Source of the DNA: Alphaproteobacteria bacterium
Lineage (GTDB): Bacteria > Pseudomonadota > Alphaproteobacteria > UBA9219 > RGZA01
DNA: 64,000 nt
Direction: 5' to 3'
Assembly: GCA_033762625.1 (NCBI GenBank)
Contig: JANRLI010000022.1
Coordinates: 1 to 64,000 of the forward strand
Below, piece after piece: positions 1 through 64,000 of the stretch (positions are counted from its first letter, which is position 1; every line of letters begins with the position of its first letter). Position numbers and translations under genes: made by a program. The notes under the pieces are model-generated. The model made no database searches and was not told the DNA's origin. It saw only the letters and a program-made list of their open reading frames with translations.

Positions 1-182
1 TCGTGCTGGCGCTGGGCATGCAGGAAAAAGAGTTCACGGCAGCTGATGTATTTGAAGCCGCCGAGGTCGAAAGTACCTACCAAATTGAAAAATGGGGCAC
101 CGACATTGAACTCATCGCACGTAGAAACGGCATTGAGTTTGAGCTCAATGCCGTTGAACAATGGTTTAAATTACTTGATTAG
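1..182 (+). CDS. ATP12-family F1-ATPase assembly chaperone, C-terminal end (partial)
   Basis: An open frame enters from the left edge in frame 3 and stops with TAG at 180-182, giving the last 59 residues of a protein. The segment has the helical C-terminal pattern I associate with bacterial ATP12 chaperones, in which a motif like YQIEKWGTD (here following AAEVEST) is typical. ATP12 proteins help assemble the F1 alpha subunit in mitochondria and are common in Alphaproteobacteria. The gene runs convergently into the lipoprotein gene on the other strand and overlaps its stop by 4 bases. The assignment rests on a short tail only, so it could be another all-helical protein. Confidence 0.6.
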   Translation, partial: VLALGMQEKEFTAADVFEAAEVESTYQIEKWGTDIELIARRNGIEFELNAVEQWFKLLD

Positions 183-1042
183 TGCTTAGCAGGTGCCGCT
201 GGTGCGGTTGCTGCTGGAGCTGCGGCTGGTGCAGCGGCCTTTGCTTTGCGTTTCTTGTATTTCTTCTTCGCAGGCGCTGGTGCATCACCGTATTCAGCTT
301 CGTTGTTCGTTGGGGCAATACCCAATTCAGCTTGACGATGTTGACGGCTCACGCTGCGCAGTTGTGCGTAGAAATCCAACGAGCCTTTTTCCAAAGCATC
401 AAGAGCATCAAGGTACTTGGTGCGTTTATCCAGCGCATAAGCACCTGTGTTGGCGATGGTGTAGCGTACGCCAGTTGCCGTACCGCCGTAACCATCTGCA
501 ATGTAGCCCCAAGGCTGTGCCGCAGCGTCAACCGCAAAACCAACAGCATCACGTGGGTTAGATGGGCCAAGGATAGGCAATACAAGGTATGGGCCTTCTG
601 GCGCGCCCCAAACGTGCAGGGTTTGACCAAAGTCAGCTGCAACGGGTTTCAGGTCGCTTTCCGAACCCATATCAATCATACCGCCAAGACCTGCGGTTGA
701 GTTTACGAGGAAGCGGTTGAAGATTTTACCAGCATCAGTTGCACGGCCTTGCAACAGCGCGTTTGCCATACGAACAGGTTCGCCGGAGTTGTAAAGTACG
801 TTGCCAACGATGTCGCGAGCGAAATCGGGTACTACATAACGGTAAGCTTGTGCTGCTGGCTTCAGCAGGATGCGGTCAAGAACCTGATTGAACTCAAAAA
901 TCGTGCGGTTCATTGGTTCCAAAGGATCATTGTTGCGTTCGAATTCTGCACGTTCAGCAGGATCGGTTGGCGCAGTTGCGCAAGCTGATAAGCTCGCAAG
1001 CAAAAGTAATGCGGCAAGAGAAGCGAGAATTTTTGAAGACAT
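179..1042 (-). CDS. mlaA: MlaA (VacJ) outer-membrane lipoprotein
   Basis: The 287-residue product has a lipoprotein signal peptide ending in the lipobox LSAC (lipidated Cys21). The MlaA core follows, with the family phrases NDPLEPMNR near the N-terminus and GPYLVLPILGPSNPRD in the middle. MlaA sits in the outer membrane and removes phospholipids from its outer leaflet, passing them to the Mla retrograde pathway. The last 35 or so residues are an unusual Ala/Pro/Lys-rich tail (KKKYKKRKAKAAA), probably disordered. The next gene downstream of its transcription is absent, but the upstream neighbour is the HpnN-type RND exporter, a known partner of MlaA-like proteins in hopanoid and lipid transport clusters. 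About 109 bases separate the two genes. Confidence 0.93.
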   Translation of the reverse strand: MSSKILASLAALLLLASLSACATAPTDPAERAEFERNNDPLEPMNRTIFEFNQVLDRILLKPAAQAYRYVVPDFARDIVGNVLYNSGEPVRMANALLQGRATDAGKIFNRFLVNSTAGLGGMIDMGSESDLKPVAADFGQTLHVWGAPEGPYLVLPILGPSNPRDAVGFAVDAAAQPWGYIADGYGGTATGVRYTIANTGAYALDKRTKYLDALDALEKGSLDFYAQLRSVSRQHRQAELGIAPTNNEAEYGDAPAPAKKKYKKRKAKAAAPAAAPAATAPAAPAKH

Positions 1043-1151
1043 TGTGTGCAGCCTTAGAATTCGAAGTTTGAAAACGAGAAGTAGTCAGGTGGTGATGAGC
1101 AAATGTGGCAGAAAGAAGTTAGCGAGGGATTACCGTTGTACAACATTTTAA

Positions 1152-3719
1152 CTATTTAGACGATTTACCTAGCAAGACTGGCAAAAAGAATAAAGTCGTA
1201 AACAATACGTAAAACAACGACAGCGTTAATAAAAGTCCCATTGACGCAGTTCCGGGATGATTTGAAACCGAGAGTGACCCAAAAGCCACAAGGGCTGTTG
1301 CAGCGCTGAACAGTACCGCTTTGGCCATGCTCGACTGCAGTGGCTGGTCATTTCCCTGCCGCCAATACACTACAAAGTAGATAGAGTATGACACGCCAAG
1401 CCCAAGTAATAAGGGTAAGGCGATGATATTTGCAAAATTAATAGGCAGATGGATCAGCGAAGCTGTACCTAAAGTCAGCACTGAAGCAAGCACCAACGGG
1501 GCAAGAACAAACAGGGTATCACGGATTTTTTGCAACACTATCCACAGGAGGAAGAAGATCATGGCGATGGAATAAACCGCCGCCTCCACAAAGGCGCGTT
1601 TGATGGTGTTGGCTGATTCTTGGATAGAAATAGGCGCTCCCGTTGCTTCAGGAGCAATTTTTTTAATCGCGTTATAGAATCGGACCAGATTGTCTTCATC
1701 GCGAACATCGCCATTGGGCTTCACTTCAATGCGCGCGCGGCCATCGCTGGTTAGCCATTCGTTTTTCAAAACATCAGGCATGTCGTCAACCGTTACAGGT
1801 TTCTGCGCGAGGCGAGATCTAACATCATCCAGCATGTGCTGCATGGTTGCCTTGAAGATGGTGTGGATTGTCATGACCTTCGTATCATCGAGGGTCAGAA
1901 GTTGTTTCAAGTCCGCTATGACTGCGGCAGCATCAGGCCCCAAATCAGGATGCGCGCTAAGCTTCACCGCAAACTCTGCTGCAACACGCTTCAATTCGGC
2001 CGCATCAGGGTCTGGCTTAACTTCAGTGGGGTTGAGCGGTACAGCAAACAAATTGGCAGTATCCTGAATAAGTGCAATTTTTTCAGCCTGCTTTTCAGGA
2101 AGAAAAGAATTGATTGTCATAGCGCTCATGACTTCGGGAATAGCGCGCAATTGCTCTGCAAGCGCATCTGCGCTTGCCAAATCCTTACTTAAAATATCAA
2201 CGGTATAGGAATTAGTATCAGGGTCTTTCAGCAGCTCCAACGCGGTTGAAACGGATTCTGTTTTCGGATTTTTTAAATTCAGCGGATCAAAATCAAACCG
2301 CAAAAATGCGCATGCAGTAACTGCAATAACAAATAATACGGCAAAAGCCAGTAAGATTTCACGGCGATGGCGTTCCAAAAACGCATCGCTGGGCGCTGCC
2401 CATTTATACCCCATGGCTTCGGCTTCAGCGCCGGGTTTGATGAAATGGAGCAGGGCAGGAAGAAGGGTAATGTTCAGTGCGAAGGCAATCAGCATTCCGC
2501 TACCTGCAATCAATCCCAATTCTGCAACACCACGATACGATGTAGGGGTGAATGATAAAAATCCTGCTGCAGTGCTTAATGCCGCCAATAACAACGGCAC
2601 AGCAACTACCCATCCCGTGCGTTTCATCGCGCCAGCTAAATCAGGGATATGAAAACGCACATCGCGATAACGCACCCCAAACTGAATGCCAAAATCAACC
2701 GCAATGCCTGTAAACATAACAGCAAAAGCAACGGAGATAAGATTAAGTGACCCAACGGTCAGTAATGCAAAGGCGGTGGTAATGATTAGCCCTGAAACCA
2801 GCACAATAAAAATCGGAACAATCAACCGCCATGAACGCAGCGCCATAAACAGCAGCAGGCAAATCAGCGCAAAGGATGCAACCAGCGCCCATCCCATACC
2901 TTCGGAAATGCTCGAAAATTCCTCATCTGACAGTGCAACAGGCCCGGTGATGCGGATAGTTAAGTCATACTTTCTTTGCAAATCATGTTCGGCAATAAAG
3001 GCGCGGATGTAATTCGTCGCGTTTTCTCCTGGTGCTAGTGCCGCGTAATCAAGAACAGGCTGTGTAAGCACAAAACGGCGTAATTCAAATTTGCTGGCTT
3101 GTTCACCGGCCATGAAATAACGCCATGCATTTGCATTCGTTGGCTCGGCTAATGATTTCTGCATGGATAGATGCAGCCGTCGAAGCAGCGGCGCAATATC
3201 TTCTTTACTGGCTTGTCCTGCCGAAATGCCCATCAGCGTCAAATCAAGCAGCCCGAATACGCCACGCAGCGACGGATCAGCGGCCAGCGTTGCCAGCAAA
3301 GGCTGTGCTTTCGTCATTTGTTCCAGTATCATGGATAACGGTTCTTCAGAGACGAACAGGAAGCCGTTTTTTTCAAAGAACGCATTCGCGTCCAGACCAC
3401 GCACAGTCTTGAATAGTTCGGGCTTTGCACGCAGCGCTGCTGCAATTTCTTCTCCAGCGATCTGCGTGCTAACGCTGTCTTTGCCATCAATTACGATAGC
3501 CAACAAATCATCGCGCTGCGGGAATGCTTTTGAAAACGCAATTTCGCGCTGGCGCCAATCTACCTTGCTATCCAGCAAGCTAGTCACGTCAGTATTCATT
3601 TTAAAATGATTACTGACGTAAAAACCGGCACCTACAACCAGCAGGAGGTAAAATAAAACTACAGCCCACGCGCTTTTGCGTGAAACATCTACAACCGATG
3701 CGACTGAGTTTTCAATCAT
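1152..3719 (-). CDS. hpnN: MMPL/RND-family lipid transporter, HpnN-like
   Basis: The 855-residue protein has one N-terminal membrane helix (about residues 17-37), a large periplasmic domain, a block of five or six helices (about 280-430), a second periplasmic domain and a final helix block (about 715-850). This is the duplicated RND/MMPL architecture. The N-terminal periplasmic part (DVTSLLDSKVDWRQRE, FPQRDDLLAIVIDG) is the pattern of the hopanoid-associated transporter HpnN, which moves hopanoids to the outer membrane. The neighbouring mlaA fits a lipid-trafficking role. No hopanoid synthesis gene lies in the window, so the cargo is inferred from family only. The start at 3719 is the first Met before the hydrophobic helix. 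Confidence 0.85.
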   Translation of the reverse strand: MIENSVASVVDVSRKSAWAVVLFYLLLVVGAGFYVSNHFKMNTDVTSLLDSKVDWRQREIAFSKAFPQRDDLLAIVIDGKDSVSTQIAGEEIAAALRAKPELFKTVRGLDANAFFEKNGFLFVSEEPLSMILEQMTKAQPLLATLAADPSLRGVFGLLDLTLMGISAGQASKEDIAPLLRRLHLSMQKSLAEPTNANAWRYFMAGEQASKFELRRFVLTQPVLDYAALAPGENATNYIRAFIAEHDLQRKYDLTIRITGPVALSDEEFSSISEGMGWALVASFALICLLLFMALRSWRLIVPIFIVLVSGLIITTAFALLTVGSLNLISVAFAVMFTGIAVDFGIQFGVRYRDVRFHIPDLAGAMKRTGWVVAVPLLLAALSTAAGFLSFTPTSYRGVAELGLIAGSGMLIAFALNITLLPALLHFIKPGAEAEAMGYKWAAPSDAFLERHRREILLAFAVLFVIAVTACAFLRFDFDPLNLKNPKTESVSTALELLKDPDTNSYTVDILSKDLASADALAEQLRAIPEVMSAMTINSFLPEKQAEKIALIQDTANLFAVPLNPTEVKPDPDAAELKRVAAEFAVKLSAHPDLGPDAAAVIADLKQLLTLDDTKVMTIHTIFKATMQHMLDDVRSRLAQKPVTVDDMPDVLKNEWLTSDGRARIEVKPNGDVRDEDNLVRFYNAIKKIAPEATGAPISIQESANTIKRAFVEAAVYSIAMIFFLLWIVLQKIRDTLFVLAPLVLASVLTLGTASLIHLPINFANIIALPLLLGLGVSYSIYFVVYWRQGNDQPLQSSMAKAVLFSAATALVAFGSLSVSNHPGTASMGLLLTLSLFYVLFTTLFFLPVLLGKSSK

Positions 3720-3742
3720 GCCCTGTAAATTATACGAGTGAA

Positions 3743-4165
3743 TTATCCAACGAGTTCAATGCCGCTAAAGAAGTATGCAATTTCAATTGCTGCATTTTCT
3801 TCGCTATCCGAACCGTGAACGGAATTGGCTTCAATCGATTCAGCAAATTCCTTACGGATGGTGCCTGGGGCAGCGTTTGCTGGGTTGGTTGCGCCCATGA
3901 TGTCACGGTTCTTGGCAACGGCATTTTCACCTTCCAAAACCTGCACTACTACTGGGCCGGAAATCATGAAGCTGCACAGATCGTTGAAAAATGGGCGTGC
4001 CTTGTGAACGCCGTAAAATGCTTCGGCTTGCGCTTTGGTCATATGAATGCGTTTGCTTGCGATAATACGCAGGCCTGCTTCTTCAAACTTCGCGGCAATT
4101 TTGCCGGTGAGGTTGCGTTTGGTTGCGTCAGGTTTGATGATTGAAAATGTACGTTGGATAGCCAT
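3743..4165 (-). CDS. ndk: Nucleoside diphosphate kinase
   Basis: The 140-residue length and sequence are those of a standard bacterial Ndk. The phosphate-binding N-terminus reads [14 protein letters not shown], and the catalytic histidine is His117 in NSVHGSD. The enzyme transfers the gamma phosphate from ATP to NDPs and dNDPs through a phospho-His intermediate. A GGAG ribosome-binding site precedes the start. A likely promoter lies about 35-65 bases upstream, so ndk is probably transcribed alone or as the tail of the SDR transcript. Confidence 0.98.
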
Positions 4166-4200
4166 GAGTAACTCCGGAAGAACTATAATTATGTGGGTGC

Positions 4201-4229
4201 TTTATAGACAGGCTTCAGGGCTTGCGCAA
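4201..4229 (-). promoter_or_regulatory. Putative ndk promoter
   Basis: Reading the minus strand, TTGCGC (4229-4224) and TATAAA (4206-4201) are separated by exactly 17 bases. Transcription would start about 30 bases before the ndk ATG. The -10 element is good and the -35 element matches only three of six consensus bases, so this is a plausible but unproven sigma-70 promoter. Confidence 0.4.
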
Positions 4230-4251
4230 GCGTGCGATCATTCGCTCGGTG

Positions 4252-5025
4252 TTATTGCTTGAATGCTGGTTTTTTTGGCAGTTTCGTCAGGAGCGGATCT
4301 GTCCAGCTAGGCGGCAATACGCCCAGTAGCCATGCAGCAAATGCCGTGGGCCACGGGAATGCAATCCGCGCTTCATTACGCGCCAACCCCTTCACGATAA
4401 TGTGGGCAGCTTTTGTCGCATCCATCATAAACGGCATGGGGAAGTCGTTCACAGCCGTCATTGGCGTTTCGATATAACCGGGGCAAATTACATTTATTTT
4501 GATGCCCCATTTGGCGTATTCACCGCGTAATGCTTCGCCATATAACCGCACTGCTGCTTTACTTGCACAGTAGGCAGGTGCACTGGGAAAGCCACGAAAG
4601 CCAGCAAGCGAAGCCATAATGGCAATTTGTCCGCTGCGGCGATTTTGCATGCGGGGGATGATGGGGTGGATGGTGTTTAAAACACCATCCAGGTTTGTTC
4701 CAAAAATAGCGCGTGCTTGCTGTTCGCTTTCGCCTGCGCCAAATGTTCCGGCAGAAATTCCGGCATTTGCAATGAGCAAATCAATCGGTTTTTCCTCATC
4801 GGCCTTTATCAGCATTGCTTTTAAATTATCCTGCTGCGTTACATCAACAACGCCAACCCAAATTTGCGCGCCGGTGCTGGCAAGTGATGCAGCAATCGCA
4901 TCAAGCTTGTCTTTGCGTCGCCCCAATAGCCCGATGCGGATGCCGGCGCGTGCATAGGCCCGGGCAAGAGATTCGCCAATACCGCTGGATGCGCCAGTAA
5001 TAACGATATGTTGTGGTAATTGCAT
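4252..5025 (-). CDS. Short-chain dehydrogenase/reductase (SDR), substrate unknown
   Basis: This is a 257-residue classical SDR. The NAD(P)-binding motif TGASSGIGESLA lies at residues 10-21, the NAG motif (IANAGIS) near 87, and the catalytic Ser (IMASLAG) and YxxxK (YCASK) near residues 137-156. The C-terminal quarter (VLPPSWTDPLLTKLPKKP) is typical of the SDRs often annotated as short-chain oxidoreductases of lipid or ketone substrates, but the sequence does not reveal the substrate. The start codon lies close to the divergent gmk gene; the two leave almost no intergenic space. Confidence 0.88.
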   Translation of the reverse strand: MQLPQHIVITGASSGIGESLARAYARAGIRIGLLGRRKDKLDAIAASLASTGAQIWVGVVDVTQQDNLKAMLIKADEEKPIDLLIANAGISAGTFGAGESEQQARAIFGTNLDGVLNTIHPIIPRMQNRRSGQIAIMASLAGFRGFPSAPAYCASKAAVRLYGEALRGEYAKWGIKINVICPGYIETPMTAVNDFPMPFMMDATKAAHIIVKGLARNEARIAFPWPTAFAAWLLGVLPPSWTDPLLTKLPKKPAFKQ

Positions 5026-5055
5026 GACCGCCCTAAACGCGTTATGAAAGATGCC

Positions 5056-5706
5056 ATGACATCAACCTATTCTTTCGGCGAAATCAAGCGCCGCGGTTTA
5101 ATGCTGGTCCTTTCATCTCCTTCGGGCGCAGGAAAGACCACCATCAGTCGCGCCATTCTGCAATCCGACCCTAACGTGAACATGTCTATTTCTTGCACCA
5201 CGCGCAAAAAGCGTCCCGGTGAAGTGGCGGGGGTGGATTATCATTTCACCACGCAGGAAGACTTCAATCTGATGATCAATCGCGGGCAGTTTCTGGAATA
5301 TGCGCAGGTATTTGGCAATATGTATGGCACGCCCAAGGAACCGGTTGATTTAACGCTTCATGCCGGTGGTGATGTATTGTTCGATATTGATTGGCAAGGC
5401 ACACAGCAGCTTAAAGAAAAAGCGCGCGAAGATTTGGTCAGCGTGTTTATCCTTCCGCCATCCTCCAAGGAACTGGAGCGCCGTTTGATTGCGCGTGCGC
5501 AAGATGAAGATGCGGAGATTAAAAGCCGCATGGCCAAAGCCGCGGATGAAATGAGCCATTGGGCTGAATATGATTATGTGATTGTAAATAACGATATTTC
5601 TGAATCAGTCGCCAAGGTGCGTTCAATTTTGGAAAGCGAGCGTTTAAAACGCCGCCGTCAGGAAGGCTTATCGGATTTCGTCAAGCGCTTACAAGATGGC
5701 CTATAA
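5056..5706 (+). CDS. gmk: Guanylate kinase
   Basis: The enzyme phosphorylates GMP to GDP using ATP. The P-loop SSPSGAGKTT and the GMP-binding region (SCTTRKKRPGE, then GVDYHF) are both present, as is the lid region rich in Arg. I place the start at 5056 (MTSTYSFGE; 216 residues) because GAAAG lies just upstream and the length suits the family. In-frame ATGs at 5044 and 5020 would add 4 or 12 residues, the latter overlapping the start of the divergent SDR gene. The upstream neighbour in many Alphaproteobacteria is a YicC gene, which is missing here. Confidence 0.95.
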   Translation: MTSTYSFGEIKRRGLMLVLSSPSGAGKTTISRAILQSDPNVNMSISCTTRKKRPGEVAGVDYHFTTQEDFNLMINRGQFLEYAQVFGNMYGTPKEPVDLTLHAGGDVLFDIDWQGTQQLKEKAREDLVSVFILPPSSKELERRLIARAQDEDAEIKSRMAKAADEMSHWAEYDYVIVNNDISESVAKVRSILESERLKRRRQEGLSDFVKRLQDGL

Positions 5707-5707
5707 G

Positions 5708-6034
5708 TTATCCTGTCGGAATGCAGCTGATTAGTTTTTGAAGCGCGGCATTGTTGTTAATCATCGAATCTGATGACCGAACTAATCCGCCAGCAGAATT
5801 ACGGACGTTGGTTCCTGCAAAATATTGCGGCGATGCGCCAGGAATTGAAGAAGGCACTTCACGTGCAACCATCTCATGCTGCAAGCCATCCGTGCCAAGA
5901 TAGGTTCCCTTGGCAACAGTTTCACCTTGTTGTGGAAAGGATTGAATGTCTGCATGTGTTCCTGCCATCATCGCTGGCATATTAAAGCCAACGATTTTTG
6001 CTGCATCGACAATGCATTGATATTCTTTGCTCAT
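5708..6034 (-). CDS. Small hypothetical protein
   Basis: I do not recognise this 108-residue protein. It begins MSKEYQCIVDAAK, lacks a signal peptide or membrane segment, and is rich in Gly, Ser, Asn and Ala with two Cys (one near each end). It has a purine-rich AGGCAG sequence 5 bases before the start. It ends one base after the convergent gmk gene and has about 80 bases to rsmA on the same strand. It may be a lineage-specific gene; a coding call is supported by an intact frame filling the gap between gmk and rsmA. Confidence 0.6.
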   Translation of the reverse strand: MSKEYQCIVDAAKIVGFNMPAMMAGTHADIQSFPQQGETVAKGTYLGTDGLQHEMVAREVPSSIPGASPQYFAGTNVRNSAGGLVRSSDSMINNNAALQKLISCIPTG

Positions 6035-6115
6035 ACACTGCCTATATATTAGGTCAGCGTATTCTAAATGCGGACGGTAAATGACATATAAACAATTATG
6101 GTTAACGCAAAAAAA

Positions 6116-6928
6116 CTACGTTATTATCTTGGTCAGCCTCACAAAATCATCGACGCTTAATTCCTCTGCCCGTGCTTCGGGTTTGATTTTTGCTTTGGCA
6201 AAATGATCATCCGTCAATTGGCCTTTGAAAATACTGCGCAGCATTTTGCGGCGTTGGCCAAATGCTTCCTTTGTAACATTTTCAAATGCTTCGATGCTGA
6301 CGGGGTATTTGGTTTTCTTTGGCCGCAATACCACAACCGCACTATCAATTTTAGGCGGCGGGGTAAAGGCGCGTGCGGGAATGGTAAAAGCATATTCCAC
6401 ATCGCAGCAATATTGGCACAGGACACTTAGCCGTCCATAGGCTTTGCTACCAATTTTTGCGGTAATACGTTCTGCAACTTCCTTTTGGAACATCAGTGCC
6501 ATGAATTCGTATTCTTGTGCACGGTGCAGCCAATTCACCAATAACAATGTCCCAATGTTATAGGGAAGATTGGCAAGGACTGCGCGCGGCGCTGGCGTTA
6601 TCTCCACAGGGTCAATTTCCAGTGCATCTGCGTTGATGATGCGCAGGCGGCCATCTGTATCATCTACCAGTGGCTGTAATGCGTCGATAAACCTGTCGTC
6701 GCGTTCAATCGCAATAATATGTTTGGCAGGGCTTTCAATCAATGCGCGGGTTAATCCGCCGGGACCTGGCCCGATTTCAATTGCAGTGATACCAGTTAAA
6801 TTTCCTGCTTCGCGTACAAGCCGCCGCGTTAAATTCAAATCGAGCAGGAAATGCTGGCCCAGACTTTTTTTTGCCTTCAAATCATGCTTGGCAATAACTT
6901 CACGAAGGGGCGGCTGTTCTTTACTCAT
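6116..6928 (-). CDS. rsmA: 16S rRNA dimethyladenosine transferase RsmA (KsgA)
   Basis: The 270-residue product matches KsgA/RsmA, which dimethylates two adjacent adenosines in the 3'-end hairpin of 16S rRNA during late 30S assembly. Visible motifs are the family opening KKSLGQHFLLD, the SAM site IEIGPGPGGLTRAL and the catalytic NLPYNI. The C-terminal helical RNA-binding domain is complete. Its start overlaps the stop of pdxA by four bases (ATGA), so the two are translationally coupled. The order surA-pdxA-rsmA is conserved widely in Proteobacteria. Confidence 0.97.
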   Translation of the reverse strand: MSKEQPPLREVIAKHDLKAKKSLGQHFLLDLNLTRRLVREAGNLTGITAIEIGPGPGGLTRALIESPAKHIIAIERDDRFIDALQPLVDDTDGRLRIINADALEIDPVEITPAPRAVLANLPYNIGTLLLVNWLHRAQEYEFMALMFQKEVAERITAKIGSKAYGRLSVLCQYCCDVEYAFTIPARAFTPPPKIDSAVVVLRPKKTKYPVSIEAFENVTKEAFGQRRKMLRSIFKGQLTDDHFAKAKIKPEARAEELSVDDFVRLTKIIT

Positions 6929-7995
6929 GCTTTTACGGTTTTATAAGCTGCGCGTGCAATCGCCAACCCTTCCGCGCGTTTTAATGCTGCGATAAGGCTT
7001 GCGGGGTCGGCAACGCCTTTCCCAGCTATATCAAATGCTGTGCCATGGTCGGGTGATGTGCGTACAATCGGCAAGCCCAGCGTGATATTCACGCCGCCAT
7101 GAAAATCTAGTGTTTTTATGGGAATAAGTCCTTGGTCATGATAAAGGCATATCGCGCAGTCGTACTGCGCGCGCGCGTTTTTGTGAAACATGGTGTCCGC
7201 TGGATGCGGGCCAGATATATCAATGCCTCGCTCGCGCAACTGCTCAATCGCGGGTATAATAATTTCAATTTCTTCAAGACCCATCGCGCCGTGTTCCCCC
7301 GCATGCGGGTTCAATGCGGCAATCGCAATGCGCGGTTTGGCAATGCCAAACATGTGGCGTAATGAACGCTCAACGGTAAGCGTTTGGTTTACAATCAAAC
7401 TGGTGGTGATTTTATCTATCGCATCTTTGAGGGACACATGAATGGTGGAAAGCGCCACGCGCAACGTATCAATTTCCAGCATCATCACCGTGGCTTTTGT
7501 CGTATTGCACAGGCTTGTCAGGTATTCCGTATGCCCCGCAAAACCAAATCCGGATTGATAGAGTGTGCTTTTATGAATGGGCAACGTGACGATTGCGCTG
7601 GCATCTCCATCCATCACGAACTTGGTTGCGATTTTGATGCTGTCTAATACCGCGCCCGCATTGGCGGGGTCGGCTATGCCGGGTTTTACTTCCGTCTCCA
7701 ATTCCAAAGGATAAACGGGTAGCGCGCGGTTGAATACAGCATTGGCCTGTGATGGATGCTCGATTTTCTCAACGGGCACAAACATGTTCAGGGCCTTGGC
7801 TTGTGCATCGGTGAATTCAGGGTCACCGACCAAGAAGAATGGCGGGATGTGCGTGTTGCGCCGAGCAAGCCAGCTTTTGAACAACACTTCAGCGCCAATA
7901 CCAGCAGGCTCACCCATGCTGACGCTGATGGGTTTCTGGTTTGATGGCGCTAGAGGTTTTGGTTTAAAGAATGCTTTTATCTGGTCAAACATCAT
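6925..7995 (-). CDS. pdxA: 4-hydroxythreonine-4-phosphate dehydrogenase
   Basis: PdxA oxidises and decarboxylates 4-phosphohydroxy-L-threonine in DXP-dependent pyridoxal phosphate synthesis. The 356-residue protein shows the early motif SVMGEPAGIGAE-like sequence (SVSMGEPAGIGAEV), the GHTEYLT metal-ligand histidine region, LNPHAGEHG and the C-terminal YHDQGLIPIK and TSPDHGTAFDIAG motifs. It starts with about 20 extra residues before the usual first strand. It overlaps surA by four bases upstream and rsmA by four bases downstream. Confidence 0.97.
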   Translation of the reverse strand: MMFDQIKAFFKPKPLAPSNQKPISVSMGEPAGIGAEVLFKSWLARRNTHIPPFFLVGDPEFTDAQAKALNMFVPVEKIEHPSQANAVFNRALPVYPLELETEVKPGIADPANAGAVLDSIKIATKFVMDGDASAIVTLPIHKSTLYQSGFGFAGHTEYLTSLCNTTKATVMMLEIDTLRVALSTIHVSLKDAIDKITTSLIVNQTLTVERSLRHMFGIAKPRIAIAALNPHAGEHGAMGLEEIEIIIPAIEQLRERGIDISGPHPADTMFHKNARAQYDCAICLYHDQGLIPIKTLDFHGGVNITLGLPIVRTSPDHGTAFDIAGKGVADPASLIAALKRAEGLAIARAAYKTVKA

Positions 7996-9224
7996 TCACG
8001 CATTTCAATAGAGGCAGAGCGTTGCAAATCACGCAGCAGGCGGCGCGCCTGTAATTCCAGCTTTTCATTGCCTAATGATGCGAGGATGGTGTTACGGTCA
8101 GCTCCGCTATCATTGCGTTCGCATACATATAGTAAAATGGCATAGCCATTCTTTTCCATCGCTGTGCTGGGTTCATTCAAGGGCAGGCTTTGCGCCAATT
8201 TGGCAAGCCAGGGTGGCAATTCGCCAATCCGTTTTTCGCCTAAATCGGCTGTTGTCCAATCTTGATATTGGCCAATACGTGAGGTAAGCGCACTGCATGA
8301 TGCAACGCTTTGCCGGAAGCGGTCAATTTCGCCTTGTACGCTAGCCATAGTGCGGCCTTGTAATGCAAAATTGGCTTGGCGCATGTGCACTTCAATCGCG
8401 CGTGGGTCAACCGCGCTAATAATGCGTTCCTGTTTCTTTGCCAAAATATGAAACCCGTCTGGCATACGAATGGGCGGTGAAACATTTCCAACTGCGATTG
8501 CCTGCGCGGCTTTATCCATATCGCCGCCTAACTGTCCTGGTTGTATCCATCCCAAATCGCCGCCATTCAATGCGCCAGTGCCTTTCGAGAATTGCTGCGC
8601 AATCACGTTAAACGGCGTGCCGTTTTTCATGCGTTCAATCAAACTCATGGCCAGTTCCTGAACCTTAGGTTCATCGGCTGGATTATCGACATTCAGAAAA
8701 ATTTCCGCCATCAGGTATTCGGGCTTACCTTCATTTGCTTTAATGCGTTCCAGAACGGCGCTGACCTCGTCATCGCCAACTTCAACTTGCGGGCGGAGCT
8801 GGCGTTGAATAACACGCGTCCACATTAGCGTTGCTTTAATCTGGTCAACCAGCGTTTGCTTTGGAACATTACCCTGCGCCAGCATTGCGGTCATGTCATC
8901 CGCTGTCATGCGATTTTGCTTGGCGATGGATGCAATTGCGGTTTCGACTTCTGCATTGGTTGCATCAATGCCGCTGTGCTTGGCTTCCTGCGTTTGCAGC
9001 TTTTCTTCAATCAGGTTCTTGATAACGCGTTCACGTACGCTTTTGCTATTTGCTTCGTTGCGCTCCAACCCGGAGCTTAGGAAAATAAGTCCCATTCGGT
9101 CTTCGACATCGGCATTGGTGATCGCCTCATCATTTACTACTACCACAATGCGCGTGTCTTCCGCATGCACGGGCAGGGTAATGAACAAACAAAACACAAC
9201 TGTTAAAAGCTTGAATATCATCAT
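7992..9224 (-). CDS. surA: SurA-type periplasmic chaperone/peptidyl-prolyl isomerase
   Basis: The 410-residue protein has a signal peptide (to about LPVHAED), a SurA N-terminal chaperone domain (about residues 25-150) and one recognisable parvulin domain (about 170-275, with GGDLGWIQPGQLGGDMD and the closing GFHILAKKQ). The remaining C-terminal region may be a degenerate second parvulin module. SurA escorts outer-membrane proteins across the periplasm to the Bam complex. The position directly upstream of pdxA and near lptF/lptG is the normal envelope-biogenesis context. Confidence 0.94.
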   Translation of the reverse strand: MMIFKLLTVVFCLFITLPVHAEDTRIVVVVNDEAITNADVEDRMGLIFLSSGLERNEANSKSVRERVIKNLIEEKLQTQEAKHSGIDATNAEVETAIASIAKQNRMTADDMTAMLAQGNVPKQTLVDQIKATLMWTRVIQRQLRPQVEVGDDEVSAVLERIKANEGKPEYLMAEIFLNVDNPADEPKVQELAMSLIERMKNGTPFNVIAQQFSKGTGALNGGDLGWIQPGQLGGDMDKAAQAIAVGNVSPPIRMPDGFHILAKKQERIISAVDPRAIEVHMRQANFALQGRTMASVQGEIDRFRQSVASCSALTSRIGQYQDWTTADLGEKRIGELPPWLAKLAQSLPLNEPSTAMEKNGYAILLYVCERNDSGADRNTILASLGNEKLELQARRLLRDLQRSASIEMRE

Positions 9225-9241
9225 TACTTTTTAAAAACCAT

Positions 9242-11032
9242 TTATGGCAAAAGTTTATTCCAATCCTTACCCTTGCGCTCCAAACTTACCCAGTCGTCAT
9301 TTTTGGGCATGCCAAAGGCCTGCATGGCTAATTCATCCTGAGGTGCAACCATAACTGCATCATAGCGTTCTGCAAAGCGTTTCACCGCTTCGGGCGTGTT
9401 TTCGCCAGTGTAATGGGTTACATAGCCGGTCAATTCGGGCTGATGTTGAGGCGATGCCATCAAACACCATTCAAAGCGTATCATGGTGTTTTCAAGGCCG
9501 TTGGTGTTGGTGCCAATCAGGCCAACTTTCCCTTGCGGCGGCATTTTTGCAAAAATAATACGTGCATAATCGCGTGTCGCCTGAATAGATGGCAGCGGCT
9601 TTTCAAACCCGTTCGATGTAACAAAGATAAGCGCTGCGGCTGGGATTGCCAGCACAAGCAATGAGCCAATACCACGCAGCAATAAACGATATTCTTCATA
9701 GCGTGGGCGCATAAATTCCACGATTTTTAAAATTACAATCATTATGGCCGCACATTGCAATTGCGACATATAACGAAAGAATGATGCTGCGGTTTTTATC
9801 TCCCATTCCGAAAAACGGCTACCGATATAGGCGAGCGTCAGGAATGCCCAATGCCCCAACGCTATGAGTGTAAAGCACATCACCAATTGGCGAAGTGGCG
9901 TTGCAGGTTTAAGTGCAGATGCCACGCCCCAAGCCATAAGCCCAAACAAAACGCCAAAGAAGCCGATTTTGTCAATGGCAGCCAGCCCCATCGCATTGAG
10001 CAGTTCGGGCAAAAACCACCATTGCCAGTCATGGAACGGTTTGAAGGTGAAAGCAAGGCCAGCAAGGTGGTGTGCCTTATAAAATTCCCAAAACCCGTTG
10101 ACGAGTAGAGCTGGAAGCATGCTGAGCAGCAGCGTTTTTAAAACATGCAGTTTGCGTGTTGGTGTGGTAACCCACAAACTGCCGACAACTAGTGCCAGCA
10201 TGAATATGTTGGCCTGTTTGATTTGCACAAACACAATTGAAAGCAACGCAAAGCTTAGGGCATATCCTCGTTCTGTTGTTTGGCAAAACTGCCAGCCCAC
10301 ATATACGAGTAAGCCCAGCAGCACGGCGGTCGTGTATTCGCCGTAAGCACTAAATAATAACGTCACATCCAGCGCAGGGTTGGCAAGTGTGATGGCAAGG
10401 AAGATGGCAACAAATAAACGCACCTTCTGCCAATTATCTTTGGTGTCGGGGTTGATTTGCTGCCCCAAAAATCCCGCAAACAACACCAGTAGAAATAAAT
10501 TCACTAGTGGTCCAACCACTTCTACGAATTGCCCAACAATCCATCCAACCGATGAAATCAGCAGCATAAGTCCATAAGGGTAAGCGGGCCATGCGGAATA
10601 GGCCACTGGTCCACCAGCGGCAGGGAAACGTCCATATTGGAATAGGAAATGTGCATTGGGCAGCCAATGGGACATATCATCCCATTCGCGCACGGGATAA
10701 TTGCAAAGGCCATACAACAGCGGAAGCAAGACAATAAGTCCTGCAAAAAATGTTATGGGCAATGATTTGGTTATGGTGCGGTCTTTTGAAAACATAAACA
10801 AGCCAGCAGCAAACAGTACCAGCAAGAACGCAATCATACCGCCGCCTGCCATCCATGGCGCTAATACCAGCATGAATAAAATACAAACCGCCCAACCGTA
10901 GAATGGGTTGAGGGCAGTGATATTTTCTTGAATGTTAAGCCATTTTGCAGTGCGTGCACCAACCATACCAAAGCTCAGAAAAATCAAAACACAAGCAGCA
11001 ATGATTTTCAGATTTAAAAGAATGCTATCCAT
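9242..11032 (-). CDS. Polytopic membrane protein, probable GT-C-type glycosyltransferase
   Basis: The 596-residue protein has about a dozen hydrophobic helices up to residue 485, then a soluble C-terminal domain of about 110 residues. Acidic residues in the first large loop (PVREWDDMSHWLPNAHF) resemble the catalytic Asp region of GT-C glycosyltransferases, which use polyprenyl-phosphate sugars at the periplasmic face. This family call is an inference; no close family name was recognised. It sits between lptG and surA on the same strand, 6 bases after lptG, so it may act in LPS or other envelope glycan assembly. An O-antigen ligase- or polymerase-like protein is the main alternative. Confidence 0.6.
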   Translation of the reverse strand: MDSILLNLKIIAACVLIFLSFGMVGARTAKWLNIQENITALNPFYGWAVCILFMLVLAPWMAGGGMIAFLLVLFAAGLFMFSKDRTITKSLPITFFAGLIVLLPLLYGLCNYPVREWDDMSHWLPNAHFLFQYGRFPAAGGPVAYSAWPAYPYGLMLLISSVGWIVGQFVEVVGPLVNLFLLVLFAGFLGQQINPDTKDNWQKVRLFVAIFLAITLANPALDVTLLFSAYGEYTTAVLLGLLVYVGWQFCQTTERGYALSFALLSIVFVQIKQANIFMLALVVGSLWVTTPTRKLHVLKTLLLSMLPALLVNGFWEFYKAHHLAGLAFTFKPFHDWQWWFLPELLNAMGLAAIDKIGFFGVLFGLMAWGVASALKPATPLRQLVMCFTLIALGHWAFLTLAYIGSRFSEWEIKTAASFFRYMSQLQCAAIMIVILKIVEFMRPRYEEYRLLLRGIGSLLVLAIPAAALIFVTSNGFEKPLPSIQATRDYARIIFAKMPPQGKVGLIGTNTNGLENTMIRFEWCLMASPQHQPELTGYVTHYTGENTPEAVKRFAERYDAVMVAPQDELAMQAFGMPKNDDWVSLERKGKDWNKLLP

Positions 11033-11038
11033 GCGCGC

Positions 11039-12121
11039 CTAACCGTCTTCAAGGTGGAGGAGGGCGGTCGCGCCAGCGCTTAGCGCAATCAGCGGTGTTG
11101 CAAAAGCTGCTAGTAAGGTAGGCAAGCTTTGATTTGCGCCAAGCGTATAAATTACATCATTAAATCCAAAGGCAAAGCTTCCCACACATAATCCCCCCAG
11201 CGCTGTGATGAACGCGCCGCCTTGGCGCGCCATTCCAAGCGAGAAACAAGCCGCAAAAAAGACCATTGCACAAAGAAACACAGGCTGTGCCAGTAATGAA
11301 TAATACAACATCCGGTGACGTGTACCGGGGAATCCCGTTGCCTCGAGCGATGTAATGAAGCTCGGCAATTCCCAGAATGAAATGGTATTCGGGCTCGACA
11401 TGCTTTCTTGAATTTTTTCAATCGTCAATTCAGTTGGCAAATTATAAGCAGTGAGTTTCTGTGGCGGTTTGTTTTTCCAGTTGAACCAGCCATCCGTAAT
11501 TTTCCAATTGCCTTTTTGTAACACCGCTTGCTCTGCATCAATGCGTCCAAGATACGCATTATCCTTATCATAGATAAATGCAATAAGTGGTTTGATAGTG
11601 AGTGGGTCAAGCGTTACCGCATCTGCATGGAGAAGGAAATTTCCATCTGTATTTTTTTGGCGTAACCAAAGCCCGGCTGAGGATAAATCCAGCAATGCGC
11701 TGCGGTCGATATATCGTTCTTCCAATTCCTGATAAGATTTTTTCATAAGTGCGCCAAGTGGGTTCACAATACACAGATATCCAACGCTTAGGCAAAAGGT
11801 GCACACCAGAACGGGGAATAAAAATTGCCATACGGAAACCCCGATTGCGCGCACTATAATTAGCTCCTGCGTGCGAGTAAGGCGCCACAACGTCAGCATT
11901 GCAGCAAATAAAGCAATAAAAGGCAAAATTTTCTGGCCAATATCTGGCAAGTTCAAAAACGCCATCATCAACACGATGCCATAAGTTACATCGGGTTTGG
12001 TGCTGGTGCGCCGAATAAGCTCAATCGCATCAAAAACGAATACGACGCTCAGTAAACCAATTAAAATAATCAGAAACCATTTAAGATATTGCTTGCCAAT
12101 ATAGATGGGTAGGATTTGCAT
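11039..12121 (-). CDS. lptG: LPS export permease LptG
   Basis: LptG is one of the two membrane subunits of the LptB2FG ABC transporter that extracts LPS from the inner membrane. The 360-residue product has three helices near the N-terminus (from IGKQYLKWFLIILIG), a periplasmic beta-jellyroll region and three C-terminal helices. I use the Met at 12121, not a longer upstream frame, because a strong GGAGG site lies 4 bases before it, and this start overlaps the lptF stop by one base (TAATG). The downstream membrane protein follows after 6 bases. Confidence 0.95.
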   Translation of the reverse strand: MQILPIYIGKQYLKWFLIILIGLLSVVFVFDAIELIRRTSTKPDVTYGIVLMMAFLNLPDIGQKILPFIALFAAMLTLWRLTRTQELIIVRAIGVSVWQFLFPVLVCTFCLSVGYLCIVNPLGALMKKSYQELEERYIDRSALLDLSSAGLWLRQKNTDGNFLLHADAVTLDPLTIKPLIAFIYDKDNAYLGRIDAEQAVLQKGNWKITDGWFNWKNKPPQKLTAYNLPTELTIEKIQESMSSPNTISFWELPSFITSLEATGFPGTRHRMLYYSLLAQPVFLCAMVFFAACFSLGMARQGGAFITALGGLCVGSFAFGFNDVIYTLGANQSLPTLLAAFATPLIALSAGATALLHLEDG

Positions 12122-13239
12122 TATTCCTCCGCCGCTATTGTTTTGAGCACAGGGCGCGAAACTTTGTCTTGCGCTAGGCGGTGCAGTGCAATCGGCAGTG
12201 GTACCAACGCAATCAGGTAAAGACCAAGCACGAACCATATATGTTTGGCAATCATATTCACTACCGAAAGCATCACCGCTTCCAGAAGAATAACTGTTGC
12301 AGCCGCCAGGATAATTTTACGCGTGATGCCACGGCGGTCAAAACTTCCTGTTAAAATAAACATGCACGAAATTAACACAAACGTGATGGCAAGAAACGGC
12401 ATGGTCAGGCGCATATGGAATTCTGCAAGAAACCGCATCGCGGTTTGTGGCGTTGCATCTGTTCCTGATGGGGTAAGCAATTCATCCATCATGCGTTCAC
12501 GTGGTTCGCGCCAGCGGGAGCTGAAATTATCGTCCAACGCCCCTAAATCGACCATATAGCTGTCGAAACTAAGCTGCGACAGATTGCCGGTTTTGCGGTC
12601 AACATCCTGTCTTACGCCGTTTTTCACCAGCACCTGCGGGCCATGCACGCCGTGAATAAGTTCGCCGGATTCAGACATGATCGTGACCGGTTTTTCAGGC
12701 TTGCGTGTATCGTGAATAAGAATGCCAAGCATCTGGCCTTCATGGCCACGCTCATGGGCGTAGAAGGTCAATCCTTCTTTGATGTCATTAAAGCTTCCGG
12801 TGCGTAGCAATAGCACCGAATGGTCATCGCGGATTTGGTATTGCAATCGCACCAATTCATGATTAGCGATGGGCGCAATATAGGTTGAAAGCGCATAACC
12901 GATTAAGGCAACCACAACACCCACATAAAATGCAGGCATAGTCAGCGCCATGGGACCCATACCGCTGGCCTGCATCACCACCAATTCGCTTTCCATGATC
13001 ATGCGATGGTAAACGAATAGCGCGCCGACCATAAGACTTAGGGGAAGAACAAGCGGTAAAAAGGTCGGCAGGATTAAGAGCATCAATTTAATAAATGACC
13101 ACAATGTGCCGCCATTATTAATGACGAGGGCGAGCAGCTTAATTGACTGTGAAAACCAGATAACAATGGTCAGTGCCAGGCACGAAAACAGTACCGAGAG
13201 TAAAATCTGCCTGAAAAGATAAAAGCTAACGCGATTCAT
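12121..13239 (-). CDS. lptF: LPS export permease LptF
   Basis: The 372-residue protein begins MNRVSFYLFRQ, the usual LptF opening, and has the six-helix YjgP/YjgQ layout with a periplasmic domain between helices three and four. It includes the family region in which lipid-exposed helices carry SELVVMQASGMGP. LptF pairs with LptG and ATPase LptB to drive LPS to the Lpt bridge. A longer frame exists to 13314 but would extend into the divergent promoter region. The stop overlaps lptG by one base. Confidence 0.95.
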   Translation of the reverse strand: MNRVSFYLFRQILLSVLFSCLALTIVIWFSQSIKLLALVINNGGTLWSFIKLMLLILPTFLPLVLPLSLMVGALFVYHRMIMESELVVMQASGMGPMALTMPAFYVGVVVALIGYALSTYIAPIANHELVRLQYQIRDDHSVLLLRTGSFNDIKEGLTFYAHERGHEGQMLGILIHDTRKPEKPVTIMSESGELIHGVHGPQVLVKNGVRQDVDRKTGNLSQLSFDSYMVDLGALDDNFSSRWREPRERMMDELLTPSGTDATPQTAMRFLAEFHMRLTMPFLAITFVLISCMFILTGSFDRRGITRKIILAAATVILLEAVMLSVVNMIAKHIWFVLGLYLIALVPLPIALHRLAQDKVSRPVLKTIAAEE

Positions 13240-13269
13240 GAAGGGTAACTTGCCAGCGGTGTATGTTGC

Positions 13270-13299
13270 TTTATATTCTGGTTTGCAGCAAAAGTCCAA
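13270..13299 (-). promoter_or_regulatory. Putative lptF promoter
   Basis: On the minus strand, TTGGAC (13299-13294) and TATAAA (13275-13270) are 18 bases apart. This would place the transcript start about 25 bases before the lptF ATG. The 95-base gap between lptF and the divergent pepA must hold promoters for both genes; no convincing pepA promoter was picked out. Confidence 0.4.
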
Positions 13300-13334
13300 A
13301 CTGCTTCTATCCATCCAGCCTTAAGGTATTTTTA

Positions 13335-14828
13335 ATGAAAATCTCGTTTTCGCCCGCACGCTTGCCCGCCAATGCTTGCCTTGTCTTAGCCGTTACCGAA
13401 GGCCCAGAATGGGGCGCTGTGGGTAAATCCCTTAACAAGAAAAGTGATGGCCATCTGGCATCCCTTGCCAAGAAGCACCACTTCAGCGGCAAGAAGGGAG
13501 AGGTTCTAACACTCCTTTCGCCAACCGGAATGTCGCTTGACCGTTTGGTGCTCATCGGGCTTGGCGCTGAAAAAGATTTAACCGAACAACGTATCGTGGA
13601 AGCAGGTGGCGCGGGCCTTGCATCTGTACCTGTTACTAAATTCAGTGAAGTCTATGGCGCGATTGATGTGGGCAGCAAGGAAGCAGCGAATGCTTCCGCA
13701 CAATTTGCGCAAGGTTTCGCGCTGCGTTCATACCGTTTTGATAAATACTTCACCAAAACTCCGAAAGATAAACTGCCCACGTTAAAAAAACTGACCGTGC
13801 TGGTTGATGACACAAAGCAATCGCAAAAGGCCTTCGCTCGATATGATGCCGTGAATAAAGGCGTATTCCTTGCCCGCAATCTGGTTAGTGAGCCTGCAAA
13901 TGTCATTTATCCTGCGAGCTATGCAGCGGAAGTTTCAAAGCTCAAAACATTGGGTGTAAAAGTTGAAGTGCTGGGCGTAAAAGAGCTCACTAAGCTTGGT
14001 ATGGGTTCATTGCTATGCGTTGCGCAGGGTAGTGAAAAAGACGCGCGCGTTGTGGTGTTGCATTATAAAGGGAACCCAAAGGCTAAGGATAAACGTCCGG
14101 TAGCGTTTGTCGGCAAGGGTGTGACCTTTGATACCGGCGGTATTTCATTAAAGCCCGCAGGCGGTATGGAAGATATGAAATACGATATGGCGGGTTCTGC
14201 TGCTGTGGTTGGTACCATCACCGCGCTTGCATCACGTAAAGCAAAAGTAAATGCCGTCGGCGTAATCGGTTTGGTTGAAAACATGCCAAGCGGTAAAGCA
14301 ACCCGCCCGGGCGATGTTGTAAAAAGCATGTCCGGCCAAACGATTGAAGTAATTAACACCGATGCAGAAGGCCGTTTGGTGTTGTGCGATTTACTCACCT
14401 ATACGCAGGAAAAGCTCAAGCCACGTTTCATGATCAATCTTGCAACGCTCACTGGTGCAATTGTTATGGCGCTGGGCAACGAACACGCAGGCTTGTTCAG
14501 CAACAATGACGAATTGTCGCAACAATTGCTAAAGGCAGGCTTGGCGGTTGAAGAAAAGCTGTGGCGCTTCCCGATGACGGAAGCTTATGACCGTCAGTTG
14601 AACAGTGATATTGCGGATATGAAAAACGCATCGAATGAACGCGTACCGGGCAGTATTTACGGTGCACAATTCCTTGCACGCTTTGTCGATAAAAAAGTGC
14701 CATGGGCACATCTGGATATCGCGGGTATGGCATGGACGAAGCGCGATTTGCCCGCATGCCCCAAAGGTGCCACGGCATACGGTGTACGCTTGCTTGAAAA
14801 GCTCGTGACCGATAATTACGAAGCGTAA
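13335..14828 (+). CDS. pepA: Cytosolic leucyl aminopeptidase
   Basis: The 497-residue product is an M17 aminopeptidase, a hexameric two-metal enzyme that removes N-terminal residues from peptides. Metal and active-site motifs are seen at GKGVTFDTGGISLKP and NTDAEGRLVL. The N-terminal macro-like domain is complete. The start MKISFSPARLP is preceded by AAGG. The divergent lptF and downstream holC reproduce a gene order common in Proteobacteria (pepA-holC, facing lptFG). Confidence 0.97.
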   Translation: MKISFSPARLPANACLVLAVTEGPEWGAVGKSLNKKSDGHLASLAKKHHFSGKKGEVLTLLSPTGMSLDRLVLIGLGAEKDLTEQRIVEAGGAGLASVPVTKFSEVYGAIDVGSKEAANASAQFAQGFALRSYRFDKYFTKTPKDKLPTLKKLTVLVDDTKQSQKAFARYDAVNKGVFLARNLVSEPANVIYPASYAAEVSKLKTLGVKVEVLGVKELTKLGMGSLLCVAQGSEKDARVVVLHYKGNPKAKDKRPVAFVGKGVTFDTGGISLKPAGGMEDMKYDMAGSAAVVGTITALASRKAKVNAVGVIGLVENMPSGKATRPGDVVKSMSGQTIEVINTDAEGRLVLCDLLTYTQEKLKPRFMINLATLTGAIVMALGNEHAGLFSNNDELSQQLLKAGLAVEEKLWRFPMTEAYDRQLNSDIADMKNASNERVPGSIYGAQFLARFVDKKVPWAHLDIAGMAWTKRDLPACPKGATAYGVRLLEKLVTDNYEA

Positions 14829-14841
14829 CTTCACTAGCGGT

Positions 14842-14867
14842 TGCGCCCCGCTTTTTTATTGGGCGCA
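14842..14867 (+). terminator. Stem-loop after pepA
   Basis: TGCGCCC (14842-14848) pairs with GGGCGCA (14861-14867) around a T-rich 12-base loop. No T-run follows the stem, so it may be a weak terminator or a processing hairpin between pepA and holC. Confidence 0.35.
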
Positions 14868-14883
14868 GAGTGAGTGAAAAAAT

Positions 14884-15330
14884 ATGACTGAGATACGCTT
14901 TTATCATCTTAGCCAGAAAAGCCTGACACAGGCCTTACCAGAATTGCTTGAAAAAGTAATCGAACGCGGTTGGCGGGCGGTTGTTATGGCATCTTCGCCC
15001 GAACGGGTGGAAGCGCTTACGCAAACCCTGTGGACCTATAATGACCGCGGGTTTTTACCGCATGGCAACGCCAAGGATGGTAATGCGGAAATGCAACCCA
15101 TCTGGCTTACGCCCAAAGATGAAAACCCGAATAAGGCAAACGTGTTGATGCTCACGGAAAATACAACATCTGAAAATTTGTCATCTTATGAACTGGTGTG
15201 CCAGTTGTTTGATGAACAGGATGAAGGCGCGGTAGATGCTGCGCGCACGCGCTGGGCAGAATATAAGGGCTTAGGCCATGCGCTGACCTATTGGCAGCAA
15301 AGCGAAACCGGATGGGCAAAGCGTGCCTAA
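14884..15330 (+). CDS. holC: DNA polymerase III chi subunit
   Basis: This 148-residue protein has the HolC fold signature: an opening RFYHLSQKSLTQALPELL, the middle region RAVVMASSPERVEAL, and the LWTYNDRGFLPHG block. HolC links the clamp-loader (through HolD, where present) to SSB at the replication fork. It follows pepA by 55 bases, as in many Proteobacteria. The last residues read LTYWQQSETGWAKRA, a usual HolC ending. Confidence 0.93.
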   Translation: MTEIRFYHLSQKSLTQALPELLEKVIERGWRAVVMASSPERVEALTQTLWTYNDRGFLPHGNAKDGNAEMQPIWLTPKDENPNKANVLMLTENTTSENLSSYELVCQLFDEQDEGAVDAARTRWAEYKGLGHALTYWQQSETGWAKRA

Positions 15331-15332
15331 TT

Positions 15333-15917
15333 TTATTCGGCTGGCTTTCCTATCTGTCTGCGGCGAATAACCAGATAAACATACATCGTGGTATTCACAA
15401 CAATCATCGCACAAGGAAAAATAATATTCACCAGACTGTAATTCTGCATCGCCAGCAATGCGAAAACATGTTTTGGCGGGCACATAATGTAGGTTATGAC
15501 ATTTTCATCATATGGTTTATTCCATGATTTGCGTACCGTCGGGCCGTATGCAATCACATCAATAATGGTTGATAGGATAATGGAATAAAGAGGATCCTTG
15601 GCAATAATCCATAACGGAATGGCGCTAAGTCCACCGATAAAATAAAACCAATCGCTGCGCGTGATATTTTTATCAGCATATTTGAATGACTGAAAGACGA
15701 TTAAGATATTGCATAATAGCGTGAACCCAGATGCCCATGCACCTGCGCCAGCTTTGCTTGAAAGCTGTCCCATAAAGACCACTGCTGTTGGAATTGCCCA
15801 AATTACCCATGTAAACAGATGTGGTTTTGTTTGCCCCTTATGAACTGTAAGCATATAGGGCAACATGGAAAGCAGCGCGAATATTACGCTTATATAACCG
15901 TATATTTCTTTGCTCAT
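15333..15917 (-). CDS. PQ-loop-like integral membrane protein
   Basis: The 194-residue protein has about six or seven membrane helices. The loop HKGQTKPHLFTWVIW after the second helix resembles the Pro-containing segment of PQ-loop/SWEET-like small transporters, and a related element (VRKSWNKPYDENVITY) follows later, suggesting an internal repeat. No substrate can be inferred. It is convergent with holC (2 bases apart) and 18 bases upstream of mltG on the same strand in the reverse sense. Treat the family call as tentative. Confidence 0.55.
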   Translation of the reverse strand: MSKEIYGYISVIFALLSMLPYMLTVHKGQTKPHLFTWVIWAIPTAVVFMGQLSSKAGAGAWASGFTLLCNILIVFQSFKYADKNITRSDWFYFIGGLSAIPLWIIAKDPLYSIILSTIIDVIAYGPTVRKSWNKPYDENVITYIMCPPKHVFALLAMQNYSLVNIIFPCAMIVVNTTMYVYLVIRRRQIGKPAE

Positions 15918-15935
15918 CGTATTATATTCTGCGAA

Positions 15936-16901
15936 TTACTTATTTATCTTATGCCAGTTCGCGACATTTCGGTTGTGTTCTTCCAGCGTTTCGGCAAATG
16001 CGTGCCCGCCAGTTCCATCCGCAACAAAATAGAAATACGCATTACGTTCAGGCAAGGCTGCGGCCATTATTGCGGCCTTACCTGGATTAGCGATCGGGCC
16101 AGGCGGCAGTGCAGGAATTGTATAAGTGTTGTAGGGGGTGGGAGTACGCAAATCATTCGCTGTCAACTGACGGCCCAGCGGTCTGTTGCCAAGCGTAATG
16201 CCATACGTAACGGTTGGGTCGGATTGAAGCATCATTCCTTTTCGCAAGCGATTGATGAATACGCCTGCAACACGTCGGCGTTCCGCGTCAATGCCAGTCT
16301 CTTTTTCAACAATCGATGCAAGTGTAAGAAGTTGCTGAGGGCCGGTTAGCGGCGTTTCGCTATCACGCTGTGCCCATGCGGTCATCAAAGTTTCTGTCAT
16401 TGCCTTTTGCATTTCCTTGATTTTGGAATTGCGGTCATCGCCCAACGTAAACTGATAGGTATCGGGAAGGAGGGAGCCTTCAGCAGGTAAAGGTTCAATC
16501 CGACCACTTAATCCCTGCTCGGCATTTAAAATTTGTACAATTTCGGCAACGGTGCGGCCTTCAGGGATGGTGAATTTGCGTTTCACAATGTCGCCTGCTG
16601 ACATCTTGGAAATAGCTTCACCCAGTGTCAGATGCGGAGCGAACATATATTCGCCTGCTTTTAATTCGGGTTGATGTTGCAGAAAATAGCGGATGCGGAA
16701 CAGCAGCGCGGATTTAATAATGCCTTCCTGTTCCAGCTTTTGCGCAATCCCAGTCGCGTTGGAGCCTCGCGCGATAATTACAGTTTTTGGTTCGCTTAGT
16801 TCACTTGGTTTCTGCAATTGATAAAACAGATATGCGCCACTGCCACCCAGCAGGATGATTAATAGAAATAAGGTTGAAAGGCAGCCATATAAGAATCTCA
16901 T
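15936..16901 (-). CDS. mltG: Endolytic murein transglycosylase
   Basis: MltG cleaves nascent glycan strands and is anchored in the inner membrane. The 321-residue protein has one N-terminal helix (about residues 5-28), a LysM-like region, and a YceG domain. The catalytic glutamate lies in ASIVEKETG, followed by the hallmark FINRLRKGMMLQSDPTV. The C-terminal motif YNTYTIPALPPGPIANPG is also typical. Upstream on the same strand is the epimerase gene, only 7 bases away. Usual neighbours in Alphaproteobacteria are fabF, acpP and gmk, which are not adjacent here. Confidence 0.96.
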   Translation of the reverse strand: MRFLYGCLSTLFLLIILLGGSGAYLFYQLQKPSELSEPKTVIIARGSNATGIAQKLEQEGIIKSALLFRIRYFLQHQPELKAGEYMFAPHLTLGEAISKMSAGDIVKRKFTIPEGRTVAEIVQILNAEQGLSGRIEPLPAEGSLLPDTYQFTLGDDRNSKIKEMQKAMTETLMTAWAQRDSETPLTGPQQLLTLASIVEKETGIDAERRRVAGVFINRLRKGMMLQSDPTVTYGITLGNRPLGRQLTANDLRTPTPYNTYTIPALPPGPIANPGKAAIMAAALPERNAYFYFVADGTGGHAFAETLEEHNRNVANWHKINK

Positions 16902-16908
16902 TTAAAAA

Positions 16909-17880
16909 CTATAGCTTATTATAATTTTTATACCACGCAACAAAGCGGGGGATTCCTTCATCTATCGCAGTTTTGGGAACAAAGCCGAGGATTTGCGTGC
17001 TTTCGGTGATATCTGCGCTGGTTGATGGTACATCACCCGGTTGAATAGGTTGAAAATCATAAATGGCTTTCTTGCCTAGCGCGCTTTCCAAAACGCTGAT
17101 GAAATCAGTCAGTTTTTCTGGATGTGAATTGCCTAAGTTGAATACGCGATGCGGCACGTTGTCTGCTGTAACAGATAATGGGTTGCTTAGTGTTGCCAGA
17201 ATTCCATCAACAATATCGTCAATATAAGTAAAGTCGCGTTGCATCTTGCCATGATTGAACACAGCAATCGGCTCACCAGCCAAAATATTCTTCGTGAATA
17301 AAAATGCCGCCATATCTGGGCGACCCCATGGGCCATAGACGGTAAAGAAACGTAGCCCCGTAGCCGGAAAGCCAAACAGGTGCGCATAGTTATATGCCAT
17401 CAATTCGCCCGCACGCTTGGTTGCGGCATAAAGTGATACCGGCTTTTCAACTGCATCCTTGATGGAGAAAGGGATTTTGGTATTCCCGCCATACACTGAT
17501 GATGAGCTGGCATAGACAAAATGCTTTAAATTCGGGGTATTTCGTGCCAATTCCAACATCGTTAAATGGCCGGTAATATTGCTATCAATATAGGCTTGGG
17601 GATTTTTAAGTGAGTAACGTACGCCAGCTTGCGCTGCCAAATGAATGATGTGCGTAATGGTTTTAGGCAAATTAGCAATGGCGGCTTTGTCGGCCACATC
17701 CATTTTAAAAAACTGGAAATTTTTTTGCGGTAACAATTGATCAAGTCGCGCCTGTTTCAAATTCACATCGTAATAGGTGTTGAGATTATCAATGCCGATG
17801 ACTTCTTCACCGCGCTTCAACAGTGCCTGTACCGTGTGAAAACCGATAAATCCTGCGGCGCCTGTTACCAGAATAGCCAT
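16909..17880 (-). CDS. NAD-dependent nucleotide-sugar epimerase, UDP-glucuronate/TviC type
   Basis: This 323-residue extended SDR has the Rossmann motif TGAAGFIGFH, the catalytic YxxxK in YAATK, and the family phrases VYASSSSVYGGN and RFFTVYGPWGRPDM. The last two are typical of UDP-glucuronate 4-epimerases and the Vi-antigen enzyme TviC. The substrate is probably a UDP-uronic acid or UDP-HexNAcA, given the partner gene. The start codon overlaps the stop of the dehydrogenase by one base (TAATG), so the two work together in making a surface polysaccharide precursor. Confidence 0.88.
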   Translation of the reverse strand: MAILVTGAAGFIGFHTVQALLKRGEEVIGIDNLNTYYDVNLKQARLDQLLPQKNFQFFKMDVADKAAIANLPKTITHIIHLAAQAGVRYSLKNPQAYIDSNITGHLTMLELARNTPNLKHFVYASSSSVYGGNTKIPFSIKDAVEKPVSLYAATKRAGELMAYNYAHLFGFPATGLRFFTVYGPWGRPDMAAFLFTKNILAGEPIAVFNHGKMQRDFTYIDDIVDGILATLSNPLSVTADNVPHRVFNLGNSHPEKLTDFISVLESALGKKAIYDFQPIQPGDVPSTSADITESTQILGFVPKTAIDEGIPRFVAWYKNYNKL

Positions 17881-19184
17881 TACAGGCTCCAATAATGAAG
17901 GCTGGGTGGAACTTCCGCTGGATTAAGTACGGATTTAATATCCATAACCAACGCACCCTTGTTCAGCGCGCCAAGTATTTCTTTTTTATTGCTCAAGAAC
18001 TGGTTATGCGGCACCGCAAGTACCAAGGCATCCAAATTGCTTAAATCGTCTTTGTTACAAAGCGTTATGCCATATTCTTCATGTGCCATTTGTGCGTCAA
18101 CCATCGGGTCATAGACGAATGGCTGTAGGCCAAGCAGCCGCAATTCTTCGATAATGTCAGGAACGCGGCTATTGCGTAAATCGCGCACATTTTCCTTAAA
18201 GGTCAGACCAAGAATGCCGATGCGGGGAACTTTAGCTTCCGCCTTATTGTCCTTGAGCCATCCGCTAAGCTTACGCGCAATGAACGCGCCCATGCTGTCA
18301 TTAATGCGCCGGCCTGCAAGAATAACTTCCGGGTGGTAGCCCAGTTTTTCAGCGCGCGTTGTCAAATAATAAGGGTCAACACCAATGCAATGTCCACCAA
18401 CCAAACCGGGCGTGAAGCGCAGAAAATTCCACTTCGTACCCGCGGCATCCAAAACATCTTTAGTGCGGATATTCATGCGGTCGCAAATCAGTGCCAGCTC
18501 ATTCATCAATGCCACATTCAAATCGCGCTGCGTATTTTCCAAAACCTTTGCGGCTTCGGCAACTGCGATGGATGGAGCTTTATGAAGGCCAGCCTTTACA
18601 ACCGCGCCATATACTGCCTCCAAGCGATTTAGTGTTGCGGTATCTTCTGCGGCAATCACTTTGGTGATGTTTTCCAGCGTATGAACGGGGTCACCGGGGT
18701 TGATGCGTTCGGGCGAATAGCCCAGCTTGAAGTCTACGCCCTGCTTTAATCCGCTGACAGCCGCTATTTCCGGCCCACAGATTTCCTCGGTCAAGCCGGG
18801 ATACACGGTTGATTCAAACACGATGACGGGCAAGTTGAGAGAAGGTGTGGTGCTTTTGCGTTTTGCCAGAACCTTGCCAATAATCGCGCAGGCAGAGAGG
18901 AGTGGTTTTAAATCCGGCTGTTTGCCTTCGGTAATTGGCGTTGGAACGGTCACAATAAAGAAGGTTGCATCTTCCAGCTTCGTGGCGTCCGCGGTTACCG
19001 ATAGTTTAGCCTCTATTATCGTTTGTGCTGAATGTTCGCCTGTCCAGTCGTGACCTTTTTGCAGAGCTTCAACGCGCGCAGCAGAGATATCAAACCCGAT
19101 AGTCGAAGGAAATGTTTTGGCAAGCGATAGCGCGAGCGGCAAGCCTACATACCCCAAACCGATGATAGCGATTTTTTCAGACAC
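17880..19184 (-). CDS. UDP-N-acetylhexosamine 6-dehydrogenase (TviB/WbpA-like)
   Basis: The enzyme oxidises C6 of a UDP-sugar in two NAD-dependent steps. The 434-residue protein has GLGYVGLPLA at the N-terminus, GYSPERINPGDP in the middle, and the catalytic cysteine in GGHCIGVDPYYL. That last motif with the FTPG before it is characteristic of the UDP-GlcNAc/GalNAc dehydrogenases TviB, WbpA and WbpO rather than plain UDP-glucose dehydrogenase. I place the start at the GTG at 19184 because a longer frame would run into the tRNA-Val gene. No strong ribosome-binding site is visible. Confidence 0.87.
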   Translation of the reverse strand: MSEKIAIIGLGYVGLPLALSLAKTFPSTIGFDISAARVEALQKGHDWTGEHSAQTIIEAKLSVTADATKLEDATFFIVTVPTPITEGKQPDLKPLLSACAIIGKVLAKRKSTTPSLNLPVIVFESTVYPGLTEEICGPEIAAVSGLKQGVDFKLGYSPERINPGDPVHTLENITKVIAAEDTATLNRLEAVYGAVVKAGLHKAPSIAVAEAAKVLENTQRDLNVALMNELALICDRMNIRTKDVLDAAGTKWNFLRFTPGLVGGHCIGVDPYYLTTRAEKLGYHPEVILAGRRINDSMGAFIARKLSGWLKDNKAEAKVPRIGILGLTFKENVRDLRNSRVPDIIEELRLLGLQPFVYDPMVDAQMAHEEYGITLCNKDDLSNLDALVLAVPHNQFLSNKKEILGALNKGALVMDIKSVLNPAEVPPSLHYWSL

Positions 19185-19216
19185 GGTATTCAGACACGGA
19201 TTGGTCGCTAAAAAAG

Positions 19217-19291
19217 TGGTGGACACAACAGGGATTGAACCTGTGACCCCTACCATGTCAAGGTAGTGCTCTACCGCTGAGCTATGTGTCC
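19217..19291 (-). tRNA. tRNA-Val (GAC anticodon)
   Basis: The minus strand folds into a cloverleaf with a perfect 7-base acceptor stem (GGACACA with TGTGTCC), D-arm GCTC/GAGC, anticodon stem CTACC/GGTAG around loop TTGACAT (anticodon GAC), and a T-arm with loop TTCAATC. The discriminator A and CCA are encoded. The gene is free-standing and lies between the sugar dehydrogenase and the coiled-coil protein gene. Confidence 0.96.
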
Positions 19292-19342
19292 CTAATCAAA
19301 GGAAAAAGCTGTTTACGGCTTTTGCTGTGGTGGGTCAAGTTT

Positions 19343-22300
19343 TTAACCAGTCTTACTGGTATCGCTGCCGGTTGGCGGGGTTGTACCGCCAATTTTTTCG
19401 ATGCTTTCAGCAATATGGTGCAGGCGGATAATCGTCGCCATGACGGTATCAATAAACGCCCGTGATTTATCTGGGGTCAATGTTTCTGTTTCACCCATCG
19501 GGTTAATAAAGCCCGTGCCATCAGATGAGAAGCGGTCAAGCATTGCGGAAATGTTTTCAATCTGCTGTTGCAATTGATCCAGATTTGCTTTTTCCGAGAA
19601 TTCGGCAACCGGGCTTGCTGGTGCAGGCGGCGGCGTTACCACCTCAATTACGGTATTGCCATCAAGTCGAATGGTGCTGAGTTTATCCGATGTACCTTCA
19701 AGGCGCTGTGTAATATCACCCAGCTTACCAACCACATGTTCGGAATGGCCTTGCAGTTTGCGCATAAGTTGGTCAAGTGCCTGGGCTGCGGTTTCAACGC
19801 GGCTAGCATCCACCACCACATTAACGGGTTCCTTATCCTTTTCTTCGATGCGCTCAAACCCGCTTTCCACCTGCGCGCCAAGATTTTGCAGGCTGGTCGT
19901 AGTGGATTGCACATCCTGCGCCATTGCTTGCAAATCGGCTTTCAGTTGCAGTAGGTCTTTGGAAAGTACGGTGTCGATGGCATATCCCTTTTCCAATCCT
20001 TCATGGATAAGGCGCATCGCAGGAACCAGTTCTTCGCCAAGATTAATAGTTGGTGCTGGCAGCGGCGTTGATGCTTGCTTTGCAATTGCGGCAGCAGCGG
20101 TGATTTGTGCCGAAGTTGCGCTTTCCACTTGTTCTTTAAGTGCATTAATTTTCTCATCAATACTGCTATCCACAGTGCCGATTTGTTCGGCAAGGTTTTT
20201 ATACCCTGCGGTCAGCATTTCTACCCATCGGCCGATTTGTTGGCGTACGCCATCAAACTCTTCTTTAATATTGCCGATGGTATTGGCAAAACTGGCATTC
20301 ACTTCTTCGAAGCGGATCAATAATTCGGGGTTGGTATCTCCCGCTGCCTTTAATGGGACAGATCCACGAATGCCTTGCGCTTCACCAAGGGATGGAACGA
20401 TTTGACCAAGCTGTCCTGCAACCGCGCCAAGTGTTCCCGTAAGCTGGCTAAGAATACCAAGACGTTGCGCCATATCCTGAACAGAAGAGTGAACCGATTG
20501 AATTTGCGATTTGGTTGTTTCAACGACATCTTTATTGCCGCGCAGCAGGCTGGATGTTGCTTCATCAATGCGAAGAGACATGTTGGCGATTTGCAGATCG
20601 AAGTTATTGGCATTGTCGCTGATGCGCTGTGTTTGCGTTGTAAGGGTAGTCAACAGCTTTTCGGTGTCCTGCGTTACGATTTCGGTACGCGTGTTCATGG
20701 CACGCACATCCTGTTCCAACGCAGTCAGTAATTGGCGTGATTGTTGTGCATAAACTGACCATTCATCGCGCAGCTGTGTTTGCAGCGTGTTGCTGGAATC
20801 TTTTAGCTGTTCGAATATGGGTGCGGTTTCGGTGATATTGGTCTTCCATTCATTGCTGAAGCTCGAATATTCATCACGGATGGATGTCAGAATCCGTGCC
20901 AGCATTTCCGTATGCCCATTCATATTATCAAGCGAGCCCTTCATGAGCTCATGAGCTTCGTTCAGCTGGCTGGAAGCCTTGCCAATCGACTCTCCACTTT
21001 CATCAATGCGGCGGAATGCAGACGCGCTCTTTTCTTCAAACAAAGCCATACGGCCATCAAAGGTGTTCATCGTTTCTGATGCCTGAACGGCACTGCGTGA
21101 CACATCTTCGAGTAAGCTAGTAATACGGTCGGTCTTTTCTTCCGTGTCTCCAAGGAATGCGCGGATAGCCTGATCATGATTTGATACGCTGTTAATCGCT
21201 TCATTAAGGCGCGTACGAGCGGTTTCGGTTGTTTCCTGCATAACCTTGCCGCTGGCGCGAAGCAAATTGGTTGCCGACTGTAATTTTTCGGTAAGGTCTC
21301 TTGCTTGGTTGCTGAACGTGGTGCTTGCTTCCAGACTTTGTTTTGCGGCTGTTTTGATGTCGCGGTCAGAAGCGCTGAGCAATTGCAGGGTTTGGGCAAC
21401 GCGCGCACCGGTTGCACCAGCAATCTGATTAAGCGAATGCATGTCTTTCGAGAACTGGTCAACCATTTGTTTGGCCTGACCTTGAATTTGATTGTTCTGG
21501 TGGAAGAGGGTTGAAAGTTTTTCACCCCATTCATTGGCAGTTGCGTTTATCTGTGAACCGGCATCGGCTATCGTAGCGCTCAGGTTCTTATTAGCATCGG
21601 CTATCGTTGTGCTGATGCTGGTATTCGCTTCCGATATTGTTTCTTTGATATGTGAGCGCGCGTCACTGATGTGCGCATTCACGCTGGAAATTGCGTCTTC
21701 CAGTGTGCGGGTCTGGCGTGATGTTAAATCGCCCAATTCCAGAATGCTTTCTTGTCCGTCTTTACTAACCGTTGCCAGTGTTTGGCTATGTTGGGTCAGG
21801 TTTTCAACGGTCTTTTGCAAATCGGCGATCAGAGCTGTGAACACTGCTGCACTGCGCCCTTCAAACCGCACATGTTGTGCGCCGGTTTCGGTTTCCACAA
21901 CCATATCGGCGAGATTAACAGTGCCCTTGCGGATATTGGCGATGCTGCGGGCCAGACTTCCAAACGCGTCGCTACGGTCTAATCCCCAGATGTGGCCGTT
22001 CAAATCATTTTCTAGTAATTCACGACTGCTGCGTTCCAGTTTGCGAAGCGGCAGCAGTAATCCAAAACGAAACGCAAGAAAGCAAAGCAGCGAAAACACC
22101 ACAAGCCCCGATGCGCAGATTGAAATCAGTTGATAAAGTTGACGATAACTATCGGTAATTTGCGCAAGCTTCATCCTGTCTTGCTGCACATCGATTTCTG
22201 CTTTGTCCTGATCAGCATAGCTGTGTGATTTGATGCGCTCATCCCACATGGTTTGCAATGTGCTAACCGCCTCACGTGTGGACTTTTCATTTTGAATAGC

Positions 22301-22414
22301 GGTAAGTCCAAGGAAGCAGGCGAATCCAACAGCGATGAGCAGCCCTGCAAGACCAATTAACAGTGGCGGATTCGTCTTGGAAGGAGGCAAGCGTGTTTGT
22401 TTCGATAAAGACAT
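19343..22414 (-). CDS. HAMP-domain membrane protein with very long coiled coil
   Basis: The 1023-residue protein has a membrane helix at about residues 18-40, a short 55-residue extracytoplasmic segment, a second helix at about 96-118, then a HAMP-like stretch (PLRKLERSSRELLENDL, to about 165). The rest, about 850 residues, is almost all Ala/Ser/Thr/Gln/Glu-rich amphipathic helix. This is the layout of a chemoreceptor-like sensor, but I see no methyl-accepting tip motif (EIAFQTN-type hairpin) and no kinase or cyclase domain. Residues 243-297 contain 11-residue repeats. It may be a cytoplasmic scaffold anchored in the membrane, or a divergent chemoreceptor. It shares a DnaA-box/promoter design with the upstream J-domain gene. 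Confidence 0.75.
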   Translation of the reverse strand: MSLSKQTRLPPSKTNPPLLIGLAGLLIAVGFACFLGLTAIQNEKSTREAVSTLQTMWDERIKSHSYADQDKAEIDVQQDRMKLAQITDSYRQLYQLISICASGLVVFSLLCFLAFRFGLLLPLRKLERSSRELLENDLNGHIWGLDRSDAFGSLARSIANIRKGTVNLADMVVETETGAQHVRFEGRSAAVFTALIADLQKTVENLTQHSQTLATVSKDGQESILELGDLTSRQTRTLEDAISSVNAHISDARSHIKETISEANTSISTTIADANKNLSATIADAGSQINATANEWGEKLSTLFHQNNQIQGQAKQMVDQFSKDMHSLNQIAGATGARVAQTLQLLSASDRDIKTAAKQSLEASTTFSNQARDLTEKLQSATNLLRASGKVMQETTETARTRLNEAINSVSNHDQAIRAFLGDTEEKTDRITSLLEDVSRSAVQASETMNTFDGRMALFEEKSASAFRRIDESGESIGKASSQLNEAHELMKGSLDNMNGHTEMLARILTSIRDEYSSFSNEWKTNITETAPIFEQLKDSSNTLQTQLRDEWSVYAQQSRQLLTALEQDVRAMNTRTEIVTQDTEKLLTTLTTQTQRISDNANNFDLQIANMSLRIDEATSSLLRGNKDVVETTKSQIQSVHSSVQDMAQRLGILSQLTGTLGAVAGQLGQIVPSLGEAQGIRGSVPLKAAGDTNPELLIRFEEVNASFANTIGNIKEEFDGVRQQIGRWVEMLTAGYKNLAEQIGTVDSSIDEKINALKEQVESATSAQITAAAAIAKQASTPLPAPTINLGEELVPAMRLIHEGLEKGYAIDTVLSKDLLQLKADLQAMAQDVQSTTTSLQNLGAQVESGFERIEEKDKEPVNVVVDASRVETAAQALDQLMRKLQGHSEHVVGKLGDITQRLEGTSDKLSTIRLDGNTVIEVVTPPPAPASPVAEFSEKANLDQLQQQIENISAMLDRFSSDGTGFINPMGETETLTPDKSRAFIDTVMATIIRLHHIAESIEKIGGTTPPTGSDTSKTG
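21524..21688 (-). repeat. 33-bp coding repeats encoding hendecads
   Basis: Within the coiled-coil gene five consecutive 11-residue units (SHIKETISEAN, TSISTTIADAN, KNLSATIADAG and degenerate flanking copies) occupy residues 243-297. At the DNA level the 14-base core GCATCGGCTATCGT recurs at 33-base spacing. Hendecads favour straight, right-handed or non-twisted coiled coils. The repeats are recent enough to be visible in the DNA. Confidence 0.75.
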
Positions 22415-22446
22415 GATATCGCAAGCAGCAAAATGCAGATTAAACC

Positions 22447-22455
22447 TGTGGATAA
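22447..22455 (-). promoter_or_regulatory. DnaA box overlapping the coiled-coil gene promoter
   Basis: The minus strand reads TTATCCACA, a perfect DnaA box. It overlaps the last two bases of the candidate -10 element of the coiled-coil gene and covers the likely transcription start. Confidence 0.6.
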
Positions 22456-22483
22456 TATACGCGAGTTCAAAGCTTTATCGCAA
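22454..22483 (-). promoter_or_regulatory. Putative promoter of the coiled-coil gene
   Basis: On the minus strand TTGCGA (22483-22478) and TATATT (22459-22454) are 18 bases apart. Transcription would start about 30-35 bases before the ATG at 22414. Four and five of six bases match the sigma-70 consensus. Confidence 0.45.
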
Positions 22484-22523
22484 CTAAATCATGCAGAGAA
22501 TAAAGGGCTAAAATCTTTCCGCT

Positions 22524-23576
22524 TTAGGCACGTTTCAATATTGCATCATCCCAACGCGTAACCCCACGCTGAATCCGCATAAGCGGTGTTTGCCGCAATG
22601 TTTGATGGTCACAACGCAACCATTGCTTATCCGGATTGTTTTCCTGACCATTATTTTGCTGCGCTGCAAGGCGGGTGAGGTAACGATACGATTGGGTAAG
22701 GCGAACCATCACATCGTTTGAACCTGTGTTATTTGTGTTGTCCGGATGCAAATTCTTGACCCGTGCGCGATAGGCGTTTTTGACCTCGGTCATGCGGGCC
22801 ACCGCACCTATACCTAAATCGCGGCAAGCTTGTTTTACAATCTGGCGGTCAGGGAGTTTTACTTCCACGCGTGCGAAATTGCAGGCTGGCAGGGGGCCGG
22901 TAAGACGCATATCCAGACGGCCGCGACATTCCTTATCCATCTGCTGTAAAATATTCACAACGCGTTCTTCCTGATGCGCTTCAATCAGCAAAATTGCCTG
23001 CAACACAACATCGTTATCGTTGTTTTCAAGAATAATAATATCCTGCAAATGGCGCTGTAATTGCAACAACATCTGGTCGCGCAATGAACGACGTTCATTT
23101 TCGATTGCATTAGCCGTTGCGCCGTTTTTTGGAAAGCGCGTCATCAATTGCTGCATGGTGGTGTTGTCCCAACGCACAATCAGTGAAAACTGGCGCGATG
23201 TACCATAGCGGCCTAGCAAATCAACAATATCGCGTTGATGGTGCGCCAAGGCCTGCACAATGGATGATTGATGCTGGAAAACACTGTCAAATGACGCAGG
23301 AATGACTTTACCCAAAACGGTCACTGCGCCCAACATGCGGTGATAATGCATCAGGCGTTGCAACTTCACACGGTCAGTATCGTTCCATGGCCAGTTTAGA
23401 GGTTCTTGACCAACCAGAGCGTGCAACATGCCGTTAGAAATAACCATGACTTCCTGATCGCCGATTTTACCGCCATTTTTTTTCAGCGTCATGCAGCCTT
23501 CGTCATCGGTGAAACCGAAGACGCGCAGCGTTGATTGCAAAAGTCCGGCAGCGATGTTGTCGGTAAGATTATTCAT
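22524..23576 (-). CDS. GvpL/GvpF-like protein with C-terminal J domain
   Basis: The 350-residue protein has two parts. Residues about 75-240 follow the gas-vesicle GvpL/GvpF pattern: a His-bearing helix, VIPASFDSVFQ where GvpF proteins have a VLP.RFGTVF-like phrase, then SRQFSLIVRWD, ending at LTGPLPACNFARVEV, which matches the family's LTGPWPPYSF-type end. Residues about 245-310 look like a DnaJ J domain with the HPD motif in VKNLHPDNTNN, which stimulates Hsp70 ATPase. The final 40 residues are unclassified. No gas-vesicle shell gene (gvpA) or other gvp gene is in the window. Role unknown; perhaps a DnaK co-chaperone for a GvpF-fold client. DnaA boxes lie at the promoter. Confidence 0.68.
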   Translation of the reverse strand: MNNLTDNIAAGLLQSTLRVFGFTDDEGCMTLKKNGGKIGDQEVMVISNGMLHALVGQEPLNWPWNDTDRVKLQRLMHYHRMLGAVTVLGKVIPASFDSVFQHQSSIVQALAHHQRDIVDLLGRYGTSRQFSLIVRWDNTTMQQLMTRFPKNGATANAIENERRSLRDQMLLQLQRHLQDIIILENNDNDVVLQAILLIEAHQEERVVNILQQMDKECRGRLDMRLTGPLPACNFARVEVKLPDRQIVKQACRDLGIGAVARMTEVKNAYRARVKNLHPDNTNNTGSNDVMVRLTQSYRYLTRLAAQQNNGQENNPDKQWLRCDHQTLRQTPLMRIQRGVTRWDDAILKRA

Positions 23577-23661
23577 GGTTGATCCGAAATTGAATTCGTT
23601 AGGAATTGTTCAACCATTCATAGCCGCGTTTGCTCCGATTTGTGGAGTCCGAACTTGGCCT

Positions 23662-23689
23662 ATTTTATAATCAGATGTGGATAAGACAA
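23662..23689 (-). promoter_or_regulatory. Putative promoter of the GvpL/F-J gene
   Basis: On the minus strand TTGTCT (23689-23684) and TAAAAT (23667-23662) are 16 bases apart. The start codon is 86 bases downstream of the -10. A DnaA box fills most of the spacer and a second box lies just upstream of the -35. Confidence 0.45.
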
Positions 23690-23699
23690 TTTATCCACA
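23676..23699. promoter_or_regulatory. Inverted pair of perfect DnaA boxes
   Basis: TGTGGATAA (23676-23684) and TTATCCACA (23691-23699) are the two orientations of the consensus DnaA box, facing each other across 6 bases in the gap between the histidine-kinase stop and the GvpL/F-J start. One overlaps the candidate promoter. A pair is enough for DnaA-dependent transcription control; too few boxes are present for me to call an origin. Confidence 0.65.
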
Positions 23700-23723
23700 G
23701 ATGGGGAAAAGCAGCGGTGTGTG

Positions 23724-25934
23724 CTATCCAAGCTCTTTAATATTCATCGATTTTAAGCGCTCATTCAACGCTGAAATAGCTGTTTTAACATGCGTTGGCC
23801 ATGCGTGCAGTACAGTATCATCAGCCCGACCGTGTGCTTTACACTGGGCTTCAATGCTCGCCGCAATCTGGGATAGACGACCAAGACCAAAACTTAACGT
23901 GCTGCTTTTCAAGGAATGCGCATGGCGTTTTACATCATCCCATGTTTCGCTTTTTGCGGCATCCAGCATTGCGGTGCTGGTCGCCATCAAATCAGTATAA
24001 AATTTATTGGAAAACTCACTGATTATTTCTACGCCCAAATCGGTGATGATTTGATTGAGGTGCTGGTCGCTGATTTCAGGCGCAACTTTTTCTTCAACGG
24101 GATCTAAGTCAGTGGCTGGTTGCATTTTGTCATTTGTCCTAGCTTTTGCAGCCCACATAGTGACGCGTTGCTGCAAAATCTCTTTTGATAAAGGTTTTGT
24201 GATGTAGTCATCCATACCGACCGCCAAGCATTCTTCACGGTCACCGCGCATGGCATGTGCGGTCATGGCTATAATTGGCAGAGTTTTTTTATCCGGTAAG
24301 GCGCGAATGGCTTTGGTTGCGGCAAATCCATCCATTTCTGGCATAGCAATATCCATAAACACGAGGTCATAATTTTTTGATTGCACGGCTGCAACCGCTT
24401 TCTTGCCATTATCGACAACATCAACCTTGTGACCACCTTGCTTTAGAAAACTTTCGGCAATCATCTGGTTGGTGGGGTTGTCCTCGACCAATAATATATT
24501 TGCGATAACGGTTTCGTTTGGCAATTCTTGTGCAACATCTTCTTTAATCACTGCATGTTTTGCGGGCGTAAGGGGAATAACAAACCAGAACGTGCTGCCT
24601 TTCCCTACGGTGCTTTCAACACCAACTTCGCCTCGCATCATATCGGTTAAGCGGCGGCAAATCGCAAGGCCAAGACCTGTTCCCGCAAAGCGGCGGGTAT
24701 AAGAACCATCTGCCTGGCTGAACTCGCGAAATAGATGGCTTTTGGATTCTTCACTGATGCCCATACCGGTATCAATCACTTCAAATCTAAGCATCGGAAT
24801 GCGTGTACCAGCGACGGTCTTGCTGTCTTCTTTTAATACCAGTGTTACGCTGCCCTTATCGGTAAACTTGATTGCGTTGGATAAAAAATTCAGCAGGATT
24901 TGTCGTAATCGTGCAGGATCGGAATACAATGTTGCCGGAATGCTTTCCTGAATACTGTAGCTGAGCTGTAATTTTTTATCATCAGCCAGCGGATGGATAA
25001 GAGCAAAGAGATTATCTACCAGCGTCTTGATATTAAAATCGGAATATTCCAGCTCCAATTTACCGGCTTCAATTTTTGAATAATCCAACACATCGTTTAC
25101 AATCACCAATAAGCTTTCAGCAGAGCTTTGTACAATGCCGGTGAGATTGCGCTGGTTCTCATTCAGGGAAGTATTCCGCAACAAAGTGATAGTCCCCAAT
25201 ATTCCGTTAATTGGCGTGCGGATTTCATGACTCATCATCGCAAAAAAACTGTTTTTTAGGCGCTCTGCATGGTTGGCGCGCTCCAGCAATTCGCCGCGCC
25301 GGAATAAGTCCACCAGCAAGAACACAATCATGATACTGCCAAGTACAACAAAGACGACGCTAACGCCTAACAGGTATTTTTCCTTCAGCCGCAGTTCCGC
25401 CAATATTTTGTCGATGTTATTGCGATGAAAATACTGGATGATTTTATCGATGTCGTAAAAATGCGAAGCTGCTTCGTGAACAAATGTAGAAAGCTGTTTG
25501 TTGATGGTGGGGTCTTGCAGGCCATGTTTGGCCTCGATTTCCTCAATACCATCAATGGTTCCATAAACACTGACAAAATTCTGTGTTAAATTATTTGAAT
25601 CGATGTTCGCCATCTGGTCGTTTTGCAGCGTCGTCAGCTTTTCTTTTAGCGTTGCTATGTTTTTGTCAAATTTTTCCTTTTTTTCTTCAGGCGACATCGC
25701 GTCGTTATCAAGCAGAATGTCGAGCCGTGTAATGGTTTCCTGAATATCCAGTAATTCGCGCGGCAGATTCTCACGGTTGATGGTTTCAATTAATCCGATG
25801 CGTTTACCATTCTCATGGAAAGAAAAAATGTTCAGCGCCATAAAACTGGCAAGGAAAAAAACTGCAAACACGATGCTGGTACGTGGCAGGCTGTTATGTT
25901 TTGAAAATACAATCTTAGAAACTTCTGGAAGCAT
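23724..25934 (-). CDS. Hybrid sensor histidine kinase with receiver and Hpt domains
   Basis: The 736-residue protein has two N-terminal helices (about 18-38 and 188-212) around a 150-residue periplasmic helical sensor. Next come HisKA (phospho-His in MMSHEIRTPING), HATPase (LRQILLNFLSNAIKFT, DTGMGIS, GTGLGLAI), a receiver domain (phospho-Asp in LVFMDIAMPEMDG, Lys in TKPLS) and a C-terminal Hpt domain (phospho-His in AHSLKSSTLSFG). This is a full phosphorelay protein of the BarA/ArcB kind. The final response regulator is not nearby. It lies 42 bases after priA on the same strand. Confidence 0.93.
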   Translation of the reverse strand: MLPEVSKIVFSKHNSLPRTSIVFAVFFLASFMALNIFSFHENGKRIGLIETINRENLPRELLDIQETITRLDILLDNDAMSPEEKKEKFDKNIATLKEKLTTLQNDQMANIDSNNLTQNFVSVYGTIDGIEEIEAKHGLQDPTINKQLSTFVHEAASHFYDIDKIIQYFHRNNIDKILAELRLKEKYLLGVSVVFVVLGSIMIVFLLVDLFRRGELLERANHAERLKNSFFAMMSHEIRTPINGILGTITLLRNTSLNENQRNLTGIVQSSAESLLVIVNDVLDYSKIEAGKLELEYSDFNIKTLVDNLFALIHPLADDKKLQLSYSIQESIPATLYSDPARLRQILLNFLSNAIKFTDKGSVTLVLKEDSKTVAGTRIPMLRFEVIDTGMGISEESKSHLFREFSQADGSYTRRFAGTGLGLAICRRLTDMMRGEVGVESTVGKGSTFWFVIPLTPAKHAVIKEDVAQELPNETVIANILLVEDNPTNQMIAESFLKQGGHKVDVVDNGKKAVAAVQSKNYDLVFMDIAMPEMDGFAATKAIRALPDKKTLPIIAMTAHAMRGDREECLAVGMDDYITKPLSKEILQQRVTMWAAKARTNDKMQPATDLDPVEEKVAPEISDQHLNQIITDLGVEIISEFSNKFYTDLMATSTAMLDAAKSETWDDVKRHAHSLKSSTLSFGLGRLSQIAASIEAQCKAHGRADDTVLHAWPTHVKTAISALNERLKSMNIKELG

Positions 25935-25976
25935 GACAAAATTATGCGACAGCGAAGCTTTCCGATGAGTTAATTT

Positions 25977-27992
25977 TTAAACAAAGCTTTGGGGGTCAAT
26001 ATCGATGTGCACGCGTATGCTTTTGGATGGTTTTGCAGCGCTTAGCCAATCGCGCAAAAAGTCCTGCATTTTCGATGATTTCGGGCTTTGAATTAAAAAG
26101 CGCTGCCTGTGTCGTCCGCGTAACAATGCCATGGGTGCGGGTGCAGGTCCCAATACTTTAAACCCATTTTGAATTGGAATGTGTTTTGCTAAATCATTCG
26201 CAACATTTGTAACCACTGCATGATTTGTGCCCGAAAGTGTGAGTGTGGCCAGCCGTGCAAAAGGCGGCATATGGAATTTCTGGCGTTCACTGATTAATAC
26301 ATCGATTAATCCATCGCGATTATGCTTCGTTAGATTTTGCATGACTGCGTGTTGTGGTTGTGTGGTTTGCAGATACACATGGCCCTTGTCATCACTGCGT
26401 CCGCTGCGTCCTGCGACCTGATACAACAATTGGAAAGTGCGTTCTGCCGCTCGCAAATCGCCGCCCTGCAGTCCTAAATCGGCATCAATCACACCTACGA
26501 CAGTGAGTTTTGGAAAATGATAGCCTTTGGCAACAATTTGTGTGCCGATTAAAATATCAATCTCCGATTTTGCCATTGCATCGACAATACACTGCACTTC
26601 GGAAAGATTATTTTGTGTATCGCTTGCCAATATGGCGTGGCGAGCGTTGGGAAATAGTTTTTTGGCTTCTTCCGCCAACCGTTCAATACCGGGGCCGCAT
26701 GCGGCCAGCCTGTCTTCTGCGGAGCATGAAGGGCAGGCGCGGGGATAAGTGCAGGCATAATCGCAGTGATGGCATATTAATCGGTGTTTTCCATCTTGCC
26801 GATGTTCTACGAGCCAAGATGAACATGACGGACATTGGAAACGATACCCGCATGCGCGGCAAAGGGTCAGCGGTGCATAGCCGCGACGATTTAAAAATAA
26901 TAATGCCTGTTCTCCGCGCCCGATGGCAGCGTGAATTGCGGTTTGCAAGCTTGGGCTTATCCAGTTTTTTGCAGTCAGCTTTTCTTGACGTAAATCAATC
27001 AGATGAATGCTAGGTGGTTTAGCTTCGCCATGACGCTGGGGCAGGGTAACATGCCCATATCTGCCAGCCTTCATATTGACGATGGTTTCAAGTGAAGGTG
27101 TGGCAGAACTTAAAATCACCGGAATATTTTGCAGTTTGCCGCGCATAACTGCCATGTCGCGTGCGTTGTAAATTACGCCTTCTTCCTGCTTGTATGAACC
27201 ATCATGTTCTTCATCAACGACAATTAGGCCAAGGTTTTGGAATGGCAGGAACAAAGCAGAGCGCGCGCCAATCACCAGTGGCGCTTTGCCATGCGCAATC
27301 GCTTGCCATGCTTTGCGCCGCTGGGCAGGTGTTAGACCGGAATGCCATAACACGGGTGCCTGCCCAAAGCGTGCCGCTAAACGGCTGAATATCTGTGTGG
27401 TCAGCGATATTTCCGGCAGCATCAGCAAGCTTTGCTGTCCTTTTGCCATCGCCGCACAAATGGCTTCGCAGAATGTTTCGGTTTTGCCTGAACCCGTCAC
27501 ACCATCCAATAATGTTACAGAAAACGAACCGAGTGATTTAATAAGTGTATCTGCTGCTTTGTGTTGTTCCGGACTTAATATCGGCTTTTGCGCTGATGGA
27601 TGTTCAGTTTCTTTTTTAGCGGCCCGCTCTTTTTTCGGGGTCTTTTGCGCGGTTTCACCGCCCAGCGCCATGGCGAGAATATTTCCAGTAGGAGCCATGC
27701 AATAATCGGCAACCCATAATATAAAATCGAGCATGGCGTCAGAAAGTGGCGGTGCGTCAACAATACTGTGAATGGTTTTTAGTTTATTGGCGGGGATGCT
27801 TTCGCGTGACGCGCCCAAAACGACGCCATAACTTTTTTTTGGGCCCAAGGGGACACTAACCAATTGCCCCCGCATAACTTCCGCCCCGTCTGGCACAGCA
27901 TAGGTAAAGGGCTTAGGGGCCGCTTGCGCGGTCAAAACCTCAACTAAACTGCCGCAATTATATGGCGTATATGTGCTGGAATCAGATTTCAT
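25977..27992 (-). CDS. priA: Primosomal protein N' (replication restart helicase PriA)
   Basis: PriA is a 3'-5' helicase that reloads the replisome at stalled forks. The 671-residue protein has an N-terminal DNA-binding domain, Walker A in LLDGVTGSGKTETF, DEEH in VVDEEHDGSYKQEEG, and a zinc-binding insertion with paired cysteines (CRACGYRFQCPSC, then CHHCDYACTYPRACPSC). Helicase motif VI appears as QVAGRSGR. The length is slightly below the roughly 730 residues of the E. coli enzyme. A 51-base gap separates it from the divergent transaldolase gene. Confidence 0.97.
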   Translation of the reverse strand: MKSDSSTYTPYNCGSLVEVLTAQAAPKPFTYAVPDGAEVMRGQLVSVPLGPKKSYGVVLGASRESIPANKLKTIHSIVDAPPLSDAMLDFILWVADYCMAPTGNILAMALGGETAQKTPKKERAAKKETEHPSAQKPILSPEQHKAADTLIKSLGSFSVTLLDGVTGSGKTETFCEAICAAMAKGQQSLLMLPEISLTTQIFSRLAARFGQAPVLWHSGLTPAQRRKAWQAIAHGKAPLVIGARSALFLPFQNLGLIVVDEEHDGSYKQEEGVIYNARDMAVMRGKLQNIPVILSSATPSLETIVNMKAGRYGHVTLPQRHGEAKPPSIHLIDLRQEKLTAKNWISPSLQTAIHAAIGRGEQALLFLNRRGYAPLTLCRACGYRFQCPSCSSWLVEHRQDGKHRLICHHCDYACTYPRACPSCSAEDRLAACGPGIERLAEEAKKLFPNARHAILASDTQNNLSEVQCIVDAMAKSEIDILIGTQIVAKGYHFPKLTVVGVIDADLGLQGGDLRAAERTFQLLYQVAGRSGRSDDKGHVYLQTTQPQHAVMQNLTKHNRDGLIDVLISERQKFHMPPFARLATLTLSGTNHAVVTNVANDLAKHIPIQNGFKVLGPAPAPMALLRGRHRQRFLIQSPKSSKMQDFLRDWLSAAKPSKSIRVHIDIDPQSFV

Positions 27993-28043
27993 GTTCGATT
28001 ACACTATATATCTCCCGCCAATTAAAAAATAAGAGAATATGCA

Positions 28044-28706
28044 ATGAAGTTTTTTGTCGATACCGCCGAACTTAAAGATATTAAAGAACTTGCCAGCTCC
28101 GGTTTGCTGGATGGTGTGACCACCAATCCGTCATTGGTAGCAAAATCTGGCCGCAATTTCGTTGAGTTGATTAAGGAAATTTGCGCTGTGGTTTCCGGCC
28201 CTGTCAGTGCCGAAGTGGCATCGACCGATTATGAAACCATGCTGAAGGAAGGGCAGTTTCTTGCAACGCTTGCCAAAAACGTCACAGTGAAAGTTCCGCT
28301 GACGCCTGCGGGTTTAAAAGTATGCAAAGAATTATCCAGCAAAGGCACGATGGTGAATGTAACTCTTTGCTTCTCTCCGGCGCAGGCACTGTTGGCAGCA
28401 AAGGCCGGTGCGACATTCGTATCCCCCTTCGTTGGCCGTTTGGATGATATTGGCCAGGATGGGATGGGGCTCATCAAAGAAATCTGCGAAATGTATCAGG
28501 CGCAGCCTCATTTAAAAACGCAGGTTCTGGTGGCTTCGGTGCGCCATCCACGCCATGTAGTTGATGCGGCAAAAATGGGCGCGCATGTCGCTACATGTCC
28601 GCCTGCGATTATCCATCAACTCTTCAACCACCCGCTAACTGATAAAGGGCTGGCGCAATTCGTGGCAGATTGGGCAAAGACAGGCCAGAAAATTTTAACA
28701 GCATAA
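28044..28706 (+). CDS. Transaldolase / fructose-6-phosphate aldolase family protein
   Basis: The 220-residue enzyme belongs to the short, TalC/Fsa-type transaldolases. The opening [14 protein letters not shown], the region [15 protein letters not shown], and the Schiff-base lysine in [12 protein letters not shown] are all present, as are [15 protein letters not shown] and FVGRLDDIG. In Alphaproteobacteria this type usually works as a true transaldolase in the pentose phosphate pathway; the sequence alone does not separate it from fructose-6-phosphate aldolase. DUF484 and xerC follow on the same strand. Confidence 0.9.
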
Positions 28707-28716
28707 GAGCGTCATC

Positions 28717-29304
28717 GTGCCAAAAGAACCAGAGCCTAATGAAACGGAAGAAAAAGTAGTCGCGTTTGATTCAAGTCTGGTTCGCAAGCTGCAAAATGAC
28801 TTAACGCATATCCGCCAAGACCGCAGCGAGATAATCGAGGGCAGCCGTTTATATTGGCAACGTGTGCAGGTGGTCCACGAAGCTGTCATCATCTTGCATG
28901 ATGCCGCCGCACTTCCTGATGCCGTACAGATTTTGCAAGATGATGTGGCGCGTTTGCTTGGTTTTGATGCCATCAACCTGATTTATGAACGCCAGTCTAA
29001 TGATAAAATTGGCGCATTTTCTTCGTTTTTTCGCCCCATCCCGTCGTTCATGGTCAATGCGGCTTTTGCCGCAACGGAATATCACATTATCGAAGATCGT
29101 GCGCAATTGGAAAGCCTGTTTCCCGAACAGTCGGCGCAAATGGCATTTGCCATCTGCCTGCCGATTAAAACAGGTGACCGGCGCGGAGCACTCGTTATGG
29201 CAAACCGTGATGCACAATATCTTTCATTGGGGCAGGCGCTGGAACCATACGTATTTCTTGCGCGCTGCGTTGAACGATTGGGCCGGCAATGGTTGAAAAG
29301 CTAG
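28717..29304 (+). CDS. DUF484 family protein
   Basis: This 195-residue protein begins with a GTG at 28717, 10 bases after the transaldolase gene. It has a coiled N-terminal helix (residues 15-60) and a GAF-like C-terminal domain (residues about 70-190), the layout of the DUF484 family. DUF484 genes sit immediately before xerC in many Proteobacteria, and the same order holds here. The molecular role is unknown. The stop overlaps the xerC start by 16 bases, suggesting coupled translation. Confidence 0.85.
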   Translation: MPKEPEPNETEEKVVAFDSSLVRKLQNDLTHIRQDRSEIIEGSRLYWQRVQVVHEAVIILHDAAALPDAVQILQDDVARLLGFDAINLIYERQSNDKIGAFSSFFRPIPSFMVNAAFAATEYHIIEDRAQLESLFPEQSAQMAFAICLPIKTGDRRGALVMANRDAQYLSLGQALEPYVFLARCVERLGRQWLKS

Positions 29305-30245
29305 CACCTGAAAAGCTAACAGCAGGCAGCGCGGCAGAAGAAGCCATCACCGCATGGGTGTCTTATCTTACGCAGATTAAAGATCAGTCCATTCACACCG
29401 TTACCAATTATGCGCATGACGTACGCGTGTTTATTGGGTTTCTAAGCAATTATCGCGGACAAGCCATAAGTGTTGGCGATTTAAATGCACTGGATTTATT
29501 GGAAGCCCGCGCGTGGCTTGCTGATTTGGCGAATAATGAATTGGGCGCCGCAAGCCGTGCCCGCGCCATTTCTGCGCTGCGTGGATTTTACAAATGGTTG
29601 ACCAAACAGAAACTGGTGCAGAATGCCGTGTTACAAACATTGCGCTCACCCAAAAAACCGCAACGTGCGCCACATCCGCTTACCTCGCATCAGGTTGATG
29701 ATTTTATAGATAATGCTGAAGTTGTTCGGCCCGATTGGGTGGGCGCCCGCGACCGTGCATTGCTGATGTTGCTATATGGCTGCGGCCTTCGTATCAGCGA
29801 AGCATTATCGCTCAATGGCGAAGATTGGCATGCAATTAAATCAGGCCAGTTGACCATTACGGGTAAGGGCCGCAAACAGCGCATCGTACCACTTCTGGAA
29901 GAGGTAAAAAAAGAAATCGAAGCCTACATCAAGGCCTGCCCGTTTGCGATGCAGGATGATGAAGCGATTTTCAGAGGTGAAAAGGGTGGGCGGCTTAATT
30001 CCGGCGTAGCAGAACGCGCTATGCGCAGCATTCGCCAGCAATACCTATTGCCGGATTATGCAACGCCGCACGCATTACGCCATTCCTTTGCCAGTCATTT
30101 ACTGAATAGCGGTGCAGATTTGCGCAGCATTCAGGAATTGCTGGGCCACGCATCGCTATCAACGACGCAGCAATATACCAAAGTCGATGAAGAGAGTTTA
30201 TTGGCGGTGTTTGAAAAAGCGCATCCACGCGCGAAAGCGAAATAA
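29289..30245 (+). CDS. xerC: Tyrosine recombinase XerC
   Basis: XerC and XerD resolve chromosome dimers at dif during division. The 318-residue protein has a SAM-like N-terminal core-binding domain (to about residue 115) and a catalytic domain with Arg in YGCGLRISEAL, Lys in GKGRKQR, HxxR in HALRHSFASH, the second His in LLGHASL and Tyr in TTQQYTKVD. The position after DUF484 favours XerC over XerD. No phage or integron genes surround it, so it is the chromosomal recombinase. Confidence 0.95.
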   Translation: MVEKLAPEKLTAGSAAEEAITAWVSYLTQIKDQSIHTVTNYAHDVRVFIGFLSNYRGQAISVGDLNALDLLEARAWLADLANNELGAASRARAISALRGFYKWLTKQKLVQNAVLQTLRSPKKPQRAPHPLTSHQVDDFIDNAEVVRPDWVGARDRALLMLLYGCGLRISEALSLNGEDWHAIKSGQLTITGKGRKQRIVPLLEEVKKEIEAYIKACPFAMQDDEAIFRGEKGGRLNSGVAERAMRSIRQQYLLPDYATPHALRHSFASHLLNSGADLRSIQELLGHASLSTTQQYTKVDEESLLAVFEKAHPRAKAK

Positions 30246-30247
30246 GT

Positions 30248-30742
30248 TTACGACTTACACAATCGGTCAATCTTCTGGTGCATTTCAAGTAAGTCGCTGC
30301 AAAATCTAACCTTGATTTGGCGGATGGGGTCTGGGCTGTTCTGGTTCAAGCGCACGCATGCCGCTAGTGCAGTCTTATCCCAATTTTCCTGTCTGCTTTC
30401 CCATTTCGTGCCACGGTTCCACAGAAATTTCTTGATGCGTGTTGACTGTGTGCATGCCGCTGGATGGTGTTGTTGATAATCCATGATGCGGAATGCGGTG
30501 CGTGATGTGACCGCGCACATCAGCTGCGCTTTGGGCGTTAAAAACTCACATAGACCATAAGGCGTTCTATCCCATGTCGTCATGCTTTGGAATTGGTCGC
30601 GAAATTGTGCATGGTAAACCAGTGGGATAGTTAAGGTTATTGCCGCAAGTGTGCCATAGGTCAGGGTAACGCCAGCTACATTTGCTGTAAGCCGCGCAGC
30701 TCCATTTATCCCCGATAATGCTAATTCACCTGCTCTGTTCAT
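30248..30742 (-). CDS. Hypothetical membrane-anchored protein
   Basis: I do not recognise this gene. The start shown (MNRAGELALSG) gives 164 residues with one hydrophobic segment (about residues 15-45) and a soluble part rich in Arg, Gln and Cys. A longer in-frame start at 30868 would overlap the next gene by 77 bases, so I prefer the internal Met, although no good ribosome-binding site precedes it. It ends 2 bases from the convergent xerC. It may be the last gene of the heptose operon. Confidence 0.45.
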   Translation of the reverse strand: MNRAGELALSGINGAARLTANVAGVTLTYGTLAAITLTIPLVYHAQFRDQFQSMTTWDRTPYGLCEFLTPKAQLMCAVTSRTAFRIMDYQQHHPAACTQSTRIKKFLWNRGTKWESRQENWDKTALAACVRLNQNSPDPIRQIKVRFCSDLLEMHQKIDRLCKS

Positions 30743-30791
30743 GTGCGTATCAAACCAAGCCAAATCGCACAGCGCAAAGGCAATATTACTT

Positions 30792-31094
30792 TCAAACGAA
30801 CATGAACCCGATACAAATCGCCATAAATAATAATTCCAACAAAACATGCGTAAATCCAATAGGCGCATGGCAATAGCGGCATTGCTTATTATTAAGATAA
30901 TAAGAAATGACAGGAATTAAATCGCGTGGCGCAAGCGGCTTTTTGCATGTGTTGCAGTAAGAAGGCGGCGAGATAATCGATTGCCTGCGCGGAAAGCGAT
31001 ACAACACAACGCCTGCAAAGCTACCTAACGTGCCGCCCACCAATATCCCGACGATTACTTTAAAGATGATAATGAAAGTGGTTTCAGACATCAT
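30792..31094 (-). CDS. Stand-alone prepilin-peptidase N-terminal domain (DiS_P_DiS-like)
   Basis: The 100-residue protein has an N-terminal membrane helix, then the double CxxC zinc-type motif typical of type IV prepilin peptidases (CNTCKKPLAPRDLIPVISYY, then CRYCHAPIG), and a final helix (LLELLFMAICIGFMF). In full-length peptidases this cytoplasmic domain is followed by the aspartyl protease domain. Here the frame stops after the second helix, and the following sequence in any frame did not show the A24 catalytic motifs, so this is either a truncated gene or a domain that works alone. It starts 6 bases after the glycosyltransferase gene stop. Confidence 0.75.
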   Translation of the reverse strand: MMSETTFIIIFKVIVGILVGGTLGSFAGVVLYRFPRRQSIISPPSYCNTCKKPLAPRDLIPVISYYLNNKQCRYCHAPIGFTHVLLELLFMAICIGFMFV

Positions 31095-31100
31095 GCGCCC

Positions 31101-32777
31101 CTATATGCGGTGCAGCCGCATTAAACCCATTTTCAAAAACCACGCAATCGTGCGCATGAACCGCGGTGTATCGGAAATGCCAATCCCTTGTTGAATTTCA
31201 AACAGCGAGGGATATTTTTTTTCCTGCGTCATATTATATAAAACGCCCATAATCTGGCTCATGGTCTGCTCAGGCAACAACATATCCATGCCAAACATGT
31301 TCATACGGTGCCGTGCGATGAGTTCGATGTCAGCCGTTTTTGCCAGAATTTCCAGACGATCATTTGGCTGTAAATGGCTGCTGGGAAAACCAGCAAACAT
31401 ACTCGACGGGTCAGGATAAGCCGGATGCGCTGCAGGCCAGTAATTCGGGGTTGGCGCATTGTGATGTGCGCTCTTGCGTTTGCGTGCTTGTTCTTCCCAT
31501 AGATCTTCATACGCCGGAATAATGGTTTTCCAGTCATAATTTTCGGTTGCGCGCTTGCGCCCTGCTGCGCCCATTGCAAGGCGTTTTTCCTTATCGTTAA
31601 TCAACAATGCAAAAGCAGCTGCAGCGGCATCAATATCTACTACAATTGTCTGGTTATTACGGATGAGATAATCGCCATAGTTACGCATGTTGTAGTAATG
31701 GGTAGCAACATCCAGATTATTGCCCGGTGCAACACTGATAGTTGGAACCAGAATTCCATCTATTCCATCGCGCACGCCGTCACGGTATCCATCAAAATCA
31801 CTAACGACCGCGGGCAGGCCGCAGGTCATGGCTTCAATCGGCGTGAAGCCAAAGCTTTCTTGAATGTTATCGATAAGGGATGAGAAAATATCCCCGCATG
31901 CCCACAGCCCATCGGGAAAGCGGGCATCGCTATTGAGTACAAAATCAACCTGCACGGTTTTGCAAATATCTGCGGCAAGCGCATGGAATTCAGGCTCCAT
32001 CAATTCTGGCTTGAAGAACCCGTACATTACTAGACGTACTTTTTTGGGCGCAACTTTCTGTGCTGCCAGTTCCGCTGCCTTTAACAGCGCGATGGGGTGC
32101 GCTTTGGTCGCATAACTTAAGCGACCAACATAGAGGATGACGACTTCATCATCGGCAATGCGCAACGCCGCGCGTTGCGCTGCACGGTTTTGCGGTGTGG
32201 CTAGGCCCAAGAATTTTTGCGTGTGGATGCCCAGCGGTATAACCGGCAAATCAACGGGGCAGGTAAAATGCCCACGAAACCTGTGCTGTAAATAATCATT
32301 CTGAATATCCCACAACGCCTTGATGCTGTCACGAATAGCGCGTGATGGACAAATAATCGCATCACCTGCTTGCGTGGGCGCAGTTAAATACTGCATGGTT
32401 ACATCGGCAATTCGTTCGCCAGACATCGTATGTACAATTGTCGAAACTGCATAACCTTTCCCCTCCATCTGAATGCGGCGCCAAATATGATCGCCAATAT
32501 TGGGATCGGGGCGGAACACCAAATCCACATCCTGCATCGCATAAGATGGGTTGGAAGCGGGAATAAGCGCACAACGGCTGAAGTCGATCCGCTCGCTACG
32601 GGCGATGTTTTTTAATTCTTCGGCACTTTCATCACTGCCAGGGAAAAAGAAAAACTCAGCCGCGCGGGAATAACGAAACAGTGCTTTCAAAAAACTGGTG
32701 ATAGCAACGTCAATGCCGAAGATTTCCGAAGGCCCTGTGCCCGATTGGGCTTTGAGATAATTGATAACGGTTTTCAT
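31101..32777 (-). CDS. GT4-type glycosyltransferase with C-terminal extension
   Basis: The 558-residue protein has a GT-B fold with the group 1 phrases VILYVGRLSYATKAHP and SFGFTPIEAMTCGLPAVVSDFDG, including the conserved Glu. The donor is unknown. Unusually, about 110 extra residues follow the GT core (from NAPTPNYWPAAHP), ending in a small helical piece (LFEIQQGIGISDTPRF), perhaps a winged-helix-like fold. The gene lies 12 bases after hldE, so it probably extends the LPS inner core. The upstream hldD and hldE make its likely sugar substrate, ADP-heptose. Confidence 0.82.
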   Translation of the reverse strand: MKTVINYLKAQSGTGPSEIFGIDVAITSFLKALFRYSRAAEFFFFPGSDESAEELKNIARSERIDFSRCALIPASNPSYAMQDVDLVFRPDPNIGDHIWRRIQMEGKGYAVSTIVHTMSGERIADVTMQYLTAPTQAGDAIICPSRAIRDSIKALWDIQNDYLQHRFRGHFTCPVDLPVIPLGIHTQKFLGLATPQNRAAQRAALRIADDEVVILYVGRLSYATKAHPIALLKAAELAAQKVAPKKVRLVMYGFFKPELMEPEFHALAADICKTVQVDFVLNSDARFPDGLWACGDIFSSLIDNIQESFGFTPIEAMTCGLPAVVSDFDGYRDGVRDGIDGILVPTISVAPGNNLDVATHYYNMRNYGDYLIRNNQTIVVDIDAAAAAFALLINDKEKRLAMGAAGRKRATENYDWKTIIPAYEDLWEEQARKRKSAHHNAPTPNYWPAAHPAYPDPSSMFAGFPSSHLQPNDRLEILAKTADIELIARHRMNMFGMDMLLPEQTMSQIMGVLYNMTQEKKYPSLFEIQQGIGISDTPRFMRTIAWFLKMGLMRLHRI

Positions 32778-32789
32778 GTACCGAAGGGA

Positions 32790-34253
32790 TTAGCCGGATG
32801 ATTTAAGTTTCTTGATGGTGTTGGTTGTGCTTTGTCCTTCGACCAGATTGGCAAGTACAACTCTGCCACCCCAGCTTTGTACTTCGGTTGCACCAACTAC
32901 CTTATCAATTGTGTAATCCGCGCCTTTCACCAGTACATTTGGGCGAAGCGCCTTAATCAGTTCCAGCGGTGTGTCTTCGTCAAAAATCACGACCAAATCA
33001 ACGGGGTTGAGTGTGGCAAGAACCGTTGCACGGGCTTTTTCATTTTGAACAGGGCGTTCAAGTCCTTTGAGGCGTTTAACGGATGCATCACTATTCAGGC
33101 CGACGACTAAACGGTCACACGCCTTACGTGATTGTTGTAAAATAGAGATATGGCCGGGATGAATCAAATCGAAGCAGCCATTGGTAAATCCGATATTCAA
33201 GCCCTGTCTGCGCCAGCGTTCTACCAGTTCAATTGCCTTGTTTTGGCTCAATACCTTTTCATTGATGTCGCGGTCTTCAATTTGCCGCAAATTATTGATG
33301 AGTTCGTCAACAGTTACGGTCGCGGTGCCAACCTTGCTTACCACAATCGAACCCGCTTCATTGGCGATGTATGCGGCCTGTTCCATGCTCATACCCGCTG
33401 ATAACGCAGTTACAAAACCTGCAATCACAGTATCGCCTGCGCCGGATACATCGAACACTTCACGTGCTGTGGCTTTGATATGTAATGGATCTTTGCCATC
33501 CATCACCAAGCAAACGCCATCACCGCCCAGTTTTGCGAGCACCGCCCCAAAGCGATATTTGTTGATGAGCGCGCGGGATGCTTTCACTGCATCTTCAATT
33601 GTTTTAATGTCATTGCCAGTTGCTTCCGCTAATTCTTTACGGTTTGGCGTAACCACATCTGCGCCCGTATAACGCGTGTAATCACGGCCCTTAGGGTCAA
33701 TGATAACAGGCTTTTTGTGTTGCTTGCCCAATGCGATACAGTCGGCAATGATTTTTGAAGTCAAAACGCCTTTGGCGTAGTCAGATAAAATCACAGCAGC
33801 CACTTGCGGCACAGCAAGACGCAAACGCACCGCCACCTGCTCTTCAATTGCGGCATTTAAATTTTCGGCCTTTTCAACGTCACAGCGCAACACTTGCTGG
33901 ATACCGGCAATAAAGCGCGTTTTGATGGTGGTAGGGCGGTCTTTATCGGTCAACAAATGGGGGGTAACAACTTCGTCTTGTGATAATTGCTTGGCTATTT
34001 CAAAGCCGGCGGGATCCGCACCAATCACCGCAATTAAATCGCAGCGCTGGTTAAGGCTAACCAGATTGCGTACGACGTTGCCTGCACCGCCGAGCATGGA
34101 AATTTCCCGCACATACCGCATGACCGGAATGGGCGCTTCAGGCGAAATACGGTCAACCTGCCCATACATAAAGCGGTCAAGCATCACGTCCCCAACAACC
34201 AAAATCGGATTGCTTGGCAGGGTTTCAAGTTTTTGAATGATGTCGAATTGCAT
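32790..34253 (-). CDS. hldE: Bifunctional heptose 7-phosphate kinase / heptose 1-phosphate adenylyltransferase
   Basis: HldE makes ADP-D-glycero-D-manno-heptose for the LPS core. The 487-residue product has a PfkB-type kinase half (GGAGNVVRNL, then VFDVSGAGDTVIAGF, to about residue 320) and a nucleotidyltransferase half (GFTNGCFDLIHPGHISIL, to the end). Both halves are complete. The gene sits 9 bases after hldD, its pathway partner. Confidence 0.97.
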   Translation of the reverse strand: MQFDIIQKLETLPSNPILVVGDVMLDRFMYGQVDRISPEAPIPVMRYVREISMLGGAGNVVRNLVSLNQRCDLIAVIGADPAGFEIAKQLSQDEVVTPHLLTDKDRPTTIKTRFIAGIQQVLRCDVEKAENLNAAIEEQVAVRLRLAVPQVAAVILSDYAKGVLTSKIIADCIALGKQHKKPVIIDPKGRDYTRYTGADVVTPNRKELAEATGNDIKTIEDAVKASRALINKYRFGAVLAKLGGDGVCLVMDGKDPLHIKATAREVFDVSGAGDTVIAGFVTALSAGMSMEQAAYIANEAGSIVVSKVGTATVTVDELINNLRQIEDRDINEKVLSQNKAIELVERWRRQGLNIGFTNGCFDLIHPGHISILQQSRKACDRLVVGLNSDASVKRLKGLERPVQNEKARATVLATLNPVDLVVIFDEDTPLELIKALRPNVLVKGADYTIDKVVGATEVQSWGGRVVLANLVEGQSTTNTIKKLKSSG

Positions 34254-34262
34254 GGGGCGATA

Positions 34263-35261
34263 TTAACAATAGGGGTCTGGGGTTGCGAGATATTCTTTGA
34301 CGTAAGCGTTGATACCTTCCTCGAGCGGGGTAAAGGGTTTGCTATAACCGGCAGCCTTTAGCTTAGCCATCTGTGCTTGGGTAAAATATTGATAATGTTT
34401 TCTCAGCTCCTCGGGCATATCGCGGTAGATAATGTTGGGTTCTTTACCGCACGCAATATAAACCGCCCGGGCCAAATCCACAAAGCTGCGCGATTCGCCT
34501 GTGCCAACATTGAACAGACCATTCACGCGCGGATGATGGTAGAGCCAAAGCATCACATCCACGCAATCCTGCACCCAAATAAAGTCACGCAATTGCCCGC
34601 CATCGACATAATTCGGATTGTGGGATTTGAACAATGAAAACGCCTCGCCGGCTTGTGCCACCGGAAAAATTTGGTGCACAACGGAACGCTGGCCTTCCTT
34701 ATGGTATTCATTTGGCCCATACACATTGAAAAACTTCAACCCAACCGCTTGCGCAGGAAACTTTTCGCCCTCGGTGCGTGTCTGGGTAATGAATTGGTCA
34801 AAGGCATGCTTGCTCCAACCATATGGGTTAAGCGGCTGGAGTTTTTTCAAACTTACCAAATCATCCTTGTCATCAAAACCCTGTTTGCCATCGCCGTAGG
34901 TCGCGGCGGAAGATGCATAGACAATCCGTTTGCGTTTATCACAGCACCAAGTGAACAAATCTTTTGAAAGCCGGAAATTATTGGCAACAATTTTATCGAC
35001 ATCCATTTCCGTCGTGCTGGAAATTGCGCCCATGTGATAGATGATATCGATGCTTTTCTGGTGTGCATCCAGAAACGGGAATAATTGGTCGGGCGTGATG
35101 ATGTCATACAGCGTGCGTTTGGCGATGTTGCGCCACTTCTGGCCATCCTTGGTTGCATGGCCTAAGCGGTCGCAAATCACAATTGGGCCAAGCCCTGCTT
35201 TTTCAAGGCTAGCTGCCAAACATGAACCAATAAATCCAGCCCCGCCGGTAATAATAATCAT
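34263..35261 (-). CDS. hldD: ADP-glyceromanno-heptose 6-epimerase
   Basis: HldD converts ADP-D,D-heptose to the L,D form. The 332-residue SDR has TGGAGFIGS at the N-terminus, catalytic YGWSK, and the family phrases LKFFNVYGPNEYHKEGQ and YVDGGQLRDFIWVQDCV. It appears to be the first gene of a minus-strand operon running hldD-hldE-glycosyltransferase-two small genes. Confidence 0.96.
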   Translation of the reverse strand: MIIITGGAGFIGSCLAASLEKAGLGPIVICDRLGHATKDGQKWRNIAKRTLYDIITPDQLFPFLDAHQKSIDIIYHMGAISSTTEMDVDKIVANNFRLSKDLFTWCCDKRKRIVYASSAATYGDGKQGFDDKDDLVSLKKLQPLNPYGWSKHAFDQFITQTRTEGEKFPAQAVGLKFFNVYGPNEYHKEGQRSVVHQIFPVAQAGEAFSLFKSHNPNYVDGGQLRDFIWVQDCVDVMLWLYHHPRVNGLFNVGTGESRSFVDLARAVYIACGKEPNIIYRDMPEELRKHYQYFTQAQMAKLKAAGYSKPFTPLEEGINAYVKEYLATPDPYC

Positions 35262-35299
35262 AGGTGTTCCTTATATATAAGTGTGCCAATTAGACAGGC

Positions 35300-35328
35300 T
35301 TGACAGGGGGGATGCAAGTGACTTGATT
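35300..35328 (+). promoter_or_regulatory. Weak candidate promoter upstream of fabD
   Basis: A perfect TTGACA (35300-35305) is followed after 17 bases by TTGATT (35323-35328), a poor -10. A GC-rich stretch at 35351-35402 with short inverted repeats lies between this site and fabD and is unexplained. Confidence 0.3.
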
Positions 35329-35428
35329 AGCATGCTTTTAAAATGTTTAAAGGACGACGACCGTCGGCCCGCGAGCTTATGCGAGCGAAGCCTTACGGCG
35401 TTTGAGTAAAATAAGGATTCACAAGAAA

Positions 35429-36370
35429 ATGAAACGGGCATTATTATTTCCAGGGCAGGGCAGTCAGGCCATCGGCATGGGCAAGGAATTGTCAGGCGCA
35501 TTCCAATCCGCAAAGGATGTCTTTGCCGAAGTCGATGAAGCATTGAAACAGAATCTCAGCAAGCTGATGTTCGAAGGCGACGATGCCGATTTGAAAATGA
35601 CAGAAAACACGCAGCCCGCATTAATGGCCGTCAGCATGGCGGTTGTTCGTGTGCTGGAAAAAGAGGGCGGCAAGAAAGTTTCCGATTTGGCGAGTTATGT
35701 TGCGGGGCATTCGCTGGGGGAATACGCTGCGTTATGCGCGGCGGGCACCTTCGGCCTTGCCGATACGGCGCGGTTACTGCGTAAACGTGGTAGCGCGATG
35801 CAGGCAGCAGTGCCAGCAGGCATTGGTTCCATGGCAGCATTGCTTGGTGTTGATATGCAGCAAGCAGCAGAAATTGCAAAGGAAGCGGAGCAGGGGCAGG
35901 TCTGTGCCGCAGCAAATGATAACTCTGTGGGTCAGGTAGTTATCTCAGGTCATAAGGAAGCGATTGAACGCGCCGTTGCAATTGCTGCAACAAAAGGTTT
36001 CAAGCGCTCGGTCATTCTGCCGGTCAGCGCGCCATTTCATTGCTCGCTCATGCAACCTGCAGCAGATGTTATGAATGAAGCCTTGGCGCAGGTTAAAATG
36101 AGCGCACCTGTTGTTCCAGTAATTGCAAACGTCACTGCGTCTGAACAAACTGATGTGAGCGAAATCAGAAAACTATTGGTTGCGCAGGTCACAGGCGCGG
36201 TGCGCTGGCGTGAAAGTATGCTGACATTGAAAGAAAAGGGCGTTGCAAGCGCAATTGAAGCAGGTTCGGGCACGGTTCTCGCTGGCCTGATGAAGCGGAT
36301 TGATAAGGATGTTTCAGTCACATCACTTCATACACCGCAAGACATTGAAGCATTTTTGAAATCAGCTTAA
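35429..36370 (+). CDS. fabD: Malonyl-CoA:ACP transacylase
   Basis: FabD loads malonate onto acyl carrier protein to start fatty-acid elongation. The 313-residue protein opens MKRALLFPGQGSQ, has the catalytic serine in GHSLGEYAAL and the conserved His in VSAPFHCSLM. I use the ATG at 35429, with AAGGA upstream; a TTG at 35402 in the same frame would only add 9 residues. fabG follows after 9 bases, but acpP and fabF, which usually complete this cluster, are missing. Confidence 0.97.
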   Translation: MKRALLFPGQGSQAIGMGKELSGAFQSAKDVFAEVDEALKQNLSKLMFEGDDADLKMTENTQPALMAVSMAVVRVLEKEGGKKVSDLASYVAGHSLGEYAALCAAGTFGLADTARLLRKRGSAMQAAVPAGIGSMAALLGVDMQQAAEIAKEAEQGQVCAAANDNSVGQVVISGHKEAIERAVAIAATKGFKRSVILPVSAPFHCSLMQPAADVMNEALAQVKMSAPVVPVIANVTASEQTDVSEIRKLLVAQVTGAVRWRESMLTLKEKGVASAIEAGSGTVLAGLMKRIDKDVSVTSLHTPQDIEAFLKSA

Positions 36371-36379
36371 GGAGTACTC

Positions 36380-37120
36380 ATGTTTAATCTAGCAGGCAAA
36401 CGCGCATTGGTAACTGGTGCTTCAGGCGGTCTGGGCAAAGCCATTGCAACCGCACTTATTGAACAAGGCGCGCAGGTTGCACTTTCAGGCACCAAAGTTG
36501 ATGCATTAAAAGCATTGCAGCAGGAGCTTGGCGAAAAATCATACGTCACGCCTGCCAATCTTGCTGACCCTGCTGCTCCCATTGAACTTGTCAAGCAAGC
36601 CGAAGAAGCCATGGGCGGCGGTATCGATATTTTAGTCAATAACGCAGGTTTAACACGCGACGGATTATCCATGCGCATGAAAGATGAGGATTGGCAGCAA
36701 GTATTAGATGTCAATCTAACGTCTGCATTCCGCCTTATTCGCACGGTAACCAAGGGCATGATGGGGCGCAGAACAGGCCGCATCATCAACATCACCTCGA
36801 TTGTGGGTGTGACAGGTAATGCGGGACAGGCGAATTATGCTGCTTCAAAGGCAGCATTGATTGGCATGAGCAAATCTTTGGCCCAAGAACTTGCTGGCCG
36901 TGGCATCACCGTGAACTGCATTGCGCCGGGCTTTATTGTTTCCAACATGACCGACGGCTTACCAGATAATGTAAAAGAAAAAATCTTGGCTTCTATTCCG
37001 CAAGGCCGTATGGGGGATGGCAAAGATATCGCAGCGGGTGTTGTCTATCTGGCAAGTGCAGAAGCGGCTTATGTCACCGGCCAAACGCTGCATATTAATG
37101 GCGGGATGGCCATGATATAA
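36380..37120 (+). CDS. fabG: 3-oxoacyl-[ACP] reductase
   Basis: FabG reduces beta-ketoacyl-ACP with NADPH in the fatty-acid elongation cycle. The 246-residue SDR has TGASGGLGKAIA, the NNAGLTRDGL motif, catalytic Ser in NITSIVG and YAASKAALIG. An AGGAG site precedes the start. It is transcribed with fabD. Confidence 0.97.
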   Translation: MFNLAGKRALVTGASGGLGKAIATALIEQGAQVALSGTKVDALKALQQELGEKSYVTPANLADPAAPIELVKQAEEAMGGGIDILVNNAGLTRDGLSMRMKDEDWQQVLDVNLTSAFRLIRTVTKGMMGRRTGRIINITSIVGVTGNAGQANYAASKAALIGMSKSLAQELAGRGITVNCIAPGFIVSNMTDGLPDNVKEKILASIPQGRMGDGKDIAAGVVYLASAEAAYVTGQTLHINGGMAMI

Positions 37121-37134
37121 GGGGCAGTAATTGA

Positions 37135-38472
37135 ATGGCTGACAAGAGCACTCTTTCCGGTCGTATGAAGCGGCACGCAAATGTGGCGGGTGCCATGTCA
37201 GGCGTGGCGGTGCAGGCGGCAGGAAAACGGTTGCTTGGCATTGAAATCAATCATGCAAAACACGCGGTTGAACTGCGTCAGGCCCTTGGCGGGTTAAAAG
37301 GCCCGCTGATGAAAATCGCGCAGATTATTTCCACTATTCCCGATGCGGTGCCGCCCGAATACACGAAAGAACTGGCGCAACTGCAATCCGATGCACCATC
37401 AATGGGCTGGGCATTTGTCAAACGCCGCATGATGGGTGAATTGGGCGCAGATTGGCAGACGAAATTCAAATCATTTGATCAAACGGCATCCGCTGCGGCA
37501 TCGCTCGGCCAGGTGCATAAAGCTGTGACACAGAAAAATGTGAATGTAGCGTGCAAGCTGCAATATCCGGATATGAATTCGGCTGTCGAGGCAGACCTTA
37601 AACAGCTTGCCATTATCTTCAGTATGTTCGAAATGGTGGATAGGGCGGTTTCAACCAAAGACATTCAAAAAGAAATTGCTGACCGTCTGCGCGAAGAACT
37701 GGATTATGTGCGCGAAGCAAAGCATATCGCGCTCTATTCTGAAATGTTATCGGATATTAAAACCGTACATGTACCTGAAGTATTGCATGACCTTTCCACT
37801 AGCCGTTTATTGACCATGACATGGCTGGAAGGCGAACGCATGGCGAGTGTGGCAGAAACCCGCAATCTAGAAGCGCGAAATGAAATTGCCATGAACATGT
37901 TCCACGCATGGTATGTGCCATTTTATAATGCTGGAATTATTCACGGTGACCCGCATTTAGGTAATTATTCAGTACGCAAAGATAATTCCATTAACCTGCT
38001 GGATTTTGGCTGCATCCGGATTTTTCGTCCTGCGATGGTTAGCGGCGTAATTGAGCTATATCATGCGCTCGTCACAAATGACCATGACCGCGCGGTTGAG
38101 GCATACAAAGAATGGGGCTTCACCAATCCATCGAAAGCGTTGATTGATACATTGAATATCTGGGCGCGGTTTATTTATGCGCCACTATTGGAAGACCGCA
38201 AGCGTCTGATTGAAGAAACCAACACCGGTCTATATGGCCGCGAAATTGCGGCCAAGGTTCATGAAGAATTGCGCAAAATTGGCGGCGTAACCGTGCCGCG
38301 TGAATTTGTGTTCATGGATCGTGCGGCAATTGGTTTGGGTTCTGTCTTTCTTCGCCTCAAAGCGGAAATCAACTGGTATGAAATGTTTCATAATCTCATT
38401 GATGATTTTGATGTAGTAAAGGTTCAAAAAAGCCAAGAAAAGCTGTTGAAGAAGCATAAACTAACCGCATAA
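37135..38472 (+). CDS. ABC1/UbiB-family protein kinase-like protein
   Basis: The 445-residue protein matches the AarF/UbiB (ABC1, ADCK) atypical kinase family. It has the family KxGQ-like element (GPLMKIAQIISTIPDAVPPEY), a Gly/Ala-rich loop ASAAASLGQVHKA, catalytic GIIHGDPHLGNYSV and the metal-binding DFG-like NLLDFGCIR. These proteins act on ubiquinone biosynthesis or lipid metabolism; UbiB itself carries C-terminal membrane helices, which I do not see here. It lies 14 bases after fabG. Confidence 0.87.
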   Translation: MADKSTLSGRMKRHANVAGAMSGVAVQAAGKRLLGIEINHAKHAVELRQALGGLKGPLMKIAQIISTIPDAVPPEYTKELAQLQSDAPSMGWAFVKRRMMGELGADWQTKFKSFDQTASAAASLGQVHKAVTQKNVNVACKLQYPDMNSAVEADLKQLAIIFSMFEMVDRAVSTKDIQKEIADRLREELDYVREAKHIALYSEMLSDIKTVHVPEVLHDLSTSRLLTMTWLEGERMASVAETRNLEARNEIAMNMFHAWYVPFYNAGIIHGDPHLGNYSVRKDNSINLLDFGCIRIFRPAMVSGVIELYHALVTNDHDRAVEAYKEWGFTNPSKALIDTLNIWARFIYAPLLEDRKRLIEETNTGLYGREIAAKVHEELRKIGGVTVPREFVFMDRAAIGLGSVFLRLKAEINWYEMFHNLIDDFDVVKVQKSQEKLLKKHKLTA

Positions 38473-38537
38473 AAGCTTGACTTCGCGGGCTGTTTTCATT
38501 GTTATCACCTTCCAACCTTCTTTTAAATCTTGCACCT

Positions 38538-39665
38538 ATGAAAATCGCTATCCTAAAAGAACATCAGGCTTACGAGAAGCGCGTTGCCGCCACCCCGGAA
38601 ACCGTGCGGAAGTTAAAGGGCATGAATGTTGAAGTGGTGGTTGAAAAGGGCGCCGGCCTTGAAGCAAGCTATACCGATGCGGCCTATATTGAAGCAGGCG
38701 CAACGATTGCGAATGACAGCAAAGCCGCTGCCAGTGATGCAGATATTGTTTTAAAAGTGGTTCGCCCCACAGATGAAATCGCGAATATGAAGCGCGGCGC
38801 GAAATTAATCGCGATGCTCGCGCCATATAACAACAAAGATGCAATTAAAACCTATGCCGATAAGGGTGTAGATGCGTTTTCGCTTGAATTGGTGCCGCGT
38901 ATTACTCGTGCCCAAAGCATGGACGTATTATCCAGTCAGTCTAACCTTGCGGGTTACCGCGCGGTAATTGATGCGGCAGCAGAATTTGGACGTGCATTTC
39001 CTATGATGATGACGGCGGCGGGCACAGTTGCACCGGCGCGTGTGTTGGTAATGGGTGCCGGTGTTGCAGGGTTGCAAGCCATTGCAACCGCAAAGCGTTT
39101 AGGCGCAGTAGTCAGCGCAACCGATGTGCGCATGGCAGCAAAAGAACAAGTGCAAAGTCTTGGTGGAACATTCGTAATGGTCGAAGATGAAGAAACCAAG
39201 CAGGCTGAAACCAGCGGCGGCTATGCCAAGGAAATGAGCGATGCGTATAAAGCCAAACAAGCGGCGCTAATTGCAGATACGATAAAGAAACAAGATATTG
39301 TGATTTGCACCGCATTGATTCCAGGACGTCAAGCACCGCGTCTGGTCAGTGATGCGATGCTCCAGACCATGAAGCAAGGCTCCGTCGTAATCGATTTAGC
39401 TGCGGAACAAGGGGGTAATTGCGAAGGCTCTGTTCTTGGTAAAACCGTGCAACTGCATGGCGTAAAAGTGGTAAGTCCTGCTAATATCGCATCCAGTGTT
39501 GCGGTTGATGCTTCAGCCCTTTACGCTAAGAACGTGTTACAGTTCCTAAGCTTGATTGTGGATGCCAAAACAGGCCAACTTGCAATTAACTGGGAAGACG
39601 AAATTATCAAAGCTACGGCGCTAACCAAAGATGGCGCTATCATCCATCCAAACTTCAAAGCCTAA
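38538..39665 (+). CDS. pntAA: NAD(P) transhydrogenase alpha subunit, NAD-binding part
   Basis: PntAA is the soluble NAD(H)-binding domain I of proton-translocating transhydrogenase. The 375-residue protein opens MKIAILKEHQAYEKRVA, has the Rossmann motif VMGAGVAGLQAIATA and the catalytic RxQ-region loop region. The split-gene form (separate pntAA and pntAB) is the alphaproteobacterial arrangement. A small gene and a hairpin separate it from pntAB. Confidence 0.95.
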   Translation: MKIAILKEHQAYEKRVAATPETVRKLKGMNVEVVVEKGAGLEASYTDAAYIEAGATIANDSKAAASDADIVLKVVRPTDEIANMKRGAKLIAMLAPYNNKDAIKTYADKGVDAFSLELVPRITRAQSMDVLSSQSNLAGYRAVIDAAAEFGRAFPMMMTAAGTVAPARVLVMGAGVAGLQAIATAKRLGAVVSATDVRMAAKEQVQSLGGTFVMVEDEETKQAETSGGYAKEMSDAYKAKQAALIADTIKKQDIVICTALIPGRQAPRLVSDAMLQTMKQGSVVIDLAAEQGGNCEGSVLGKTVQLHGVKVVSPANIASSVAVDASALYAKNVLQFLSLIVDAKTGQLAINWEDEIIKATALTKDGAIIHPNFKA

Positions 39666-39680
39666 CCAAAGGAGCGCGCT

Positions 39681-40100
39681 ATGTCCGACAATGATCTCAA
39701 AAATTCTATCCAGCCCTGGATTGTAAGCCTTGGAATTTCTGTCTTCTGCTGCGCAATATTTTTTGCGTTTATGTCCAGCTATGTTGGCTCGATTAACAAA
39801 TCACTCGCCCAGATTGATAACCGTCTCGCTGATATGGAGGCACGTTCTATCGCTGCGGCCTCTGCGCCAACACCAACACCAGCGCAGGTAGCGGTTCCTG
39901 TTGTTGTGCCCGCAGTTCCTGTGCCAACCCCTACGGTTGATAGCCCCTCTGCGGTAACGTCCGGCGCATCGGGCAGTGGTAATCCGACCCCGCTGACTGC
40001 GCCACAACCTGCCGCACCAGCGCCCGAAGCCGTTGCACCCGTGTTGCCGTCCGTTCCACCATCTGCCGCGCCAATTCCAGCAGAACCCGAACAACAATAA
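39681..40100 (+). CDS. Single-pass membrane protein with Pro/Ala/Val-rich tail
   Basis: The 139-residue protein has one hydrophobic helix (about residues 14-36), a short coiled segment (INKSLAQIDNRLADMEARS), then about 80 residues of Pro, Ala, Val and Thr. The tail is probably disordered and periplasmic. No family was recognised. An AAAGGAGC site lies before the start, 15 bases after pntAA. A tail of this kind is often used as a linker crossing the periplasm. Its position inside the pnt operon may be functional or chance. Confidence 0.7.
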   Translation: MSDNDLKNSIQPWIVSLGISVFCCAIFFAFMSSYVGSINKSLAQIDNRLADMEARSIAAASAPTPTPAQVAVPVVVPAVPVPTPTVDSPSAVTSGASGSGNPTPLTAPQPAAPAPEAVAPVLPSVPPSAAPIPAEPEQQ

Positions 40101-40111
40101 TTTTGATTTAT

Positions 40112-40147
40112 AAAATATCCCCGCCGTAAACGTCGGGGATATTTTTT
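40112..40147 (+). terminator. Intrinsic terminator inside the pnt gene cluster
   Basis: AATATCCCCG pairs with CGGGGATATT around a loop containing CCGTAAACGT, followed by a run of six T. It follows the Pro-rich gene and precedes pntAB by about 14 bases, so it should lower pntAB-pntB expression relative to pntAA unless a second promoter exists. Confidence 0.75.
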
Positions 40148-40160
40148 ATGGAAGGCCTGA

Positions 40161-40523
40161 ATGCCAGAAAAGATTTTAAACGAACCCGTTTTACAAGAAG
40201 CCGCGACACAAGCAGCGCAGCATGCAGCTAGTGGTGATTTTTTTATAACGGGTCTTACCGTTTTCGTACTTGCATGTTTTGTGGGGTATTATGTTGTGTG
40301 GCGCGTTACGCCTGCGCTGCACTCACCACTTATGGCAGTAACGAATGCGGTATCATCGGTAATTATCGTTGGCGCGCTGATTGCAGCGGGGCCTGCTGCG
40401 ATTAATGCTTCTACCATTCTTGGCTTTCTTGCTGTGGTGCTTGCCAGCATCAATATCTTTGGCGGGTTTATCGTGACGCGCCGAATGCTTCAGATGTACA
40501 AAAAGAAGGAGAAGAAGGCATGA
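40161..40523 (+). CDS. pntAB: NAD(P) transhydrogenase alpha subunit, membrane part
   Basis: The 120-residue product is the small membrane half of the alpha subunit, with four hydrophobic helices and the usual phrase [17 protein letters not shown] followed by [18 protein letters not shown]. It carries part of the proton channel with PntB. Its stop overlaps the pntB start by four bases. Confidence 0.95.
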
Positions 40524-41932
40524 CCGCACTTCTCTCCCTCGCATATCTCGTTTCCGGTATTTGTTTTATTATGGCACTGCGTGGGCTTTCGTCCCCTGAA
40601 ACCGCAAAGTCCGGCAATATGTACGGCATGTTCGGTATGGCGTTGGCGATTGTGACCACGCTATTTCTGTTGCCTAATATCATTCCGCAAATTTCATATC
40701 ATTTGATTATCGCAGGTGTTGTAATCGGCGGTGCGATTGGAACATTCATTGCCTATCGCATTCAAATGACTGCGCTGCCGCAATTGGTTGCGGCGTTTCA
40801 CTCGCTTGTTGGCCTTGCCGCAGTATTTGTTGCAATTGCTGCTTATTTATCGCCCGAAGCCTACGGCATCGGCGTTGCTGGTAACATTCATGGTGGCAGC
40901 CTTGTTGAAATGGGTCTTGGCCTTGCCATTGGTGCAATCACCTTCACAGGATCGATTATCGCGTTTGGAAAATTACAGGGCCTTATTTCAGGTAAACCCG
41001 TAACCTTTCCTTTGCAACATGCCCTAAACGCTTTACTGGGCATTTCGATTGTTGGATTGATTGTGATGCTGGTAGTGCAGCAAGACGTCAGCATCATCAT
41101 CGCGCTCACCGTTGTTTCATTATTGCTCGGCATCTTACTGATTATCCCGATTGGCGGCGCAGATATGCCCGTGGTCATTTCTATGCTCAATTCCTACTCG
41201 GGTTGGGCGGCATGCGGCATCGGCTTCACATTGCAAAACCCGTTGCTGATTATTACAGGTGCATTGGTGGGCGCTTCAGGGGCTATTTTGTCCTATATCA
41301 TGTGCAAGGGCATGAACCGGTCTATCTTCAACGTCATCCTTGGCGGGTTTGGTGCTGAGGCGGGCGGCGCCGCGGCAGGTGGTAGCGCGGTTGATAGACC
41401 TGTTAAATCTGGCTCGGCTGAAGATGCCGCCTTCATTTTAAAGAATGCATCCAGCGTGATTATTGTTCCGGGTTACGGCATGGCCGTTGCTCAGGCACAG
41501 CACGCATTGCGTGAAATGTGCGATTTATTGAAGAAAGAGGGCGTAACCGTTCGCTACGCCATTCACCCTGTAGCTGGCCGTATGCCTGGCCATATGAACG
41601 TGTTATTGGCCGAAGCAAATGTGCCATATGATGAAGTGTTCGAACTTGATGAAATCAACCGTGATTTCGGCATGAGCGACGTGGCATTTGTGATTGGCGC
41701 GAATGACGTAACTAATCCTGCTGCAAAAACTGACCCCAAATCACCCATCTTCGGTATGCCTATTCTAGATGTTGAAAAAGCAAAAACCGTTTTATTTGTG
41801 AAGCGTTCCATGGCATCGGGTTACGCAGGTGTTGAAAACGAACTGTTTTACCGTCCCAATACCATGATGCTATTTGGTGATGCCAAGAAGATGTGCGAGT
41901 TGATTGTGAAATCAATCGGCGGCGGGCACTAA
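40520..41932 (+). CDS. pntB: NAD(P) transhydrogenase beta subunit
   Basis: PntB has the NADP-binding domain III and the bulk of the membrane helices. The 470-residue protein shows eight or nine helices up to residue about 290, then the nucleotide domain with [17 protein letters not shown] and [19 protein letters not shown], the NADP-binding signature. It ends 4 bases inside the convergent trpC stop. Confidence 0.97.
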
Positions 41933-42741
41933 GCCAGCATGGCCTTTGTTGCAGCGGCAACATCGTTTGATTTGAGCAGGTTCTCGCCAATAAGGAAGCA
42001 GGAAACGCCGGATTTTTTAAGATAACCAATATCGCTGTGATTGCGTATGCCGCTTTCGGAAACGAACAGATGCGGGGCTTTGGCGGCGGTTGCTCGGCTA
42101 ATCAAACGGCCTGTGGTTGCCAAATCAATTTGTAAGGTTTTGAGATTGCGGTTGTTAATACCAATCATTGAATTGGTAATGCCGTGTGCAAGCGGCAATG
42201 CGCGGTCCAGTTCTTCTTCATCATGCACTTCAATCAGAATGCTAAGATCATAAGCGCTTGCGGTTGCAATTAATTCCTTCGCCTGTTCATTCGATAAACA
42301 CGCCATGATAAGCAATACGCAATCCGCGCCAAGTGCACGGCTTTCCACAATCTGGTAAGGGTCAATCATAAAATCCTTACGCAGCACGGGAAGGGCACAC
42401 GCACTGCGCGCGGTCTTCAAATGTGCATCTTCGCCTTGGAAAAAAGGCGTATCCGTTAGAATAGAAAGGCAGGTTGCGCCCGCCTGTTCGTATGTTTTGG
42501 CGATTTTGGCGGGGTCAAAATCCTTCACAATCAGACCTGCGCTGGGCGATGCTTTCTTCACTTCGGTAATCAGCGCAGTTTTACCTGCGGCATGTTTGGC
42601 GGCAAGGCTGCGGTAAAACGGGCGCAAAGCAGGGGCGTTTTCTGCATCAGCTTCAACCGATGATAATGATTTTTTGGCTTTGCAGGCGGCGACGTGTTTT
42701 TTCTTATCGGCAATAATTTTAGTCAGAACATTATCAGTCAT
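41929..42741 (-). CDS. trpC: Indole-3-glycerol phosphate synthase
   Basis: TrpC closes the indole ring from CdRP. The 270-residue TIM barrel shows the phosphate-site opening and the motifs ALITEVKKASPSAG, VLRKDFMIDPYQI, and IGINNRNLKT. The trpD stop overlaps its start by one base (TAATG). It is the last gene of the trpGDC run. Confidence 0.97.
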   Translation of the reverse strand: MTDNVLTKIIADKKKHVAACKAKKSLSSVEADAENAPALRPFYRSLAAKHAAGKTALITEVKKASPSAGLIVKDFDPAKIAKTYEQAGATCLSILTDTPFFQGEDAHLKTARSACALPVLRKDFMIDPYQIVESRALGADCVLLIMACLSNEQAKELIATASAYDLSILIEVHDEEELDRALPLAHGITNSMIGINNRNLKTLQIDLATTGRLISRATAAKAPHLFVSESGIRNHSDIGYLKKSGVSCFLIGENLLKSNDVAAATKAMLA

Positions 42742-43754
42742 TATGCTTCATTCGTAATTTGAATTAGTTTTTCAAGCGCGGCCTTGGCTTTACCACTATC
42801 AATGGTTTCTGCAGCAATGCCCACGCCATCTTTGATGTTTCTAGCTTTCCCGCCAATAATCAAACCCGCAGCAGCGTTCAAGCAGACAATATCACGGTAT
42901 GCGCCTTTTTCGCCTGATAGCATGCGTTTGAAATGCGCGGCATTGGTCTTGGCGTCACCGCCTTTAAGCTGCTCCAGCGTGGTATTTTTTATGCCTTCCT
43001 TGGTAGGTATAATATCAAAGCTACGCAAACTTTCGCGCGCCTGTTCCACTACATAGGTATCGGTTGTGGTGGTAATTTCATCCATCCCGTCGCCACCATG
43101 CACAACCCAAACATGTTCGCTACCCAAGGTTTGCAGTATGCGCGCCATTGGATCGCACCAGTTCTTATCGAACACGCCAATAACCTGTCTGCGCACGCGG
43201 GCAGGATTAGTAAGTGGCCCAATCAGATTGAAGATTGTACGAAAGCCAAGCTCCGTACGAATGGCAGAAACATTCTTCATCGCGGCATGGTAGATTGGCG
43301 CATGAAGGAAACATACGTTCGAAGCATCCAGCGCTTTGCGCATGCGGTTTGCAGCGACGTCAATCTTAATACCCAGTTCGGAAAGAATATCCGACGATCC
43401 GCTGCGGCTGGAAACTGCGCGATTGCCGTGCTTGGCAACCTTTACGCCTGCGCCAGCCAGCACAAAGGCCACAGCGGTCGATACGTTTACTGTTCCATGC
43501 TGGTCGCCGCCCGTGCCGCATACATCCACCGCGTCTTCTGCGCCGGGGAAGATGGTCATACGAATGCGCAGCGCGCGCACCGCACCTAATACTTCATCGC
43601 TGGTTTCGCCGCGCTGGTGCAGGGATGTAAGGAATGCAGCAGCCAAAATGGGAGATACGTCGCCATTTAAAATGGCATTAAACGCATCTTGGCTTTCCTG
43701 CGCGGTCAGCATTCCGCCATCAGCAGTTTTTTTGGTCAGTTCTTTAAAACTCAT
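42741..43754 (-). CDS. trpD: Anthranilate phosphoribosyltransferase
   Basis: TrpD attaches phosphoribose to anthranilate. The 337-residue protein has the PRPP-binding [16 protein letters not shown] and the [15 protein letters not shown] region that binds both substrates. Its start overlaps the trpG stop by four bases (ATGA). Confidence 0.97.
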
Positions 43755-44323
43755 TTTGCCAAGTCCACAAAGTTTTTCAGCATCGCGTGCCCGTGTTCGG
43801 AAACGATGCTTTCAGGATGAAATTGCACACCGTGTATTGGTAACTTCGTGTGTTGCAGGCCCATAATTAGGCCCTCCGCGTTTTCAGCAGTTACCGTTAA
43901 ATCTGCTGGCAGCGTGCTTTTTTCAACAATCAAGGAATGATAGCGCGTTGCTTTTAGCGGCGATGGAATATTTTTAAAGATGCCGCTATTGGTGTGAGTA
44001 ATCGCATCGGTTTTACCATGAACGGGCAGTGGTGCGCGGATAACTTTGCCTCCAAAAGCTTGCCCAATAGCCTGATGCCCTAAGCAAACGCCAAGCAATG
44101 GCAGCGATTGTTTTGCAGCAAGCGCAATAACATCCAGGCAAATGCCTGCTTCGCTTGGGCTACAAGGCCCGGGTGATAAAATGATGCCCGTAGGTTTTAA
44201 TGCAAGCGCTTGTTCAGCCGTTAGTGCATCGTTGCGGTGTACTTGCACCTCCGCTCCAACCTCACTCAAGTAATGGAAGAGATTGTATGTGAACGAGTCG
44301 TAGTTATCGATGAGTAAGAGCAT
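43751..44323 (-). CDS. trpG: Anthranilate synthase glutaminase subunit
   Basis: TrpG releases ammonia from glutamine for TrpE. The 190-residue class I amidotransferase has the nucleophilic cysteine in [12 protein letters not shown] and the catalytic HPES near the C-terminus. It begins the trpGDC minus-strand unit; trpE lies about 540 bases away with an opposite-strand gene in between. The same fold is used by PabA, but the trpD/trpC neighbours favour TrpG. Confidence 0.95.
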
Positions 44324-44600
44324 AAATTATTTTAAGAGAGCAGGTTAATTTTTCATAGGGTAATATCGTAATCTTCATAGTGGATTAGCCGAACTTGTTC
44401 ATGTTAAAAACCAAATTGGTTACATGAGCGGAATAATATCGTTTACCATTTTTTACTTGAATTTTCCTATATAATGTTGCATTCTTGCATCGTTAGTTGA
44501 TTAGTCAATTCATTCTTTCGAACACAGTTTTTACTGAATAGCCAAGTTGTTAAGTCCCCCGTTGGTGGTGTTGTTTTCAACCCTTAAACCTGAGGCTCAG
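44324..44600. promoter_or_regulatory. AT-rich divergent regulatory region (trpG / HMA-like gene)
   Basis: This 277-base gap holds a perfect TATAAT at 44470-44475 on the plus strand, about 125 bases before the HMA-like gene, with no good -35. A 13-base palindrome AACCAAATTGGTT lies at 44409-44421, a possible operator for the divergent trpG direction. I saw no Trp-codon leader peptide or attenuator. Confidence 0.4.
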
Positions 44601-44816
44601 ATGGCAAAAATATATCGAGTAAGCGGTCTTCAAACATCCGGTTCAGCCAGTACGTTGGCGCGTGCGATAACAGCTATCGAAAAGGGTATTCGCGTCAGGG
44701 TAGATGCCGAACACGGTATTGTTGACGTAAGTGGCTCGGTCAGCGATTTCATGGTGGCCGATACGGTAAAAAAAGTTGGCTGCACCTATCTTGGCATTCA
44801 AGAGCTTCCAGAATAA
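44601..44816 (+). CDS. Small HMA-fold-like protein lacking the CxxC site
   Basis: The 71-residue product starts MAKIYRVSGLQTSG (GAGG site upstream). The pattern of strands and helices (YRVSGL, LARAITAIEKG, RVRVDAEHGIVDVSG, VADTVKKVGCTYLG) is that of the ferredoxin-like heavy-metal-associated domain, where the last helix ends in KKVG-type motif. The metal-binding CxxC is absent; only one Cys remains, near the C-terminus. It may be a metal-independent relative. It lies on the opposite strand to trpG and trpE. Confidence 0.6.
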   Translation: MAKIYRVSGLQTSGSASTLARAITAIEKGIRVRVDAEHGIVDVSGSVSDFMVADTVKKVGCTYLGIQELPE

Positions 44817-44860
44817 ATCCGATTTGTACTAATTAAATCCCAATCTATTTCGTCTTCTTT

Positions 44861-46372
44861 TTATTTAGCTTCATTTAGGGCCTGTTCCGCCGCTTTAATC
44901 AATGCGCGTGCTTTGGCTTCGCTTTCATTGAACTCATAGGCCGGGTCGCTGTCAGCTACCACACCGCCGCCTGCCTGAATGTACATGGTGCCGTCTTTCA
45001 CCAATGCGGTGCGCAAAGCAATGCATGTGTCCATGCTGCCATTTGCACCAAAATACCCTACACAACCCGCATAAGGCCCGCGGCGTGAAACTTCCAATTC
45101 GTCAATAATCTGCATCGCGCGAACCTTTGGCGCGCCTGAAACCGTCCCAGCTGGGAAACCTGCAAACATGGCATCAAGGGCATCATACTTATCGTCAATC
45201 ACACCCTCCACATTCGAAACAATATGCATCACATGCGAATACAGTTCGATTTGAAACTGTTCGGTTACCTTCACGCTGCCAACCTTGGCAACGCGGCCTA
45301 CATCATTGCGGCCTAAATCCAGCAACATCAGATGCTCTGCGCGTTCTTTGGGGTCAGCTAATAAATCGGCTGAGAGTTCGCTGTCACTACGATTACCCGA
45401 GCCACCCATCTGACCCCGCGGGCGCGTGCCAGCAATAGGGCGGATGGTGACTTTGTTATCGCGCAGACGCACCAGAATTTCCGGGCTGGAACCCACCAAT
45501 TGGAAGTTCCCCAGATTCAAAAAGAACAGAAATGGGGAAGGGTTTAAACGGCGCAACGAACGATAAAGCGCAAAGGGCGGCAACACGAACGGCATCGAAA
45601 AACGCTGCGATAGAACCACCTGAAAAATATCACCCGCATGGATATATTCCTTTGCGCGTTCCACCATTTTATAAAATGTTTCGCGCGGCGTATTGGATAC
45701 GGGTGGTTTTATTTCAATATTTTTTGATTTTACTTCAGCTGGCAGCGGCCCTGCAATTGCATTCATGGCATTATTCAAACGCAATAGCGCTGCTGCATAC
45801 GCTTGCGCCGCTGATACGTTTTTATCGGGATAAACCGGGGTGATCAGTGTGATACGGTTATCTATACTGTCAAACGCGGCAATCAATGATGGGCGCATTA
45901 AAATCGCATCATCCAAATTCAAATCATCGGGATTTTCATCGGGTATCGCTTCAATCTGGCGGATCATGTCATAGCCAAGATAACCAAACAGCCCCGCGCT
46001 CATGGGCATAGGCGGGAAGCCAAGCGGCATGTCAATGCGGCTTTCCTTGAGTAAGGCGCGCATGGCCTCAACAGGTTTGGTGTTTTGTTTTTGAAACGTA
46101 TCTGGGGTTGTCAGTGCCGTACGGTTAATGTGGCATTCATCCCGTCTGCATTTCCAGATGATGTCCGGATTTAACCCAATGAAGGAGTAGCGGTCTTTGC
46201 GTGAACCGCTCACCACCGATTCAAGCAAGAAGCTATATGGCTTATTATCTGCCAGCTTCAGGTAAGCGGAGATGGGTGTTTCCAAATCGCTGACCATACT
46301 CTGCCAGACGATTTGCGCCTTACCGCTTTGATAAAGCTTATGGAAAACCTCTGTGCTTGGTTCTACGCCCAT
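44861..46372 (-). CDS. trpE: Anthranilate synthase component I
   Basis: TrpE makes anthranilate from chorismate and ammonia. The 503-residue enzyme has the N-terminal Trp-binding region (LLESVVSGSRKDRYSFIG), and the chorismate-binding core with IRPIAGTRPRGQ, DLGRNDVGRV and the GAPKVRAMQIIDELE motif. I take the start at 46372 (MGVEPSTEVFHKLY) just after the ppiD stop. The gene is complete and the phrase LLES is the Trp feedback site known in the family. Confidence 0.96.
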   Translation of the reverse strand: MGVEPSTEVFHKLYQSGKAQIVWQSMVSDLETPISAYLKLADNKPYSFLLESVVSGSRKDRYSFIGLNPDIIWKCRRDECHINRTALTTPDTFQKQNTKPVEAMRALLKESRIDMPLGFPPMPMSAGLFGYLGYDMIRQIEAIPDENPDDLNLDDAILMRPSLIAAFDSIDNRITLITPVYPDKNVSAAQAYAAALLRLNNAMNAIAGPLPAEVKSKNIEIKPPVSNTPRETFYKMVERAKEYIHAGDIFQVVLSQRFSMPFVLPPFALYRSLRRLNPSPFLFFLNLGNFQLVGSSPEILVRLRDNKVTIRPIAGTRPRGQMGGSGNRSDSELSADLLADPKERAEHLMLLDLGRNDVGRVAKVGSVKVTEQFQIELYSHVMHIVSNVEGVIDDKYDALDAMFAGFPAGTVSGAPKVRAMQIIDELEVSRRGPYAGCVGYFGANGSMDTCIALRTALVKDGTMYIQAGGGVVADSDPAYEFNESEAKARALIKAAEQALNEAK

Positions 46373-46379
46373 TTGCCAA

Positions 46380-48257
46380 CTACATCGCCGCGTCGTTGGT
46401 GCCAACAAGACGATCCAGACCGACCTTGTCCTTTTCAACCGGATAAGCTTCTCGCAATGCGGCTGTGTAGGCATCTAAATGACCCGCAACGGCATCTTGC
46501 TCTAGTTTCTGTGTTAGTGGTTTTTTGCGTTCTTCGATTTCCTTTTCGGTTCCGGCAATCACGTCCTTAACACGTACAACCAACTCGCCATCTGCTGTTG
46601 AAACAACCGCAACTTCACCCTTTTTTAAATCAAACAGGGGGGCAAGCGCTTCACGTGGCACTTCCTTCTGTTTCTTGTCGTCAACCACCAATGGACTTGA
46701 TGTCTTTTTAATCACGGCACTATCGGCAGCGATGCTGGAAAGTGGTTTGCCTTCCTTCAAATCCTTGGAGATGCGTTCAGCTAGTTCCGTTGCCTTTTTG
46801 GTTTTGGCATGGGCAATCCAATCCTGCTTCACGCGTTCTTTAACAGCATCGAACTCCATGACATGGCTTGGTACAACCTTGTTGATATGCACCAATGCGT
46901 AGCCACCAGCTTTGCTTTCCAGCAGGGGGGAAGATTCACCTTCATTGTACTGGAATGCAGCTTTCATCACTTCCGCCTTGAACGGAATTTCAATTTTTGC
47001 GTTATCGCCTGTTGCATCCAGCAATTCGAATTTAGCCAAAGCTAACCCCTGTGCACCGGCAATTTCCTGCAATGGCTTGTTTGCGCCCAGCATGTCATCC
47101 ACTTTATTGGCGATTTGCACCATGTGTTCGGATGCCTGATCTTTCTTAAGTTGTTCAATAATCTGGTCCTTGATTTCCGCAAATTCAGGTGATTTTCCCG
47201 GAATGACCTTTTCAACAACGAATACGTGATAACCCATATTGGAATGAATAGGGCCAACCAGCTTACCCGTTGCCGCGCCAAACACAGCGTCATTCAATAT
47301 TGGCGGCAAATCATTGCGCGTAATGTTTTCAACCGGAACCGCGTTTTCGCCTTTGGCCTTCGCAACATATTTTAGGGTAGCTGGGTTTGCGCCATCGGCA
47401 ATTTCTTTGGCCTTGGCTTCATCGCTTACCACTACTTGTAGCATATTGCGTTTTTCAGGAATTTCGAATTCGGCCTTGCGTTCATCAAATGCTTTTTGTG
47501 CGTCTTCAACAGTTACATGCACATCTTTGCTGGCATCGGCGAGCGTGATGGTCAACACATCAAAGCTGCGGGTTTCAGCGGCCTTATAGCTTTCCTTGTT
47601 TTCATCATAATATTTTTGTAGTTCTGCTTCATCGGGCGCTTCGGGCGCAGAAACTTTCTTGGGGTCAATCAGCACTGTTTCCGCAACACGCTTTTGTGCA
47701 TAAGCAGCAGCCAAATCATTAAGCAGTGGGGCAGGGGTTGTCACCGCGCCAGACAGCGCGCGCACAATAATATTGCGCGCCGCAATCTGCTTTTGTGTAT
47801 CGATAAACATGGCCTCATTCATGCCTTGGCTTGCCAGCACTTGCTGGAACATTTCTTTGTTAAATGTGCCATCAGCATTTCGTAGCTGTGGGGTTGCTTC
47901 CAGCGTGCGCACAATTTCAGTGCGCGGAATATGAAAACCCAAACGGTTCGTTTCAAGGTTCACAATGGTGAGCGCCACCAGTTTGTCGATACTGCGGTCC
48001 AGAAGACCCAGTTCTTTGGCTTTTTGCGCTGTAAAATCAGGACCCAGCAACCCGCGCATTTGCGTTACCTGATTATCAAATTCGCGCTTTAAAACACTCG
48101 CGCTTAATTTGGCATCGCCAACTTTAACAACCCAGTCCTTGTTGGCACCGCCACGAAAAATATCGCCAATTCCCCAAATACCAAAGCTTATGACCAGAAG
48201 AATAAGTAAGGCCGAAGAAACGAATGATTTGGCTTTATCGCGGAGTTGTTGCAGCAT
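46380..48257 (-). CDS. ppiD: PpiD-type membrane-anchored peptidyl-prolyl isomerase
   Basis: The 625-residue protein has one N-terminal helix (about residues 10-30, FVSSALLILLVISFGIWG), a SurA-like chaperone region and a parvulin domain in the middle (about 235-370). It is anchored in the inner membrane and acts on proteins leaving the Sec translocon. It lies 7 bases upstream of trpE, an order (ppiD-trpE, facing tpiA-secG-pyrG) seen in Alphaproteobacteria. Confidence 0.92.
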   Translation of the reverse strand: MLQQLRDKAKSFVSSALLILLVISFGIWGIGDIFRGGANKDWVVKVGDAKLSASVLKREFDNQVTQMRGLLGPDFTAQKAKELGLLDRSIDKLVALTIVNLETNRLGFHIPRTEIVRTLEATPQLRNADGTFNKEMFQQVLASQGMNEAMFIDTQKQIAARNIIVRALSGAVTTPAPLLNDLAAAYAQKRVAETVLIDPKKVSAPEAPDEAELQKYYDENKESYKAAETRSFDVLTITLADASKDVHVTVEDAQKAFDERKAEFEIPEKRNMLQVVVSDEAKAKEIADGANPATLKYVAKAKGENAVPVENITRNDLPPILNDAVFGAATGKLVGPIHSNMGYHVFVVEKVIPGKSPEFAEIKDQIIEQLKKDQASEHMVQIANKVDDMLGANKPLQEIAGAQGLALAKFELLDATGDNAKIEIPFKAEVMKAAFQYNEGESSPLLESKAGGYALVHINKVVPSHVMEFDAVKERVKQDWIAHAKTKKATELAERISKDLKEGKPLSSIAADSAVIKKTSSPLVVDDKKQKEVPREALAPLFDLKKGEVAVVSTADGELVVRVKDVIAGTEKEIEERKKPLTQKLEQDAVAGHLDAYTAALREAYPVEKDKVGLDRLVGTNDAAM

Positions 48258-48355
48258 GGGGGAGTTCGCTCTAAGTTATGGAAGTAATTCACCAAGGCGG
48301 ACTATAAAGTCCTTTCGCTTTAAGGGCAATCCCAACGAATACCACGAGTAAACGC

Positions 48356-49099
48356 ATGTCTAAGAGAAAGCTGGTTGCAGGTAATTGGAAAATGAACGGA
48401 AATCGGGCAATGGCGGATAGCCTCGTCCGCGGCGTCCGATCGGCACTGGCTGCAAACCCGATCGAGGTCGATGTTGCCTTTTGTCCACCTTATCATTTGC
48501 TGGCAGATGTAGGCGCTGCCGTTTCTGGTACTGCCCTGAAACTTGGCGCGCAGGATTGCAGCGCTTTGGCGGAGGGTGCTTATACGGGTGATATTTCAGC
48601 AAACCAGTTGCGTGATATGGCCTGCGACTATGTCATTCTTGGCCATTCGGAACGCCGCGAGATTCATCATGAAACAAGTGAACACGTGGCCGAAAAAATG
48701 CTCGCCGCGCACAAGGCTGGATTAACGGTCATTGTGTGTGTGGGTGAAAAAGATGCCAAGATGGATGCGCAAACGCGCAATCAAATTGTCAAAGACCAGA
48801 TTGCGAAATCATTATCAACAACGGCTGATGCAAAAAATACCATCATCGCCTATGAACCTGTTTGGGCAATTGGCACTGGTCTTACGCCAACCAATGACGA
48901 CATTATCTTCATGCACCGTCTGATTGCCGGCGTGCTGCCAGAAAAAGTGAAGGGCGCGCGGATTCTCTATGGCGGTTCGGTAAAGGTTGATAATGCAGAA
49001 GCCATCCTGAAACTGCCCGAAGTGGACGGTGCATTAGTCGGCGGCGCATCCCTTAAAAAGGATGATTTTATCAGTATTATAAAGGCCGCAAGCCCATAG
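48356..49099 (+). CDS. tpiA: Triosephosphate isomerase
   Basis: The 247-residue TIM barrel interconverts DHAP and glyceraldehyde 3-phosphate. It has the opening VAGNWKMNG, catalytic His in ILGHSERRE, catalytic Glu in AYEPVWAIGTG and the phosphate loop ILYGGSVK. The divergent ppiD leaves a 98-base gap. secG follows after 94 bases. Confidence 0.97.
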   Translation: MSKRKLVAGNWKMNGNRAMADSLVRGVRSALAANPIEVDVAFCPPYHLLADVGAAVSGTALKLGAQDCSALAEGAYTGDISANQLRDMACDYVILGHSERREIHHETSEHVAEKMLAAHKAGLTVIVCVGEKDAKMDAQTRNQIVKDQIAKSLSTTADAKNTIIAYEPVWAIGTGLTPTNDDIIFMHRLIAGVLPEKVKGARILYGGSVKVDNAEAILKLPEVDGALVGGASLKKDDFISIIKAASP

Positions 49100-49193
49100 A
49101 AATACCGTAGAAATATTACTTAAAGATAATACTGGAAAACAAGTCACTAAACGGCTATCACTACGTCCCGTCTTACATTGAAGGAAGCAAACC

Positions 49194-49559
49194 ATGACAG
49201 CCACTCTGCTGGTCATCCATATCTTATTGGCGATTGCACTTATTGCCGTGATTTTAGTTCAGCGTACCACATCGGATGGCGGTGGGTTAATGGGTGGCAG
49301 CGGTGGCTCCAGCATGGGCGGCATGCTTTCGGTTCGCGGCACGGCCAATTTGCTTACCCGCGTTACTGGTATCCTTGCCACGGCATTCATCGCAACCAGC
49401 ATTTTGCTCACCATTCTTGCTGGCAGTCATAACCGCGCACGTTCAATTACTGACCAAATTAAACCAGCAGCAGTTGAACAAAAAGCGCAGGAACAACCCG
49501 CAGCAGGCACAACGGATAAGCCTGCCCAATCAACACCTGCTGTGCCACTTTCGCAGTAG
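49194..49559 (+). CDS. secG: Preprotein translocase subunit SecG
   Basis: SecG is a small SecYEG component. The 121-residue protein has two membrane helices (about residues 4-24 and 58-78) with the typical intervening loop VQRTTSDGGGLMGG, then a Gln/Ala/Pro-rich tail. An AAGGA site precedes the start. It lies between tpiA and pyrG, the usual place. Confidence 0.95.
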   Translation: MTATLLVIHILLAIALIAVILVQRTTSDGGGLMGGSGGSSMGGMLSVRGTANLLTRVTGILATAFIATSILLTILAGSHNRARSITDQIKPAAVEQKAQEQPAAGTTDKPAQSTPAVPLSQ

Positions 49560-49567
49560 TAAGTTAA

Positions 49568-51253
<1,686 letters not shown>

Positions 51254-51292
51254 GGTAATTGATTTCAGCAATATTATTTGTTAATATGCCTT

Positions 51293-51703
51293 ATGCGCTT
51301 TCTGAAAACGCTCCTTTGTGTTTTGTTTTTAATTGCTGCGAGCATTGCTCCGGCAGCGGCTTTGCCTATGTGCAAAGAAATGACCAAGCAGGCCTCTGTA
51401 TCTAATGTATCTGATGCCCCACATTGCAGTGGTGCCTCAGGCGATGCGACGACCCAAAGTAACCCTCCATCATCTGACGCAAAAACCCAAAGCAACCCTC
51501 CACATGAAGGCGGATGTTGCTGTGATGGAGACATGGGAAGTGCATGCAAAACGCATTGTAAAACTATTTCAGGTACTATGGCATTGATAGATGCCGATAC
51601 TCAGCATCCTGATTTTGTTCTTAATTTTGTTAGCGGTAAGAATAGTAATCATACCTCTTTCATATTTGAAATCATTACTCCGCCCCCCAGACCCTGCGTC
51701 TAA
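51293..51703 (+). CDS. Cys-rich secreted protein, first gene of a metal-handling operon
   Basis: The 136-residue product has a signal peptide (LLCVLFLIAASIAPAAALP), then a low-complexity segment with a duplicated TQSNPP element and a cysteine cluster (GGCCCDGDMGSACKTHC). The nearly identical TQSNPP pair is visible as a DNA repeat at about 51448-51505. No family was recognised. With a MerP-like and a MerT-like gene in the same direction, it is probably a periplasmic metal-binding protein. It starts 39 bases after pyrG. Confidence 0.6.
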   Translation: MRFLKTLLCVLFLIAASIAPAAALPMCKEMTKQASVSNVSDAPHCSGASGDATTQSNPPSSDAKTQSNPPHEGGCCCDGDMGSACKTHCKTISGTMALIDADTQHPDFVLNFVSGKNSNHTSFIFEIITPPPRPCV

Positions 51704-51743
51704 ACGACCTTAATTTTTTCGTTTAGTTTTTGCAGGAGTTTGA

Positions 51744-52382
51744 ATGAATCATTTCATATGGGCTTTAGCCCTTTGGTTGTGCGCCACACCTGCTGTGTGG
51801 GCAAAACCGGTTTCATATGCTGGCGGCTGGTCTGCTATGCAAATGAATGATGCTGATACGCATAGCGTTGGCGTCAGTTACTCACCAACGTCAGAGTATT
51901 CTGTAGGTTATCTTGGCGAGTATCGCCGCGATACAGACTGGATGTATCAAGGTACACAGCTAAATCTGCTTCTCAAGCGGATTAATATGCCAAAATCGCA
52001 AGCCAACTTTTACCTTAAATCAGGAATTGGGGCGGCCTTAGCAAATCCATTTGGCCGTGCTGAGACATCATCGGCGGCTGCATTCGGTGGATTTTTGGCG
52101 GATTGGGAAGATAGGCGCTTTTTTGTGTCATATGAAAATATGGGCATGGCTGCGGGCAACATTGACAGGTTTTTTGAACAAAAAGCACGTGTTGGTATTG
52201 CTCCCTATGAAGGTGACTACGGAGACCTGCATACATGGCTGATGCTTGAAACAAAACACATCGTGACGAGTGATAAATTCACCGTCACACCGCTGCTGCG
52301 CTTTTTCTATGGGGATGTCCTTGCGGAAATCGGCATGAGCAACGAAGAAAAACTATTTACCCATCTTATGATTAACTTTTAA
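51744..52382 (+). CDS. Secreted, probably outer-membrane beta-barrel protein
   Basis: The 212-residue protein has a signal peptide ending about AVWA, then alternating aromatic and polar strands (VSYAGGWSAMQM, YSVGYLGEYRRD, FFVSYENMGMAAG) and a terminal Phe (MINF), as outer-membrane barrels have. No family was recognised. It has an AGGAG site and lies 41 bases after the Cys-rich gene and 12 bases before the MerP-like gene, so it may bring or export the metal. Confidence 0.6.
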   Translation: MNHFIWALALWLCATPAVWAKPVSYAGGWSAMQMNDADTHSVGVSYSPTSEYSVGYLGEYRRDTDWMYQGTQLNLLLKRINMPKSQANFYLKSGIGAALANPFGRAETSSAAAFGGFLADWEDRRFFVSYENMGMAAGNIDRFFEQKARVGIAPYEGDYGDLHTWLMLETKHIVTSDKFTVTPLLRFFYGDVLAEIGMSNEEKLFTHLMINF

Positions 52383-52393
52383 AGGAGAATACT

Positions 52394-52711
52394 ATGAACA
52401 ACGTACAACATACACTGCTTATCACCACATTAGTTGTGATTGGACTTACAACCCCATCCTATGCTGCATCACCTGCGACTTGTGCAAATGCGGTCAATAT
52501 CAAGGTCAATGGATTGGTGTGCGATTTTTGTGCGCGCTCAGTTGAAAAACTGTTTGGCGCACGTGAAGAGGTTGCAGGTATCAAAGTCAATCTTGATGCC
52601 GGACAAATTGATATTGATATGAAAACAGGCAAGTCCATCGATGATAAAACGTTGAATAAGTTGATTAAGGATTCCGGTTTTGATGTCACTAATATTAAAC
52701 GGGGATGTTAA
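52394..52711 (+). CDS. MerP-like periplasmic heavy-metal-binding protein
   Basis: The 105-residue product has a signal peptide (to about SYAAS) and an HMA domain with the metal-binding cysteine pair in GLVCDFCARSVEKLFG. The strand order and following VNLDAGQIDID and LIKDSGFDV fit the βαββαβ metallochaperone fold. MerP passes Hg(II) to MerT, but other metals are possible. An AAAGGAG site precedes the start. No MerA or MerR gene is seen. Confidence 0.8.
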   Translation: MNNVQHTLLITTLVVIGLTTPSYAASPATCANAVNIKVNGLVCDFCARSVEKLFGAREEVAGIKVNLDAGQIDIDMKTGKSIDDKTLNKLIKDSGFDVTNIKRGC

Positions 52712-53100
52712 TGGGCAATCTATCTTCACATAAAAAAGTTGTTGCCGCATCAACCATGGCACTTTTTACAACGCTTGGAACCTTGGTGTGTTGTGCTCTG
52801 CCTGCGCTATTCGTAACACTTGGGGCGGGAGCTGCGCTTGCGGGCCTTGTTTCAACTGTGCCATGGCTTGTAGAGTTTTCACGTCACAAATTGTGGGTTT
52901 TCGGTGGTGCTGCTGCGTTGCTGCTGCTGGCTGGCGGTATGCTATGGCAGGCAAAAAATCTACCTTGTCCAGCAGATGCCGCGCAGGCAAAGGCGTGTAC
53001 AAACCTACGGCGGTTAAGTTGGTGGATATATGCTTTTGCTGTGGTTGTATATCTAATCGGCTTTTTCTTTGCATTTATTGCATCAAAAATACTTGTTTAA
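52711..53100 (+). CDS. MerT-like inner-membrane metal transporter
   Basis: The 129-residue protein has three membrane helices and a paired cysteine in the first (TLVCCALPALFVTLGAG), as in MerT-family mercuric transporters. A second region between helices two and three carries Cys residues (NLPCPADAAQAKACTN), which MerT uses to pass Hg(II). The start overlaps the MerP-like stop by one base (TAATG). The gene ends the operon, 24 bases before a strong hairpin. The metal is inferred, not shown. Confidence 0.75.
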   Translation: MGNLSSHKKVVAASTMALFTTLGTLVCCALPALFVTLGAGAALAGLVSTVPWLVEFSRHKLWVFGGAAALLLLAGGMLWQAKNLPCPADAAQAKACTNLRRLSWWIYAFAVVVYLIGFFFAFIASKILV

Positions 53101-53123
53101 CTGAAAGTATATTTGGTACTGAC

Positions 53124-53161
53124 ATTGAACGGGGCTATTTGATTTAATAGCCCCGTTCAAT
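53124..53161 (+). terminator. Strong perfect hairpin after the metal operon
   Basis: A 16-base arm ATTGAACGGGGCTATT pairs perfectly with AATAGCCCCGTTCAAT around a 6-base loop. There is no clear T-run after it, so termination may need another factor, or it may block 3' exonucleases. Confidence 0.65.
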
Positions 53162-53222
53162 CATAAGGCAATGCGATAGTCTTATATAATATATTTATGC
53201 AAACTTTATTCAGAGAAATTAG

Positions 53223-53843
53223 ATGGCCGTCATTCAAAATCCGTCATTCAAACTTAATATCGAACTGGATGATGAAAGTCCGCATTACACCATCACTGAA
53301 CCTTATTCAGTTTCGCATGTCATATTCTTTCTGGAAGCGGCGCGTTTCATTCGTGAAACAGCGGCTAATTATTCAGCTACAATTAAAACCGCAGATGGCC
53401 GCACACTCGAATTTGATCGTTGCGGATTACGCATGAACGATGCGTATAGCACAATTTATGACGCGTTTATCAAAGGTAAAGGTGACTGGTATCTTTCAAG
53501 TGTCGCCAAAGTTGAAATCGATGATGACGACCATCTGCTTGTAACCATTGATCCATCAAAAACAGCTGGCGATGAAACAAGCAAGGGCATGCATCCGCTT
53601 CATCTTACCATCGAACACATCAACTATATTAGTCGATATACCGGTTTATATGGGCAGCATCAATACCTGCCTGAATTCCTGCAAGTGCTTGGCGCTTCCG
53701 ATGATACTGTGAACCGTGTGAGGAATAGCACTACGCAGTTAAAAGTAACATCCCTGCCAGTCCGTTTTGCCCATGTGGATGGCCGCCGCATTACACTCTT
53801 ACGCCACAATGTCACAGGTCAGCCTGGCATACGTTTCGGCTAG
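53223..53843 (+). CDS. Hypothetical protein
   Basis: I do not recognise this 206-residue protein. It has no signal or membrane segment and is acidic, with a long beta-rich middle region (YTITEPYSVSHVIFFLEAARF, then VEIDDDDHLLVTIDP) and a helical C-terminal part (LPEFLQVLGASDDTVNRVRNS). A modest AGAGAA site lies before the start. It stands alone between the hairpin and the DUF2333 gene. Confidence 0.65.
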   Translation: MAVIQNPSFKLNIELDDESPHYTITEPYSVSHVIFFLEAARFIRETAANYSATIKTADGRTLEFDRCGLRMNDAYSTIYDAFIKGKGDWYLSSVAKVEIDDDDHLLVTIDPSKTAGDETSKGMHPLHLTIEHINYISRYTGLYGQHQYLPEFLQVLGASDDTVNRVRNSTTQLKVTSLPVRFAHVDGRRITLLRHNVTGQPGIRFG

Positions 53844-53905
53844 CAAAGTTTCGTGCCTTAACTTATCATGGCGTGGCCTACTTCCCCTAACCATTATAGC
53901 TCATC

Positions 53906-54838
53906 ATGCAAATCACATTACTTGGCCTTGTGCGTCGTCTTGGTCTTTGGCTTGGCGTTTTAGTAATAGCCGGTCTGTTCTTCTATTATGTCATACTGGG
54001 CCTTGCGGTTTATCAAAAGGTTGATGACAGTCCAAACTTTCAAGCAACTGAAATAACCAAGGGCGGCAGCGCTGCCGTTGATATGGCGGCCGCGCTTATC
54101 ACGCGCGAGGTGGATACCCATAGCTGGGTTGCGAATGATCCGTGGTTTGTTCCATCCTCATGGCTAACGCGCACGCCTGCATTCCAGCAAGGTATCATTT
54201 ATGCTTTGAGCCGTTTTTCCATTTCCATGACCGATAATCTTGCGCGCCAGCGCGGCTCCAGCGCGGTTGACCCTGATTTGGATAAAGCCTCCGGCTTTTT
54301 AAAGTATGCAGGAGATGTGTGGGTATTCCATGACAGCGTGATCCCGACCACGACCAGCGAGCAACAATATCGCAACGCGCGTAAATCATTGCTGGCCTTC
54401 AATCAACGCTTGGCCGAAGGCAAAGCGACCTTTGACCGCCGCGCCGATAATTTGCAAGCCGCAATTGAAAGCATAGCCGCCGATTTGGGTTCGCAATCTG
54501 CGATTATCAGTGACGCTATAGAAAAGAATGGCGGCAGTCTTTTGGAGTTCAAGAGTAATGCGATTTACTTTACTGCCAAGGGCCGTCTTTATGCCTATTA
54601 CTTAATATTACGGGAACTGGGCAAGGATTTTGCACCAATTATTAAAGAAAAGGGCATGGCAAACGTCTGGGATAACGCGGTTGCCAGCCTAAAAGACGCT
54701 TCCAGCCTGTTTCCACTGATTATTTTCAACGGCAGGGGTGACAGCCAGTTCCTTCCATGTCATCTTTGCGGCCAAGGATTCTGGTTGTTGCGTGCCCGAA
54801 CGCAGCTCTATGAAGTCAGTAACATTATCACCAAGTAA
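53906..54838 (+). CDS. DUF2333 family protein
   Basis: The 310-residue protein has one N-terminal membrane helix (about residues 12-37) and a periplasmic domain that matches the DUF2333 pattern: NDPWFVPSSWLTRTPAFQQG and RFSISMTDNLARQRGSSAVDPDLD. Function is unknown; members are found with envelope genes in several Proteobacteria. No good ribosome-binding site precedes the ATG at 53906, so a slightly different start is possible. Confidence 0.78.
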   Translation: MQITLLGLVRRLGLWLGVLVIAGLFFYYVILGLAVYQKVDDSPNFQATEITKGGSAAVDMAAALITREVDTHSWVANDPWFVPSSWLTRTPAFQQGIIYALSRFSISMTDNLARQRGSSAVDPDLDKASGFLKYAGDVWVFHDSVIPTTTSEQQYRNARKSLLAFNQRLAEGKATFDRRADNLQAAIESIAADLGSQSAIISDAIEKNGGSLLEFKSNAIYFTAKGRLYAYYLILRELGKDFAPIIKEKGMANVWDNAVASLKDASSLFPLIIFNGRGDSQFLPCHLCGQGFWLLRARTQLYEVSNIITK

Positions 54839-54878
54839 TAATCCCCTTTTGACTATCTAAACTAAACGGAGACTACGT

Positions 54879-55316
54879 ATGACTAATCGCTTTTTCTCTA
54901 TGATTGCGGTTCTTGCAATCTCCTTGCTCACGGCTTGTGCGCAAGTTTCATCCCACCCCACGTGTAAGAGCTGCCCGGCTTGGGTTGATGATTGCTGTGG
55001 CGCATGCCCATGCGGAGTGCAAGTAGTTGAAAGCACGGCCGGCAAGATGTGCGATCCAGCTACTAAGAAAAAGCATCATCGTAAGCACAGTGTAAAAACG
55101 GAAGTAAAAGCAGAAACAAAATCAGAAACAACATCAGAAACTAAGGGAACGATTCCTTTGAAAGTTGAACCAGCTAAAAAATCCGAAGCTGCAAAAACAA
55201 AAGCAACACCAAAGGCAGAACCAGAAGCTAAAAAGATGGATGTTCTCGAAGGCGTAAAGAAAATTATTAAGGACGTTTCGCCAAAAGATCCTAAAGACCT
55301 AAAAAAGCCTCAATAA
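54879..55316 (+). CDS. Cys-rich lipoprotein with Lys/Glu-rich tail
   Basis: The 145-residue protein has a lipobox LLTAC with Cys20, then a cluster of cysteines (TCKSCPAWVDDCCGACPCGV) and a charged tail rich in Lys, Glu, Thr and Ala. The cysteine spacing suggests metal binding; the tail is probably disordered. A CGGAGAC site precedes the start. The family is unknown. It lies 40 bases after the DUF2333 gene and is followed by a good terminator. Confidence 0.7.
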   Translation: MTNRFFSMIAVLAISLLTACAQVSSHPTCKSCPAWVDDCCGACPCGVQVVESTAGKMCDPATKKKHHRKHSVKTEVKAETKSETTSETKGTIPLKVEPAKKSEAAKTKATPKAEPEAKKMDVLEGVKKIIKDVSPKDPKDLKKPQ

Positions 55317-55330
55317 ACATTAGATAATCA

Positions 55331-55369
55331 AACACCATCCCTCCTTTAATCAGTGGGGATGGTGTTTTT
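55331..55369 (+). terminator. Intrinsic terminator after the Cys-rich lipoprotein gene
   Basis: AACACCATCCC (55331-55341) pairs with GGGATGGTGTT (55356-55366) and is followed by T at 55365-55369. Confidence 0.8.
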
Positions 55370-55407
55370 ATTTGTGCATGGCGCTCAATATCCTTAACTA
55401 GGAACTC

Positions 55408-56079
55408 ATGGAACCCTTTTTCTTATTCGACGAAATCTCGGTTTTCTTTCGCGGCCTTGTGCTCGGCGTGGTGATTGCTGCGCCCGTCGGCCCCGTTGGC
55501 ATTCTGTGCATTCGTCGCACATTGGAACGGGGAATTTTTGCAGGCGTTGCAACAGGTTTGGGCGCGGCGGTTGCCGATGCTATTTTTGCCGGTATCGCTG
55601 CATTTGGCGTAACTGCGGCATTATCGTTGCTTACAGGATTGGAGAAAGAAATCCGTTTGTTTGGTGGTTTCTTTCTTATGATCATGGCCATACGCATGTT
55701 CTTTCAAAAAATTGAAATGGAACGTGCGCATGTTGTTTCGGCATCTGGCCTTATCAAAGCCTTTATGACTGGGTTTATAATCACCTTTACCAATCCGCTA
55801 ACTATCATCGGAATTTTGGCTGTTATTGCGACATTCGCTGGCCATCTCAGCTATGTTCAGGCCGCGACTCTAACAGGGGGTATTTTCTGTGGCTCGCTTG
55901 CGTGGTGGCTATTTTTGGGAGGTGGCGTGTTCCTTATCCGTCGTCATTTTACCAATGGAGCCCTCACATGGGTTAACCGCGGAACAGCCATTTTATTGCT
56001 GGTTTTGGCGGTTTGGGCGATATTTACCGGTGTTATTGCCTTTTTGGGGATGCCTGTACCAGGACTGTTGCCAAAGTAA
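55408..56079 (+). CDS. LysE-family exporter
   Basis: The 223-residue membrane protein has about six helices and the typical opening of LysE/RhtB transporters (VIAAPVGPVGILCIRRTLERG, which reads as the PVGP motif). Exporters in this family move amino acids such as lysine, homoserine or threonine out of the cell; the substrate here is not known. AGGAACTC lies just before the ATG. Confidence 0.85.
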   Translation: MEPFFLFDEISVFFRGLVLGVVIAAPVGPVGILCIRRTLERGIFAGVATGLGAAVADAIFAGIAAFGVTAALSLLTGLEKEIRLFGGFFLMIMAIRMFFQKIEMERAHVVSASGLIKAFMTGFIITFTNPLTIIGILAVIATFAGHLSYVQAATLTGGIFCGSLAWWLFLGGGVFLIRRHFTNGALTWVNRGTAILLLVLAVWAIFTGVIAFLGMPVPGLLPK

Positions 56080-56226
56080 AAACGAGTAAAAGCAAGCATA
56101 AAACTAAAAAGAACCTTGCTTGTGCTGCGCTGCATATATAAACAATCGCAGCAGAACAATAGGTGGCCAAATGGTTGAAAGGCCCCTTAAAGATTGATCC
56201 CCGTAAAGATTGTGAAAGTTAATAAT

Positions 56227-58047
56227 ATGCAGTTACGTAATATCGCCATCATCGCCCACGTTGACCATGGCAAAACCACGCTGGTGGACGCACTTCTGCG
56301 CCAAAGCGGTTCTTTCCGCGAAAATCAGCAAGTGGCCGATTGTGTCATGGACAGCAATGATCAGGAGCGCGAACGCGGCATTACCATTCTTGCCAAATGC
56401 ACATCCATCGTATGGAAAGATACCCGTATCAATATTGTCGATACACCAGGCCACGCTGATTTCGGCGGCGAAGTTGAACGTATTATGTCGATGGTGGATG
56501 GCGTTGTGTTGCTGGTGGATGCCGCCGAAGGCCCATTGCCACAAACCAAATTCGTGTTGAACAAGGCGCTGGGCTTGGGGCTGCGTCCCATCGTGGTTAT
56601 CAATAAGGTTGACCGTTCTGACGCGCGCGCGCACGAAGTGCTTGATGAAGTATTTGATTTGTTCCTTGCGCTTGACGCAAATGGTGAGCAGCTGGATTTT
56701 CCAACGCTTTATGCTTCAGGCAGAGCAGGTTGGGCAAGTTTGTCGCTTGAAAACAAGATGCCGGATTTAACGACCCTTTATGAAACCATCATCTCGCATG
56801 TGCCAGCGCCAAGCGTGAAGCCGGATGCGCCATTCAGCATGCTGGCCTCGCTGATTGAATATAACCCTTACCTTGGCCGTTTGCTCACCGGACGCATTGA
56901 ATCCGGAACCGTAAAAACCAACATGAACGTCAAATCACTAACCCGCGATGGCAAGCTGATTGAAAATGCACGCATTACCAAAATCATGGCGTTCCGCGGC
57001 ATTGAACGGTCAGTTGTTGAAGAAGCCGTGGCTGGTGACATTGTTTCAATCGCTGGTTTTACTAAAGCAACCGTTGCCGATACGCTTTGCGATGTAGTGG
57101 TTGAAAACGCCATTCCCGCACAACCCATTGACCCGCCAACCTTGGCCATGACCTTCTCTGTGAATGACAGCCCGCTTGCTGGTACTGAAGGCAGCAAGGT
57201 AACAAGCCGTATGATTTTGGATCGCTTGGAAAAAGAAGCTGAAGGTAATGTGGCCATTAAAATTACACCATCAGCTGAAAAAGATGCATTCGAAGTTGCT
57301 GGCCGCGGCGAATTGCAATTGGGTGTTTTAATTGAAAACATGCGCCGCGAAGGCTTTGAACTTACCATTTCCCGCCCACGCGTATTGTTCCAAACCGATG
57401 AACAAGGCAACAAGCTTGAACCCATCGAAGAAGTTCAGGTTGATGTGGATGAAGAATATTCAGGCACCGTTGTGCAAAAGATTTCCGAACGTAAAGGCGA
57501 ACTGGTGGGCATGAAGCCATCGGGCGTTGGTAAAACCCGCATCACCTTCCATGTGCCATCACGCGGTTTAATCGGTTACTTTGCCGAATTCCTGACCGAC
57601 ACACGCGGCACCGGTTTGATGAACCGTTTGTTCAAAGGCTATGAACCATATAAGGGCCCGATTGCTGGCCGCCGCACTGGTGTGCTTGTTTCCAATGGTA
57701 CTGGTGTTTCAGTTGCTTATGCCATGTGGTATCTCGAAGAACGTGGCCCAATGCTGATTGAATCCGGTGTGAAGGTTTACGAAGGCATGATCATCGGTGA
57801 ACATTCCAAGAGCAATGATTTGGATGTAAACGTATTGGAAGGCAAAAAGCTCACCAATATGCGCGCTGCGGGTAAGGATGATGCAATTCGCCTAACCCCG
57901 CCAATTAAAATGACGCTGGAACGTGCCATGTCCTATATTCAGGATGATGAATTGGTGGAAGTCACGCCAAAGAACATTCGCCTGCGTAAGCGCTATCTTG
58001 ACCCCAATATGCGTAAACGCGCCGCCCGCTCGGGAACTGACGGTTAA
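56227..58047 (+). CDS. typA: Translational GTPase TypA/BipA
   Basis: TypA/BipA is a ribosome-binding GTPase used in stress and cold adaptation. The 606-residue protein has G1 [14 protein letters not shown], switch I RERGITI, G3 [12 protein letters not shown] and G4 NKVDR, followed by the domain II barrel and EF-G-like domains, and the TypA-specific C-terminal domain. I use [12 protein letters not shown] at 56227 as the start; a TTG at 56194 is also in frame. Confidence 0.96.
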
Positions 58048-58141
58048 TTATTGAAATAGCTGGTAATTTTGTATTTTTACTTTCGGCGTTTGGCCGATAG
58101 GTTGCTCGCGACATTTATAGTAACAACCAAGTAGAATACAG

Positions 58142-59014
58142 ATGACCGATAGTAGATTTAAAGGCAGTGAATTCCGCGCAGCGATTGAAGAAGTTGTCGC
58201 AAAGCATCTTGATGGCAAAACGCATATTCCATCAGCAGATAAGCTTATGGAATTAGCGGCTGAAGGTGTTCAAGCTGCAATTGATGCCGCAATTGATGAG
58301 GGCGATTTTAAACCAGCCAAAGGGTTGGAGCATGTGCCATTTACCGAATTTGCTAAACTCTCGGTGCTTGTTCCACATAAATATCCGAACCGCGAAAATC
58401 TGGGCCTTATAGATTATCCGCTACTTTCTGAAAATTTTCTGGCTGAACCAATTTTTCAAAGATTGCCAACTATTGCGGCGTTCCGTGCTTTTCTTGAAGA
58501 ACACAAAGTAAGAAGCATTGATGACGTAACCTTTGTGCGGATAGACGGCGTTGATAAACGCTTGCGTTATGATCGCCGGGCAGAGCTCATCCAGCTTATT
58601 CACCGCACTGGCCTTGATCCGCTGCCCGGCATGGTTCCCTATATGGAGATGGGTAAAGGCTCAGCAGAATGGGATATTCAGTATCTTCGTGCCTTTATGG
58701 AGCAGGCAACTTCCCCCCAAACACGTGATATGGTCAAACATCTGATTGTCGAAGGGGAAGGCGATAAAAGTTACTATAACTATGGTGTACCGATAACCCG
58801 TAATCTTATCATGAAGCATTTAAAGCAAGGTGAAGGGGATGCCTTGCTGGATAATGCCATTGGATTCCGCAATGCAGGTCCACAAGTTGCCGCGCATCTG
58901 CGCTTCCTGCTTGATTTCCGCCGTATTGGTATGCGTGGTGGTAAGCCATATCTAATGCCAGCACAGCCAAAAGGCCGTGGCAAACGTCCTGATATGGTGT
59001 CAGTAAAACTATAG
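58142..59014 (+). CDS. Hypothetical protein
   Basis: I do not recognise this 290-residue protein. It has no signal peptide or membrane segment. It appears to be mostly helical with a Lys/Arg-rich C-terminus. The region DKRLRYDRRAELIQLIHRTG and EGEGDKSYYNYGVPITRNL looks like a folded core. It is separated from typA by 94 bases and convergent with trpF by 8 bases. Intact frame and spacing support it as a real gene. Confidence 0.65.
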   Translation: MTDSRFKGSEFRAAIEEVVAKHLDGKTHIPSADKLMELAAEGVQAAIDAAIDEGDFKPAKGLEHVPFTEFAKLSVLVPHKYPNRENLGLIDYPLLSENFLAEPIFQRLPTIAAFRAFLEEHKVRSIDDVTFVRIDGVDKRLRYDRRAELIQLIHRTGLDPLPGMVPYMEMGKGSAEWDIQYLRAFMEQATSPQTRDMVKHLIVEGEGDKSYYNYGVPITRNLIMKHLKQGEGDALLDNAIGFRNAGPQVAAHLRFLLDFRRIGMRGGKPYLMPAQPKGRGKRPDMVSVKL

Positions 59015-59022
59015 TGTTGGAA

Positions 59023-59664
59023 CTACAGCGCCTTTGCCTTATCCAATAATTCAAGAATAAGCGCGGGGTCTTTTTGTCCACGCGCGATTTCAACGCCGGA
59101 TGCCACATCCACAATATGTGCCCCTGATTGCGTGACAGCTTTTTTCAAATTACTGGAATTAATTCCACCCGCCAGCATCCATGGCAGCGGCGATGCATAT
59201 TCTTTCATGATGTTCCAGTCAAAGGCTTCGGCGTTACCGCCGGGTAATTCAGAATTCTTGGGCGGGCGGGCATCAAATAAAAACCAGCTGACCAGGTTTT
59301 CATAAGCAACGGTTTCTTCAATATCATCAACATGCGAAACAGCAAATGCCTTGATAATCGGCTTGCCATAAATGCGTTTTATTTCCGCAACGCGTGTGGG
59401 GGATTCCATGCCGTGTAATTGAATAATATCCGCTTCAAATACCGCCAGCGTGTCTTCCAATTCCGCATCGCTTGGGTCCACAAACAGGGCCACTTTTGGA
59501 ATAGTTGGCGGAACAAGCGGGCTAAGCTCTGCCGCCGCTTGCGGCGTAACAAAGCGCGGGGATTTTTCAAAGAAGTTAAATCCCAAAAACGCTGCACCGC
59601 CCTTTACCGCTGCATTTACCGCATCATCGCTTTTCAGGCCGCATATTTTTACCGAAACGCTCAT
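59023..59664 (-). CDS. trpF: Phosphoribosylanthranilate isomerase
   Basis: TrpF converts phosphoribosylanthranilate to CdRP. The 213-residue TIM barrel has the active-site Cys in VKICGLKSDDAVNAA, the Asp in FVDPSDAEL and the phosphate-binding C-terminus MLAGGINSSNL. Its start overlaps the pyrF stop by four bases. It is separate from trpGDC and trpE. Confidence 0.95.
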   Translation of the reverse strand: MSVSVKICGLKSDDAVNAAVKGGAAFLGFNFFEKSPRFVTPQAAAELSPLVPPTIPKVALFVDPSDAELEDTLAVFEADIIQLHGMESPTRVAEIKRIYGKPIIKAFAVSHVDDIEETVAYENLVSWFLFDARPPKNSELPGGNAEAFDWNIMKEYASPLPWMLAGGINSSNLKKAVTQSGAHIVDVASGVEIARGQKDPALILELLDKAKAL

Positions 59665-60359
59665 GCTGCTTCAGCCTGCACGTTAATTGCTTTTGCCATG
59701 GCAGCTGGGTCTGGGGCGCCCGTAATTGGCCTTCCGATAACGACATAGGTCGCTCCGGCTGCCACGGCATCCTTTGGTGTCATAACACGCTTCTGGTCGC
59801 CCAAATCTGCACCAACGGGGCGAATACCCGGCACCATCAGGATAAAATCAGGGCCCAGCGCCTCGCGCAGCATGGCCACTTCCGCAGGCGAACAAACACA
59901 GCCATCTACCCTTGATTCTTTAGCCAGTTTAGCGAGCCGCAATACCTGCGATTTTGGTTCAGCATCTTGCCCTATGGCATTTAAATCATTGGCATTCAGG
60001 CTGGTTAGCACCGTTACCGCAAGAATTTTAGGTCGGTTGGAGCCACCCTTTGCCGCTGCTTCGGCGGCTGCTTTCATCATGGCTGCGCCGCCACTGGCGT
60101 GAATGGTCATGAATTGGGGCTTTAGGGGTAATAAGGCCGTAATCGAAGCCGCAACCGTGTTTGGAATGTCATGCAATTTCAAATCCAGAAAAATCGGTGC
60201 GCCCATTGCGGCAATCGTTTTATATCCGTGAGGGCCGTTGGCAGAAAAAAATTCCAGCCCCAACTTTAAACCTGCCACATGCGGTTTAAGCGACCGCGCT
60301 AGATTTTTGGCTGCATTCAAATCCGTCGTGTCGATGGCACAAAAAATCCGCGATGGCAT
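59661..60359 (-). CDS. pyrF: Orotidine 5'-phosphate decarboxylase
   Basis: PyrF makes UMP. The 232-residue protein has the catalytic Asp-Lys-Asp motif region (IFLDLKLHDIPNTVAAS), and the phosphate loop VPGIRPVGADLGDQKRV. An AGGAAG site precedes the ATG. It lies between the LapA-like gene and trpF on the same strand. Confidence 0.96.
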   Translation of the reverse strand: MPSRIFCAIDTTDLNAAKNLARSLKPHVAGLKLGLEFFSANGPHGYKTIAAMGAPIFLDLKLHDIPNTVAASITALLPLKPQFMTIHASGGAAMMKAAAEAAAKGGSNRPKILAVTVLTSLNANDLNAIGQDAEPKSQVLRLAKLAKESRVDGCVCSPAEVAMLREALGPDFILMVPGIRPVGADLGDQKRVMTPKDAVAAGATYVVIGRPITGAPDPAAMAKAINVQAEAA

Positions 60360-60367
60360 ATTGCTTC

Positions 60368-60646
60368 CTAAACAGGTTTGTCTTCATTCAGTTTGGTTTT
60401 CAGTTTATCAACTTCCTTGGTAAGTTTTCGCTTTTCCAAATGGGTGCGTAAACTGCCAAACCATACCCATGCTGACCCCAGCAAAATCCCCAGCAGCAAT
60501 CCGCCAAGGGTAACAACAAATAGCGGCGTTTTAATATCGTAATCAAATGGCCAGCAATCAATCGTCACTTCCTGACGGTTGTTCACTGCGAATAATACGC
60601 AAACGACCAGAAAGGGCAGGGAGATTAGCCAGGATAAAAACTTCAT
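60368..60646 (-). CDS. LapA-like (DUF1049) inner-membrane protein
   Basis: The 92-residue protein has two hydrophobic helices and a short cytoplasmic coiled tail (LEKRKLTKEVDKLKTKL), as in LapA/YciS. LapA acts with LapB in LPS assembly control in E. coli, but the partner lapB is not seen here. It lies 48 bases after ihfB, the same association as in many Proteobacteria. Confidence 0.85.
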   Translation of the reverse strand: MKFLSWLISLPFLVVCVLFAVNNRQEVTIDCWPFDYDIKTPLFVVTLGGLLLGILLGSAWVWFGSLRTHLEKRKLTKEVDKLKTKLNEDKPV

Positions 60647-60694
60647 AAGGCTATAGATAAGCTAAGGTTGCGCGGCGCGATCTTACAAAATTAA

Positions 60695-60994
60695 CTAATC
60701 GTCGTCGCCAGCATCTTTACCGTTCAGGCGGTCACGAAGTTGTTTACCGGTTTTAAAAAATGGAACGGTCTTACCAGCAACAGAAACGGTTTCACCGGTG
60801 CGCGGGTTGCGGCCAGAGCGTGCTTCACGTTTTTTAATCGAGAATGCACCAAATCCTCGCAACTCCACGCGGTCACCGCGCGTGAGTGCGACTGTAATTT
60901 CTTCGAATATAGTGTTTACGATCCGCTCGACATCCTTTTGCATCAGATGCGGGTTCTTCTCGGCAAGTTTTTGAACCAAATCAGAACGTGTCAT
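60695..60994 (-). CDS. ihfB: Integration host factor beta subunit
   Basis: IHF bends DNA for replication, recombination and transcription. The 99-residue protein has the IHF/HU fold with the opening [18 protein letters not shown], the DNA-arm [15 protein letters not shown], and the C-terminal RDRLNG. The [14 protein letters not shown] region distinguishes IhfB from HU. A near-perfect 20-base inverted repeat lies 51 bases upstream. Confidence 0.95.
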
Positions 60995-61044
60995 GGGCAG
61001 CTCATCGGTTATAAACGGCGGTTGTAAACAGCGTTATTTTGCGC

Positions 61045-61064
61045 ATAGGGAAATTTTTCCCTAT
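61045..61064. promoter_or_regulatory. Perfect inverted repeat upstream of ihfB
   Basis: ATAGGGAAA and TTTCCCTAT face each other across a 2-base centre, 51 bases upstream of the ihfB ATG, within the spacer of a weak candidate promoter. The short centre disfavours a transcript hairpin and suggests a protein-binding operator. Confidence 0.4.
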
Positions 61065-61140
61065 AGTTCAATAGTTTAAACTGATTATGGCGTTTCCTGC
61101 AAGTGCTGTTTTCGCAAGCTTTAAGCCGATTCAATAGGTT

Positions 61141-61162
61141 AGCCCAGCCTTTCGGCTGGGCT
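61141..61162 (-). terminator. Hairpin after gltA
   Basis: AGCCCAGCC (61141-61149) pairs perfectly with GGCTGGGCT (61154-61162); the RNA on the minus strand closes with a GAAA loop. It lies just 8 bases after the gltA stop. No T-run is obvious, so it may be a Rho-aided terminator or a 3'-end stabiliser. Confidence 0.55.
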
Positions 61163-61170
61163 TGCGTTGC

Positions 61171-62568
61171 CTATTTTGCGTCTGCCGCAAGCTTTGGGTC
61201 AGCTACGGCGGTCAGTGTAGCGCGGGCGCTATCGCCGTTAGGGCCACGTTGTTCCATGGGAATAACGTCACGTTGAGTGCGTCCTTGGTACAACTGGCGT
61301 GGGCGACCAATCGGTGCGCTCTTTTCATCAGCCTGCTCTTTCCACTGCGCTGCCCAACCAACGGTACGGCCAACTGCAAAAATGGGAGTAAACATTTTGG
61401 TTTCATAACCCATCGCTGAAAGGATAATACCAGAATAAAAATCCACGTTCGGATACAGTTTCTTTTCTTTGAAGTATGGGTCTTCCAACGCAACCCGTTC
61501 TAGTTCCTTAGCTACCGCAAGCAACGGGTTGTCAACGCCAAGGGCCTTAAGCACTTCATCGCAAGCCTGCTTAATGATAATTGCGCGCGGGTCAAAGTTT
61601 TTATAGACGCGGTGACCAAAACCCATCAGGCGTGTTGCATCTGCGCCCTTGCTTTTAACCTGAGCAATGAATTCAGGAATATTATCGACCGTGCCAATGC
61701 GCTTAAGCATTTCCAGAACAGCTTCGTTAGCACCGCCATGCGATGGACCCCAGAGTGTTGCAATACCTGCGCCAATCGCTGCAATTGGGCTAGTGCCGGA
61801 TGAACCCGACAAACGCACAGTGGATGTCGATGCGTTTTGTTCATGTTCTGCATGCAGGATGAGGTTGCGGTCCATTGCACGTACCAGTACCGGATTGATG
61901 TCATATTCACCGGCAGCATTTGCAAAGGTCATCTTCAAGAAGTTTTCTACAAAGCCAAGCCTATCACTTGGACGCATAATGGATTGGTTTAAGGAATAAC
62001 GCTTTGCCATCGCGCCAATGGTTGCTGATTTTGCAATAAGTTCCAGCGCAATCTCATAGCGACCTTCCGGTTTTTTTGGGTCGATCTTGGCCTCCAAATA
62101 AGCGGTCAATGCCGTTGTCATAGTCATCATAATGGCCATAGGATGAGTTGAACGTGGCAGGCTTTCCAATGTGCGGATGAGCTGTTCGGGGACTTCCATG
62201 CGGTTGACGATATCTTTTTCAAATGCTGTTAGTTCACCCTTGGTCGGCAATTCACCGTTCAAAATCAGGTAGCAAACTTCCATGAAGCTCGCACTATTGG
62301 CGAGTTGTTCAATAGGATAACCGCGATATAATAAGATGCCATTATCGCCATCAATGTATGTCAATTCAGAACGTGCTGCTGAAAGATCGGCATAGCCGGG
62401 GCTGCTGAAGAAAATTTTGGCTTTTCCAAATGCGCCTTTCACATTGATGCTCAGGGCATCGCCGATTGTATCAGCTTCAACAGGAAATTCTAATTCACGG
62501 CCATCTGGGAGAATTAATTTAGCTTTAGGAAGATTGCTATCATTTGCAGGAACTTTTGGATCAGCCAT
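61171..62568 (-). CDS. gltA: Citrate synthase
   Basis: GltA condenses acetyl-CoA and oxaloacetate. The 465-residue protein is a little longer than usual, with an N-terminal extension and a C-terminal Ala/Asp-rich tail (VADPKLAADAK). Catalytic His residues lie in LILHAEHEQNASTST and GPSHGGANEAV, and the Asp in KNFDPRA. An AGGAG site precedes the ATG. The size and sequence fit the Gram-negative hexameric type. Confidence 0.97.
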   Translation of the reverse strand: MADPKVPANDSNLPKAKLILPDGRELEFPVEADTIGDALSINVKGAFGKAKIFFSSPGYADLSAARSELTYIDGDNGILLYRGYPIEQLANSASFMEVCYLILNGELPTKGELTAFEKDIVNRMEVPEQLIRTLESLPRSTHPMAIMMTMTTALTAYLEAKIDPKKPEGRYEIALELIAKSATIGAMAKRYSLNQSIMRPSDRLGFVENFLKMTFANAAGEYDINPVLVRAMDRNLILHAEHEQNASTSTVRLSGSSGTSPIAAIGAGIATLWGPSHGGANEAVLEMLKRIGTVDNIPEFIAQVKSKGADATRLMGFGHRVYKNFDPRAIIIKQACDEVLKALGVDNPLLAVAKELERVALEDPYFKEKKLYPNVDFYSGIILSAMGYETKMFTPIFAVGRTVGWAAQWKEQADEKSAPIGRPRQLYQGRTQRDVIPMEQRGPNGDSARATLTAVADPKLAADAK

Positions 62569-62676
62569 TTTGAAATACTCCTAAAAAATAGTCTGTTACG
62601 TTTTCGGAACAGAAAGAATATGTTCAAAAAGGATAGAGTCAATATCGAAAAGCGTTAATTACTGCGGTGCAGCAAC

Positions 62677-64000
62677 TTATTCTGCTTTCACGCCATAACG
62701 GTTGCGCACATAGCCTTTGCTGGTGATTTTGCGAATGATATTAAGCGCAGCATCGCTGGCTACATTCCCTTCCTTGGGTAAATCGCCTTCACGGTGACCT
62801 TTGCCAAGGCTGTCAGGATGCAAGTCATGCTCGTGTACCTGCGCCAGATCTTCGCGGCCCAGATAGGATATCGCCAGTTCGCGGAACATGTAATCCAGCA
62901 CAGATGTGGATGCGGTAATCATATCATTACCTTCCACCATGCCCGATGGTTCAAAACGTGTGAAGGTGAATGCTTCCACGAATTCTTCCAATGGCACGCC
63001 ATATTGCAGACCAATCGAAACCGCGATGGCAAAATTGTTGATAAGAGAGCGGAAGGCCGCGCCTTCTTTGTGCATGTCGATGAATATCTCGCCAATGCGC
63101 CCGTCTTCGTATTCGCCGGTGCGTAAATACAGCTTATGCCCACCGATAACAGCGCGCTGCGTATATCCTTTGCGGCGGTCTGGCATCTTGTTACGGCTAA
63201 CGCGGCGTGGTGCAGCGGGCTGCGGCACCGATTTGGGTTGTGCGGCGGCTTGGGGCGGAGCTTCTTCAACACTGCGCCATGCGGGGTCAAGCAGCCATGT
63301 GATGCGGCGAATACCTTTTTCCTGAACGGCGATGTGCAGGCCTGATAATTCCTGGGCTGATGTATCAATGGGTAAATGCAATTGGTAATCACATGCGCCA
63401 AGCAAGAATGGCTGTGCAGCATGAAGTAAATCCAGTTGGCACTGCATTGACAGTGCAGTGCTATCATCGCCGTTGGGCTTTGAGGTAGCAAACAGGCTTT
63501 CGTGTTCTTTTTTCAATTGCGCACAACCCGTAATGCGCTGCGTACCACATACATGCTGGTTCGCTAATTTGATTTCATCTTCACTAAATCCAAGGAACGT
63601 CAGTAAATCAAAAGCAGTGTCACGAATAGCATCGGCGGTTAAGCCAAGTTTCTTGATACAAAATACCTCGCCAACCACCCATGGGCTAAATGCATGGCGG
63701 ATATGTTGTGCTTTTGATAAAGCTTCTTCCAAACGTGTAATCGCTGCCGCATCAAAACCACGCACATGTAGCGCGGCTGGATTAATAACCGGCGCGTCAT
63801 GTAAGCTGTGATGACCAGCCGCATAGCGTTCGATTTGGGCAATATCATCGGGGTCATAGCCCAGTTTGGATAATCCTTCGATAATAACAGGTCGAACGCG
63901 CTGTTCCAAACGGCCATCCATCGTCCAGATGGTAACAACGTGCGAGGTGAGGGGATTAATGCTTGCGCTATCGCTATCAAACCATTCATCGGCTTCGCGC
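62677..64000 (-). CDS. nrdJ: Adenosylcobalamin-dependent ribonucleotide reductase, C-terminal part (partial)
   Basis: The frame is open to the right edge (the last upstream codons read EADEWFDSD), so only the C-terminal roughly 440 residues are present. The terminal 190 residues (RKGYTQRAVIGGHKLYLRTG, EIFIDMHKEGAAFRSLINN, FVEAFTFTRFEPSGMVEGND) match the TSCPD-type C-terminal domain of the large alphaproteobacterial NrdJ. NrdJ reduces NDPs using B12. A linker rich in Ala, Pro and Lys-Arg (around 63180-63280) precedes that domain. The catalytic core lies outside the window. Confidence 0.9.
   Translation of the reverse strand, partial: READEWFDSDSASINPLTSHVVTIWTMDGRLEQRVRPVIIEGLSKLGYDPDDIAQIERYAAGHHSLHDAPVINPAALHVRGFDAAAITRLEEALSKAQHIRHAFSPWVVGEVFCIKKLGLTADAIRDTAFDLLTFLGFSEDEIKLANQHVCGTQRITGCAQLKKEHESLFATSKPNGDDSTALSMQCQLDLLHAAQPFLLGACDYQLHLPIDTSAQELSGLHIAVQEKGIRRITWLLDPAWRSVEEAPPQAAAQPKSVPQPAAPRRVSRNKMPDRRKGYTQRAVIGGHKLYLRTGEYEDGRIGEIFIDMHKEGAAFRSLINNFAIAVSIGLQYGVPLEEFVEAFTFTRFEPSGMVEGNDMITASTSVLDYMFRELAISYLGREDLAQVHEHDLHPDSLGKGHREGDLPKEGNVASDAALNIIRKITSKGYVRNRYGVKAE

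Follow-up and report, generated by a model that had tools for sequence, protein, structure and literature searches.

Conserved DnaA boxes upstream of a GvpL/F-J gene and a membrane coiled-coil gene point to probable DnaA control in an alphaproteobacterial family

Results

Perfect DnaA boxes lie upstream of both members of an adjacent gene pair, encoding a GvpL/F-J protein and a membrane coiled-coil protein, in an uncultured alphaproteobacterium. These boxes are likely (probability about 0.8) to be DnaA operators that place both genes in a conserved DnaA regulon of one alphaproteobacterial family. The observations behind this reading are the placement of the boxes, their bias toward intergenic DNA, the regulon that surrounds them, and their retention in front of both genes in two genera. 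Regulons of this type are known already, and the pair would be a newly added member. The analysis links two uncharacterized genes of uncultured alphaproteobacteria to a probable switch tied to the replication cycle. It also yields a comparative set of candidate DnaA targets that includes uvrC, ilvB, nrdA, ccrM, gcrA, ssb and an M23 endopeptidase gene.

DnaA boxes in two short gaps

The pair is encoded on the minus strand of the window (the whole 64,000-nucleotide stretch of DNA analyzed here), with the GvpL/F-J gene at 22524..23576 and the coiled-coil gene at 19343..22414. Upstream of both is a gene for a hybrid histidine kinase with a HisKA-HATPase-REC-Hpt layout (23724..25934, minus strand). 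Exact matches to the consensus DnaA box TTATCCACA occur in the window at three positions, and the 9-mer is present in the promoter region of both genes. In the gap upstream of the GvpL/F-J gene (23577-23723), a proximal box in the orientation of the gene (23676..23684, minus strand) is separated by a 6-bp spacer from an inverted, distal box (23691..23699, plus strand). The gap upstream of the coiled-coil gene (22415-22523) contains the third box (22447..22455, minus strand), 32 bp upstream of the ATG. Our re-scan thereby confirmed the three perfect boxes reported in the initial annotation.

Three copies in two gaps that together span 256 bp compare with an expectation of ~0.03 (P ~6e-6), where the intergenic density assumes 8% non-coding DNA, our own estimate. 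The relaxed motif TTATNCACA has five matches in the window; 15 of 100 shuffled sequences give at least as many, so this count is not significant and the test needs the genome and its relatives. The GvpL/F-J gap also contains GACTCCACA (23641..23649, minus strand), in which a weak DnaA core of the Caulobacter type, CTCCACA, overlaps a CcrM-type GANTC site, here GACTC.

The initial annotation had further placed the boxes on candidate -10/-35 regions, and such overlap is indeed seen in both gaps. The candidate GvpL/F-J promoter, TTGTCT-16-TAAAAT (23662..23689, minus strand), holds the proximal box within its spacer and has the distal box adjoining its -35 element. At the candidate coiled-coil promoter, TTGCGA-18-TATATT (22454..22483, minus strand), the final two bases of the -10 element fall within the box. 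Both promoters were called by consensus match only (9 of 12 positions each), the sigma-70 scan is weak evidence, with five promoters found against 2.3 expected by shuffling, and the candidate -35 of the GvpL/F-J gene is not conserved in the closest relative (G004). Mimicry of a -10 element by the box (GATAAT inside TGTGGATAAT) was considered and rejected; it could apply to the coiled-coil gene of two relatives (G001 and G002), but relative to their genes the majority of conserved boxes point in the opposite direction.

Conservation of the boxes upstream of the pair

We compared the window genome (G000; 2.23 Mb in 26 contigs) with four relatives of the same family (G001-G004), collecting exact boxes with their flanks and matching the downstream genes; a member of another family of the order (G006) was added for some targets. 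The GvpL/F-J gene is present in the five family genomes and was not found when a further 28 genomes of the order were searched; within the order, the gene pair is restricted to one family. Named records with the gene are uncultured alphaproteobacterial or proteobacterial MAGs, and a relative in another alphaproteobacterial family (L150) is without a box.

The boxes are retained at orthologous loci. The GvpL/F-J gene is preceded by a box in the same orientation in all five genomes, at -108 (G000), -107 (G004), -74 (G003), -100 (G001) and -101 (G002) from the ATG; it is exact in four of the five, and in G002 it is the variant also seen at gcrA, TTACCCACA. G000 and G004 are close relatives, and their agreement counts little. 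The distal, inverted box is limited to the genus, occurring outside the window genome only in G004. In G000, G004 and G003, GACTCCACA follows the proximal box at precisely +35/+37; G001 has CTCCACA at +49 from the box, and neither is present in the GvpL/F-J promoter of G002.

Four of the five genomes (G000, G004, G001 and G002) carry a box upstream of the coiled-coil gene. The orientation of this box differs between genera: in G000 and G004 it lies 32 bp from the ATG, and it is inverted in G001 and G002. One of these four loci is relocated, as the coiled-coil gene of G002 is on a different contig from the GvpL/F-J gene, and the box is still present. In G003 the two open reading frames overlap, the gap between them is gone and no box was found near the coiled-coil start; any shared control there would have to run through the upstream gene. 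The end of the G003 GvpL/F-J reading frame differs from its orthologs where it overlaps the coiled-coil frame (L028:10900-11113), which could reflect an error in the assembly or the loss of DNA between short repeats.

The kinase gene is kept upstream in G004 and G002 too and is missing at this position in G003, and the upstream neighbor of the GvpL/F-J gene differs in both G003 and G001; the GvpL/F-J box persists in each. This persistence speaks against reading the boxes as a terminator or as some feature of the kinase gene. It also bears on the possibility that the boxes titrate DnaA, in the manner of datA or DARS, and exert no control over the pair. Strong dispersed boxes can titrate DnaA (see also PMC12371093), and three strong boxes lie within 1.25 kb at this locus. 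However, a site that titrates DnaA would not have to keep a set distance from an ATG (-74 to -108 here), nor does titration account for a GvpL/F-J box that stays when its upstream neighbor changes or for a coiled-coil box that is present even apart from the GvpL/F-J gene, as in G002. We therefore regard titration without control as unlikely.

A candidate DnaA regulon

The window genome contains 31 exact copies of TTATCCACA, compared with 14 of the reversed word, and they are not evenly spread: 23 of the 31 are intergenic, against 1 of 29 reversed-word loci drawn from the window genome and two relatives (Fisher p 6e-9; one ORF caller was used throughout). The copies in this genome are not chance occurrences, and they mark known DnaA targets. 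Intergenic copies are found close upstream of mraZ, uvrC, ccrM (two boxes), nrdA, ssb/uvrA, the M23 endopeptidase gene and others; the lexA box was counted inside an over-long reading frame, yet it lies upstream of the likely ATG.

Many of these targets are shared with relatives. A box is present upstream of uvrC and ilvB in all six genomes, including G006, which also carries boxes at nrdA and ccrM. Five genomes have a box at nrdA and five at a divergent M23/Sel1 pair, whereas ccrM (with two boxes in three genomes) and ssb have boxes in four; those at mraZ, lexA, phoH and others are shared within the genus. Seven box targets are shared with G001 and five with G002, where ~0.7 and ~0.3 would be expected (P ~1e-5 to 2e-5) from rough gene counts (1700, 2000, 25 targets) that are our own estimates. 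In addition, a variant box, TTACCCACAG (that is, TTACCCACA followed by G), is located 184-243 bp upstream of the gcrA reading frame start in all five family genomes (L162:2326; L161:2323; L163:2307; L160:1558; L159:2201), in flanks that have diverged.

This set of targets can be compared with two characterized regulons. In E. coli, the DnaA box TTATCCACA is associated with DnaA regulation of nrdAB, uvrB and dnaA (PMC8203912), and a second source likewise places nrdAB and uvrB under DnaA (PMC6015884). Caulobacter targets include gcrA, ftsZ, mipZ, podJ and nrdB (PMC3193534; PMC4287350), several Caulobacter targets being activated (PMC3193534), and CTCCACA is given as a DnaA motif at podJ (PMC4287350). 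The regulon described here resembles that of Caulobacter crescentus in its promoter boxes and in sharing gcrA and a ribonucleotide reductase gene. The polarity scaffold gene podJ is a target there and a membrane coiled-coil gene here, and podJ P2 and the GvpL/F-J promoter have CTCCACA and GANTC motifs in common. It differs in that its boxes are mostly perfect copies of TTATCCACA, that its conserved candidate targets include uvrC, ilvB and ccrM, the last with two boxes, and that the GvpL/F-J and coiled-coil pair is new. As in E. coli, TTATCCACA is found in promoters of nucleotide-synthesis and repair genes (PMC8203912; PMC6015884), but the gene set differs and the alphaproteobacterial GcrA/CcrM circuit is present.

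Several of the targets are of SOS or repair type (lexA, uvrA/ssb, uvrC), as might be the case if TTATCCACA were read by a regulator other than DnaA. We consider this quite improbable, since the word is the canonical DnaA box and nrdA and gcrA, both known DnaA targets, are among the genes that carry it or its variant. The family also has a single DnaA with an intact domain IV: each genome gave one Bac_DnaA_C match, and domain IV keeps ARPRQ...GGRDHTTV. The dnaA reading frame of G001 is broken by a stop codon in the assembly.

The inverted pair at 23676-23699 could also be read as an RNA hairpin or terminator belonging to the upstream kinase gene, since pairing between its 9-bp arms is possible (-13.7 kcal/mol, z -2.4). 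The terminator was rejected, given that the inverted pair has no T tract and no terminator call and that the second arm is lost in three relatives (G003, G001 and G002), in which one box stays. Rfam gave no match, and this reading would leave the box at 22447 unexplained; we view it as very improbable. It is hardly credible that the boxes arose as random words of AT-rich promoter sequence: the relaxed motif is not enriched in the window, but both the reversed-word control and the sharing of targets across genera contradict chance.

Individual targets displayed some further regularities. At ilvB, which encodes the acetolactate synthase large subunit, TTATCCACA lies at the gene start in 6/6 genomes and is always opposite to the gene orientation (L010:2494; L038:1529; L059:1524; L074:1543; L111:1567; L172:1501); ilvB is not known to be a DnaA target. 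The uvrC box, by contrast, is always in gene orientation in the six genomes (L005:2522 and orthologs; L179:1501). Two boxes 34-38 bp apart precede ccrM in three genomes (L012:2499, 2537; L037:1548, 1582; L108:1514, 1549), an arrangement that suggests a possible direct link from DnaA to ccrM; such a link was earlier predicted in some alphaproteobacteria (PMC2877005). A second gene for a long coiled-coil protein has an upstream box (L011:2498; gene at 2678-5001 of L011) and is kept in the three genomes of the genus. An XRE-like helix-turn-helix regulator gene has an upstream box in G001, G002 and G006 (L039:1568; L060:1514; L166:1501), and no box at such a gene was seen in the window genome.

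Possible mode of control

DnaA control linking both genes to the replication cycle, as put forward in the initial annotation, is supported by this comparison through box placement, the company of known targets and conservation. DnaA would be expected to bind these high-affinity sites, which appear to sit within the core promoters or directly at them, and would there most likely block RNA polymerase by occlusion at both genes. Repression of this kind is suggested by the apparent position of the boxes in the spacer (GvpL/F-J) and on the -10 element (coiled-coil). Expression of the pair would be predicted to increase once initiation has taken place and active DnaA declines. Of all the steps in this scheme, the sign of control is the most doubtful; DnaA might instead activate the pair, as it does several of its targets in Caulobacter, and this is the leading alternative.

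Products of the gene pair

The GvpL/F-J protein (350 residues) was analyzed with Pfam, alignment and Foldseek. It comprises a GvpF-like domain, an invariant GPLPACNFARVExKLPD linker, a J-like domain with an HPD motif and a conserved C-terminal tail. The GvpL_GvpF profile scores 83.5 bits (cut-off 23.6; 3.1e-23), which assigns the protein to that domain family. The DnaJ profile scores 24.5 bits (2.9e-5), below its cut-off of 27.8, in a region of low model confidence; H277-P278-D279 is nevertheless invariant in the five orthologs, and a profile search with the protein matched GvpF and a J-domain chain. The structure model has a low overall confidence (57), being low outside the GvpF core, and a Foldseek search with this low-confidence model returned GvpF structures 4qsg and 6l5d at ~1e-9. 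The protein is like GvpF/GvpL in having the GvpF fold in its first ~235 residues, but adds the J-like domain and tail and has a membrane coiled-coil protein as its partner. No gvp gene was recognized among the neighbors of the pair that were examined. The GvpA profile PF00741 had no match in the five genomes, a weak test in which no positive control passed the cut-off. A literature search for a GvpL/F protein with a J domain returned no relevant paper. The findings on the pair as a whole suggest that a GvpF-like fold serves something besides gas vesicles.

The coiled-coil protein (1023 residues), characterized from its reading frame, Pfam, hydropathy and a five-way alignment, has two N-terminal transmembrane segments (~14-42 and 92-124), a HAMP-like segment and a long coiled coil. 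It shares this layout with chemoreceptor-like alphaproteobacterial HAMP membrane proteins, but Pfam found no MCP signaling domain in it, and it is not classed as a chemotaxis receptor. Relatives in other families have HAMP, and a class-wide search with the N-terminus gave mostly weak matches, in the TM2/HAMP region. A PADLOC hit was set aside, as it reflects coiled-coil similarity to ZorA only.

The coiled-coil protein may be a membrane-anchored, HAMP-type scaffold, and the J-like domain of the GvpF-like protein may recruit DnaK. As a guess, both products might jointly serve a structure of the envelope, of division or of polarity that is built a single time in each cycle. In its fullest form, the idea is that a GvpF-type assembly protein, joined to a J-like domain and no longer tied to gas vesicles, would team up with the scaffold in this lineage. 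The two would form a DnaK-linked assembly module, timed by replication and directly controlled by DnaA, for a structure of the cell cycle (the pole, the division site or the envelope); we offer this as speculation that may well prove wrong.

In another alphaproteobacterial family (L184:1-3512), a gene for a HAMP coiled-coil protein likewise has a hybrid histidine kinase gene beside it, the arrangement seen in the window. Elsewhere in the window, a long UDP-glucose dehydrogenase reading frame (17880-19291) runs into a tRNA-Val gene (19217-19291), and its real start is therefore probably further in.
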